From: Bacteroidota bacterium
GTDB lineage: Bacteria; Bacteroidota; Ignavibacteria; Kryptoniales; JAKASW01
Direction of reading: 5' to 3'
Assembly: GCA_021812985.1 (NCBI GenBank)
Contig: JAKAMG010000028.1
Span: 1-39,566, forward strand
Length of the DNA: 39,566 bases
Part shown: one piece after another, positions 1 to 39,566 of the stretch
How the letters are laid out: every line of letters starts with the position of its first letter
Position numbering within the stretch: the first letter of the stretch is position 1
Translations under genes and position numbers: made by a program
Notes under the pieces: generated by a model
The model's input: only the letters and a program-made list of their open reading frames with translations
The model's database searches: none
Told to the model about the DNA's origin: nothing

Positions 1-1896
1 GCCCGCATGGGATGGTGGGTGAACGCGAGGTTCGGCATGTTCATCCATTGGGGAATCTATGCCATACCCGCGAAAGGGGAATGGTACATGAACACCGGGC
101 ACGTACCGCGAGCCCAGTATGAGAAGTATGCCGACCAGTTCGACCCGACGGACTTCAACGCCGATGCCTGGGTGAAGGCCGCGCGTGATGCGGGAATGAA
201 ATACCTCGTGATCACGTCGAAACACCATGACGGGTTCTGCATGTTCAACACGAAGGCCACCGACTACAACGTTGTGAAGGCCACGCCATGGCACAAGGAC
301 CCGCTTAAGGCGCTGAGCGAGGCGTGCCGGAAATACGGCGTGCGCTTCTGCGTCTACTATTCGATCATGGACTGGCACAGCCCTTATCAGGGCGCAAGCC
401 AGCCGAGTACTGTTCGTCCGACTTACAATCCCACCCATTTCAAACCGGGCGATAAGGCGAAGTACATCGCCTATATGAAGACTCAGCTCAAGGAGCTCGT
501 CACCCAGTATCATCCCGGCCTCATCTGGTTTGACGGCGGATGGATGGAAGGTTGGACGAGCAAGGACGGAAAGGACATCTACAACTACCTGAGAAAGCTC
601 GATCCAAAGTTGATCGTCAACAACCGAGAGGGCGGGGCGGGAGACTACGAGACGCCGGAACAGCAAATACCGCCGAACGGAATACCCGGACATGACTGGG
701 AAACCTGCATGACCATTAACGATGACTGGGGCTTCGACGCCACGGATTTCAACTTCAAGTCTTCTCAGACCCTTATTCGTAATCTCATCGACATAGCGAG
801 CAAGGGGGGAAATTACCTCCTGAACGTCGGTCCGACGGCGAAAGGGGTCATCCCGCAGGCAGAGGTCGGCCGCCTCGATACGATGGGTACGTGGCTGAAG
901 GCGAACGGGGAGGCGATCTACGGCTCGACCGCGAGTCCATTCACGACTCAGCTTCCCTGGGGGAGATGCACTCAGAAGCCGGGTAAGTTGTTCCTCGAAG
1001 TCTTTGACTGGCCGAAAGACGGCCGACTCGTGCTCAACGGCGTTTACAATCTGCCGGCCCGTGCGTTTGTCCTGTCCGACAAGAAGAGGACGCCGCTCAA
1101 GGTCGGGAAAGAAGGCGACGCGCTGGTCGTGACGGTTCCTGAAGAAATGCCGGACAACATCTGCACTGTCGTCGAACTCGCCTTCAGGGGGAAACCGGAG
1201 GTCTACAACCAGCCCACGATCGGTCCCGACTTGAAGGAATTTTTGAAGACCATAGACTTCACCGTCAGCCAGACGCGTGGCGCGCAGATACGTTACACGC
1301 TGGACGGTGCACAGCCGACGGATCATTCGCCGATCTACTCGCGACCAGTGAGGATAGACACGACAACGCTCGTCTCCGCCCAGTATTTCCGCGGGGGGAA
1401 GCCGGTGAGTGGGGTCACGCAGGCCACTTTCACACAGGTCGAGCCACAGCCGGCCGTGTGCGATTCGAACGATACAGCTGGGATTGACTACCGGTATTAC
1501 ACAGGGCAGTGGACAGAGGTTCCTGACTTCAGCGCGCTCAACGCGGCGCACAGCGGTGTGCTCCCCTCGATAACCTTCCCTCCGGGGAGCGCTCTCGAAA
1601 ATTTCGGCGTGGAGTATACGGGGGTCATTAAAGTCCCGGCAGACGGTGTTTACACATTTTATATCGCATCCGACGATGGGAGCATGTTGTACGTGGGCGA
1701 CCGCGTCATAATCGACGACAACGGCCTGCACGGCGCCACCGAGAAGAGCGGAACAGCCGCCCTTTCGAAGGGCGCTCACCCGATACGAATCGAGTATTTT
1801 CAGGCGACAGGAGGAAGTGAACTTACGGTCATGTACAGCGGGCCGGGAATAAAGAAGCAGGTCATTCCGGCGGCTGTTCTTTTCCATTCGAGATAA
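1..1896 (+). CDS. Alpha-L-fucosidase, GH29 (5'-truncated)
   Basis: The reading frame is open to the left edge of the window, so the true start lies upstream; numbering here is from the Met at position 7. The GH29 signature is clear: the FGMFIHWG strand near residues 9-16, the SKHHDGF motif at 71-77, and GLIWFDGG at 171-178, in which Asp176 matches the family nucleophile. After the barrel (to about 330) come a chitobiase C-terminal-like beta domain (about 410-480, containing IRYTLDG) and a PA14-type domain (about 495-629, containing YTFYIASDDGS), likely for carbohydrate binding. The protein should release terminal alpha-L-fucose from glycans. A signal peptide would lie outside the window, so export cannot be checked. 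It converges with phr across a hairpin. The family call is firm; the exact linkage is unknown. Confidence 0.93.
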   Translation, partial: ARMGWWVNARFGMFIHWGIYAIPAKGEWYMNTGHVPRAQYEKYADQFDPTDFNADAWVKAARDAGMKYLVITSKHHDGFCMFNTKATDYNVVKATPWHKDPLKALSEACRKYGVRFCVYYSIMDWHSPYQGASQPSTVRPTYNPTHFKPGDKAKYIAYMKTQLKELVTQYHPGLIWFDGGWMEGWTSKDGKDIYNYLRKLDPKLIVNNREGGAGDYETPEQQIPPNGIPGHDWETCMTINDDWGFDATDFNFKSSQTLIRNLIDIASKGGNYLLNVGPTAKGVIPQAEVGRLDTMGTWLKANGEAIYGSTASPFTTQLPWGRCTQKPGKLFLEVFDWPKDGRLVLNGVYNLPARAFVLSDKKRTPLKVGKEGDALVVTVPEEMPDNICTVVELAFRGKPEVYNQPTIGPDLKEFLKTIDFTVSQTRGAQIRYTLDGAQPTDHSPIYSRPVRIDTTTLVSAQYFRGGKPVSGVTQATFTQVEPQPAVCDSNDTAGIDYRYYTGQWTEVPDFSALNAAHSGVLPSITFPPGSALENFGVEYTGVIKVPADGVYTFYIASDDGSMLYVGDRVIIDDNGLHGATEKSGTAALSKGAHPIRIEYFQATGGSELTVMYSGPGIKKQVIPAAVLFHSR

Positions 1897-1934
1897 TAAA
1901 ACCGGAACCCCAAGTTAAGTCAGATTTCCCGTGG

Positions 1935-1962
1935 CGTGATCGCGGTTCGGACCGCTGTCACG
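1935..1962. terminator. Bidirectional hairpin between convergent genes
   Basis: A strong imperfect palindrome lies between the convergent fucosidase and phr genes. The outer arms are CGTGA (1935-1939) and TCACG (1958-1962), then a 2x2 mismatch, inner arms GCGGT (1942-1946) and ACCGC (1951-1955), and a TCGG tetraloop. No long T-run follows on either strand, so it is a weak intrinsic terminator at best, but its position between two 3' ends supports that role. Confidence 0.5.
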
Positions 1963-1984
1963 TCCATCGGGGTCTGGCCTCGAA

Positions 1985-3472
1985 TCACTTTCTTCGTTTG
2001 ATAGATCCGATCGTTTCCGGCGCTCTATTGGCGTCCTTCACCGAATAGTAGGCTCGCTTGAACGACGCCGCAGCTTCGCGGTGGTCAACAATTGGAGCAG
2101 GGTAGTCCTTTCCTATCAATACCCCTGATTCACCCTGTAAAGCGGGGCCCATCTTCCACGGCTCGAATATGAATTTGGCCGGAACGTTCCTGAGTTCTGG
2201 GATCCATTTCCTGATGTATTTGCCTTCCGGATCGTACCTCTCGGCCTGAAGTGTCGGGTTGAATATTCTGAGCGGTTTCGGATCGACGCCCGTGGATGCG
2301 GACCACTGCCAGCCGCCGACGTTCGAAGCCTTTTCTATGTCGAGAAGCTTTGTGGCGAAGTATTTCTCCCCCTCTCTCCAGTCCGTCAGGAGATCCTTGG
2401 TCAGGAACGACGCGACTACCATCCGAACACGGTTGTGCATCCATCCGGTCCGGTTCAACTGCCTCATTCCGGCGTCCACCAAAGGAAAACCGGTCCGCCC
2501 CTCCTTCCAGGCCTTGAAGACGGAGCCGTCCGTATTCCATTTCATCGAGTCGAATTCCCTCCGGTAATTACCTCCTGCTGTAAGAGGGAAATGGTACAGC
2601 ACGGCCGTATAGAATTCGCGCCAGATAAGCTCACTCAGGTATTTGTCCCCAAAGTCCCTCCGCCCAGTGCGGAGCGCTGCCGATAACAGGTCCGCGTACA
2701 TTCTGACCGGCGATATGCAACCGAACCTGAGGTAGGGGGACATCATGCTGGTGCCGTCGATGGAAGGAATATCCCGCGATTCGCCGTAGCCCGCCAGCGC
2801 CGTGCCGAGAAATTGTTCCCACCTTGACTTCGCGTTCGTCTCACCTCCGCGGACGGCGGGACTTTGTATTTCGACCTTCCGGCCGATGGAGGAAGCTCCA
2901 GGAATGTCATCGGATCGGAGATGGGGTGTCACGAACCTGGCCGGCCGCCCGACCGGCGTCGGTTTGGAAAGTGTCTTCCATTTCGCCGCGTAGGGGGTAA
3001 ACACAGCGTAGGTTCCACCGCCCGTCGTCAGGACCTCGTCAGGAGCATGGATGACGACGTCTTTGAACGAGCTGACGGAGATCCCTTTAGATTGCAGGAA
3101 ATTAGCCGCGTTACTATCCCTCTCGAGGGCCGACGGTTCGTAGTCCCTGTTGAAGAAACAAAAGATGGGTGCGGCCTCGGCAATTATGCTTGAGAACACC
3201 TCCAGGAGTCTCCCTTTCCTCACTATAAGCCGGCCGCCAAGCTTCTTTAGATTCTCATCAAGGTCGCGGAGAGCCTCTGCCTGGAAATCGAACACCGCGC
3301 CATCGCTCGGAATGCCGGCTATCAGGTCGCTGTCGACGACGAAAAGGGGAATGACCGGCAGGCCGGTGGCTACCGCGCTATGAAAGGCGGGATTGTCAGC
3401 GACCCGAAGGTCTCGCCTGAACCAGCAGACTACCGGGCGCTGACTCGGCTCGTTCATTTTGTTCGCTGTCAT
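1985..3472 (-). CDS. phr: Deoxyribodipyrimidine photolyase (class I CPD type)
   Basis: This 495-residue protein uses blue light to split cyclobutane pyrimidine dimers in DNA. The N-terminal antenna-binding domain begins VVCWFRRDLRVADN (14-27). The C-terminal FAD domain holds WMHNRVRM (344-351) and NVGGWQWSASTG (384-395). By alignment to E. coli PhrB from memory (offset +6), the electron-transfer Trp triad is intact (Trp312, Trp365, Trp388), as are substrate-stacking Trp284, Trp390, and Asn384, the flavin-N5 residue of photolyases, which argues against a cryptochrome. It is the last gene of the minus-strand operon. Its ATG overlaps the crtZ stop (ATGA); a second Met at residue 6 is an alternative start. 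Light induction is expected from the upstream B12-type regulator. Confidence 0.95.
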   Translation of the reverse strand: MTANKMNEPSQRPVVCWFRRDLRVADNPAFHSAVATGLPVIPLFVVDSDLIAGIPSDGAVFDFQAEALRDLDENLKKLGGRLIVRKGRLLEVFSSIIAEAAPIFCFFNRDYEPSALERDSNAANFLQSKGISVSSFKDVVIHAPDEVLTTGGGTYAVFTPYAAKWKTLSKPTPVGRPARFVTPHLRSDDIPGASSIGRKVEIQSPAVRGGETNAKSRWEQFLGTALAGYGESRDIPSIDGTSMMSPYLRFGCISPVRMYADLLSAALRTGRRDFGDKYLSELIWREFYTAVLYHFPLTAGGNYRREFDSMKWNTDGSVFKAWKEGRTGFPLVDAGMRQLNRTGWMHNRVRMVVASFLTKDLLTDWREGEKYFATKLLDIEKASNVGGWQWSASTGVDPKPLRIFNPTLQAERYDPEGKYIRKWIPELRNVPAKFIFEPWKMGPALQGESGVLIGKDYPAPIVDHREAAASFKRAYYSVKDANRAPETIGSIKRRK

Positions 3473-3930
3473 TTCTGTGCAAAGGTGCTTGTGCCGAAAT
3501 ATCTGACGGGTACCATGAACAGAAATCCGAAATTTCCCCTTCCCCTGTGGTGGTCGAGATGCGCCTCTATAATCGAATTCAAATATTTGTTCCTGTATCC
3601 TCCGAGAATGCTAAGGCGCTGATGCACGACAATATCGTGGAACCAGAAATAAGCGAGGCCGTACATGGCTATGCCAAGACCGGCGAAGAAAACCAGGCTG
3701 AAACCGTCGGAGGCCCCGATCGATATAAGGGCGATGCTCGGGAGGGCGAAGAAAAGGGCGAAGAGATCGTTCCGTTCCAGCTTTTTGTGATCGGGCATAT
3801 GGTGGTCCCTGTGTAGCACCCATAGGAATCCGTGCATCACGTACTTGTGAGTCGCCCAAGCCATGAATTCCATGAATAGAAAGAAGAACAGCACGACTCC
3901 TGTCCTCAAAAGAATATCTGTAATGTCCAT
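3469..3930 (-). CDS. crtZ: Beta-carotene 3-hydroxylase, CrtZ type
   Basis: A 153-residue membrane di-iron hydroxylase. The histidine clusters of the CrtZ/fatty-acid-hydroxylase family are all present: His28-x4-His33, His40-x2-His43-His44, His98-x4-His103 and His124-x2-His127-His128. Hydrophobic stretches at about 8-25, 51-70 and 77-95 are the likely membrane segments. It should add 3-hydroxyls to beta-carotene, giving beta-cryptoxanthin and zeaxanthin. The frame is open further upstream, but that extension runs antisense-like through the crtB end and has no family resemblance. The ATG at 3930 has an AGGAGA ribosome site about 7 bases ahead and starts at the first family residues. Its stop overlaps the phr start. 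A 118-bp gap to crtB, the largest in the operon, holds an inverted repeat. Confidence 0.92.
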   Translation of the reverse strand: MDITDILLRTGVVLFFFLFMEFMAWATHKYVMHGFLWVLHRDHHMPDHKKLERNDLFALFFALPSIALISIGASDGFSLVFFAGLGIAMYGLAYFWFHDIVVHQRLSILGGYRNKYLNSIIEAHLDHHRGRGNFGFLFMVPVRYFGTSTFAQK

Positions 3931-3956
3931 AAAGATTCTCCTTGTTAAAGATGTTC

Positions 3957-3988
3957 CATCAAACAAATCCCGCCCGGGCCGTTTGATG
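3957..3988. repeat. Perfect 8-bp inverted repeat between crtB and crtZ
   Basis: CATCAAAC (3957-3964) and GTTTGATG (3981-3988) are exact inverted copies around a 16-base GC-rich loop that itself contains the palindrome GCCCGGGC. It sits in the only sizeable gap of the operon, about 27 bases upstream of the crtZ start. It could be an mRNA-stability or attenuation hairpin, or a protein-binding site. No T-run follows, so simple termination is unlikely. Confidence 0.5.
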
Positions 3989-4048
3989 CCCTCGTCCGGC
4001 TTATGCTCTGCACATGTTCCGAACCGAAAGCTGGCAGGGGCCCGCCCT

Positions 4049-5008
4049 TCAGTACAAATCGAACCCCTTTGTCTGTCCGCTAAGGAGCTCCCCGGGACGC
4101 GTCTCCGCCCTGCGAGGGAGGAGTGAGGCAACCCTGTTCTGGACCATGATTGATAATTTTTTCGGTGTCGCCACGACTGCCCTCGAGGAGAATACGTCGT
4201 AGCCCCTGGCTTCAATCGTGTCCAGAATAGAAGCGTAAATTTTCGCGGCCGCCCTGATCGATGGGCGCCCTGATTTTGACAGGAGCTCTATCCCTCTTTC
4301 GGCATCCTTGTAATAACCCCTCGCCCTCTCAATCTCATATTTCATGAGACCTATGAAGTTCTCATTGATGTTGCCGTTCGCGATGTCGGCGCGCGTGACG
4401 CCAAACCGCCCCATGTCATCTTCGGGCAGGAATATTTTGCCATGCAACTGCCAGTCTTCGTTAATGTCGCGCAGAATGTTCGTGATCTGCATGGCTATCC
4501 CCAGGGACTCCGCATGCTGGAAAGCGGATCCGTCGCTGTACCCGATTATGTAAGTCATCATCACGCCGACAACGGACGCGACCTGGTAACAGAATTTGCG
4601 GAGCGAAATGAAATCGGGATAGGAGGCGGTCAGGAGGTCGGACTGGACCCCGTCGATCAGCTCGAGCGGAAGTCCAATCGGGATTCCTTTGTCCAGGGCC
4701 ACATTGACGAATGCGTTCATTATAGGGTTCTGTGACTCGCCGCTCTTGTAGGCGAACCTCAACTCTTCGCGCCAATGTTCGAGTTCCTGCACGATCTCAT
4801 CGGTGCTCCTTTGCCTTGGAGAGTCGCCGATGTTGTCTGTGTATCGGCAGAAACCGTATAGCGCGAAGACGTCACGCCTCAGGCGGGATGGCATTAAAAA
4901 GGTCGAAAGGTAGAAGCCTTTCGAGAAGGTCTTCGTCATCTCGCGTGACATCTTCAGCGACAGCTTCAAATGCTGTAGCCTGTCCGAATTCGGCGAAGCG
5001 TAACTCAT
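4049..5008 (-). CDS. crtB: Phytoene synthase
   Basis: A 319-residue trans-isoprenyl diphosphate synthase of the squalene/phytoene class, condensing two geranylgeranyl diphosphates to phytoene, the first committed step of C40 carotenoids. Both Mg-binding aspartate motifs are visible: DNIGD (58-62) and DINED (181-185), the latter in the NILRDINEDW context typical of CrtB. The start at 5008 was chosen because its ATG overlaps the crtI stop (ATGA) and is preceded by GAGGAGGA at a good distance; the upstream in-frame extension lies wholly inside crtI. Squalene and dehydrosqualene synthases share the motifs, but adjacent crtI, crtY and crtZ favour phytoene. No geranylgeranyl diphosphate synthase gene is present in the window. 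Confidence 0.94.
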   Translation of the reverse strand: MSYASPNSDRLQHLKLSLKMSREMTKTFSKGFYLSTFLMPSRLRRDVFALYGFCRYTDNIGDSPRQRSTDEIVQELEHWREELRFAYKSGESQNPIMNAFVNVALDKGIPIGLPLELIDGVQSDLLTASYPDFISLRKFCYQVASVVGVMMTYIIGYSDGSAFQHAESLGIAMQITNILRDINEDWQLHGKIFLPEDDMGRFGVTRADIANGNINENFIGLMKYEIERARGYYKDAERGIELLSKSGRPSIRAAAKIYASILDTIEARGYDVFSSRAVVATPKKLSIMVQNRVASLLPRRAETRPGELLSGQTKGFDLY

Positions 5009-6498
5009 TTCGTGTCCTCCTCTATCCTTTTCGCGGCCAATGAACCCGAAATAATCACCATCGGGATCCCATTGCCGGGTGTCGTGCTCGCGCCGGCGAA
5101 GTAGACGTTGCCGAGCGTCTTCGAACGATTCTGCGGCCTGAAGTAGGCCGACTGGAAAAATGAATGGCTCAGTCCGAACGCGGACCCCTTCCACAGGTTG
5201 TATTCGCTTGCCCAGTCGTTTGGCGTGAACGTCTTCTCGTAAACTATATGTTCCCTTATGTCCGTCATGCCGAGCCGCTCGGACATCTTGTCGAGTATCT
5301 TTTCTCTGAAGGCCGGCTCATCCCTTGTCCAGTCGACGTTATCGGTCTTGTGTGGAACAGGCACAAGGACGTATATCGAATCGCTCCCCTCAGGCGCCAG
5401 GGAGGGATCAGACCTGTTAGGAACGCAAACATAGAATGCCGGGTCGTCAGGAAGTACCCGACGTTCAAATATGTCGTCAAGATTGAACTTGTAGTCCGAG
5501 GAGAAAACGACGTTGTGGTGAAGAAGGTTGCTGTACTGTTTGTCCACACCGAGGTACATCATGTAGGCTGAGGAGGACGATTTAAGCTCGCCGTTCTGGG
5601 GAACGAGGTTCTTTTTTGGCGCTTCTCCGAGGAGCGTCTCGTAAGCGTAAGGGAGATCGGCGTTCACGAGGAACAGATCGAAGGTCTCGCTCTTTTCGCC
5701 GTTGATAGTAAGAGATGTCGCCTTGTCGCCATCCTTGTCGATCTTCGTGACTTCCGAGTTGTATCTGAACTTGACACCATACTCTTTCGCGACCTTTTCG
5801 AGGCTCTCGACGATTTTGTACATGCCTCCCATCGGGAAGTAAATACCCTCGCCACTTTCCATGTAGGTCACGACTCCGTAGACGGAGGGCGCCTCGAAGG
5901 GGGAAATGCCGAGGTACATTGTCTGAAAGCTGAAGAGCATTCTCAGGCGTTCATCTTGGAAATAGCTGCTGACTCTGCTGTAAAGCGATCCGAGCATCTT
6001 CAGCGATGCGAGGTAATAGAGCGACTTCGGATTTATGAAATCAGACAGCCTCCTGTAATTGCGGTCGACGAAGTTCGGTATGGTGAGCCTGTAGAGCTTA
6101 GAGAGATAGCTGAAGAAACTCAGGTATCTTTCGATTTCCGCCTCATTCTTCAGCTTGTCCCTAATTTCCTTTGTCATGAGGGCAATGTTCGTGCTCGAGT
6201 TGAATTCGGTGCCATCCGAATAGTAGACCCGATAACTCGGCTCGAGAAGCTTCAACTCCATGTAATCGTTCAGGTCCCTGTCCAGCTCCTTGAAGAGCTT
6301 CTTCATCGAACTCAGCATGAGGAGAAGCGTCGGCCCAGTGTCAAAAGTAAATCCCTGAGGGGTCGAAAGCCGGTTGACTCTGCCGCCGGGGGTGGCGTTC
6401 TTCTCGAGGACCGTCACGTCAAAACCTTTCTTGGCGAGAAGAGCCGCCGCCGAGAGGCCGGCGAGCCCCGCGCCTATTACCGCTACCTTCTTCTTCAT
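5005..6498 (-). CDS. crtI: Phytoene desaturase, CrtI family
   Basis: A 497-residue FAD-dependent desaturase. The N-terminal dinucleotide-binding motif ([10 protein letters not shown], residues 8-17) leads into [10 protein letters not shown], and the C-terminal FAD motif with [14 protein letters not shown] is the CrtI hallmark. In a pathway with crtB, a split lycopene cyclase and crtZ, the likely product is lycopene after four desaturations; the number of steps cannot be read from sequence. The start at 6498 overlaps the folE stop (ATGA) and fits the family N-terminus ([11 protein letters not shown]); the longer frame lies inside folE. The related CrtD, CrtN and CrtO enzymes are less likely in this context. 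Confidence 0.94.
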
Positions 6499-7157
6499 TG
6501 GTTTTGGCCCCTTAACGAGTTGAAAAACCGGGCCTGCATGTTCGGGTCGTGCTCGAACGCGCCGGTGAAATATGTCGTGGCCGTGGTCGAGTTCTGTTTC
6601 TCGACACCCCGCATCATCATGCACATGTGGGACGCGTCAGCGGCAACCGCGACTCCCTTGGGGTGAAGTGTCTCTTCGATAACGTCCGCGATTTGTTTCG
6701 TCAGCCTTTCCTGGACCTGAAGCCTCCTTGCCAGTGCGTCGACGGCGCGCGGTATCTTGCTGAGACCCACTATCTTACCGTCCGGAATGTAGGCCACGTG
6801 GACCTTCCCGAAGAAGGGGAGGAGGTGATGCTCGCATAGCGAGTAGAACTCGATGTCCTTAACCAGCACCATGCTGTCGAAGTCTTCCTCGAAGACCGCG
6901 GCCTTGAGAAGTTCCGCCGCGTCTGTCTCGTATCCGCTTGTGAGAAAGTTCCATGCCTTCGCCGCGCGTTGAGGAGTCTTAAGAAGCCCCTCGCGGTGCA
7001 CGTTCTCGCCCGCCTGTATAATGAGGTCACGGTAACTTGCCTTCGCGATCTCCAGCCCCGAGTCTGATTCCATCTCGTCCGCCGTGATTGTATCTGTAAT
7101 GAACGGCTTGTAACCGTTCACGTTGTTTCTCCCAAGTGAGATTGGGTAGGTGTTCAT
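6495..7157 (-). CDS. folE: GTP cyclohydrolase I
   Basis: A 220-residue FolE converting GTP to 7,8-dihydroneopterin triphosphate, the entry to pterins and tetrahydrofolate. Zn ligands are in place: Cys108 and His111 in CEHHLLPF, and Cys179 in SHMCMMMRG. The active-site region GLSKIPR (131-137) is intact. The ATG at 7157 follows an AAAGGG site and the crtYd stop by two bases; the longer frame overlaps crtYd and looks spurious. Having folE inside a carotenoid/photolyase operon is unusual for a housekeeping gene but matches known LitR/CarH light regulons, where folE is induced with photolyase. Supply of the methenyl-tetrahydrofolate antenna is one explanation (inference). Confidence 0.95.
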
Positions 7158-7159
7158 GA

Positions 7160-7450
7160 TTATCCCTTTCTGTTTAAAAATTCGTATATGGAAATGGTCG
7201 AAGTCACAAGCGAAAATCCGTATATGAAGTCTTCGACCGGAATTGAAAAAAATCTTATGTCCACCATCTCGGCCGGATTGTATGTGACCACCGGCAGGGC
7301 AGTGAGAACGCCGTTGCAAATCAAAAAACCGATTGTCATGAATCCGATGAATCTTAGGAAATGGCGCGTGGTCACAACCCTCGTCCGCAGTATGAATAGG
7401 TCGAGCGTGACGGTGACAATTGCAGACAACGCCGTAGGGAGCGTGTACAT
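7160..7450 (-). CDS. crtYd: Lycopene cyclase subunit, CrtYd-like
   Basis: A 96-residue polytopic membrane protein with three hydrophobic helices and the lycopene-cyclase domain motif Pro71-Val-Glu73-Asp74 after a YNPAEMV segment. It pairs with the preceding crtYc; in actinobacteria and Myxococcus two such half-proteins form the active heterodimeric cyclase that is fused in fungi and archaea. The ATG at 7450 shares one base with the crtYc stop; a GTG at 7453 directly before it, with an AAAGGA site, is an equally possible start. Ring type cannot be told from sequence, but crtZ in the operon favours beta-ends. Confidence 0.85.
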
Positions 7451-7767
7451 CACTTGCGTCCTTTCCTCTTTTCAGTCGCTTCCCAAACGAGTATCGAAGT
7501 TACGGGCACCGAGACGAAGAAGATTAACTCCTCTATCGGGAGCCCGGCGATTCGCAGACCTGTGACGTATTCCGGATTGAAGCCCCAGACATTTCCCCGC
7601 ACGGCAAAGACGTCCCAGACCGCGAAGACTGTCAGGACCAGGGCTGTGGAAAGTGCTATCGACTTGCGATGTTCCCTCAGCCCGAGCCGCCGGTCGTTCA
7701 TCTCTGCCAGGAAGGGAACGAGGATGAACATGTCAACCGCGAGGTATGTGAAGTGCCCGAAGCTCAT
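7450..7767 (-). CDS. crtYc: Lycopene cyclase subunit, CrtYc-like
   Basis: A 105-residue membrane protein with three hydrophobic segments and the conserved acidic motif Pro77-Ile-Glu79-Glu80-Leu-Ile-Phe-Phe, typical of the CrtYc/CarR half-domain. Together with crtYd it should cyclise lycopene ends to beta-ionone rings in the cytoplasmic membrane. Its ATG overlaps the stop of the upstream SDR gene (ATGA), and its stop overlaps the crtYd start by one base, so the two halves are probably made in equal amounts by coupled translation. It ends in a basic tail (EKRKGRK). Confidence 0.85.
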
Positions 7768-8699
7768 GCGTGTGTTTGTCCCCCCGCCGGAAATATGTGC
7801 GTGATTGCCTCGTCGAGTTTCGCGTGTGAAAATGAGTATCCTTCCTCCAGAAGCCTGGCAGGGGCCACTTTCTGGCTCGGGAGTATGGTCTCTTCAGCCA
7901 TCTTTCCCATGCCAATTCTAAGAAAGAGTCCTGGGACGTGAACTATGGTCTTCCTTCCCAGAGCCCTTCCTATTTCCGAGCAAATATCGTCCATTCTAGC
8001 TGGGGTGGGGGAGACGAGGTTGTAAACGCCGGACGATGTGGGGTTATGAATGAGAAAGGCGATTGCCCCAATTGTATCATGATAGTGTATCCATGGCACC
8101 CACTGATCGCCGGAGCCGAGGACCGTACCTATATGGAGATTGTACGGCATTGCCAACTTTGGGAGCGCCCCGCCGTCAGATGAGAAGACGACGCCTGTCC
8201 TTATTATCACCCTGCGAGCACCAAGCGACTCGACATCTTTTGTCGAGTCTTCCCATTGTCCTGCCACGTCCGCCAGGAACCCTTCTCCTGGACAGGAGGA
8301 TTCTTCCAGGCTCTCTTCTCCCCTCGAGCCGTAATAACCCACGGCTGATGCCTGCACCACGAGTCCCGGCCTTCGGACCATTGATGATATGATGCCTGAG
8401 ACAAGCCTTCCCGCCTCCAGCCTGCTTTCGAGTATGCGTTGGCGCTTGGCCTTTGTCCAGAGAGATGACCCGATATTTTCGCCGGCGAGGTTGACGATGG
8501 CGTCGACGCCGCTCAGTTCGTGGGCAAGCTCCGTCTTATTCCGCCCGGCCAAACCGAGCGCGCGAACTTCGTCGCCGAATACCTCCCGCGCGTGGTCGAC
8601 GCTTCTGGATAACACAATCACTTCGTCTCCTCTTCCGCTCAGGAGCCGTGTCAGCCCTTTCCCTATGTATCCGGTTGCGCCGAGTATTGCGATTTTCAT
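7764..8699 (-). CDS. TIGR01777-type NAD(P)-dependent epimerase/SDR
   Basis: A 311-residue extended short-chain dehydrogenase homologue. The N-terminal cofactor loop is MKIAILGATGYIGKG (GxxGxxG), followed by VNLAGENIG and SAVGYYGSRG, both typical of the TIGR01777 (YfcH/SDR39U1) family; the C-terminal part (about 255-290) carries the family's PxFxLRxxxG-like segment as VPGLFLRIGMG. The reaction is not known. It starts with an ATGA overlap on the regulator gene. The same family recurs beside LitR-type regulators and photolyases in other bacteria, so a light- or DNA-damage-linked role is likely but undefined. Confidence 0.85.
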   Translation of the reverse strand: MKIAILGATGYIGKGLTRLLSGRGDEVIVLSRSVDHAREVFGDEVRALGLAGRNKTELAHELSGVDAIVNLAGENIGSSLWTKAKRQRILESRLEAGRLVSGIISSMVRRPGLVVQASAVGYYGSRGEESLEESSCPGEGFLADVAGQWEDSTKDVESLGARRVIIRTGVVFSSDGGALPKLAMPYNLHIGTVLGSGDQWVPWIHYHDTIGAIAFLIHNPTSSGVYNLVSPTPARMDDICSEIGRALGRKTIVHVPGLFLRIGMGKMAEETILPSQKVAPARLLEEGYSFSHAKLDEAITHIFPAGGQTHA

Positions 8700-9589
8700 T
8701 TCACCGCCACCCTCTTCCTGCTTAGCATCTTCTCGTGAACCGAACGAATGTCGGAGATATCGTCGGAGAGGAGATCTCCTTTCAGCCGACCGCCGAATCG
8801 CGATTTCATCCTCGGACCGCCGATTATCGTGAACGCCCCTGCCTTCTTCGCCGCGGGGAGCACCTTGTTATTGATGCCGGCAATGAACGCCTCTTCGTCT
8901 TCAACTATATCCGCGCTAATCGCGAGAAGGTCGGGCTTCTTTGCTCGTACGAAAAGCACGAGATCGTCCGTTGGGATGTCTCTTCCGAGATGGTACACCT
9001 TCCAGCCTTCGGAAGTCAGAAAGCTGGCTATGCAAGTGATGGCGATGTCATGTATCTCGCTGTCGAAGCACGTCACTACGGCAGTTAGGCCGTTCGCTTC
9101 CTTAGTGTGAATCTCCAACTGGAAACTGATCAGCGCAGACTTTATAGCCTGCGTCGCCAGATGCTCTCCGTCCACCCCTAGCTTTCCCATTTCCCAGTCT
9201 ATCCCGATCTCGGTCAGTACTGGGAAGACGAGCTGGGTGTAGAGGAGTATTATGTCTGGCTGTGAGACGAGTCCCGCCCGAAGAAGCTTCTGAATCTCTG
9301 CGGTGTCCCCCTCAAGTGCCGCCGTCTTAAGTGAGGGGATGAGCACATCCACGAATCCTGCGCTGAGGTGGGCCTGCACGTCTTTCCTGTCGAACTCCGC
9401 GAGTGATAGGCCGGGAAGGTTCATCTGATTTTCGTGTATGAACCTTAGCACGCTTCTCACGGGGAATTTCCTGTGCCCCCCCTTCGTCCTGACGCATTCG
9501 ATGAAACCGCTGTCTGCCCATCTCTTGACGGTCGACTCGTTTACCGAAAGTATCTCTGCTAACTCTCTTGATGAATAGCTGTTTTTCAT
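8696..9589 (-). CDS. carH: MerR-type B12-dependent light-sensing repressor (CarH/LitR-like)
   Basis: A 297-residue regulator with three parts. A MerR-type winged helix (about 4-55) contains STVKRWADSG and GGHRKF. A helical bundle (about 80-165) carries the Trp132-x9-Glu142-His143 motif that caps the adenosyl group in CarH. A cobalamin-binding Rossmann domain (about 168-290) has Glu178-x-His180, where His180 is the expected lower cobalt ligand, then SADIVED and IIGGP. By family knowledge it binds DNA as a tetramer with adenosylcobalamin in the dark and is released by light. Residue 133, after the Trp, is Glu rather than the His of Thermus CarH. It is first in the operon and faces its own promoter with a tandem repeat, suggesting autoregulation. 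The symbol could equally be litR. Confidence 0.93.
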   Translation of the reverse strand: MKNSYSSRELAEILSVNESTVKRWADSGFIECVRTKGGHRKFPVRSVLRFIHENQMNLPGLSLAEFDRKDVQAHLSAGFVDVLIPSLKTAALEGDTAEIQKLLRAGLVSQPDIILLYTQLVFPVLTEIGIDWEMGKLGVDGEHLATQAIKSALISFQLEIHTKEANGLTAVVTCFDSEIHDIAITCIASFLTSEGWKVYHLGRDIPTDDLVLFVRAKKPDLLAISADIVEDEEAFIAGINNKVLPAAKKAGAFTIIGGPRMKSRFGGRLKGDLLSDDISDIRSVHEKMLSRKRVAVK

Positions 9590-9605
9590 TTTAGCCGTTA
9601 TTCCT

Positions 9606-9624
9606 GTTTTGCACGTTTTGCACG
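9606..9624 (-). promoter_or_regulatory. Tandem 9-bp direct repeat, candidate CarH operator
   Basis: Two perfect adjacent copies of GTTTTGCAC on the plus strand (9606-9614 and 9615-9623) read as CGTGCAAAA twice in the direction of the operon. They lie just downstream of the -10 box, where the first transcribed bases should be. Two weaker 9-base units (5/9 and 6/9 matches) continue in phase to the start codon. Direct repeats are the operator form used by tetrameric CarH of Thermus, although there the period is about 11 bp. Assignment to the regulator is inference. Confidence 0.6.
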
Positions 9625-9627
9625 ATT

Positions 9628-9656
9628 AATATAGCAGGGCGATGGGCCGTTGTCAA
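9628..9656 (-). promoter_or_regulatory. Sigma-70-type promoter of the carotenoid operon
   Basis: Read on the minus strand, TTGACA (9656-9651) is followed after exactly 17 bases by TATATT (9633-9628). This is a perfect -35 box and a 5/6 -10 box. Transcription would start near 9621, inside the tandem repeat, giving a leader of about 32 bases before the regulator ATG at 9589. A strong promoter with an overlapping repeat downstream fits a gene set held off by a repressor. Confidence 0.78.
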
Positions 9657-9868
9657 GAGGGGCGAATGTTAATTTTGCGTTAAGTCGGTCCCGATGTCTG
9701 GAAAGCTGTGATTTGAACCGGATTCAGCGTTTCCTGGGCTACCCAATCCCGCAGAAGAGTCTGCCGGCAGTCATTGATGATGCGGCCTTCCAGGCCGGCG
9801 TTCGCAGGGAAATTCATTACCTCTGTGAAGTCTGGGGACGTTATGTTTAAATTTGAATCCGAGCGAAT

Positions 9869-11341
9869 ATGATTACAGACAGAGCTAAGAAAGAGATAAG
9901 GGAAATCTTCGGAAGCCAGAATCTGCTTGATTCAATCGAGGACAGGATTTCCTATTCCTATGATGGCACGCCCCTGATAAGCGCCCCTCCGGACGCGGTG
10001 ATCATCCCGACTGATGTTGAACAGATCAGCAGGTTGATGAAGCTGGCAAACAATGAGAAGTTCGCCGTCGTCCCCCGCGGCTCCGGCAGCGGCCTGAGCG
10101 GAGGTTCCATCCCTTCGGAGAATTCCGTTGTTTTACTAATGAACAGGTGGGACAGGGTGGTCGAAATCGACAAGCGCAATCTGACTGCGTGGGTCGATCC
10201 CGGAGTTATAACGGGGAAGTTCCAGTCGCTTGTCGAATCGCAGGGGCTTTTTTATCCCCCCGACCCGGGGAGCTCGCAGATATGCACGCTCGGCGGTAAT
10301 GTCGCAGAGAACGCAGGTGGATTGCGGGGCCTTAAGTACGGCGTGACGAAGAACTATGTGCTCGGCTTCGAGGCGGTCCTCCCGAACGGCGACGTGATGC
10401 ACGTCGGTGGAAAAAACATGAAGGACGTGGCTGGATATAACCTAAAAGATGTAATGATCGGGTCGGAAGGTACGCTGGGCATATTCACGAGGATCCTGCT
10501 GAAGCTTATACCTCTTCCGAAGGGAAGCAGGACGCTGCTCGCATACTACGATTCCATGGCAGGTGCGGCGGAGACGGTTTCTTCAATCACCGCGGCGGGA
10601 ATAATGCCTTCGATGCTCGAGTTCCTTGACAACCCGACCATCAAAGCGGTGGAATCCTTTGCCCACCTCGGACTGGATACAACCACCGGGGCGATACTTT
10701 TGGTTGAACTCGACGGAGCGAGGTCTGCCGTGGAGGAAGATGCCGCCGCGATAGAGGCACTCTGCAAAAAGTCGGGCGCGGTCAGCGTGCGTGTGGCCGC
10801 TGACGAGAGCGAAGCGACAAGGCTGAAGTCCGCAAGGAAAACGGCCTTTGCCGCTCTAGCGAGGATACGCCCCACCACGATACTCGAAGACGCCACGGTG
10901 CCGCGCAGCGAACTCGCGCCGATGGTGGATTTCATAAACGAGTCGGCGAAGAGGCATGGGATAAGCATTGGCACTTTCGGCCACGCGGGAGACGGGAATC
11001 TCCATCCGACGGGACTTACCGATGAACGTGACAAGGAAGAGATAAAGAGAGTTGAAGCCGCCTTCGATGAGATATTCCGAAAGGCGGTCGACCTCGGAGG
11101 CACGATTACCGGCGAGCATGGCGTCGGCCTTGCGAAAAGAAAGTTCATGGAGGAGCTCTACGACACCCCTTTCATTAGGATGATGAGAACCACCAAGGAT
11201 ATGCTCGATCCCAACGGTGTGCTCAACCCCGGGAAAATAATTTCGGTGAGCCCGAGATGTGAGGGAGCTCTGCCGAAGAGCCGGGAGCAAATCGAAACAC
11301 TGACATCGCGCATGGGGAATCCGTCGGAGGCCTATTTTTGA
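9869..11341 (+). CDS. glcD: FAD-linked 2-hydroxyacid oxidase (GlcD family)
   Basis: A 490-residue flavoprotein of the GlcD/D-lactate dehydrogenase family. The FAD-binding domain (about 38-215) contains the phosphate-binding loop PRGSGSGLSGG (69-79) and the GGNVAENAGG stretch; the FAD-oxidase C-terminal domain (about 215-460) ends with GEHGVG (415-420) and DPNGVLNPGK. It would oxidise glycolate or D-lactate to the 2-oxoacid and pass electrons to the Fe-S partner encoded next. Its TGA overlaps the TTG start of glcF. No GlcE-like third subunit is present, so this is a two-subunit enzyme; glycolate versus lactate cannot be decided. The ATG has only a weak ribosome site (GAGCG). Confidence 0.9.
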   Translation: MITDRAKKEIREIFGSQNLLDSIEDRISYSYDGTPLISAPPDAVIIPTDVEQISRLMKLANNEKFAVVPRGSGSGLSGGSIPSENSVVLLMNRWDRVVEIDKRNLTAWVDPGVITGKFQSLVESQGLFYPPDPGSSQICTLGGNVAENAGGLRGLKYGVTKNYVLGFEAVLPNGDVMHVGGKNMKDVAGYNLKDVMIGSEGTLGIFTRILLKLIPLPKGSRTLLAYYDSMAGAAETVSSITAAGIMPSMLEFLDNPTIKAVESFAHLGLDTTTGAILLVELDGARSAVEEDAAAIEALCKKSGAVSVRVAADESEATRLKSARKTAFAALARIRPTTILEDATVPRSELAPMVDFINESAKRHGISIGTFGHAGDGNLHPTGLTDERDKEEIKRVEAAFDEIFRKAVDLGGTITGEHGVGLAKRKFMEELYDTPFIRMMRTTKDMLDPNGVLNPGKIISVSPRCEGALPKSREQIETLTSRMGNPSEAYF

Positions 11342-12603
11342 CACAGGAAATATCCGAGGAACTCCTCACTCAATGCATGCACTGCGGGCTGTGTCTCTCG
11401 GTCTGCCCCACATACGCTCTTACAGGGCTTGAAAGGAGTTCCCCCCGCGGCCGCATCCGGCTCATGAAAAACGCGATGGACGGGACAATCCCTTTCTCCG
11501 AAACATTCAAATACGAAATGGACTTCTGTCTCGACTGCCAGGCATGCCAGACGGCGTGTCCGGCCGGCGTGGAGTACGGAAAACTTGTCGAATCGGCGCG
11601 GGCCCTCATAGCCGCAAGGAAGACAGGAATTGACATCAAGCGCATCATACTCAGAAGACTCTTTGGCGGAAGAACCTGGTTCCGTCTCGCGGCTTCGCTC
11701 CTCAGATTTTATCAGAAGTCCGGACTGGAAAAGTTTCTCCTGAATTTGACGTCCGGGCTCAAGGGAGACTTTTTTGCCCGGGCCCGTCTCCTTCCAAGGC
11801 TTTCAGAGCGCTTCTCCATCGACTTCCTCCCCGAAAAGATCGAGGCAAGGGGGACGCCGCGCGGAAAGACTGCAGTCCTCACCGGATGTGTCATGGATGC
11901 GATGTTTGCCGACGCTAACGTGGACACGGTCGAAGTCCTCGTGAGAAACGGCTGGCAGGTCGCTGTCCCCCATGATCAGGTCTGCTGCGGTTCCGTCAGC
12001 GCTCATTCAGGCGACATGGAGCTCGCCAGGAAACTCGCCGTGAGGAACATGGACGTCTTCGAGAAGACCGGCGCGGAGTATTACGTAATCAATTCGGCAG
12101 GCTGCTCCGCGTTCATGAAGGAGTACAGAGAATTGTTCGCATCTGATCCCGTCTACTCTAAGAAGGCGGAGGAGTTCAGCTCAAAGGTGAAGGAGTTTTC
12201 TGAGTTTATTTCCGAGACGGGTTACATGAAACCTTCGGTGAAATTCGATGTGCCCGTCACGTATCACGAGCCGTGTCATCTCGTCCACACCCAGAAGATC
12301 AGCGGACAGCCGAGAAGCGTGGTGAAGGATCTGGCCGGTCAGAATTTCAGGGAGCTCGGCGAGGCGACTTGGTGCTGCGGCAGCGCTGGAATATATAACG
12401 TCACTCACGTGGAAGCGGCCGCTAGCCTGCTCGAAAGGAAGCTGGGAAACATCGAGAAGTCAGGGGCAAAGGTCGTCGTGACGGGCAACCCCGGCTGCAT
12501 CGCTCAGATCGCGGCCGGAGCCAGGAATGATGGGAAGGAAATTGAGGTGCTGCATCTCGCGACCGCCCTGAACAGGCTTTACAAGTCCGAGGAAGATGCA
12601 TGA
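11338..12603 (+). CDS. glcF: Fe-S subunit of glycolate/D-lactate oxidase (GlcF family)
   Basis: A 421-residue electron-transfer partner of the preceding flavoprotein. Two 4Fe-4S motifs lie at the N-terminus: Cys13-x2-Cys16-x2-Cys19-x3-Cys23-Pro and Cys64-x2-Cys67-x2-Cys70-x3-Cys74-Pro. Two cysteine-rich CCG domains follow, visible as VCCGSVSAHSG and TWCCGSAGIYN, which in heterodisulfide-reductase-like proteins bind further clusters. The start is TTG, chosen because GGAGG lies 7 bases ahead and the TTG overlaps the glcD stop (TTGA). Its own stop overlaps the rhomboid start. Location is likely the inner face of the membrane, feeding quinones (inference). Confidence 0.92.
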   Translation: MTQEISEELLTQCMHCGLCLSVCPTYALTGLERSSPRGRIRLMKNAMDGTIPFSETFKYEMDFCLDCQACQTACPAGVEYGKLVESARALIAARKTGIDIKRIILRRLFGGRTWFRLAASLLRFYQKSGLEKFLLNLTSGLKGDFFARARLLPRLSERFSIDFLPEKIEARGTPRGKTAVLTGCVMDAMFADANVDTVEVLVRNGWQVAVPHDQVCCGSVSAHSGDMELARKLAVRNMDVFEKTGAEYYVINSAGCSAFMKEYRELFASDPVYSKKAEEFSSKVKEFSEFISETGYMKPSVKFDVPVTYHEPCHLVHTQKISGQPRSVVKDLAGQNFRELGEATWCCGSAGIYNVTHVEAAASLLERKLGNIEKSGAKVVVTGNPGCIAQIAAGARNDGKEIEVLHLATALNRLYKSEEDA

Positions 12604-13274
12604 TTCCGCTGAAAGACAGGAATCCTTCCTACGGCATCCCATTCGTCAATTACGCAATCATAGCCGCCAATGCGGTCGTCTTCTTTCACGAGTTGTCGCT
12701 TGGACACGGTCTCGATTCGTTTTTCATGAAGTACGGACTTGTCCCGTCGAGATATTTTGAAATGGTGACTCAGCACAGCCATTTCATCACGCGGTACGTC
12801 CCATTCGTTACTTCGATGTTCGTCCACGGCGGGTGGCTGCATATAATCGGCAACATGTGGTTCCTGTATATCTTCGGCGACAATGTGGAAGATAGGCTCG
12901 GTCATTGGAGGTATCTCGCGTTTTACTTCATCAGCGGATTGGCGGCCGCATTTCTTCAGGTGTACTTGTCTGCTGGCTCTTCGGTGCCGACGATCGGCGC
13001 GAGCGGTGCCATCTCCGGTGTCCTGGGAGCTTATCTCCTTATGTTCCCGCGCGCCAAGATCGTGACGCTGCTTCCAATCTTTTTCTTCTTCGACATTATC
13101 GATATATCCGCTCTGCTCTTCATTGGATTCTGGTTCATGATTCAATTTGTGAGCGGGATGGAATCGCTCGGCGTGGACGCCTCAGGTGGAATCGCCTGGT
13201 GGGCTCACGTGGGAGGTTTCATCTCAGGATTGCTCATGGCGCCGCTCTTCAAACGCAAACGTCTATCAACCTGA
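12600..13274 (+). CDS. Rhomboid family intramembrane serine protease
   Basis: A 224-residue six-helix membrane protease. The catalytic Ser135 is in GASGAISG (133-140) and the catalytic His203 in WWAHVGGF (200-207); His81 and Asn85 of HIIGNMW match the oxyanion region, and the cytoplasmic loop has MWFLYIFGDNVEDRLG. It cleaves membrane proteins within their transmembrane segment; the substrate is unknown. The ATG overlaps the glcF stop (ATGA), so it is translated with glcDF, though a functional link is not obvious. The C-terminus is short and basic. Such proteins of this size without extra domains are common and often annotated only as rhomboid. Confidence 0.93.
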   Translation: MIPLKDRNPSYGIPFVNYAIIAANAVVFFHELSLGHGLDSFFMKYGLVPSRYFEMVTQHSHFITRYVPFVTSMFVHGGWLHIIGNMWFLYIFGDNVEDRLGHWRYLAFYFISGLAAAFLQVYLSAGSSVPTIGASGAISGVLGAYLLMFPRAKIVTLLPIFFFFDIIDISALLFIGFWFMIQFVSGMESLGVDASGGIAWWAHVGGFISGLLMAPLFKRKRLST

Positions 13275-13345
13275 ATGTCTTGGTTTGCGGAGTCTTGACC
13301 CCGTGACTGCAGGGAAGGTGTGACTGCCGAAAATCTTCCTGGAAG

Positions 13346-13374
13346 TTGGAAATAAAAGGGATATTGTCTAAAAT
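13346..13374 (+). promoter_or_regulatory. Candidate promoter for the hybrid kinase
   Basis: TTGGAA (13346-13351) and TAAAAT (13369-13374) are separated by 17 bases. Each box has one or two departures from the sigma-70 consensus. It would give a transcript starting near 13381 and a leader of about 220 bases, which is long and may be structured. Confidence 0.45.
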
Positions 13375-13437
13375 TGATCACTCAGACACTGGGCGGTGTC
13401 GCTCTTTATTGAGAATGAGGAAGAATTAAAACGATCA

Positions 13438-13485
13438 CCGGTCTCCCTTCCCGGGTTGGTATTTCGGAAGTGAGCGGAGGACCGG
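13438..13485 (+). other. Possible hairpin in the kinase leader
   Basis: Outer arms CCGGTC (13438-13443) and GACCGG (13480-13485) are exact inverted copies; inside them CTTCC (13447-13451) and GGAAG (13466-13470) pair as well. The nested order is consistent with one folded RNA element or a regulator-binding site. No known family was recognised. Confidence 0.35.
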
Positions 13486-13599
13486 GCAATAGTGATGCTG
13501 GTGCTTACATTAATCGGATTTGTCATCCAGGGATGAGACGGCGAGGGGGTCGCTGATCCCGTTGACCACACACTCCGGAAGGGAAGCAAGAGCCATCGT

Positions 13600-16500
13600 A
13601 TGAAGGTTCTTTACGTCGAAGACAGCCAGGCCGACATTAGCCTGGTGAGGCATGAGCTGCTCAAGAGCGGAAATGACTTTGACCTTGATTCAGCGGGGAC
13701 CGTCCACGAAGCGTTGAAGAAGATTAAGGCGGACGCGACCTACGACGTTGCGCTCGTAGACCTGCGCCTCCCGGACGGTGACGGCATCTCCATTCTTAAT
13801 GAGATAAGACAGAAAAAGCTTCCCATCGCGGTCGTCATGATCACGGGCTTTGGCGACGAAGATGTGGCTGTCGGAGCGTTGAAGGCAGGGGCCGATGACT
13901 ATGTCGTGAAGTCAGGAAAGCACTACAAGGAACTCCCATCGATTCTGAGACGGAACGCGGATGAAAGGGAGAGAAGACGCTCATTCGGCACGTCGATACG
14001 CGTGCTGTTCGTGGGTGGCAAAGGGCCCGAAGTTGAGTCCGCCTTCGAACATCTATCGCGCAAGTCCCCCCATATCAAGATCAAGACGGCTCTTTCTAAG
14101 TCTGATTTCCTTTCTAAGATCGCCGGCACGGACGTACCATACGATGTCTTTCTGATCGAACAGGGGACGAAGGAGATAAACGTACTCGACACGATTAAGG
14201 AGCTGAGAAATTCTCAGGCTGCCGGCATACCTGTGGTAGTACTTGCCGACTCCGGTACACAGGAGAAAGCAGCCCTGGCCATGAAAGTCGGTGCCAGCGA
14301 TTACGTGGTTAAGTCGGAACATTTCCAGATCAAGCTTGCTTCTGTTCTGGAGAGCGCGCTCCAGAGGGCTCGCCTCGAAAGGGAGCGCGCCGCCCTCAAG
14401 GAGAGTGAAGAAAGGCACAGGATGATCTCCGGCCTGATTTCAGACTATGCCTACGTCTTCAAGGTTGACCCGGAGGGTAAGATTGACGGCGAGTGGCTGT
14501 CGGATTCTTTCCAGCATAGGTTCGGGTACACTCTGACCGAGGTCCGTGAGCGCGGCGGGTGGCAGGCATTAGTTCACCCCGATGATCTGCCAATCATCAT
14601 GGAACATGTGCGGAAAGTGGTTTCGGGAGACATCGATACGGCCGAATTCCGTTTCGTGACCCGCTCCGGTGAGTCCCGTTGGCTGCGTGATTCCGCGAGC
14701 CCGGTGTGGGGTTTCGCGCACAAAAGAGTCGTCAGGATTTATGGCGCGTCACAGGACATTACCGACAGGAAAGTTGCCGACGACGAGGTAAGACGAAGCG
14801 AGGCGAGATTCAAGGAACTTTCCGATTTCCTCCCCGAGCCTGTGTTCGAAACGGACAGGGACCGCAAAATTGTCTTCGCCAACCGCGCTTTCACGGAACT
14901 CTTCGGAGTTGAATCCATCCGGTTAAACACCGGTCTGGACCTTCTGGACTTCTTTTCGAAGGAAGACCGCGAAAGGGCGGCTGAACGGCTGGATCGGGTT
15001 CTGGAGGGAAAAGATCTGGAGCCCGAACGATTCGACGTCAAGGCCGCGAGCGGCGCTGACGTACCGGTCCTTCTCTCCGTCAGCCCGATTATTCATGAAT
15101 CGGAAGTCGTCGGCGTGAGAGGTGTCCTGACCGATCTCACGGAGATTACCGCTGCCCATGAGGCGGCCGCGGCCGGCGAGAACAAGTACAGGTTCATATT
15201 TGAGAGCTCCGCAGATGAGTTCTATCTCCTTGATGAACGCGGAATATTCCTGCAGGTGAACGAGGCCGGCTGCGAAAGGCTTGGATTCGCAAGGGAGGAA
15301 ATGATTGGCCAGAGCCTGAATATGATTCTGTCCCCGGAACATAAAATAAAGACTGAAGAGCGCGTCAAGGAAATCCTGCTCAGGAAGGACGTTACCTTCG
15401 AATCGGTGCATGTTAGGAAAGACGGCACACAGATACCGGTGGAGGTTCGCAGCCGCGCCGCTCTGTTCGACGGGAAGCCGGTTCTCCTGTCGGTTGCGCG
15501 CGATCTGACGGAGCGCAAGAAGGCCGAAGACGCCATCGCGCGTCGAAACAGACAACTTAGAATTCTCTCGGCCGCATCGATGAAAGTGAACGCCTTACTG
15601 AACGCCGACGAAATCCTCCGTACGCTTGTGATGTCCGGCATCGAATTGATCGGCGCAAAAGCAGGCACTGTCGGGCTCATAGAGAACGGTGTCCTTACAT
15701 TCAAGGAGTATTGTGAAGAGGGCAAGTTCAGGGAAATCAATGCGGCCTTCTCTCCAGGCGAGGGGATTCCCGGTGAGGTATGGCTTTCGAAGCACCCGAA
15801 GATAGTCGTCGACTGCGAAACATCCGACTCGCCTGCTGTGATGGGACGCGGTGAGTCTGGCGTGTATAATCTGGTGGATGTGCCCATCCTTAACAGGACG
15901 GGTGAAGTGCTCGGTGTATTCGCCGTGCACAACAGTGAAGGGAAGAGGCCTTTCAGCGAAGAGGATGTGGAAATGCTCGAGAGCCTCGCCTCCAGCGCGG
16001 CAGTCGCGCTCGAAAACGCGAAGCTCATTGCCGATATCACCAGGGCGGATGCCGCCATTCGCGAGAGCGAGGAAAAATTCCGCACCCTCGTCGAGTCTTC
16101 ACTCGTCGGCGTGTACATAGTCCAGGACGACAGGTTCGTCTACGCTAATCCCGCGATGGCCAAAATCTACGGCTATACTCCCGAAGAATTTCTCGCCATC
16201 GAATCGGTTCGCGAAACAGTGGCTCCTGATGATCGCGAGAGGGTGGATGGATACATCAGGCAAAGGATATACGGCGAAATCCCGTCCGTGAAATATGATT
16301 ACAACGCGATCAGGAAGGACGGCTCGATCGTTAGGGTCGAAGCGCTCGGCTCGAAGACGATTTACGCGGGATGGCCCGCAATTATCGGAACCGCGGAAGA
16401 CGTGACCCAGAGGAAAATTGCCGAAGAAATGCTGCGGCGATCGGAAGAGAGATACCGGCACCTCTTCGAGGATTCGCTCGATACCATCTATGTTACGACG

Positions 16501-17958
16501 CCTTCCGGAAAATTCATCGACATCAACACTGCGGGGGTCACGCTTCTCGGCTATGACTCAAAGGAAGAGCTTCTCAGCCTCGAAAGTGTAAGCGAACTCT
16601 ATGAGGATCCCGGAGAAAGAGAAAGCGCGAAAGCGCTTCTGGAGAAACATGGCTTCATCAAGGATAACCCGATCACGCTGAAGAGGAAAGACGGAGGGCG
16701 CATAATCGTCCACGACTCTTCTACGGTTATACGCGACGCTGACGGCAAAATCGCGGCGTACCGCGGCATACTTAAGGATGTTACAGAGAAGAAGATGCTC
16801 GAGGAGCAGCTACTTCAGTCTCAGAAACTCGAAAGCCTGGGGCAGTTGACTAGCGGCATAGCTCATGATTTCAACAACGTGCTCGGCGGAATTATCGGCT
16901 TCGCCGAACTCGCCCTCGGCAAGGTTTCCGACGACCATCCTGTGAACAGCTATCTGACGCGGATATACGGACTTGCTGACAGGGCCGCGAAAATCACTAA
17001 GCAGCTCCTGGCTTTTTCCCGTAGGCAGATTCTCATGCCGAGAGACGTGGACCTGAACTCCCTTATAGAAGAGATGCTCGAGCTGCTTCGCCGCCTCCTG
17101 GGGGAAAGAATCCAGATAAGGTTCGCGCCGGGGAGGAGTCTGAGTACAGTAAAGGTTGATCCGTCCCAGTTCGAACAGGTCCTTTTGAATCTTGCAGTCA
17201 ACGCGGGCGATGCGATGAAACAGGTAGGCACTCTGACTATCGAAACCGCAAACGTATTTCTAGACGAGGCGTACTGCAGGAAACATGCGGGAGTCAAACC
17301 GGGCGAGTACGTGATGACATCGGTAAGCGACACGGGGATGGGGATTGAACCTTCCGTCATGGAGCGGATTTTCGAACCCTTCTTCACCACGAAGGAAATT
17401 GGAAAAGGGACCGGACTTGGTCTCTCCGTCGTCCACGGGATCGTGAGACAGCATGGTGGAACGATAAACGTTTACAGCGAGGTAGGAAAGGGGAGCACGT
17501 TCACGGTTTATTTCCCCGCTTTGAAAGGAGTGGCCGTTTCTCCGGCGGATCAGCAAAACGAAGTCAGAGAATTGGAAGGGGGAACTGAAACCATCCTTCT
17601 GGTCGAAGACAACGATGAAATGCGGGAGTTCATGAGTACTCTCCTGATCGAGAACGGATATGAGGTCCTTGCGGCACACGAAGGCGAGGAGGGGGTGAGG
17701 ATCTTCGAACAAAACGCTTCGAAGATCGCGCTCGTCATCACGGACATTGTAATGCCGAAGATGACGGGGAGGGAACTCAGAGATGCCATACGGGCGAAAT
17801 TTTCACACAGCAAATTTCTTTTCATAAGTGGCTACGCCGACAGCGTTGTCCATCACGGATTTATACTCGACGAAAAGGTTGATTTTCTGCAGAAGCCATT
17901 CAACGCGTTCGACTTCACACGCAGGGCAAGAGAAATCATAGACAGACGAAATCCCTAA
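13600..17958 (+). CDS. Hybrid sensor histidine kinase, REC-REC-PAS3-GAF-PAS2-HK-REC
   Basis: A 1452-residue soluble multi-sensor kinase with no membrane segment. Order of domains: receiver 1 (1-120; Asp54, Thr82, Lys104); receiver 2 (about 132-252), degenerate, with Glu187 at the phospho-acceptor position but Lys238 kept; PAS domains at about 266-395, 399-520 and 526-645; GAF (about 655-808); PAS at about 818-940 and 947-1060; HisKA with phospho-His1089 in GIAHDFNN; HATPase with DTGMGI and GKGTGLGLS; and a C-terminal receiver with Asp1382 in VITDIVMPKMTG. The N-terminal receiver suggests it is itself the target of another kinase. No output regulator is adjacent. The ATG has a weak site (AAGAG); no better start is seen. 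Confidence 0.93.
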   Translation: MKVLYVEDSQADISLVRHELLKSGNDFDLDSAGTVHEALKKIKADATYDVALVDLRLPDGDGISILNEIRQKKLPIAVVMITGFGDEDVAVGALKAGADDYVVKSGKHYKELPSILRRNADERERRRSFGTSIRVLFVGGKGPEVESAFEHLSRKSPHIKIKTALSKSDFLSKIAGTDVPYDVFLIEQGTKEINVLDTIKELRNSQAAGIPVVVLADSGTQEKAALAMKVGASDYVVKSEHFQIKLASVLESALQRARLERERAALKESEERHRMISGLISDYAYVFKVDPEGKIDGEWLSDSFQHRFGYTLTEVRERGGWQALVHPDDLPIIMEHVRKVVSGDIDTAEFRFVTRSGESRWLRDSASPVWGFAHKRVVRIYGASQDITDRKVADDEVRRSEARFKELSDFLPEPVFETDRDRKIVFANRAFTELFGVESIRLNTGLDLLDFFSKEDRERAAERLDRVLEGKDLEPERFDVKAASGADVPVLLSVSPIIHESEVVGVRGVLTDLTEITAAHEAAAAGENKYRFIFESSADEFYLLDERGIFLQVNEAGCERLGFAREEMIGQSLNMILSPEHKIKTEERVKEILLRKDVTFESVHVRKDGTQIPVEVRSRAALFDGKPVLLSVARDLTERKKAEDAIARRNRQLRILSAASMKVNALLNADEILRTLVMSGIELIGAKAGTVGLIENGVLTFKEYCEEGKFREINAAFSPGEGIPGEVWLSKHPKIVVDCETSDSPAVMGRGESGVYNLVDVPILNRTGEVLGVFAVHNSEGKRPFSEEDVEMLESLASSAAVALENAKLIADITRADAAIRESEEKFRTLVESSLVGVYIVQDDRFVYANPAMAKIYGYTPEEFLAIESVRETVAPDDRERVDGYIRQRIYGEIPSVKYDYNAIRKDGSIVRVEALGSKTIYAGWPAIIGTAEDVTQRKIAEEMLRRSEERYRHLFEDSLDTIYVTTPSGKFIDINTAGVTLLGYDSKEELLSLESVSELYEDPGERESAKALLEKHGFIKDNPITLKRKDGGRIIVHDSSTVIRDADGKIAAYRGILKDVTEKKMLEEQLLQSQKLESLGQLTSGIAHDFNNVLGGIIGFAELALGKVSDDHPVNSYLTRIYGLADRAAKITKQLLAFSRRQILMPRDVDLNSLIEEMLELLRRLLGERIQIRFAPGRSLSTVKVDPSQFEQVLLNLAVNAGDAMKQVGTLTIETANVFLDEAYCRKHAGVKPGEYVMTSVSDTGMGIEPSVMERIFEPFFTTKEIGKGTGLGLSVVHGIVRQHGGTINVYSEVGKGSTFTVYFPALKGVAVSPADQQNEVRELEGGTETILLVEDNDEMREFMSTLLIENGYEVLAAHEGEEGVRIFEQNASKIALVITDIVMPKMTGRELRDAIRAKFSHSKFLFISGYADSVVHHGFILDEKVDFLQKPFNAFDFTRRAREIIDRRNP

Positions 17959-18045
17959 TCCCGACATAACGGCCGCGTTGTTTTCCCTTGTCCATCATCG
18001 CCTGCACGATGAAAAGACTTTAATCTTGTTTTAACCCCCCTTTCC

Positions 18046-18074
18046 TTGCCAATCTGAATCCCTTTCTTTAAACT
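18046..18074 (+). promoter_or_regulatory. Candidate promoter of the glucoamylase-pentose phosphate operon
   Basis: TTGCCA (18046-18051) and TAAACT (18069-18074) are spaced by 17 bases, in the 143-bp gap after the kinase. The start codon is 27 bases downstream of the -10 box, with GAAAGGA between. It likely drives the glucoamylase gene and possibly gnd-zwf-pgl behind it. Confidence 0.55.
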
Positions 18075-18101
18075 GAAATAGGGAAGAAAGGACATTACTT
18101 C

Positions 18102-20489
18102 ATGCCAAGCACAACTACACCCCCCGGCTGGCCGGGAATACCAGGGCGTTGGACTTCGAGCGCAAAGAGCGGACTTGGCGTCGCTCACGTCGGAGTTAGC
18201 CCGGTCTGGTTCACCCTCTCTCATGGGATACTGAACGAGGTCTACTATCCGCGCATGGACCAGGCCATGATACGCGACACGGAACTCATCATCACCGATG
18301 GAAGGGACTTCTTCTCCGAAGAGAAGAGGGACGCGGCCCATCAGACTGCGCTGATCGAAGCCGGAATACCCGCTTATCTTCTGATCAACAGATGCGTGTC
18401 CGGCCGGTATACCATCGAAAAGAAAATAGTCACCGACCCTCGCAGGCCGGTGGTGATCCAGAAAATAAAGTTCACCCCCAATGCCGGCGCTCTTTCGGAT
18501 TACATCGTTCACGTCATACTGTCCCCCCACATCGCCAATAGGGGGGCCGGGAACACCGGATGGATAGGCGACTTCAAAGGGAGACAGGCCTTGATGGCTT
18601 CGCGGGACGGATATGCTCTTGCGATGCTGGCATCTGTGCCAATCAGGGGAGCGAGCGTCGGTTTCGTCGGAACATCTGACGGGTGGCAGGATTTGAAAAC
18701 CAACAAGAGACTTACCTCGGCATACAGGTCTGCTGAAAACGGGAACGTGGCCCTTACCGCAGAACTCGATGCGGCTGCTGCCGGAGGCGAGTTCACGCTG
18801 GCGCTCGGGTTCGGCAGGACTGCCGATGAGGCGGCGCATCAGGCACTTGCTTCCCTCTATGACGGTTTCGAGAGTTCGCTTGAAGAATATTCCGGTTTTT
18901 GGAGGAGCTGGCGCCGAAAGACATGGTCGCCTGGTAAGAAGGCGGCGCTTCATGACGTAAGCAAAGTAGTGCTGAAGTCCCACCTCGGGGTGTACATGCC
19001 GGGCGGGATTATAGCCAGTCTTTCGATCCCGTGGGGCTTCTCGAAGGGGGACGATGACCTTGGTGGTTACCACCTCGTCTGGCCGCGTGATATGGTCGAG
19101 GCGGCAGGCGCATTCCTTGCCTTTGGTGCAAACGAGGAAGCAAGGGAAGCGATGACCTATCTTGAGGCGACGCAGGAAAGCGACGGTCATTGGCCGCAGA
19201 ATATGTGGATGGATGGAAGTCAGTACTGGGGTGGAATCCAGATGGATGAATCGGCGCTTCCGATACTCCTTGTGGATCTCGCCCGGCGAAAGGGCGCCCT
19301 GACTGATGATCAGGTTGAGCGATTCTGGCCGATGATCAGACGCGCCGCGGAATTCATCGTCCGCAACGGCCCGGTCAGCCAGCAGGACAGATGGGAGGAA
19401 GATCCGGGTTATACTCCGTTCACGTTGGCTGCGGAGATCGCCGCGCTCGTCGTCGCATCGGAGTATGCGGCGAAATATGAAAGTCGGGAGCTGGCAAACT
19501 ATTTGCTGGACACCGCCGACTACTGGAATTCGAGCATAGAAAGGTGGATATACGTGACGGGGACGAACCTCGCGCGAGAGCTCAACGTGGAAGGTTACTA
19601 CGTTCGGGTGTCGCCCATGGATGTGGCGGAGGCTGGTTCGCCGAAAGACGGATATGTCCCGATCAAAAACCGTCCCCCCGACGATACTAATTTCAAGGCC
19701 ACTCACATCATAAGCCCGGACGCCCTAGCCCTCGTCAGGCTCGGCCTCCGCGACGCGAAGGACCCGCGGATCGTCAACACAGTGAAGGCAATCGATAAAC
19801 TCCTCCGTGTCGAAACGCCCTCCGGGCCATCATGGCACAGGTACAACGACGACGGCTATGGAGAGCACGAGGATGGAAACCCTTTCGACGGAACGGGAAT
19901 CGGGAGGGCTTGGCCTCTTCTAACCGGTGAGAGGGCCCACTACGAGTTGGCCGCGGGAAATATCTCCGCCGCGAAGAAGCTGATGACGGCCATGGAATCA
20001 TTTGCCGGTGAAGGGGGGCTCCTGCCGGAGCAGGTCTGGGACTCGCCTGACATACCTGACAGGGAATTGTTCTTCGGAAAGCCTTCAGGCTCGGCAATGC
20101 CTCTCGTCTGGGCTCACGCGGAATATCTCAAGCTCGTCAGATCGCTCGAAGAAGGAGATGTCTTCGACGCGCCGCCTCAGACGGTCATGCGCTATATCAA
20201 GGAGACTCATCCCGCATCGTTCGCCATGTGGAGGTTCAATCACAAGATAAAATCCATTCCGCGGGGAGTGAGGCTGAGGATAGAACTTCCCGTTTCTGCA
20301 ACGGTTCACTGGTCCGCAGACGGCTGGAAACATACACACGACACAGATACCGCCGACACACACATTGGAATGCACGTGGCAGACTTACCCGCTTCCGAAT
20401 TGAACCAAGCGAGGGAAATTTTGTTTACATTTTATTGGAAACAATCGGAAAACTGGGAAGGCAAGGATTTCTCGGTATCAGTTGAATAA
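18102..20489 (+). CDS. GH15 glucan 1,4-alpha-glucosidase (glucoamylase), no signal peptide
   Basis: A 795-residue bacterial-type glucoamylase. An N-terminal beta-sandwich (about 10-285) precedes the (alpha/alpha)6 barrel (about 300-690), in which IPWGFSKGDDDLGGYHLVWPRD is cut here to its key parts PWGF (317-320 region) and VWPRDM. The likely general acid lies in DRWEE (Glu432/Glu433) and the general base is Glu643 in LPEQVWD. A C-terminal beta domain (about 700-795) closes the protein. It should release beta-D-glucose from the non-reducing ends of alpha-glucans. The N-terminus is hydrophilic with no signal peptide, so it probably acts in the cytoplasm on glycogen or maltodextrin. It is followed after 11 bases by gnd, zwf and pgl. 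Glucodextranase activity (alpha-1,6) is an alternative within GH15. Confidence 0.9.
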   Translation: MPSTTTPPGWPGIPGRWTSSAKSGLGVAHVGVSPVWFTLSHGILNEVYYPRMDQAMIRDTELIITDGRDFFSEEKRDAAHQTALIEAGIPAYLLINRCVSGRYTIEKKIVTDPRRPVVIQKIKFTPNAGALSDYIVHVILSPHIANRGAGNTGWIGDFKGRQALMASRDGYALAMLASVPIRGASVGFVGTSDGWQDLKTNKRLTSAYRSAENGNVALTAELDAAAAGGEFTLALGFGRTADEAAHQALASLYDGFESSLEEYSGFWRSWRRKTWSPGKKAALHDVSKVVLKSHLGVYMPGGIIASLSIPWGFSKGDDDLGGYHLVWPRDMVEAAGAFLAFGANEEAREAMTYLEATQESDGHWPQNMWMDGSQYWGGIQMDESALPILLVDLARRKGALTDDQVERFWPMIRRAAEFIVRNGPVSQQDRWEEDPGYTPFTLAAEIAALVVASEYAAKYESRELANYLLDTADYWNSSIERWIYVTGTNLARELNVEGYYVRVSPMDVAEAGSPKDGYVPIKNRPPDDTNFKATHIISPDALALVRLGLRDAKDPRIVNTVKAIDKLLRVETPSGPSWHRYNDDGYGEHEDGNPFDGTGIGRAWPLLTGERAHYELAAGNISAAKKLMTAMESFAGEGGLLPEQVWDSPDIPDRELFFGKPSGSAMPLVWAHAEYLKLVRSLEEGDVFDAPPQTVMRYIKETHPASFAMWRFNHKIKSIPRGVRLRIELPVSATVHWSADGWKHTHDTDTADTHIGMHVADLPASELNQAREILFTFYWKQSENWEGKDFSVSVE

Positions 20490-20500
20490 GGAGAATTGAA

Positions 20501-21409
20501 ATGAAGATCGGATTGATAGGGCTTGGAAAAATGGGAGCCAATATGGCTCAGAGACTCCTGGAAGGGGGACACAAGGTGGTCGGATACGATCGTGATCCCC
20601 AGGCCGTGAAGCGAATTGTCGATCAGGGGAACGAAGGAGCGGCATCGATGGATGAGCTTGCCGCCAAACTTCCGACACCGAAAATTGTCTGGATAATGGT
20701 GCCCGCCGGCAAACCAGTGGACGATACCATAGATCTTTTGCTGAAGCATATGAAGGCTGGAGATATTCTCATAGATGGAGGTAACTCCTATTATAAAGAC
20801 TCTATGCGGAGGGCGAAGAAGCTCGCTGAGAGCGGGATAAGCATGATAGACGCCGGTGTCAGCGGGGGAATATGGGGGCTGAAGGAAGGCTACAGCATGA
20901 TGGTCGGCGGAGACGAAAAGGCCGTCAGTGTAATGCGTCCTGTGTTCGAAGCGCTCGCTCCCGGAAAGGAGAAGGGATGGGGGCACGTAGGACCCTCCGG
21001 CTCGGGGCATTTCGTGAAGATGGTCCACAACGGAATCGAGTACGGGCTCATGGAGGCGTACGCCGAAGGTTTCGAACTCCTCAGGAAAAAGGGCGAGTTC
21101 GGGCTTGACCTCCACCAGGTCGCGGAGATATGGAGATTCGGAAGCGTGGTCCGGAGCTGGCTCCTCGATTTGACGGCCGACGCGCTGAGCAAAGATCAGG
21201 ACCTGAAGGGGATATCTCCTTTTGTGGCGGATTCCGGCGAAGGGAGATGGACCGCGCTTGAGGCCATTGATCTCGGCGTCTCTCTTCCAGTGATTACCCA
21301 GTCTCTCTATGAGCGCTTCTCAAGCCAGGACAGCGAGGAATTTGGTGGCCGGCTCCTCGCCATGATGAGACACGAATTCGGCGGTCATGCAGTAAAGGAA
21401 GGAAAGTGA
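20501..21409 (+). CDS. gnd: 6-phosphogluconate dehydrogenase, short decarboxylating type
   Basis: A 302-residue oxidoreductase converting 6-phosphogluconate to ribulose 5-phosphate and CO2 with reduction of NAD(P). The nucleotide loop is GLIGLGKMGANM (4-15), then the DGGNSYYKDS motif, the substrate-binding GVSGG, and catalytic-region SGSGHFVKMVHNGIEYG. It is the short form of about 300 residues, whereas the classic E. coli enzyme has about 470; short forms are often NAD-preferring. A good site, AAGGAG, lies about 6 bases before the ATG. It sits one base from zwf, so the two are co-translated in an oxidative pentose phosphate operon. Confidence 0.95.
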   Translation: MKIGLIGLGKMGANMAQRLLEGGHKVVGYDRDPQAVKRIVDQGNEGAASMDELAAKLPTPKIVWIMVPAGKPVDDTIDLLLKHMKAGDILIDGGNSYYKDSMRRAKKLAESGISMIDAGVSGGIWGLKEGYSMMVGGDEKAVSVMRPVFEALAPGKEKGWGHVGPSGSGHFVKMVHNGIEYGLMEAYAEGFELLRKKGEFGLDLHQVAEIWRFGSVVRSWLLDLTADALSKDQDLKGISPFVADSGEGRWTALEAIDLGVSLPVITQSLYERFSSQDSEEFGGRLLAMMRHEFGGHAVKEGK

Positions 21410-21410
21410 G

Positions 21411-22853
21411 ATGAACGGCAAGAGAATACCACCATATCTCCTAGTGATAATTGGCGGGACGGGAGACCTCGCCCGCAGAAAGCTCCTCCCCGCTATATGC
21501 CGGCTCCGCGACAAACATCTGTCGGAGTTCCAGCTCATCGGCGCCGGTACAGGGAAGAAGCATAATGATGAAACTTACCGTGACTTCGTTGCCCGCTCGC
21601 TGGAAGAGGAAGGAATCGATCACGCTGCGTACGGTGAGTCCTTCGAGTGGGCATATTACCATTCAGTCGGAGGCGGCTCACTTGAGGAGTACAAGAGCCT
21701 CGCAGACCGGATACTGGAGATCGAGAAGCAATCAAACCTTCCCGGCAACAGAATTTTCTACCTTGCTGTGCCCCCTTCCGTCTTTCCGAACGCGATAAAG
21801 AACATCGGCGAAGTCGGGCTGAATAAGAGCGGAGGCGAAGTCAAGCTGGTCGTCGAGAAGCCCTTCGGGCAGGACCTCCAGTCAGCCCGCGAACTCAATG
21901 CCCTCGTACATAAGTACTTCGACGAGTCCCAGATCTACCGCATCGACCATTATCTGGGCAAGGAGACTGTGCAGAACCTGATCGCTTTCAGGTTCAGCAA
22001 TGCAATGTTTGAGTCCTTGTGGAACAGGGACAGGATCGAGCGGGTCGAAATAACTGTCGCCGAGACCGTGGGCGCCGAGCACAGGGGAGGTTACTACGAT
22101 CGCGTGGGCGCGCTCCGCGACATGATACAGAACCACCTTACCCAGCTGACAACACTGACTGCCATGGAAGTCCCGACCGCACTCGAGGCAGACGCCGTCC
22201 GCCATGAGAAAGTGAAGGTGCTCCGCTCGATATCTCCGATCTCGCCCGATGATGTCGTCTATGGCCAGTACATGCGCGGTGCGGTAGAGGGACGCGAAGT
22301 CGAAGGCTACCTTGAGGAAGAAAGAGTGAGCAAGGATTCGCAGACCGAGACGTACGTGGCGCTCAAGCTTAACATATCTAACTGGAGATGGCAGGGAGTT
22401 CCGTTTATACTCAGAACAGGGAAGCGTATGTTCAAAGGCATAACTGAAATCGCCATAACTTTCCGCCGGCCACCCGTATCGATATTCCGCCAGTTCTCAA
22501 TTAAGGACATACAACCTAACAGGCTGATCATGACGCTTCAGCCGAATGAAGGGTTTGACCTCCTGTTCAAGGTGAAAGAGCCGGGCGACAGCTACAAGCT
22601 TTCGACGCAGCGGCTCCATTTCCAGTACGGCGAAGTCTTCGGAAGAATTCCGGATGCCTATGAGACACTTCTTCTCGACGTTCTAAAGGGTGACCAGACT
22701 CTGTTCGTCCGGGCGGACGAGGTGGAAACCTCGTGGGAGCTTTATACGCCCCTACTCTCACAGAATTTCCCTGTCCATAAATACGCGTCGGGCACTTGGG
22801 GACCGCCGGAAGCGGAGAGGCTTCTCGACGGGGAGAAGTGGTGCACAATTTGA
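21411..22853 (+). CDS. zwf: Glucose-6-phosphate 1-dehydrogenase
   Basis: A 480-residue enzyme oxidising glucose 6-phosphate to 6-phosphogluconolactone. The nucleotide-binding start is VIIGGTGDLARRKL, and the active-site signature RIDHYLGKE is intact with His180; EKPFG and the C-terminal catalytic domain (about 190-475) are normal. The ATG follows the gnd stop by a single base, with GGAAAG before it. The end overlaps the pgl start region. It provides NADPH or NADH together with gnd and pgl. Nothing unusual is seen in length or motifs. Confidence 0.97.
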   Translation: MNGKRIPPYLLVIIGGTGDLARRKLLPAICRLRDKHLSEFQLIGAGTGKKHNDETYRDFVARSLEEEGIDHAAYGESFEWAYYHSVGGGSLEEYKSLADRILEIEKQSNLPGNRIFYLAVPPSVFPNAIKNIGEVGLNKSGGEVKLVVEKPFGQDLQSARELNALVHKYFDESQIYRIDHYLGKETVQNLIAFRFSNAMFESLWNRDRIERVEITVAETVGAEHRGGYYDRVGALRDMIQNHLTQLTTLTAMEVPTALEADAVRHEKVKVLRSISPISPDDVVYGQYMRGAVEGREVEGYLEEERVSKDSQTETYVALKLNISNWRWQGVPFILRTGKRMFKGITEIAITFRRPPVSIFRQFSIKDIQPNRLIMTLQPNEGFDLLFKVKEPGDSYKLSTQRLHFQYGEVFGRIPDAYETLLLDVLKGDQTLFVRADEVETSWELYTPLLSQNFPVHKYASGTWGPPEAERLLDGEKWCTI

Positions 22854-23572
22854 ACCTTGAGCTCAAGAGGTTCGCCGACCTTGACGAACTCAGCAACGCG
22901 GCGGCCAAAGAGGTAAGCGAGCTCATCAGGAGCGTGGTTGCCAAGAAGGGGAAGTTCTCGCTCGTCCTTTCGGGAGGAAGCACGCCGAAGGGACTCTATC
23001 GTCTCCTTGCGACAACCCATCGCGAATCCGTCCCCTGGGGATCTGTTTCCGTATTCTTTGGCGACGAGAGATACGTTCCCCATACTGACGCACGAAGCAA
23101 TTACCTTATGGCCAGGGAGACGCTTCTTGACCACATACCAATCCCTTCGGCGAACGTACATCCCATCCCGACTGACTTTTCGAATCCATCGGATGCCGCC
23201 GCTGCTTATGAGAGTGTTCTCTCAGCAGAAATTCCAGGAGAGGGAAACTCGTTTGACCTTGTTCTGCTGGGGATGGGGGGGGAAGGTCATACGGCTTCAC
23301 TCTTTCCTTTTACGCCTTCGCTTGATGAGAAGAGCAAGTGGGTTGTCCCTTCGGATGTTCCGCCCGTTCCTCACAAGAGAATTACACTTACATATGCGGT
23401 TTTGAACCGCTCTTCGGCGGTTTATTTTCTGATTTCCGGGCACGACAAGCGTGAGGCTCTGAAAGAGGTATTATCAGACGCGGCCGACTATCACAAATAT
23501 CCGGCAAAAGGGATAGCGCCCGTAAATGGGAAGCTTGTCTGGTGGGTAGATTCAGGGGCAATGAATGGGTGA
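22841..23572 (+). CDS. pgl: 6-phosphogluconolactonase
   Basis: About 243 residues, hydrolysing 6-phosphogluconolactone to 6-phosphogluconate, the step between zwf and gnd. Family motifs are LVLSGGSTPKGLYRLL near the N-terminus, FFGDERYVP, and GMGGEGHTASLFP. The start is uncertain. An in-frame ATG at 22796 would add residues unlike the family and overlap zwf by 58 bases. GTG at 22841 has GGGGAGA a few bases ahead and is used here. TTG at 22850, overlapping the zwf stop as TTGA, gives the most family-like N-terminus and matches the start style of other genes in the window. Confidence 0.93.
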   Translation: MHNLNLELKRFADLDELSNAAAKEVSELIRSVVAKKGKFSLVLSGGSTPKGLYRLLATTHRESVPWGSVSVFFGDERYVPHTDARSNYLMARETLLDHIPIPSANVHPIPTDFSNPSDAAAAYESVLSAEIPGEGNSFDLVLLGMGGEGHTASLFPFTPSLDEKSKWVVPSDVPPVPHKRITLTYAVLNRSSAVYFLISGHDKREALKEVLSDAADYHKYPAKGIAPVNGKLVWWVDSGAMNG

Positions 23573-23678
23573 TGCTTAAAAAGGGGCTGGGGAGACCAAA
23601 ATAGCCCACCAAATTTTTAGTGAAACAGAGAGGCCGCGAAAAATTTTCTAAACCTCGCAAAATCAAAGAGTTAGCGCC

Positions 23679-23707
23679 TTGACTTTTCCGCCGCTTTTTG
23701 TTATTAT
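23679..23707 (+). promoter_or_regulatory. Strong sigma-70-type promoter for the purC operon
   Basis: TTGACT (23679-23684) and TATTAT (23702-23707) are separated by 17 bases, each with one or two departures from consensus. The purC start codon is 24 bases after the -10 box, leaving a leader of about 18 bases that holds GGAGG. The surrounding bases are AT-rich, unlike the coding regions. Confidence 0.75.
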
Positions 23708-23731
23708 TTTACGAATTTCAGCGGAGGTTTA

Positions 23732-24475
23732 TTGGCGAAAACAGAAAAAAGACCGGTGCTCTCCAAAGGGAGTTCGAAAGTTCTATACTCGCTCCCACAG
23801 GATGATATTCTTTTGGCTGAATTCCGTCCGGAGTTGGGGGTTGACGGGAAAAAGATTTTCAAGATCAAGGATCGCCCAAAGATCGCAGCGGAACTTCAAG
23901 CCTTCATCTTCGCGTATCTCGAAACGTATCAGATACCTACGCACTTCTTCAGTCAGAACGGTTCCGAACTTCTTGTAAAGCGTCTGAACATTATCCCTGT
24001 CGAAGTCACTGTCAGAAACCTTACCTCCCAATCCTTCGCCAAGCGTTTCAGGCATTTCAAACCGAAGCAGCAGCTTGATTTTCCGATCTTCGAATATTTG
24101 TTGAAAGATGAGACCGGTGAGCATCTCGTCAATGAAACTTATCTCTACGCGCTGCAGATGCTGACGCCGGAAGAGTTCAGAACGATCAACCGCCTCGCGA
24201 GTAAAATCGATGCTGTGATGAAGAGCTTCCTGGAGAGACGCGGATTGACGCTCGTCGATATCAAGATGAAATTCGGTAAGTATAAAGGCGTGATAATGCT
24301 TGGCGACGAAATATCGCCGGAGAATATCACCGCCATCGACAACTCGACCGGCGAGGAGATCTCCGTCGCCTCGTCAAGGGATTCGCGAGAGGCTTCCAAG
24401 AATTATCAACTGGTTTACAGTCGCATTCTCCCTTCTGCACCGCGCGGCGCCACGGCGCCAAAGCGCAAGGCTTGA
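23732..24475 (+). CDS. purC: Phosphoribosylaminoimidazole-succinocarboxamide synthase
   Basis: A 247-residue SAICAR synthetase of de novo purine synthesis. Family motifs are KGSSKVLY (12-19), IPTHF (68-72), IIPVEVTVRN (87-96) followed by SFAKR, and DIKMKFG with LGDEISPEN near the C-terminus. The usual second substrate motif (KDDxxxDP) is altered to KDETGEH, which is a mild oddity. The start codon is TTG, with GGAGG four bases ahead, and the frame has no better start. The last 15 or so residues are a basic tail beyond the normal end. It opens a run of purine and phospholipid genes behind its own promoter. Confidence 0.9.
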   Translation: MAKTEKRPVLSKGSSKVLYSLPQDDILLAEFRPELGVDGKKIFKIKDRPKIAAELQAFIFAYLETYQIPTHFFSQNGSELLVKRLNIIPVEVTVRNLTSQSFAKRFRHFKPKQQLDFPIFEYLLKDETGEHLVNETYLYALQMLTPEEFRTINRLASKIDAVMKSFLERRGLTLVDIKMKFGKYKGVIMLGDEISPENITAIDNSTGEEISVASSRDSREASKNYQLVYSRILPSAPRGATAPKRKA

Positions 24476-24479
24476 CAAT

Positions 24480-25145
24480 ATGTTTCCCAAGTTGGCACGC
24501 TACGGATCCGACGTGATCGCTGTCGTCCTGATATCGTGCGTCCTACTCGTACTTCTTTCCTTCCTGATACCGGGGCGGCCAGTCAAAATGATCCTGGACC
24601 TTGTCGCGCTCTTCGCGGCGGGTTTCACACTCTATTTCTTCCGCGATCCCGACCGCACGCCTCTGACTTCTGACGAATATGCCGTGATAGCGCCGGCTGA
24701 CGGGAAGGTGGTTTTTGTCGGCGAGACAGAAGAGCCGGAGTTCCTCAAGTCCTCGGCTAAAATGGTGAGCATATTCATGTCCCCCGCCAACGTACACGTG
24801 AACAGGATTCCGATCAGCGGGACCGTGAAGTTTCTGAAGTACATCAAAGGGGAGTACATAGTCGCGTTCGATGAGAAGTCGAGCGAGAGGAACGAGCGTA
24901 TGCTCGTCGGAGTTGAAAGCCGCGGGCATCGAATACTCTTCAAGCAAATCGCCGGCTTTATAGCGAGGAGAATCGTGTGCGAGCTAAAGGACGGTCAATC
25001 CGTCCGCGCAGGCGAAAGGTTTGGGATGATTAAGTTTGGATCGCGTGTGGATGTTCTCCTTCCACTGAACTCCGAGATTAATGTGAGGGTTGGGGAGAAG
25101 ACTTCCGCCGGAAGCACAGTCCTGGGGATTTTAAGGCATGAGTAG
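24480..25145 (+). CDS. psd: Phosphatidylserine decarboxylase proenzyme, short type
   Basis: A 221-residue proenzyme making phosphatidylethanolamine. Two hydrophobic segments (about 10-30 and 36-55) anchor it. APADGKV and MSPANVHVNRIP are typical, and the self-cleavage site is FGSRVDVLLP with Ser188, which becomes the pyruvoyl group after cutting at Gly-Ser. The short form with GSR in place of LGST is known from many bacteria and archaea. The ATG at 24480 follows the purC stop by four bases with AAGG ahead; an upstream in-frame ATG lies inside purC and adds a residue stretch unlike the family. It overlaps pssA by eight bases, so the two steps of phosphatidylethanolamine synthesis are coupled. 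Confidence 0.92.
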   Translation: MFPKLARYGSDVIAVVLISCVLLVLLSFLIPGRPVKMILDLVALFAAGFTLYFFRDPDRTPLTSDEYAVIAPADGKVVFVGETEEPEFLKSSAKMVSIFMSPANVHVNRIPISGTVKFLKYIKGEYIVAFDEKSSERNERMLVGVESRGHRILFKQIAGFIARRIVCELKDGQSVRAGERFGMIKFGSRVDVLLPLNSEINVRVGEKTSAGSTVLGILRHE

Positions 25146-25932
25146 GAAGAGAAAATACAACATACATATTTCGCGAGCGGTCATACCGAGCTTCTTCACG
25201 ATCCTGAACATGTTTTCCGGATTTATGTCGATACTCGCGTCGGCAGACCGTGATTTTGTCTCGGCCGCATGGCTGATAATACTCGCGGCAATTTTCGACA
25301 GCTTGGACGGGGTCATGGCACGGCTCACGAAGAGTTCGAGCGAGTTCGGAGTCGAGCTGGACTCGCTTTCAGACCTTGTCTCGTTCGGAGTCGCTCCGTC
25401 GTTTATGATGTACAAGGTCGGGTTACACGCGCTTGGTCCGATAGGCACGCTTGCCAGCGCGATGGTGATGGTGTTTGGCGGCCTGCGCCTTGCCAGGTTC
25501 AATGTGCAGCTCGTCGGTTTCGACAAGGATCACTTCAAGGGGCTCCCGATTCCTTCCAGCGCTATCACGATCAGCTCGTTCATTCTCTTGTTCTACGACC
25601 GGAGCGTGGGCTGGCTTAGTCCTGACGCGGCGCCCTTCCTGCCGGCGCTTGCCGTAGCCCTCTCTCTCCTTATGGTCAGCACCGTCAGATATGACACGCT
25701 TCCGAAATTCAGCCGAAGGGCGATACGCTCTCACCCGCTGAAGTTTGCGGTCTTCTCCGTCGGCGTGGTTATCACCGTGGTCACTTACGGGAAGGCTTTG
25801 TTCTGGCTCTTCCTGCTGTACATCGTGGGAGGCGTTATTCGGTGGATCATAGAGCATTTCAGGGCGCTGTTGTCTTCCAGAAAACATGACAGCGAGGAAG
25901 AAGACGTAGAGCTGAGTAGTTTCGATATCTAG
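25138..25932 (+). CDS. pssA: CDP-diacylglycerol-serine O-phosphatidyltransferase
   Basis: A 264-residue multi-pass membrane enzyme forming phosphatidylserine from CDP-diacylglycerol and serine. The CDP-alcohol phosphotransferase signature is complete: Asp57-Gly58-x2-Ala61-Arg62-x8-Gly71-x3-Asp75-x3-Asp79. About seven hydrophobic segments follow. It supplies the substrate of psd, whose end it overlaps by eight bases. The C-terminus is an acidic tail (HDSEEEDVE). The phosphatidylserine synthase assignment rests on psd being adjacent; phosphatidylglycerophosphate synthase has the same signature. Confidence 0.92.
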   Translation: MSRKRKYNIHISRAVIPSFFTILNMFSGFMSILASADRDFVSAAWLIILAAIFDSLDGVMARLTKSSSEFGVELDSLSDLVSFGVAPSFMMYKVGLHALGPIGTLASAMVMVFGGLRLARFNVQLVGFDKDHFKGLPIPSSAITISSFILLFYDRSVGWLSPDAAPFLPALAVALSLLMVSTVRYDTLPKFSRRAIRSHPLKFAVFSVGVVITVVTYGKALFWLFLLYIVGGVIRWIIEHFRALLSSRKHDSEEEDVELSSFDI

Positions 25933-25941
25933 GAGGTTCAT

Positions 25942-26253
25942 TTGTACAAGGCAAGAATAGAAGTCACGCTGAAGAAAAAGATTCTCGATCCGCAGGGGAA
26001 AGCCATCGAAAGCAGTCTCCGGAATCTGGGTTTCCTGAAATTAGGCGGCGTGAGGACGGGCAAGAATATAGATATGTCGGTTAATGAGTCGAACATCGAC
26101 GCGGCAATCGCGCTGGTGACTTCCGCATGCGCGAAGCTCCTTGCAAATCCCGTCACCGAAGATTACGAATGTGAGATTTTTGACGAGGCCGGCAAACAGG
26201 TCGCGCAATTCTCGAGCGCCCAGGGAGGCGCCTCGAAGGTTGCTGCGAAATGA
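25942..26253 (+). CDS. purS: FGAM synthase subunit PurS
   Basis: A 103-residue small subunit of phosphoribosylformylglycinamidine synthase, holding the glutaminase (PurQ) and synthetase (PurL) together. The core [17 protein letters not shown] and the NIDMSV region are typical; about 20 C-terminal residues beyond the usual 80 or so are extra. The start is TTG with a perfect AGGAGG five bases ahead (25931-25936). The stop overlaps the purQ start (ATGA). No purL is found in the window. Confidence 0.92.
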
Positions 26254-26948
26254 CGACTGGCAAGGTTGGCGTAGTCGTTTTCCCCGGTTCCAACTGCGAC
26301 ATGGACGCATACAACGCCTTCGGCAGCGTGTTGAACCGAAGGGTCGAGCTCCTTTGGCACAAGGAAACGAGCCTGGATGGCGTGGACCTAGTCGTACTTC
26401 CAGGCGGATTTTCGTACGGCGACTATCTCCGTTCCGGAGCAATCGCCCGATTCTCTCCGATCATGAATGAAGTCGTGAGCTTCGCCAGGAAGGGGGGGCT
26501 CGTGATTGGGATTTGCAACGGATTCCAGGTCCTCGTCGAGGCGGGACTTCTCCCCGGAGCACTCCTCCGCAATTCAAACCTGAAGTTTGTGTGTAAGCAG
26601 GTCTACCTAAGAACCGAAACGACATCGACGCCATTCACGTCCGGATTGAAGAAAGGTGAGGTTATAAAGGTTCCGATCGCCCACGGAGATGGCAATTATT
26701 ACGCGGATGATAATACGATCAAAGGACTTCAGGACAATGATCAGATTGTCTTCAAATACGCTACTGCGGCCGGCGAGATAACGGCTGAATCAAATCCGAA
26801 CGGTTCAATGCTCAACATAGCTGGCATCGTGAGCCGGGAGCGGAATGTCATCGGCATGATGCCTCACCCCGAACGCGCTGCCGAGAAGTTGCTCGGGAGC
26901 GATGGGGGGCTTGTGGTTTTGAAGTCCGCGGTTGAAAGCCTAAATTGA
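26250..26948 (+). CDS. purQ: FGAM synthase glutaminase subunit PurQ
   Basis: A 232-residue class I glutamine amidotransferase that delivers ammonia to PurL in purine synthesis. The nucleophile is Cys89 in GICNGFQ; the His206 and Glu208 pair is in MMPHPER. The N-terminal FPGSNCD motif is standard for PurQ. Its length is usual for stand-alone PurQ, which works with PurS as encoded just upstream with an ATGA overlap. PurL must be encoded elsewhere. Confidence 0.96.
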
Positions 26949-26966
26949 TGGAAAGCGGAGGCTGTA

Positions 26967-27149
26967 ATGTTTGATTCAATCGGTCCGACAGAGATAATCC
27001 TGATTATCGCCGCCTTACTCCTCCTCTTCGGGGGGAAGAAAATCCCGGAGCTTGCCCAGGGCATCGGCAAGGGGATAAAGGAGTTCAAGAAGGCGGTCAA
27101 GGAGCCCGAAGAGGGCGCCGAAAAAAAAGACGAGCCTAAAAAGGATTAA
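26967..27149 (+). CDS. tatA: Twin-arginine translocase TatA/E-like protein 1
   Basis: A 60-residue protein with one N-terminal membrane helix (about 8-22), the hinge motif FGGKKIPEL and an amphipathic helix rich in Lys, ending in a charged tail. The conserved polar residue before the helix is Glu9. It should form part of the twin-arginine export pore. GGAGG lies five bases before the ATG. It is first of three paralogues in this run. No tatC is in the window. Confidence 0.93.
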
Positions 27150-27170
27150 CGCGAAGAGCGGTCTGTCCCC

Positions 27171-27443
27171 ATGTTTGAGAATATCGGTTTCGGCGAGCTC
27201 TTTTTAATCATAATTGTACTCATCGTCTTCTTCGGTCCGAAGAGGATACCCGATATCGCGCAGTCGATAGGAAAAGGCATTCGGGAATTCAAGAAGGCAA
27301 TGAAGGACGTCCAGGACGAAGTGAGCAAATCGATAAATGAAGCTCCTTGTCCCGCGTCGAGAGATCAGAAATCGGTCAGCCCGCCGGATGAGGGAAAGAA
27401 GCTTACCGAAGAAAAGCACTCCAGGACAGAAGCGAAGCTCTAG
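27171..27443 (+). CDS. tatA: Twin-arginine translocase TatA/B-like protein 2
   Basis: A 90-residue TatA-family protein: a membrane helix at about 8-21, hinge FFGPKRIPDI, amphipathic helix GKGIREFKKAM, then a polar tail of about 45 residues rich in Ser, Glu and Lys. Glu9 is kept. The longer tail resembles TatB-type proteins but TatA and TatB cannot be told apart by this alone. Only a weak ribosome site is seen. It follows the first paralogue by 21 bases. Confidence 0.92.
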   Translation: MFENIGFGELFLIIIVLIVFFGPKRIPDIAQSIGKGIREFKKAMKDVQDEVSKSINEAPCPASRDQKSVSPPDEGKKLTEEKHSRTEAKL

Positions 27444-27697
27444 GACGTCACTTCCTCTTTTCCACGCTGGCTGTCTCTTATCCATACAATCCTTGAAATC
27501 GCCCGCATATGGAGCGCATTTGAGGGATAGGGCCATGCAGGATGAAGCCATGGCTTTGAAGATATTCCCGATGATTTTAAATTACTCAGACTCGATTCGT
27601 CAGGTTCTGAAGGCGGACCGGGGTTATAGTGTGTTTCAGACGAACTTAATTAACTAAAATGGAGCATCACAAACCGTGAGCTCCGGAGCAGAAACAG
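27444..27697 (+). other. 254-bp gap between the second and third tatA
   Basis: This is the longest gap in the otherwise dense purC-namZ run. A short open frame crossing it from inside the second tatA gene has no family resemblance. TTGAAG (27555-27560) with TAAATT 16 bases later (27577-27582) could be a weak promoter. GGAG lies nine bases before the third tatA. Confidence 0.35.
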
Positions 27698-27964
27698 ATG
27701 CTTGAAGATTTAAGTATCGGCAAAATTCTCCTCATCCTCCTGGTGGTCGTTATTTTCTTCGGCCCCAAAAAGATACCCGATATAGCACAGTCTATCGGAA
27801 AGGGAATAAGGGAATTCAAGAAGGCGATGCGCGATGTCTCCGATGAGATACAGCGGCCTGTTAATGAAGAGCCAAAGGCCCAGTCGACCGCCTCAAGGGC
27901 GGTTGAACCTCCCGCGCCCCAGCAAACCAAGTCCGACTCTCAACCCAACAGCGAACTAAAGTAA
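27698..27964 (+). CDS. tatA: Twin-arginine translocase TatA/B-like protein 3
   Basis: An 88-residue third paralogue. Its hinge and amphipathic part (FFGPKKIPDIAQSIGKGIRE) are nearly identical to those of paralogue 2, indicating a recent duplication, while the N-terminus differs: the acidic residue before the helix is replaced by Lys9, and the preceding Gly6 is Ser. The tail (about 50-88) is Pro/Gln/Ser-rich with little similarity to the others. It may be a specialised TatB- or TatE-like component. It ends 9 bases before the gatA start. Confidence 0.9.
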   Translation: MLEDLSIGKILLILLVVVIFFGPKKIPDIAQSIGKGIREFKKAMRDVSDEIQRPVNEEPKAQSTASRAVEPPAPQQTKSDSQPNSELK

Positions 27965-27973
27965 ATACAAGTT

Positions 27974-29395
27974 TTGGCGGAAACCTACCGGACTTTCAGA
28001 AAAAGGCTTCTCGCAGGAGAAGCCTCGTGTAAGAGTGCTGTCGAAGCTTACCTCGGGCGTGCCAGGAAGGACTCGCACCTGAACGCTTTTCTGCAGCTTT
28101 TCGATGAAGCTGTCGAGAATGCGGAAAGGGTCGACGAGAAAATTAAATCCGGAAGGGCGGGGAAGTTAGCAGGACTTGTTCTCGGCGTGAAGGACGTCAT
28201 CGCAGTGAAAGGGAGGCGTCTTACATGCGGTTCGAAGATACTCGAAAACTTTGAGTCTGTCTACGATGCGACTGTGATTGAGCGACTCCGGGACGAGGAC
28301 GCTATCATAATCGGCAAGACAAATATGGACGAGTTCGCGATGGGGTCCTCGACGGAATACAGCGGCTATGGTCCTGTCCTGAACCCGGTAGACACATCCA
28401 GGGTCCCGGGTGGATCGAGCGGCGGAAGCGCCGCGGCTGTCGCCGCTGAGCTGTGCCATGTTGCGCTCGGCACCGACACGGGAGGTTCGATCAGACAGCC
28501 CGCTTCTTTCTGCGGGGTGGTAGGCCTGAAGCCTACTTATGGCCGCGTCTCCAGATACGGCCTTGTCGCGTTCGCCTCCTCGTTCGATGTCATAGGTCCG
28601 TTCGCCAACTCGGTTTACGATGCGGCACTGATCATGGAAGTCCTCTCCGGACACGACGGACTCGACTCTACGTCAGCCGCGAGGCCCGTTCCATCTTACA
28701 CGGCCCTGCTGGACAGGGACGTTAAAAGCTTCCGTGTCGGCGTGGCGAGAGAATCGCTTGGCGCGGGGGTTGCCGACGACGTCAGGCACGCGCTTGAGAC
28801 TCAGATCGATGAGCTCCGGGCGGCGGGCGCCGAGATAAAAGAAGTTTCAATGCCCCATCTCGACTACACCATACCAACATACTACGTCCTCGCCACGGCT
28901 GAAGCCTCCTCGAATCTCGAAAGGTATGATGGTGCGCGATACGGTCACAGGAGCAATGAGGCGGAAGAGCTGGAGGAAATGTATGTCCAGTCCCGCACCG
29001 AGGGCTTCGGTCCAGAGGTGAAGCGGCGGATCATGCTGGGGACATTCGTCCTGTCGGCGGGGTACTACGACGCCTATTATAGGAAAGCTCAGCGGGTGAG
29101 GAGGCTGATCAAGGAGGACTTTGATCACGCTTTCAAGGATGTCGACGCCATAATAACGCCGACAGCTCCGACGACCGCTTTCAGGATCGGCGAAAAGACA
29201 TCAGACCCCATACAGATGTACCTTTCAGATATATTCACGGTTTCCGCCAACCTTGCCGGAATTCCCGGAATCTCGGTGCCGGTGGGAAAGGATTCTTCCT
29301 CTCTCCCAATCGGGCTCCAACTCCTCGGGAGGCAATTTGAAGAGGAGACCATACTCACGATAGCAAACCATATCGAACAATCTTTGAAGAGTTGA
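27974..29395 (+). CDS. gatA: Glutamyl-tRNA(Gln)/aspartyl-tRNA(Asn) amidotransferase subunit A
   Basis: A 473-residue amidase of the GatCAB complex, which corrects Glu-tRNA(Gln) (and often Asp-tRNA(Asn)). The Ser-cis-Ser-Lys triad is Lys73 (GVKDVI), Ser148 (GGSSGGSAAAV) and Ser172 (TDTGGSIRQPA). The start is TTG, the only usable start after an in-frame stop at 27962, and it has no clear Shine-Dalgarno sequence, so coupling to the preceding tatA may matter. GatB and GatC are not in the window. Amidase-signature enzymes of other types share the triad, but the overall sequence matches GatA. Confidence 0.95.
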   Translation: MAETYRTFRKRLLAGEASCKSAVEAYLGRARKDSHLNAFLQLFDEAVENAERVDEKIKSGRAGKLAGLVLGVKDVIAVKGRRLTCGSKILENFESVYDATVIERLRDEDAIIIGKTNMDEFAMGSSTEYSGYGPVLNPVDTSRVPGGSSGGSAAAVAAELCHVALGTDTGGSIRQPASFCGVVGLKPTYGRVSRYGLVAFASSFDVIGPFANSVYDAALIMEVLSGHDGLDSTSAARPVPSYTALLDRDVKSFRVGVARESLGAGVADDVRHALETQIDELRAAGAEIKEVSMPHLDYTIPTYYVLATAEASSNLERYDGARYGHRSNEAEELEEMYVQSRTEGFGPEVKRRIMLGTFVLSAGYYDAYYRKAQRVRRLIKEDFDHAFKDVDAIITPTAPTTAFRIGEKTSDPIQMYLSDIFTVSANLAGIPGISVPVGKDSSSLPIGLQLLGRQFEEETILTIANHIEQSLKS

Positions 29396-29407
29396 AAGAG
29401 AGCCATA

Positions 29408-30367
29408 ATGAGTATCCTAATTGACAAATCGACTCGCCTCGTCGTCCAGGGCATAACCGGCGGCGAAGGCTCATTCCACACGGAACAGATGATCGAGTAC
29501 GGGACGAAAGTCGTTGCCGGAGTCACTCCGGGCAAGGGCGGTTCGAAGCATTTGAATGTCCCGGTCTTCAACACGGTCGCGGAGGCCGTTGAAAAGGAAG
29601 GGGCAAACACGTCCGTAATATTCGTCCCCGCCGCCTTCGCGCCAGACGCGATCGTCGAGGCCGCGGATGCCGGCGTTCGCCTCGTCGTCTGCATAACTGA
29701 GGGGATCCCGGTCCGCGATATGGTCGGCGTCTACGATTATCTGAAAAAGAAAAACGTGAGGATGGTTGGTCCCAACTGTCCCGGCGTCATCTCTCCGGGC
29801 AAAGCGAAGGTGGGAATCATGCCCGGCTTCATACACAGGAAAGGATCCGTTGGCTTGATATCGAGGAGCGGAACATTGACTTACGAGGCTGTTGCTCAGG
29901 TCACCGCACAGGGATACGGCCAATCGACGTGCGTCGGCATTGGCGGCGATCCGGTCATCGGGACGAAGTTCGTCGACGCTCTTGAGCTCTTCAGGGGTGA
30001 TGACGATACCGAGGCGGTCATAATGATCGGCGAAATAGGCGGTACTGCCGAGGAAGACGCGGCGGCTTATATAAAGAAGCATTTCAACAAGCCTGTCGTC
30101 GGCTTCATTGCCGGGAGGACTGCACCCCCGGGAAGAAGGATGGGTCATGCCGGCGCGATTATTTCCGGAGGGCACGGAACCGCAGACGAAAAGATGGCAG
30201 CAATGAAGAAAGCCGGGATTGTCGTTGTGGAAAGCCCTGCCCTTATCGGACAGGCAGTCGCCAGGATCCTTGGATCCAAATCGAAGAAGAAAGCGAGCGT
30301 CACGGTGGCAAAAAAGGTGGCGAAGGCGAAGACAAGGAAAGCTGCCGCCAAATCTAAGAAGAAATAA
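29408..30367 (+). CDS. sucD: Succinyl-CoA synthetase alpha subunit, with Lys-rich tail
   Basis: A 319-residue alpha subunit of the ADP/GDP-forming ligase of the citric acid cycle. The CoA-binding domain starts with [10 protein letters not shown], and the phosphorylated residue is His247 in [12 protein letters not shown]; the second domain holds [10 protein letters not shown]. The normal protein ends near residue 290. Here 29 further residues (291-319) follow, of which 13 are Lys and 7 Ala, resembling histone H1-like tails. The beta subunit is not nearby. The ATG follows the gatA stop by 12 bases, with GAAAGAG ahead. Confidence 0.95.
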
Positions 30368-30438
30368 AAAACTCGGGGTTGGGCGCTGAGCGCTGACAGC
30401 CTTGTAAAAAAGCGATTGAAAGGAATCGGAACCGAGAC

Positions 30439-30861
30439 ATGAGTCGTACATTAGCGATATTGAAACCTGATTGCGTCAGAAGAAATCTTTCCGGAGAAGT
30501 GATAGCGCGTATACAGAAGGCAAACTTCAAGATAGTTGCCCTCAAGATGGTACGCCTCAGCAAGCAGGCCGCGGGTGAATTCTACGCGGTCCACAAAGGC
30601 CGTCCCTTTTACGACGGACTCGTCGAGTTTATGACCTCCGGCGCATGCATACCGATGGTACTCGAGAAAGAGAACGCCTTCGAGGAGTTCAGAAAGTTCA
30701 TTGGCGCCACTGATCCTAAAGATGCCATGCCGGGTACTATACGCCGCGACTTTGCCGAAAGCAAGGGTGAAAACATAGTCCACGGATCTGATTCCCCGGA
30801 GAACGCCGAGAGGGAAATCGGCTTCTTCTTTTCCGAACGAGAGATCGTCGATTTGCAGTAA
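30439..30861 (+). CDS. ndk: Nucleoside diphosphate kinase
   Basis: A 140-residue kinase that balances nucleoside triphosphates through a phospho-histidine, His115 in [25 protein letters not shown] at the N-terminus is the standard nucleotide-binding start. The length is usual for bacteria. It follows sucD by 71 bases and precedes the Nudix gene by two bases. Placement next to sucD recalls the known link of Ndk with succinyl-CoA synthetase, which produces nucleotides for it. Confidence 0.97.
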
Positions 30862-30863
30862 CT

Positions 30864-31421
30864 TTGCCTCTCAGGAAATTAGAAACACTCGCCTCTAAAT
30901 CCCTTCACAAGAACCCGTACTGGGAATACAGGCTGGACAATTACACGCTCCCCAACGGCAACGTTGGGGAGTATCATATTGTACACACCCCAGGTTCGAC
31001 GGTGGTCGTCCCAATTCACGCAGACGGTAGTCTCGTGCTCGTCAGACAGTTCAGATATCTCTGGAAGAAAGAGAGCCTTGAGTTTCCTTGCGGCGGTGTA
31101 AAGGGCGGTGATTATGAGGCTACCGCGAGAGCGGAGCTCGCGGAGGAGGCCCAACTCGCTGCCGATACGTTGAGGCAGATCGGCATCTTCAATCCCTTCA
31201 ATGGAGTAACGGACGAGGTCTGCAAAGTTTATTTGGCGACAGGATTGACCGACTCCGCCCGGGAGAGGGACGAATCGGAGGAGTTTGAAATTTTGAAGGT
31301 GAGCCTGGCGGAGTTTGAGCAGCTTGCTGAGGAAGGAAAGATTTGGGACGGTATGACCCTCGCCGCCTGGGTCCTTGCCCGCAAGAGTGTCAACGATTAT
31401 CTGAAAAAGGAAAACCAATGA
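30864..31421 (+). CDS. Nudix hydrolase, ADP-ribose pyrophosphatase-like, atypical box
   Basis: A 185-residue Nudix protein. The fold is recognisable from VVVPIHADGSLVLVRQFRY, LEFPCGGV, and a late DGMTLAAW. The Nudix box at about 77-98 is imperfect: the metal-binding Glu91 and Glu94-Glu95 remain, but the normal Arg is Ala90, the normal Gly is Gln97, and the spacing before the helix is shortened. It could hydrolyse ADP-ribose or a similar nucleoside diphosphate derivative, or be inactive. The start is TTG, two bases after the ndk stop, and the end overlaps namZ (ATGA). Confidence 0.85.
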   Translation: MPLRKLETLASKSLHKNPYWEYRLDNYTLPNGNVGEYHIVHTPGSTVVVPIHADGSLVLVRQFRYLWKKESLEFPCGGVKGGDYEATARAELAEEAQLAADTLRQIGIFNPFNGVTDEVCKVYLATGLTDSARERDESEEFEILKVSLAEFEQLAEEGKIWDGMTLAAWVLARKSVNDYLKKENQ

Positions 31422-32653
31422 AGCGCGTCTTTCTGTCTTTGCTGTTAATGTTCTGCGTCGTATCGCAACTCTCCGCAAAAGAAAGAGTGAAGACCGGCGA
31501 TGAAGTTCTCCTCTCAAAGTATTTGAACCTTCTCAAGGGGAAATCGATAGGTATAATTACAAACCAGAGCGGCGAGCTGCAGGACGGAAATCACATCGTC
31601 GATGTGCTCTCAAAAGTTCCTGGCGTCAAACTCACCGCGCTTTTCGCCCCGGAACATGGGATAAGGGGAAAAGAATCGGCGGGCGAGGAATTCTCCGGAA
31701 GCATCGACAAGAAAACCGGAGTGCCTGTCTATTCTCTATACGGCAAGAATAGAAAGCCTTCGCCCGAGATGCTGAAGGGAATAGACGTGCTCATCTATGA
31801 CATTCAGGACGTCGGAGCAAGGTTTTATACGTTCATCAGCACGCTCGATTACTCGATGGAAGCAGCTGCGGAGAACCATCTCAAGTTCATAGTGCTCGAC
31901 AAACCCGATATGCTCCGCGCGGATCTCGTCGACGGCCCGGTGTTAGTAGACTCGCTGAGATCCTTCATCGGGATACAGCCCATAACCAGCGTGTACGGCA
32001 TGACGCCGGGCGAATTCGCGACGATGATAAACGATGCAGGCATGCTCGCCGGCGGAGTGAAGGCTGACCTTACGGTCATCAGGATGGAGAACTACAGGCG
32101 CAGCATGTGGTATGATCAGACCGGGTTGAAATGGATCACCCCTTCGCCAAACCTTCCGGACATGACCGCGGTGGAAGTGTACCCAGGAACCGTGCTTCTC
32201 GAGGCGACAAACGTGTCTGAAGGGAGGGGAACGGAGCACCCATTTGAGACCATAGGCGCATCTTACATTAATTCGAAAAAGCTCATCTCTCTCCTGAGAA
32301 AACAGAATATTTCAGGCGTCGGGTTTGAGCCGGTAGATTTCGTGCCGAAGCCCTTCGAGTGGGCCGGCAAGCCGAAATACGAGGGCGAGGTATGCCATGG
32401 AGTCAGGATCATTGTGAAGGATCGCAATTCCTTCCGTCCGGTGGAAATGGGCGCAACGATTGTCTGGGCGATAAGAAAGCTTTACCCGACACAATTCAAA
32501 TTCATCGATTCTTATTTCGACAAACTTGCCGGCACCGGTTCTGTCCGGACCATGCTCGAGGAAGGCAAATCCCCGAAAGAGATTTTCGGGAGCTGGCGTA
32601 ACGGACAAAGAAAATTTGAAAATCTAAGGAAGAAGTATTTGCTTTATCGATGA
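31418..32653 (+). CDS. namZ: Exo-beta-N-acetylmuramidase NamZ family (DUF1343, GH171)
   Basis: A 411-residue exported protein of the DUF1343/GH171 family. Characterised members release N-acetylmuramic acid from the non-reducing end of peptidoglycan fragments. A signal peptide is clear: MKRVFLSLLLMFCVVSQLSA, cut before KE. Family blocks are IGIITNQSG, APEHGIRG with SLYG, IYDIQDVGARFYT, and a C-terminal ATNVSEGRGTEHPFE. The start at 31418 overlaps the Nudix stop and gives the signal peptide, with AAGG ahead; a longer frame lies inside the Nudix gene and would bury it. Periplasmic muropeptide recycling is the likely role. Confidence 0.92.
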   Translation: MKRVFLSLLLMFCVVSQLSAKERVKTGDEVLLSKYLNLLKGKSIGIITNQSGELQDGNHIVDVLSKVPGVKLTALFAPEHGIRGKESAGEEFSGSIDKKTGVPVYSLYGKNRKPSPEMLKGIDVLIYDIQDVGARFYTFISTLDYSMEAAAENHLKFIVLDKPDMLRADLVDGPVLVDSLRSFIGIQPITSVYGMTPGEFATMINDAGMLAGGVKADLTVIRMENYRRSMWYDQTGLKWITPSPNLPDMTAVEVYPGTVLLEATNVSEGRGTEHPFETIGASYINSKKLISLLRKQNISGVGFEPVDFVPKPFEWAGKPKYEGEVCHGVRIIVKDRNSFRPVEMGATIVWAIRKLYPTQFKFIDSYFDKLAGTGSVRTMLEEGKSPKEIFGSWRNGQRKFENLRKKYLLYR

Positions 32654-32703
32654 AGCGTCATGATCGTTTTTGTAATGAGTCCGGCCGGCAGGGGAGCTGA
32701 AAT

Positions 32704-34659
32704 TTGAGTCGACACTTTTCATTTCGTATGATGGTCCTTTCGGCGTCGCTTGTTGCGGTGACGGCCTCTTCAGCGTTTTCGCAGGCTGATTCCCTCAGGA
32801 GTGAAAGGTCCGATTCAACGGGTATCCCGCTGGGCTACCTTGTCAGACCGGTGGTCAAGGCGGGGCTAATCTCTTCCGTAGATTCCTACTCAATACCTGA
32901 CTCGGTGATAAGATGGAGCGACTACACCAACGCCGGCGAAGTCCTACAGAAGATTCCGGGGGCCTATCTGGCAAACATGTACCAGCCCGGGGATCCTTCG
33001 GAAATGTCTTTTGACGGAATGGGAAGCGGGTACACATCATATCTTCTCGACGGCGTTCAAATGAACGAGCCGACCACAGGAACGATCAACCTGTACCACA
33101 TACCGCTTGAGTTCGCGAGAAATATCGAATACATAGACGCCGTCCGTGCCCCCATCTACCAGTTCAACGCCAATGGCGCCATCGTAAACTTCCAGAGCGA
33201 GCTTTACTCAGAGGCGGTGCCGTACTCGAAGGTCAGGCATCTCGAGGAGCCTTACAACTACCTGATAACCGACGGTGTATTCTCCCAGAACATAGGATAC
33301 AACTCAAACATCGACGTGGGGTTCGAGCGTCAGACGACCGATGGACGGTTTCTGAACTCGAGCTACGATGGAGTAAACATAAGGGGCAAATACAGATACA
33401 GCATCGACTCGACGAGACAAATTACGGCGACGGAAGTGTACTACCGTACAAAAGGAGGTATGACCGGTGGTGCCATGCCGTACAGCGTGACCGCCGCCAT
33501 CTTCGATCCGAACGCCATCACCCTTCGAAGCCTCCAAGCTGATCTCACTTATTTACAGCACCACATACAGGTTGCTTACTCGCAGTCTGATCCGCATGAT
33601 TCTCTCAGCTCGCTTACGGCTACCGCGTTCTTCGACTATTACAGTTTCCAGTTCGGCGACGTGTCCATCCCATATTACCTGACGAACTTGAGCAGAAGGT
33701 TCGGTGTGAATATACGGGGTAGTCAGGGCATATTGTATACAAGGCTGAACTACGGTGTCGAGGCGACGAGGGATGAGAACACGTTCAATTCCGCGGCGAA
33801 TATCCCGTCCCGGAACAGACTGTCGGCGTATGCGGACGAGGAACTTGACTTCTTCGATCTCTTCAAAGGGGGAGTGTTCGGGCGCGGCGATCTGGTCGGC
33901 TCGAAGTTTTATCCTGCTCTCGGCGCTTCAGTTGGAATTGGGAATGGGACCCTCAGCCTCACGGCGGGCGGGAGCATATCGAGCCACCTCCCGACCTTGT
34001 CGCAGATGTATTTCGTGACCCAGAATTATACAGGCAACTCCGCGCTGACGTCGGAGACAGACAGGCTTGTACAGCTGAAGTTAGATGTCGCGTTTGGAGA
34101 AACGGTAAGGTTCTCGGTGAAACCCTTCATGAGGTCAATCGATCGTCCGATTTATTACCGGGTAGCCTATTCCGGCCAACCCGAGTATCCGGAAATCTCG
34201 GTCGTCAATCTGGGCACCCGCGATATCTATGGGGCCGATGCATCGGTCAAACTTGAATTGTGGAAGTTTGGGCTGGACGGTATTCTGAATTATGTCCGCG
34301 AGAAGACTGACGGGAATCTGGTTTACGCTCTCCCGCAGTATTTCGGCTCAGGAGAGTTTTATTACCGTGACATTCTCTTCGACGGACACCTCGACTTGAA
34401 GGTCGGCATGCGCGGCAAGTTTCTGACTTCGTTCAGAGGAAACGAGTTTTATCCGCAGGCTCTGGTTTACTATCCGACGGATATCAATGAGTTCGGACCG
34501 TTTGGGAGCACGGACTTCTTTGTCAGGGGAAGGGTTGGGGATGCAGTCGTTTACCTTACCATATTCAATATCACAGCTCAGAATTACCTGATGGCGCCCG
34601 TCTATCCCGCGCTCGACAACAGCTTCTGCATCGGTATCAACTGGGAATTCCTGAACTAG
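32704..34659 (+). CDS. TonB-dependent receptor-like outer-membrane protein
   Basis: A 651-residue exported protein. The signal peptide (about 1-26, ending ASSAFSQ) precedes a plug-like domain (about 70-165: AGEVLQKIPGAYL, SYLLDGVQMNEPTT, IEYIDAV) and a long beta-barrel with alternating aromatic strands, ending in Phe-Leu-Asn with WEF close to the C-terminus as in porin-type barrels. The plug typically gates TonB-driven uptake; the substrate is unknown. No clear TonB box was identified. The start is TTG, with GGGGAG seven bases ahead. It lies 50 bases after namZ on the same strand, so muropeptide or sugar uptake is conceivable. It converges with the second kinase after nine bases. Confidence 0.82.
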   Translation: MSRHFSFRMMVLSASLVAVTASSAFSQADSLRSERSDSTGIPLGYLVRPVVKAGLISSVDSYSIPDSVIRWSDYTNAGEVLQKIPGAYLANMYQPGDPSEMSFDGMGSGYTSYLLDGVQMNEPTTGTINLYHIPLEFARNIEYIDAVRAPIYQFNANGAIVNFQSELYSEAVPYSKVRHLEEPYNYLITDGVFSQNIGYNSNIDVGFERQTTDGRFLNSSYDGVNIRGKYRYSIDSTRQITATEVYYRTKGGMTGGAMPYSVTAAIFDPNAITLRSLQADLTYLQHHIQVAYSQSDPHDSLSSLTATAFFDYYSFQFGDVSIPYYLTNLSRRFGVNIRGSQGILYTRLNYGVEATRDENTFNSAANIPSRNRLSAYADEELDFFDLFKGGVFGRGDLVGSKFYPALGASVGIGNGTLSLTAGGSISSHLPTLSQMYFVTQNYTGNSALTSETDRLVQLKLDVAFGETVRFSVKPFMRSIDRPIYYRVAYSGQPEYPEISVVNLGTRDIYGADASVKLELWKFGLDGILNYVREKTDGNLVYALPQYFGSGEFYYRDILFDGHLDLKVGMRGKFLTSFRGNEFYPQALVYYPTDINEFGPFGSTDFFVRGRVGDAVVYLTIFNITAQNYLMAPVYPALDNSFCIGINWEFLN

Positions 34660-34668
34660 TACAGCACC

Positions 34669-37600
34669 CTACTTTGCGGAGTCAAGAACCTTCCTGACGT
34701 GCACCGCCAGGTCGGCCATCGAATATGGCTTGGCGATAATGTCGTTGACGCCGCGCGAAACCATTTCTTCGACTTTTTCCCCGACGCTTAAGCCGGTAGC
34801 GAGGAGCACTGATGCTCGCGGGTTTATGTTCCTCAGAACAGGGAACACCTCGCTCCCGGTCATATCCGGCATCAGCATATCTAGCATGACCATGTCAATC
34901 TCCGAGTAGAGCTCCCGATAGGTCTTGATTCCTCTGAGGGCTCCCTCTGCAGTGATGACCTTGTAACCGAGCCCGCTCAAGAGCTCCCTGGTGAGATCCA
35001 GGAGAGTGGCTTCATCGTCGATGATCAGGATAGTTTCGGTGCCGTGAGGGATTTCTTTCTGTGTCCGTTTCTCGTCGTCGACGGGTGTCTTGTCGGAACC
35101 GGGGAAGTATAGCTTGAAGGTGGTCCCGTGTCCCTGTTCGCTGTACACGTTGATGAACCCCTTGTGGTTCTTCACGATCCCGTACACGATGGAAAGTCCG
35201 AGCCCGGTTCCTTTGCCGATCGGTTTGGTCGTGAAGAACGGCTCGAAAATCCTCCGCCTTGTGTCCTCATCCATCCCAGTCCCCGTGTCGCTCACTGAAA
35301 GACAGGCGTAGCGTCCGGGGCGGGCGTCTGGAATCTGTCTGGTTATTTCGGTATCGAACTCCACGTTTGATGTCTCGATACGAAGTATTCCTCCCGAAGG
35401 CATGGCGTCGCGTGAGTTTATGCTGAGATTCATGACAACTCCCTCGATCTGGCTGGCATCCGCTTCGATAACCTGCAGCCCGGGGTCAAGCGAGTATTCC
35501 ACCTTAATGTCCTTCCCGATGCTTCTTATCAGTATCTTCATGGCATCGTTGACTATATCGTTCAGGCGGACCGGTTTGATATCGCTTTCTCTCTGCCGTG
35601 AGAATGTCAGAAGCTGGGAGGTGAGTTCGGCCGCTCTCCTTGCAGATGTTTCAAGTATGTCCACGTATTTCTTCAGATTCTCGTCCTGAGGGGCGTGCCT
35701 TCTTTTCATCACTTCAATGGCGCCGTAAATTGAGCCGAGAAGGTTGTTGAAATCGTGAGCGACGCCGCTGGCCAGCTGGCCTATGGTCTCCATCTTCTGT
35801 GACTGTATAAGCTGTTCCTGGAGCCTCTTTGTGTCCGTTATGTCGACCAGGGCCACCTGGATCGCCGGCTTTGCCATGTAAGTTATACCGGCGGCCCATC
35901 CTTCTATCCACTTCATCCTGCCCATCGAGGTGAGGGCCCGGACTGAGAACTGGACGTCTCTGCCAGGCGCGGCCATGGCCTCGGCCAACTTCTCGAAGAC
36001 CTGGACGTAGTCGTTCGGGTGGATGAATGCGTCGAGTCTCGTGCCGCTGAAGAGAGACAGATCAGTCTCGAAAAGGCTCGCGGCGGTCGGGTTCGCGTAG
36101 ACGATTACGTCATCCTGAATCACCAGCACGCTCAAAAGCGAATGCTCTACGAGGCTCCTGTATTTCTCCTCCGACTCGTGGAGGGCGTTCTCTACAGCCT
36201 GCTCTACCGTCACGTCTCGTCCTATCGCCAGGATGTCTGCGGCGTGGTCGGCTGCTCTGAGCGTCGTCATGCTGAACTCGACTATCCTGACCTCGTTGAA
36301 CTTCGTCAGGAACCTCATCGTGTGTCGAAGGTGCCGCTCGGGGAACTGTATCTGTTCATGGAATTTCGCCATGAAGAGGCTGGCATCTTCTGGATGGGCG
36401 ACCACGCTGACCGGCTTCTCCCAGATCTCGTCTGCGGCGTAGCCGGTCTGCTCGAAGAACTTCTTGTTCGCGAAAACAAACTCGGCCCTGTCGTTGAACA
36501 GCAGAACCATATCGTTTGCCTGTTCGACGAGGTTCCTGTAGCGGTTCTCCGATGTCCGAAGCCTTTCCTGAAGTCTGCGCTTTTCGCTTATGTCCCTTTG
36601 TATGCCCCACATCCTTACGAGCTTACCCCCCTCGGTCTCGCCTATGTAGGAGTTCTCGAAATAGTGTATGTTTCCGCGCTGGTCCTTCTCGACTGTCTCA
36701 ATGTTGGTTATCGATAATTTCTCCTCGACGAACCTGAGCTTCGACGCTGAGTACTGCTCAAGATCTGCTATGAAATCGGATGCGTGCTTGCCGATCAGCT
36801 GTTCCGGATCATCGAAGCCGTACATCGCCGCGAGGGCGTGATTGCATTCGGCGATGACGCCCCGGTCCACTATATCTCTCGCTACATCTTCCTTCTTTCT
36901 AGTCACGTCTATGGGATCGCTGAACTCGATTCTCCAGATCCCCTCGGCACTGTTTCTGATGAAGTTCTCGTATCTAACGCGCTGTATTCCGGCCTCAAGC
37001 TCCGCCTTGCGCCTGTCAGTAAGATCGATGACGGTAATAACGGCATATCCGGCGCCGCCTCGCGTTATATGCGTGCCTCTGATCTCTACCTCTATAGGGA
37101 AGCCGTTTCGATGACGGCAGAATTTTGAAGGGATATGTGAGTCACCTGTCTCGCTGCTGTGCCGTTTCCCCTCTTCAAACGATTCCTGTGGATCAAACAG
37201 AATGTCTGAGAGTGTGAGACGTACCAGGTCCGATGGATCGTAACCGAAGAGTCCGAAGAACGCGCGGTTTGCCTCGACGATCTTTCCCGAGGATAATTCG
37301 AATATGAAGACAGCGGAGCTGATCTGGTCAAGAACCAGCGGGTATTTCTCCTCGAGCATCGCTTGACCGCTACCGTTGGCGTGTGTAGCTATGACAAGCG
37401 AGATTAGGCCGGTTGCAGATATTACTTCCTCGGCCTGCGGAACTTCGCTGGGAAATCCATTCCCCTTCTCAAATGTGAAAACGACCACTCCGATCAATTC
37501 ATTCCGGAACCTGAGGGGCGCGATATCAATCGAGCCGACCTGGTCTGTTTTGAATACGGTTTCCCTCAACTCTGCGAAGTACTTTGACCTTGCCGTAAGA

Positions 37601-37902
37601 TGGAGTGGCTTGGCCGTAAGCGAGAACGAGTTGACAGGGGGGCGGTCGCCCTGAATAACTCCCTCAGTCCGGGAGAGTTCCTCGCTTGTCGTGGCAGACA
37701 TCCTAAAATCCATGCTCCTGCCATCGCCGAGGAATAATGAGACTGACCGTGCCCCTGAAAGAGTCCGCAGCTCATTCAGTAATCCGGTTGTCGCCGTCCT
37801 GATATCCGTCCCTCGCCCCAGCGCTTCGGATGCGTCTGAAAGGATTGTCAGCAGGGAATTGGTTGTCCAGCGGGGTGACTGGCCGGCGGATTGTCTTGTC
37901 AT
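34669..37902 (-). CDS. Hybrid sensor histidine kinase with GAF-like and four PAS domains
   Basis: A 1077-residue soluble sensor kinase. An N-terminal GAF-like domain (about 12-175) is followed by PAS domains at about 190-300, 303-440, 443-570 and 573-695. HisKA holds phospho-His716 in GVAHDFNN, the ATPase domain has VSDTGTGMD and GKGTGLGLS, and the C-terminal receiver has Asp1008 in VMLDMLMPDMTG. No transmembrane segment is visible. The kinase core is close in type to that of the large kinase at 13600-17958. No response regulator is adjacent. The start ATG has no good ribosome site, but a promoter lies about 30 bases ahead. Confidence 0.92.
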   Translation of the reverse strand: MTRQSAGQSPRWTTNSLLTILSDASEALGRGTDIRTATTGLLNELRTLSGARSVSLFLGDGRSMDFRMSATTSEELSRTEGVIQGDRPPVNSFSLTAKPLHLTARSKYFAELRETVFKTDQVGSIDIAPLRFRNELIGVVVFTFEKGNGFPSEVPQAEEVISATGLISLVIATHANGSGQAMLEEKYPLVLDQISSAVFIFELSSGKIVEANRAFFGLFGYDPSDLVRLTLSDILFDPQESFEEGKRHSSETGDSHIPSKFCRHRNGFPIEVEIRGTHITRGGAGYAVITVIDLTDRRKAELEAGIQRVRYENFIRNSAEGIWRIEFSDPIDVTRKKEDVARDIVDRGVIAECNHALAAMYGFDDPEQLIGKHASDFIADLEQYSASKLRFVEEKLSITNIETVEKDQRGNIHYFENSYIGETEGGKLVRMWGIQRDISEKRRLQERLRTSENRYRNLVEQANDMVLLFNDRAEFVFANKKFFEQTGYAADEIWEKPVSVVAHPEDASLFMAKFHEQIQFPERHLRHTMRFLTKFNEVRIVEFSMTTLRAADHAADILAIGRDVTVEQAVENALHESEEKYRSLVEHSLLSVLVIQDDVIVYANPTAASLFETDLSLFSGTRLDAFIHPNDYVQVFEKLAEAMAAPGRDVQFSVRALTSMGRMKWIEGWAAGITYMAKPAIQVALVDITDTKRLQEQLIQSQKMETIGQLASGVAHDFNNLLGSIYGAIEVMKRRHAPQDENLKKYVDILETSARRAAELTSQLLTFSRQRESDIKPVRLNDIVNDAMKILIRSIGKDIKVEYSLDPGLQVIEADASQIEGVVMNLSINSRDAMPSGGILRIETSNVEFDTEITRQIPDARPGRYACLSVSDTGTGMDEDTRRRIFEPFFTTKPIGKGTGLGLSIVYGIVKNHKGFINVYSEQGHGTTFKLYFPGSDKTPVDDEKRTQKEIPHGTETILIIDDEATLLDLTRELLSGLGYKVITAEGALRGIKTYRELYSEIDMVMLDMLMPDMTGSEVFPVLRNINPRASVLLATGLSVGEKVEEMVSRGVNDIIAKPYSMADLAVHVRKVLDSAK

Positions 37903-37932
37903 AGGTTAGGTGTCTGCATCAAATCTTCATCG

Positions 37933-37961
37933 AATTTATTTTCGCGCGGTCACAATTACAA
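37933..37961 (-). promoter_or_regulatory. Candidate promoter for the second hybrid kinase
   Basis: On the minus strand TTGTAA (37961-37956) and TAAATT (37938-37933) are spaced by 17 bases in an AT-rich patch. The kinase start is 30 bases beyond the -10 box. Each box has two departures from consensus. Confidence 0.5.
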
Positions 37962-38071
37962 CAAGGAATGACGGCAGGCGGGTGGATCGGCAAAGCCGCG
38001 TCGCGCCAATCTGACATCATGCCGTCGCAGGATAAATCTGCGCCAGCGGAATTGATTTGCCGACCGGTGTC

Positions 38072-38998
38072 CTATCCTATAGGCAGGAATCTGCCCAGGA
38101 TTAGTCCGAGCGACATTAGAATGCCGAACTGCGTGTGCAGCTCAGAAGTGGCTTTCATCGCAGGCATCATCTCTCCTGGATTTCGCCCCGCCTGAAAAAG
38201 TCCTAGCGACTTTCTCGCCTTTGGTACCGAGGCGAAAACAAGGAGGGTCCAGGGGGTGGCGATTTTCAGTATGACAAGCCCAATTGTCCAGATGTACGCT
38301 GAAATAAAGAACCTGTCAAGGGACTTCACCGCTTTATCGTGTCTCCACAGCACGGCGAGCGTGGTTCTACCCTTCTGTCTGTCCCGTTCCTCATCTCTGA
38401 TGTTGTTCGCGAGAAGGATTGCCGCGACGAGTATCGAAATGGGGACGGAGATGAGTATGGATGGAAGAGTAATTGTCCCTCTCTGGATGTAGAACGAGAT
38501 GAGAACGATGACAGGTCCCATGAACAAGCCCGCGGCGGCTTCGCCGAAACGCGTGTATGCGATGGGATTCCGCCCCGCGGAATAGAGGTATCCGACTACA
38601 ATGCTCGCCGTGCCAACCAGAGCCAGCCACCAGCTTGTTTCATGACAGATGAAAGCGCCGAGAAAAATCGACACGATGACTAGGACGGCTGCCATGCGCA
38701 GAACTGCACTTTCATGGACTTCGCGGTTAACTATCACGCCGCCGATCCCGACAGAATCTCTGGAGTCGAGCCCGCGTTTGTAATCGTAATACTCGTTGAA
38801 CATATTGACGGCGGACTGGATGAGGATGGAAGCGGCGGCCATGGCGGCAAAGAGGGTCCAATCAGGTTTTCCAACTGTCCAGGCTGCGGAGGTCCCTATC
38901 AGGACTGGCATCACCGCGGCTGTAAGAGTGTGCGGCCTGGCTACGCGCCACCATATTCCACAGTTGGTCGCTCTGCGACTCGTTGAGTCGGGTTCCAT
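38072..38998 (-). CDS. menA: 1,4-dihydroxy-2-naphthoate polyprenyltransferase (UbiA family)
   Basis: A 308-residue membrane prenyltransferase of about nine helices. The two aspartate motifs are NEYYDYKRGLD (68-78) and NNIRDEERDRQKG (198-210); NIRDxxxD with KxxGRxTLAV is the MenA form rather than UbiA. It attaches the polyprenyl chain to dihydroxynaphthoate in menaquinone synthesis. The ATG at 38998 shares one base with the upstream radical SAM stop (TAATG). Its presence suggests a menaquinone-based respiratory chain, to which the GlcDF pair could feed electrons. Other men genes are not in the window. Confidence 0.93.
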   Translation of the reverse strand: MEPDSTSRRATNCGIWWRVARPHTLTAAVMPVLIGTSAAWTVGKPDWTLFAAMAAASILIQSAVNMFNEYYDYKRGLDSRDSVGIGGVIVNREVHESAVLRMAAVLVIVSIFLGAFICHETSWWLALVGTASIVVGYLYSAGRNPIAYTRFGEAAAGLFMGPVIVLISFYIQRGTITLPSILISVPISILVAAILLANNIRDEERDRQKGRTTLAVLWRHDKAVKSLDRFFISAYIWTIGLVILKIATPWTLLVFASVPKARKSLGLFQAGRNPGEMMPAMKATSELHTQFGILMSLGLILGRFLPIG

Positions 38999-39566
38999 TA
39001 GAAGAGAGGCCTCAGTCTGAACTCCGCGCCGATTTCATCCTCAACGATTTTACGTGCGGCCTCGGCGTCGAGCCCGTTTACCCCGACCGTGCTCATGTAA
39101 ACCTTCGGAATGTATTCTTTCGCCCTCCTTCCGAACTCCAGCATTGATTCCCATTGCCGGCCGTTAGGCGTTCCCATGAGCCTTGAATATTCGTCCGGGT
39201 CCGTTGCGTTCAGGCTTATAGACACGGCGTCTATGAGCCCGCGGAGTTCGGGAAGAATGTCGCGGTGGTTGATGATGTTGCCGTGGCCATCGGTGTCGAG
39301 ACGCGTGTTTCCACCGTTGTCTTTTACATACCGGGCGACTTCCTTGACCACGTCGAGTCGTATCGTTGGTTCTCCGTATCCGCAGAAGACGATCTCCCTG
39401 TATTTCTTCGGATCGCCGATCTCTCTGATGAGGTCATCAGCCGACGGCTCCTTCGATATGTGCAGGTTGTGTCCTTTCACCATCGCTTCCCCCTTTCTGT
39501 CGCAGAAAATACAGTCGGCGTCGCAGCGTAGCGTAAGGTTCAGATAAAGCGAGCTTCTTATTTGAT
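38998..39566 (-). CDS. TatD-associated-type radical SAM protein (5'-truncated)
   Basis: The frame is open to the right edge of the window, so the start is outside. An internal ATG at 39483 is not the start, because the 4Fe-4S motif lies upstream of it: Cys-x3-Cys-x2-Cys, read at codons 39525-39523, 39513-39511 and 39504-39502, in LRCDADCIFC. Downstream, EIVFCGYGEPTIRLD (SAM-binding GEPT-like) and AVSISLNATDPDEY match the TIGR04038 family, named for being near TatD-type nucleases. The reaction is unknown. It overlaps menA by one base, suggesting one transcript. Confidence 0.82.
   Translation of the reverse strand, partial: QIRSSLYLNLTLRCDADCIFCDRKGEAMVKGHNLHISKEPSADDLIREIGDPKKYREIVFCGYGEPTIRLDVVKEVARYVKDNGGNTRLDTDGHGNIINHRDILPELRGLIDAVSISLNATDPDEYSRLMGTPNGRQWESMLEFGRRAKEYIPKVYMSTVGVNGLDAEAARKIVEDEIGAEFRLRPLF

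Follow-up and report, generated by a model that had tools for sequence, protein, structure and literature searches.

A perfect tandem of two 9-bp units just downstream of the -10 box of a carotenoid operon is most likely the operator of the adjacent CarH-like B12 photoreceptor, which would coat the transcription start in the dark and be released from it by light. The repeat lies in contig JAKAMG010000028.1 of a Bacteroidota bacterium, of which we analyzed a stretch of 39,566 nucleotides, here called the window. The repeat, its period, its placement, its conservation, its regulon, and the domain types and conserved contact residues of the protein were all observed, and the comparative evidence strongly supports the view that the repeat is very probably the operator of this regulator. 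The initial annotation had proposed a new type of CarH operator at this site. Although no footprint data exist, the proposal is supported by the conservation of the repeat, by its occurrence in nine families, and by its presence in carotenoid and ECF-sigma promoters.

The tandem consists of two copies of CGTGCAAAA, giving CGTGCAAAACGTGCAAAA at positions 9607 to 9624 of the minus strand, and an exact copy was seen only once in the window. When up to 3 mismatches were allowed, 0.01 matches were expected per shuffled window, against the one perfect match observed. Across the 3.5 Mb of the genome, no exact or one-mismatch copy of the tandem was seen outside 9607-9624. The promoter in front of it matches the sigma-70 consensus at 11 of 12 bases (TTGACA-17-TATATT). 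Its -35 element, TTGACA (9651-9656, minus strand), is invariant in 7 of 7 sequences of the genus, and its -10 element, TATATT (9628-9633, minus strand), was placed after a 17-nt spacer by promoter inspection and the genus alignment. The predicted operator unit 1 (9616-9624, minus strand) begins 3 nt past the -10 box and is followed by the predicted unit 2 (9607-9615, minus strand), a perfect copy; both are conserved. Two weak predicted units continue in phase on the same strand: unit 3, CAGGAATAA (9598-9606), matches at 5/9 and contains AGGA, which is ribosome-binding-like, and unit 4, CGGCTAAAA (9589-9597), matches at 6/9 and ends in the A of the ATG. The initial annotation had described both the exact pair just past the -10 box and the two weaker units (5/9 and 6/9) reaching the ATG, and these were confirmed, while its span of 9606-9624 included one base too many, 9606. 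A chance tandem duplication was ruled out by the shuffled-window expectation and by the test on held-out homologues described below.

The carH-like gene (8696-9589, minus strand) is the first of a run of carotenoid genes on the same strand. Its product of 297 amino acids has an N-terminal winged helix of the BldC type (residues 1 to 55), a flexible linker, and two B12-binding domains (B12-binding_2 and B12-binding). The run continues, all on the minus strand, with an NAD-dependent epimerase/DUF1731 protein as operon gene 2 (7764-8699), two lycopene cyclase halves (PF18916; 7450-7767 and 7160-7453), GTP cyclohydrolase I (folE, 6495-7157), a phytoene desaturase-like amine oxidase family protein (crtI, 5005-6498), and phytoene synthase (crtB, 4049-5194). 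On the plus strand, the divergent side (9869-12603) carries an FAD-linked oxidase gene (GlcD-like by Pfam) and then an Fe-S-type frame (judged GlcF-like by eye); this side has its own weak promoter-like site and no 9-bp array. Farther on (13600-17958, plus strand), a frame of 1452 residues resembles by its sequence a multi-PAS hybrid histidine kinase with receiver domains.

Within the genus, six full-length orthologues with 71-75% protein identity kept both units, as CGTGCAAAnCGTGCAAw between the -10 box and the start codon. Unlike the repeat, the -35/-10 spacer and the DNA upstream have diverged, and conservation continues past the repeat to AATAACG. In two further members of the genus, carH is damaged: in G006, roughly residues 32-155 are missing and a single repeat unit is left, and G001 has lost the DNA-binding domain and has one unit mutated. 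Decay of the repeat alongside a broken carH points the expected way, but two cases remain an anecdote. The two genus loci in which carH is broken by internal deletions, L008 and L039, retain the operon promoter with one unit lost or mutated, and in L039 the next gene of the operon is still open.

To look beyond the genus, we gathered homologues by protein similarity alone, blind to their upstream DNA. The held-out set comprised 72 homologues outside the window's family, and the 18-mer of the window was compared with the 120 nt upstream of each gene, with 4881 other windows from the same loci as background. The initial annotation had called for a search for the tandem upstream of orthologous genes, and the search found it: 33 of the 72 held-out regions matched the 18-mer at 13/18 or better (0.16 expected), and 23 of them at 14/18 or better (0.03 expected). 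The matches are spread over nine families and extend to homologues of about 28-34% protein identity, although related genomes are not independent and many genomes in the comparison are metagenome assembled. Examples of such distant matches, in homologues of about 30% identity, are CGTGCAAAACGCTCAAAT (L007), CGTGCAAAACGTGCTTTT (L011), and CGTACAAAACGTACAAAACGTGCAAAT (L073). In L007 (1501-2367), the tblastn match to the carH homologue has an in-frame TGA and TAG near its end; the C terminus is thus different or damaged, while the operator is intact. No such repeat was found within 120 nt of carH for the BldC-type homologues of families f26, f28, f38, f45, and f51, and in family f13 many carH genes come after crtI without a promoter of their own. 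Since several homologues of other branches have no repeat near carH, BldC-type B12 proteins do not all share this grammar.

We then analyzed the layout of the array with a test that uses no motif, in which the self-similarity of 77 upstream regions was measured at periods 6 to 15. At period 9, 19 regions reached a self-match of at least 12/14 (1.1 expected), while periods 6-8 and 10-15, including the classical 11, stayed at the background level in these 77 regions. Alignment on units 1 and 2 gave the consensus unit C-G-T-n-C-A-w-A-w, and a typical array has 3 to 4 units in phase. In unit 3, which was not used in the selection, 89% of the family-weighted sequences have C1 and 79-85% have A6/A8. 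Together, the unselected units 3 and 4 score far higher in phase than in any shifted register, with a weaker signal for unit 4 than for unit 3. Transcription starts were inferred from the -10 boxes. The gap from the -10 box to unit 1 was 4.6 +/- 1.7 nt, and the distance from unit 1 to the start codon was 37 +/- 8 nt. The tight distance to the -10 box and the loose distance to the start codon indicated that the array is tied to the promoter. The 9-bp period and the site just past the -10 box, both claimed in the initial annotation, are general and not peculiar to the genome of the window.

The same measurements bear on whether the repeat acts in RNA, as a 5' untranslated region element or an extended ribosome-binding region, rather than as a DNA operator. 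Such a role would account for the position of the repeat between the transcription start and the ATG, for the AGGA it includes, and for the conservation up to AATAACG. It is hardly compatible, however, with an array whose distance to the -10 box varies little and whose distance to the start codon varies widely, or with arrays that also precede unrelated genes. In genus g6, moreover, the repeat pair lies upstream of the carH -35 element, outside the transcript, and the divergent promoter has four units right after its -10 box (CGCTCGTAA CGATTATAT CGCTCATAA CGCTTATTC in L012). On the spacing and the g6 case, we rejected the RNA element as highly improbable. The divergent four-unit promoter of g6 was seen upstream of carH in L012, L015, L016, and L137; the divergent reading frame is short and unidentified.

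An operator of the classical kind was also sought. Classical CarH operators are tandem 11-bp direct repeats, nnnnTnnACAn (PMC9304148), and the window does contain two TTAAC copies 11 bp apart (TTAACG/TTAACA) near a TTGACA that fits TnnACA, so that the true operator could lie at the -35 element and the 9-bp tandem be incidental. But the distance from TTAACA to TTGACA is 16 bp, which is out of phase, the TTAAC copies are absent from the orthologues, and period 11 did not rise above background when all homologues were considered. No conserved array of classical 11-bp repeats was thus present at the -35 element, and we give this explanation very little credence compared with a 9-bp operator past the -10 box.

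To predict the regulon, a sequence-only model of the -10 box plus units was run on 46 genomes. In the genome of the window, the carH promoter was the single match (E 1e-8), and matches precede carH in most of the carH-bearing genomes among the 46. Away from promoters that serve carH alone, the model matched in front of SRPBCC-crtB, on a contig other than that of carH (L142), and in front of crtI followed by carH (L187). In five genomes of family f13 (L182, L183, L184, L185, and L188), an ECF sigma factor gene has a promoter with a -10 box plus 9-bp repeats. Regulators of the LitR/CarH type control carotenoid genes either on their own or by way of an ECF sigma factor, and LitR/LitS of Streptomyces is reportedly an example of a light regulator acting with an ECF sigma factor. 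The f13 promoters suggest a light-triggered sigma cascade. Lack of conservation in relatives had been named in the initial annotation as a result that would refute the operator; instead, the repeat was conserved in the genus, in the held-out families, and at other carotenoid and ECF-sigma promoters.

The carH-less control genomes gave no model match better than E 0.06. A generic sequence following -10 boxes was ruled out, since the model had one match across the genome of the window and none that was convincing in carH-less relatives. Raw one-mismatch pattern matches in 245 genomes were no more numerous than those of a reversed-pattern control, and they were informative only by their position beside carH or crt genes. 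Weak model matches by an aminopeptidase-like gene (L186, L189, and L193) lay past gene ends and were set aside. A similar tandem was seen upstream of DUF4397 lipoprotein-like genes (L143, L144, and L190), which are not known to be light regulated; the one in L190 was also preceded by a match of the sequence model.

We then compared the DNA-binding domain with known proteins. In a sequence search with this domain alone, CtMerR (1.5e-12) and BldC (1.5e-5) were matched, and Thermus thermophilus CarH was unmatched at E≤1. BldC (6amk) was also the best structural match of the predicted domain by VIA-align (Z 9.6, rmsd 1.0 over 51 residues, 31% identity), against Z 6.7 for TtCarH. The domain has no long MerR dimerization helix and is followed by a low-confidence linker. 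Residues R23, W24, G37, H39, and R40, which correspond to BldC R30, W31, G44, H46, and R47, are invariant in the proteins compared here. BldC protomers bind arrays of two to four 9-bp direct repeats in a head-to-tail arrangement, one protomer per repeat, with Arg30 reading a YpG step and the wing residue His46 in the AT-rich groove (PMC5859096). The unit in the window likewise has a YpG step at positions 1-2 and an AT-rich part at positions 7-9. On the matching (YpG) strand, the BldC whiI-opt unit is TGTCCGAAT against CGTGCAAAA here (PMC5859096), and the natural BldC smeA site, GTGCAAATG, shares GTGCAAA with the window unit. The register of these sequences was matched post hoc, and the match lends support without amounting to proof.

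The likeness to BldC of Streptomyces thus covers the winged-helix fold, the contact residues, and 9-bp direct repeats in variable number, the last resting for the window on DNA-level evidence only. The unusual spacing follows from a DNA-binding domain of the BldC type instead of the classical MerR/CarH type. The initial annotation had read the 9-bp period as a different spacing of DNA-binding domains; this needs refining, since the protein does not place a classical CarH domain on an odd spacing. The protein nevertheless differs from BldC. BldC sites lie upstream of or within promoters, whereas the window array lies over the transcription start. The Arg22-Glu16 salt bridge of BldC is missing from the window protein, which has Ser15 and Glu9 at these positions, so the head-to-tail contact may differ, and the score for the BldC family NF033787 was 43.5 against a cutoff of 77. 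BldC lacks an effector domain and does not sense light, and the window protein, with its 297 amino acids and two B12 domains, is accordingly not a BldC.

It could still be argued that the repeat serves a regulator other than the adjacent B12 protein, such as a small BldC-like protein encoded at an unlinked locus. In favor of this are the likeness of the unit to BldC sites, the abundance of small proteins of the BldC or excisionase type, and a few comparable tandems close to genes that are not known to be light regulated (the DUF4397 lipoproteins of L143 and L190). We consider this unlikely. The motif fronts carH in nine families and recurs at crt and ECF-sigma promoters in genomes that carry carH; relatives without carH lack it, and it decays where carH is broken. 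In addition, the kind of domain that one would expect for repeats of 9 bp, a BldC-type domain, is found in the adjacent protein itself.

Over both domains, the best solved match of the window protein, the proposed owner of the operator, was CtMerR of Chloracidobacterium thermophilum (PDB 8JBS); for the B12 domain, T. thermophilus CarH came next. The light-sensing motif of CarH, Wx9EH (PMC8156234), is met by W132-x9-E142-H143, and with the axial histidine H180 it is invariant in ten homologues. In the ExHx2Gx41SxV/Tx22-27GG motif, E178, H180, S225, and GG257-258 are present, with G replaced by A and V/T by D. Because of this imperfect B12 motif (ExHxxA, SxD), the use of AdoCbl is not certain; CtMerR, a proven B12 photoreceptor, likewise has HEIA. 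The protein shares with CarH/LitR of T. thermophilus and Bacillus megaterium the two-domain B12 architecture, Wx9EH, the axial histidine, the carotenoid cluster, and direct repeats over the promoter. Unlike CarH/LitR, it has a DNA-binding domain closer to BldC, and its repeats have a period of 9 bp instead of 11 and lie after the -10 box, not on the -35 element. Two tested CarH features failed: there was no 11-bp operator (period 11 at background, and no in-phase TnnACA array in the window), and the score for the NCBIfam CarH equivalog NF052513 was 59.3 bits against a cutoff of 400. The protein was therefore not filed as a classical CarH. By its sensing part and its role, it is inferred to work like CarH, with binding that would depend on AdoCbl and light.

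CtMerR binds AdoCbl, responds to green light, and forms a tetramer, and its operator is unknown, its authors proposing only an alternative DNA site (PMC11796333). It has the same type of DNA-binding domain as the window protein and probably belongs to the same branch, and the window repeat is a candidate for the missing operator type of CtMerR. We place the window protein in a branch of B12 photoreceptors that is marked by a BldC-type domain and an operator grammar of its own.

How this regulator acts on the promoter is inferred, as there are no binding, footprint, transcription-start, or light-response data; the inference extends to binding, stoichiometry, the dependence on light and AdoCbl, and the exact step that is blocked. 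AdoCbl in the dark assembles CarH (PMC8156234) and CtMerR (PMC11796333) into oligomers, which light breaks. In the dark, the winged helices of AdoCbl-bound oligomers would line up head to tail along the array, occupying its two strong units and one or two weak ones, from just past the -10 box to the start codon. R23, the BldC-equivalent arginine, would read the YpG step that opens each unit, and H39 of the wing would sit in its AT-rich end. The oligomer may cover about -3 to +33, over the transcription start, and would prevent open-complex formation by RNA polymerase or its departure from that complex, leaving carH and the carotenoid operon off. The initial annotation had inferred a block of promoter clearance; whether the polymerase would be hindered at binding, melting, or escape is not discriminated by the data. 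Light would break the Co-C bond, the oligomer would disassemble, and the operon would be transcribed. Since the carH-like gene is first in the operon, the circuit would be autorepressed. One point against this model is that the perfect tandem of the window contributes just two strong units, whereas a tetramer could occupy more.

The protein might instead bind the repeat and activate, or repress without any control by light, as some MerR-type proteins activate and the B12 motif is imperfect here. We think this quite improbable, as a site over the start and an optimal 17-nt spacer suit repression and the light-sensing residues are invariant. For light-controlled repression, we lean toward a widespread, separate branch of B12 photoreceptors with a BldC-type domain and an operator of 9-bp steps over the start, on which three to four protomers would form a light-dissociable filament and repress at a stage that follows recognition of the -10 box, instead of occluding the -35 element.

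The CarH operators in the open literature that we examined are all 11-bp repeats, and neither a 9-bp CarH operator nor a BldC domain with B12 binding was found in open-access literature (subscription papers were not covered). CtMerR is the only structure among the BldC-type B12 photoreceptors, and the operator of this branch had been unknown. The results provide a sequence-defined, testable operator for the branch, and a compact 36-bp light-controlled operator is offered for engineering. They also connect two modes of DNA binding that have been studied separately, the tetramers of CarH and the head-to-tail filaments of BldC. The motif can further be used to predict genes under light control in many uncultured Bacteroidota, carotenoid genes and ECF sigma factors among them.
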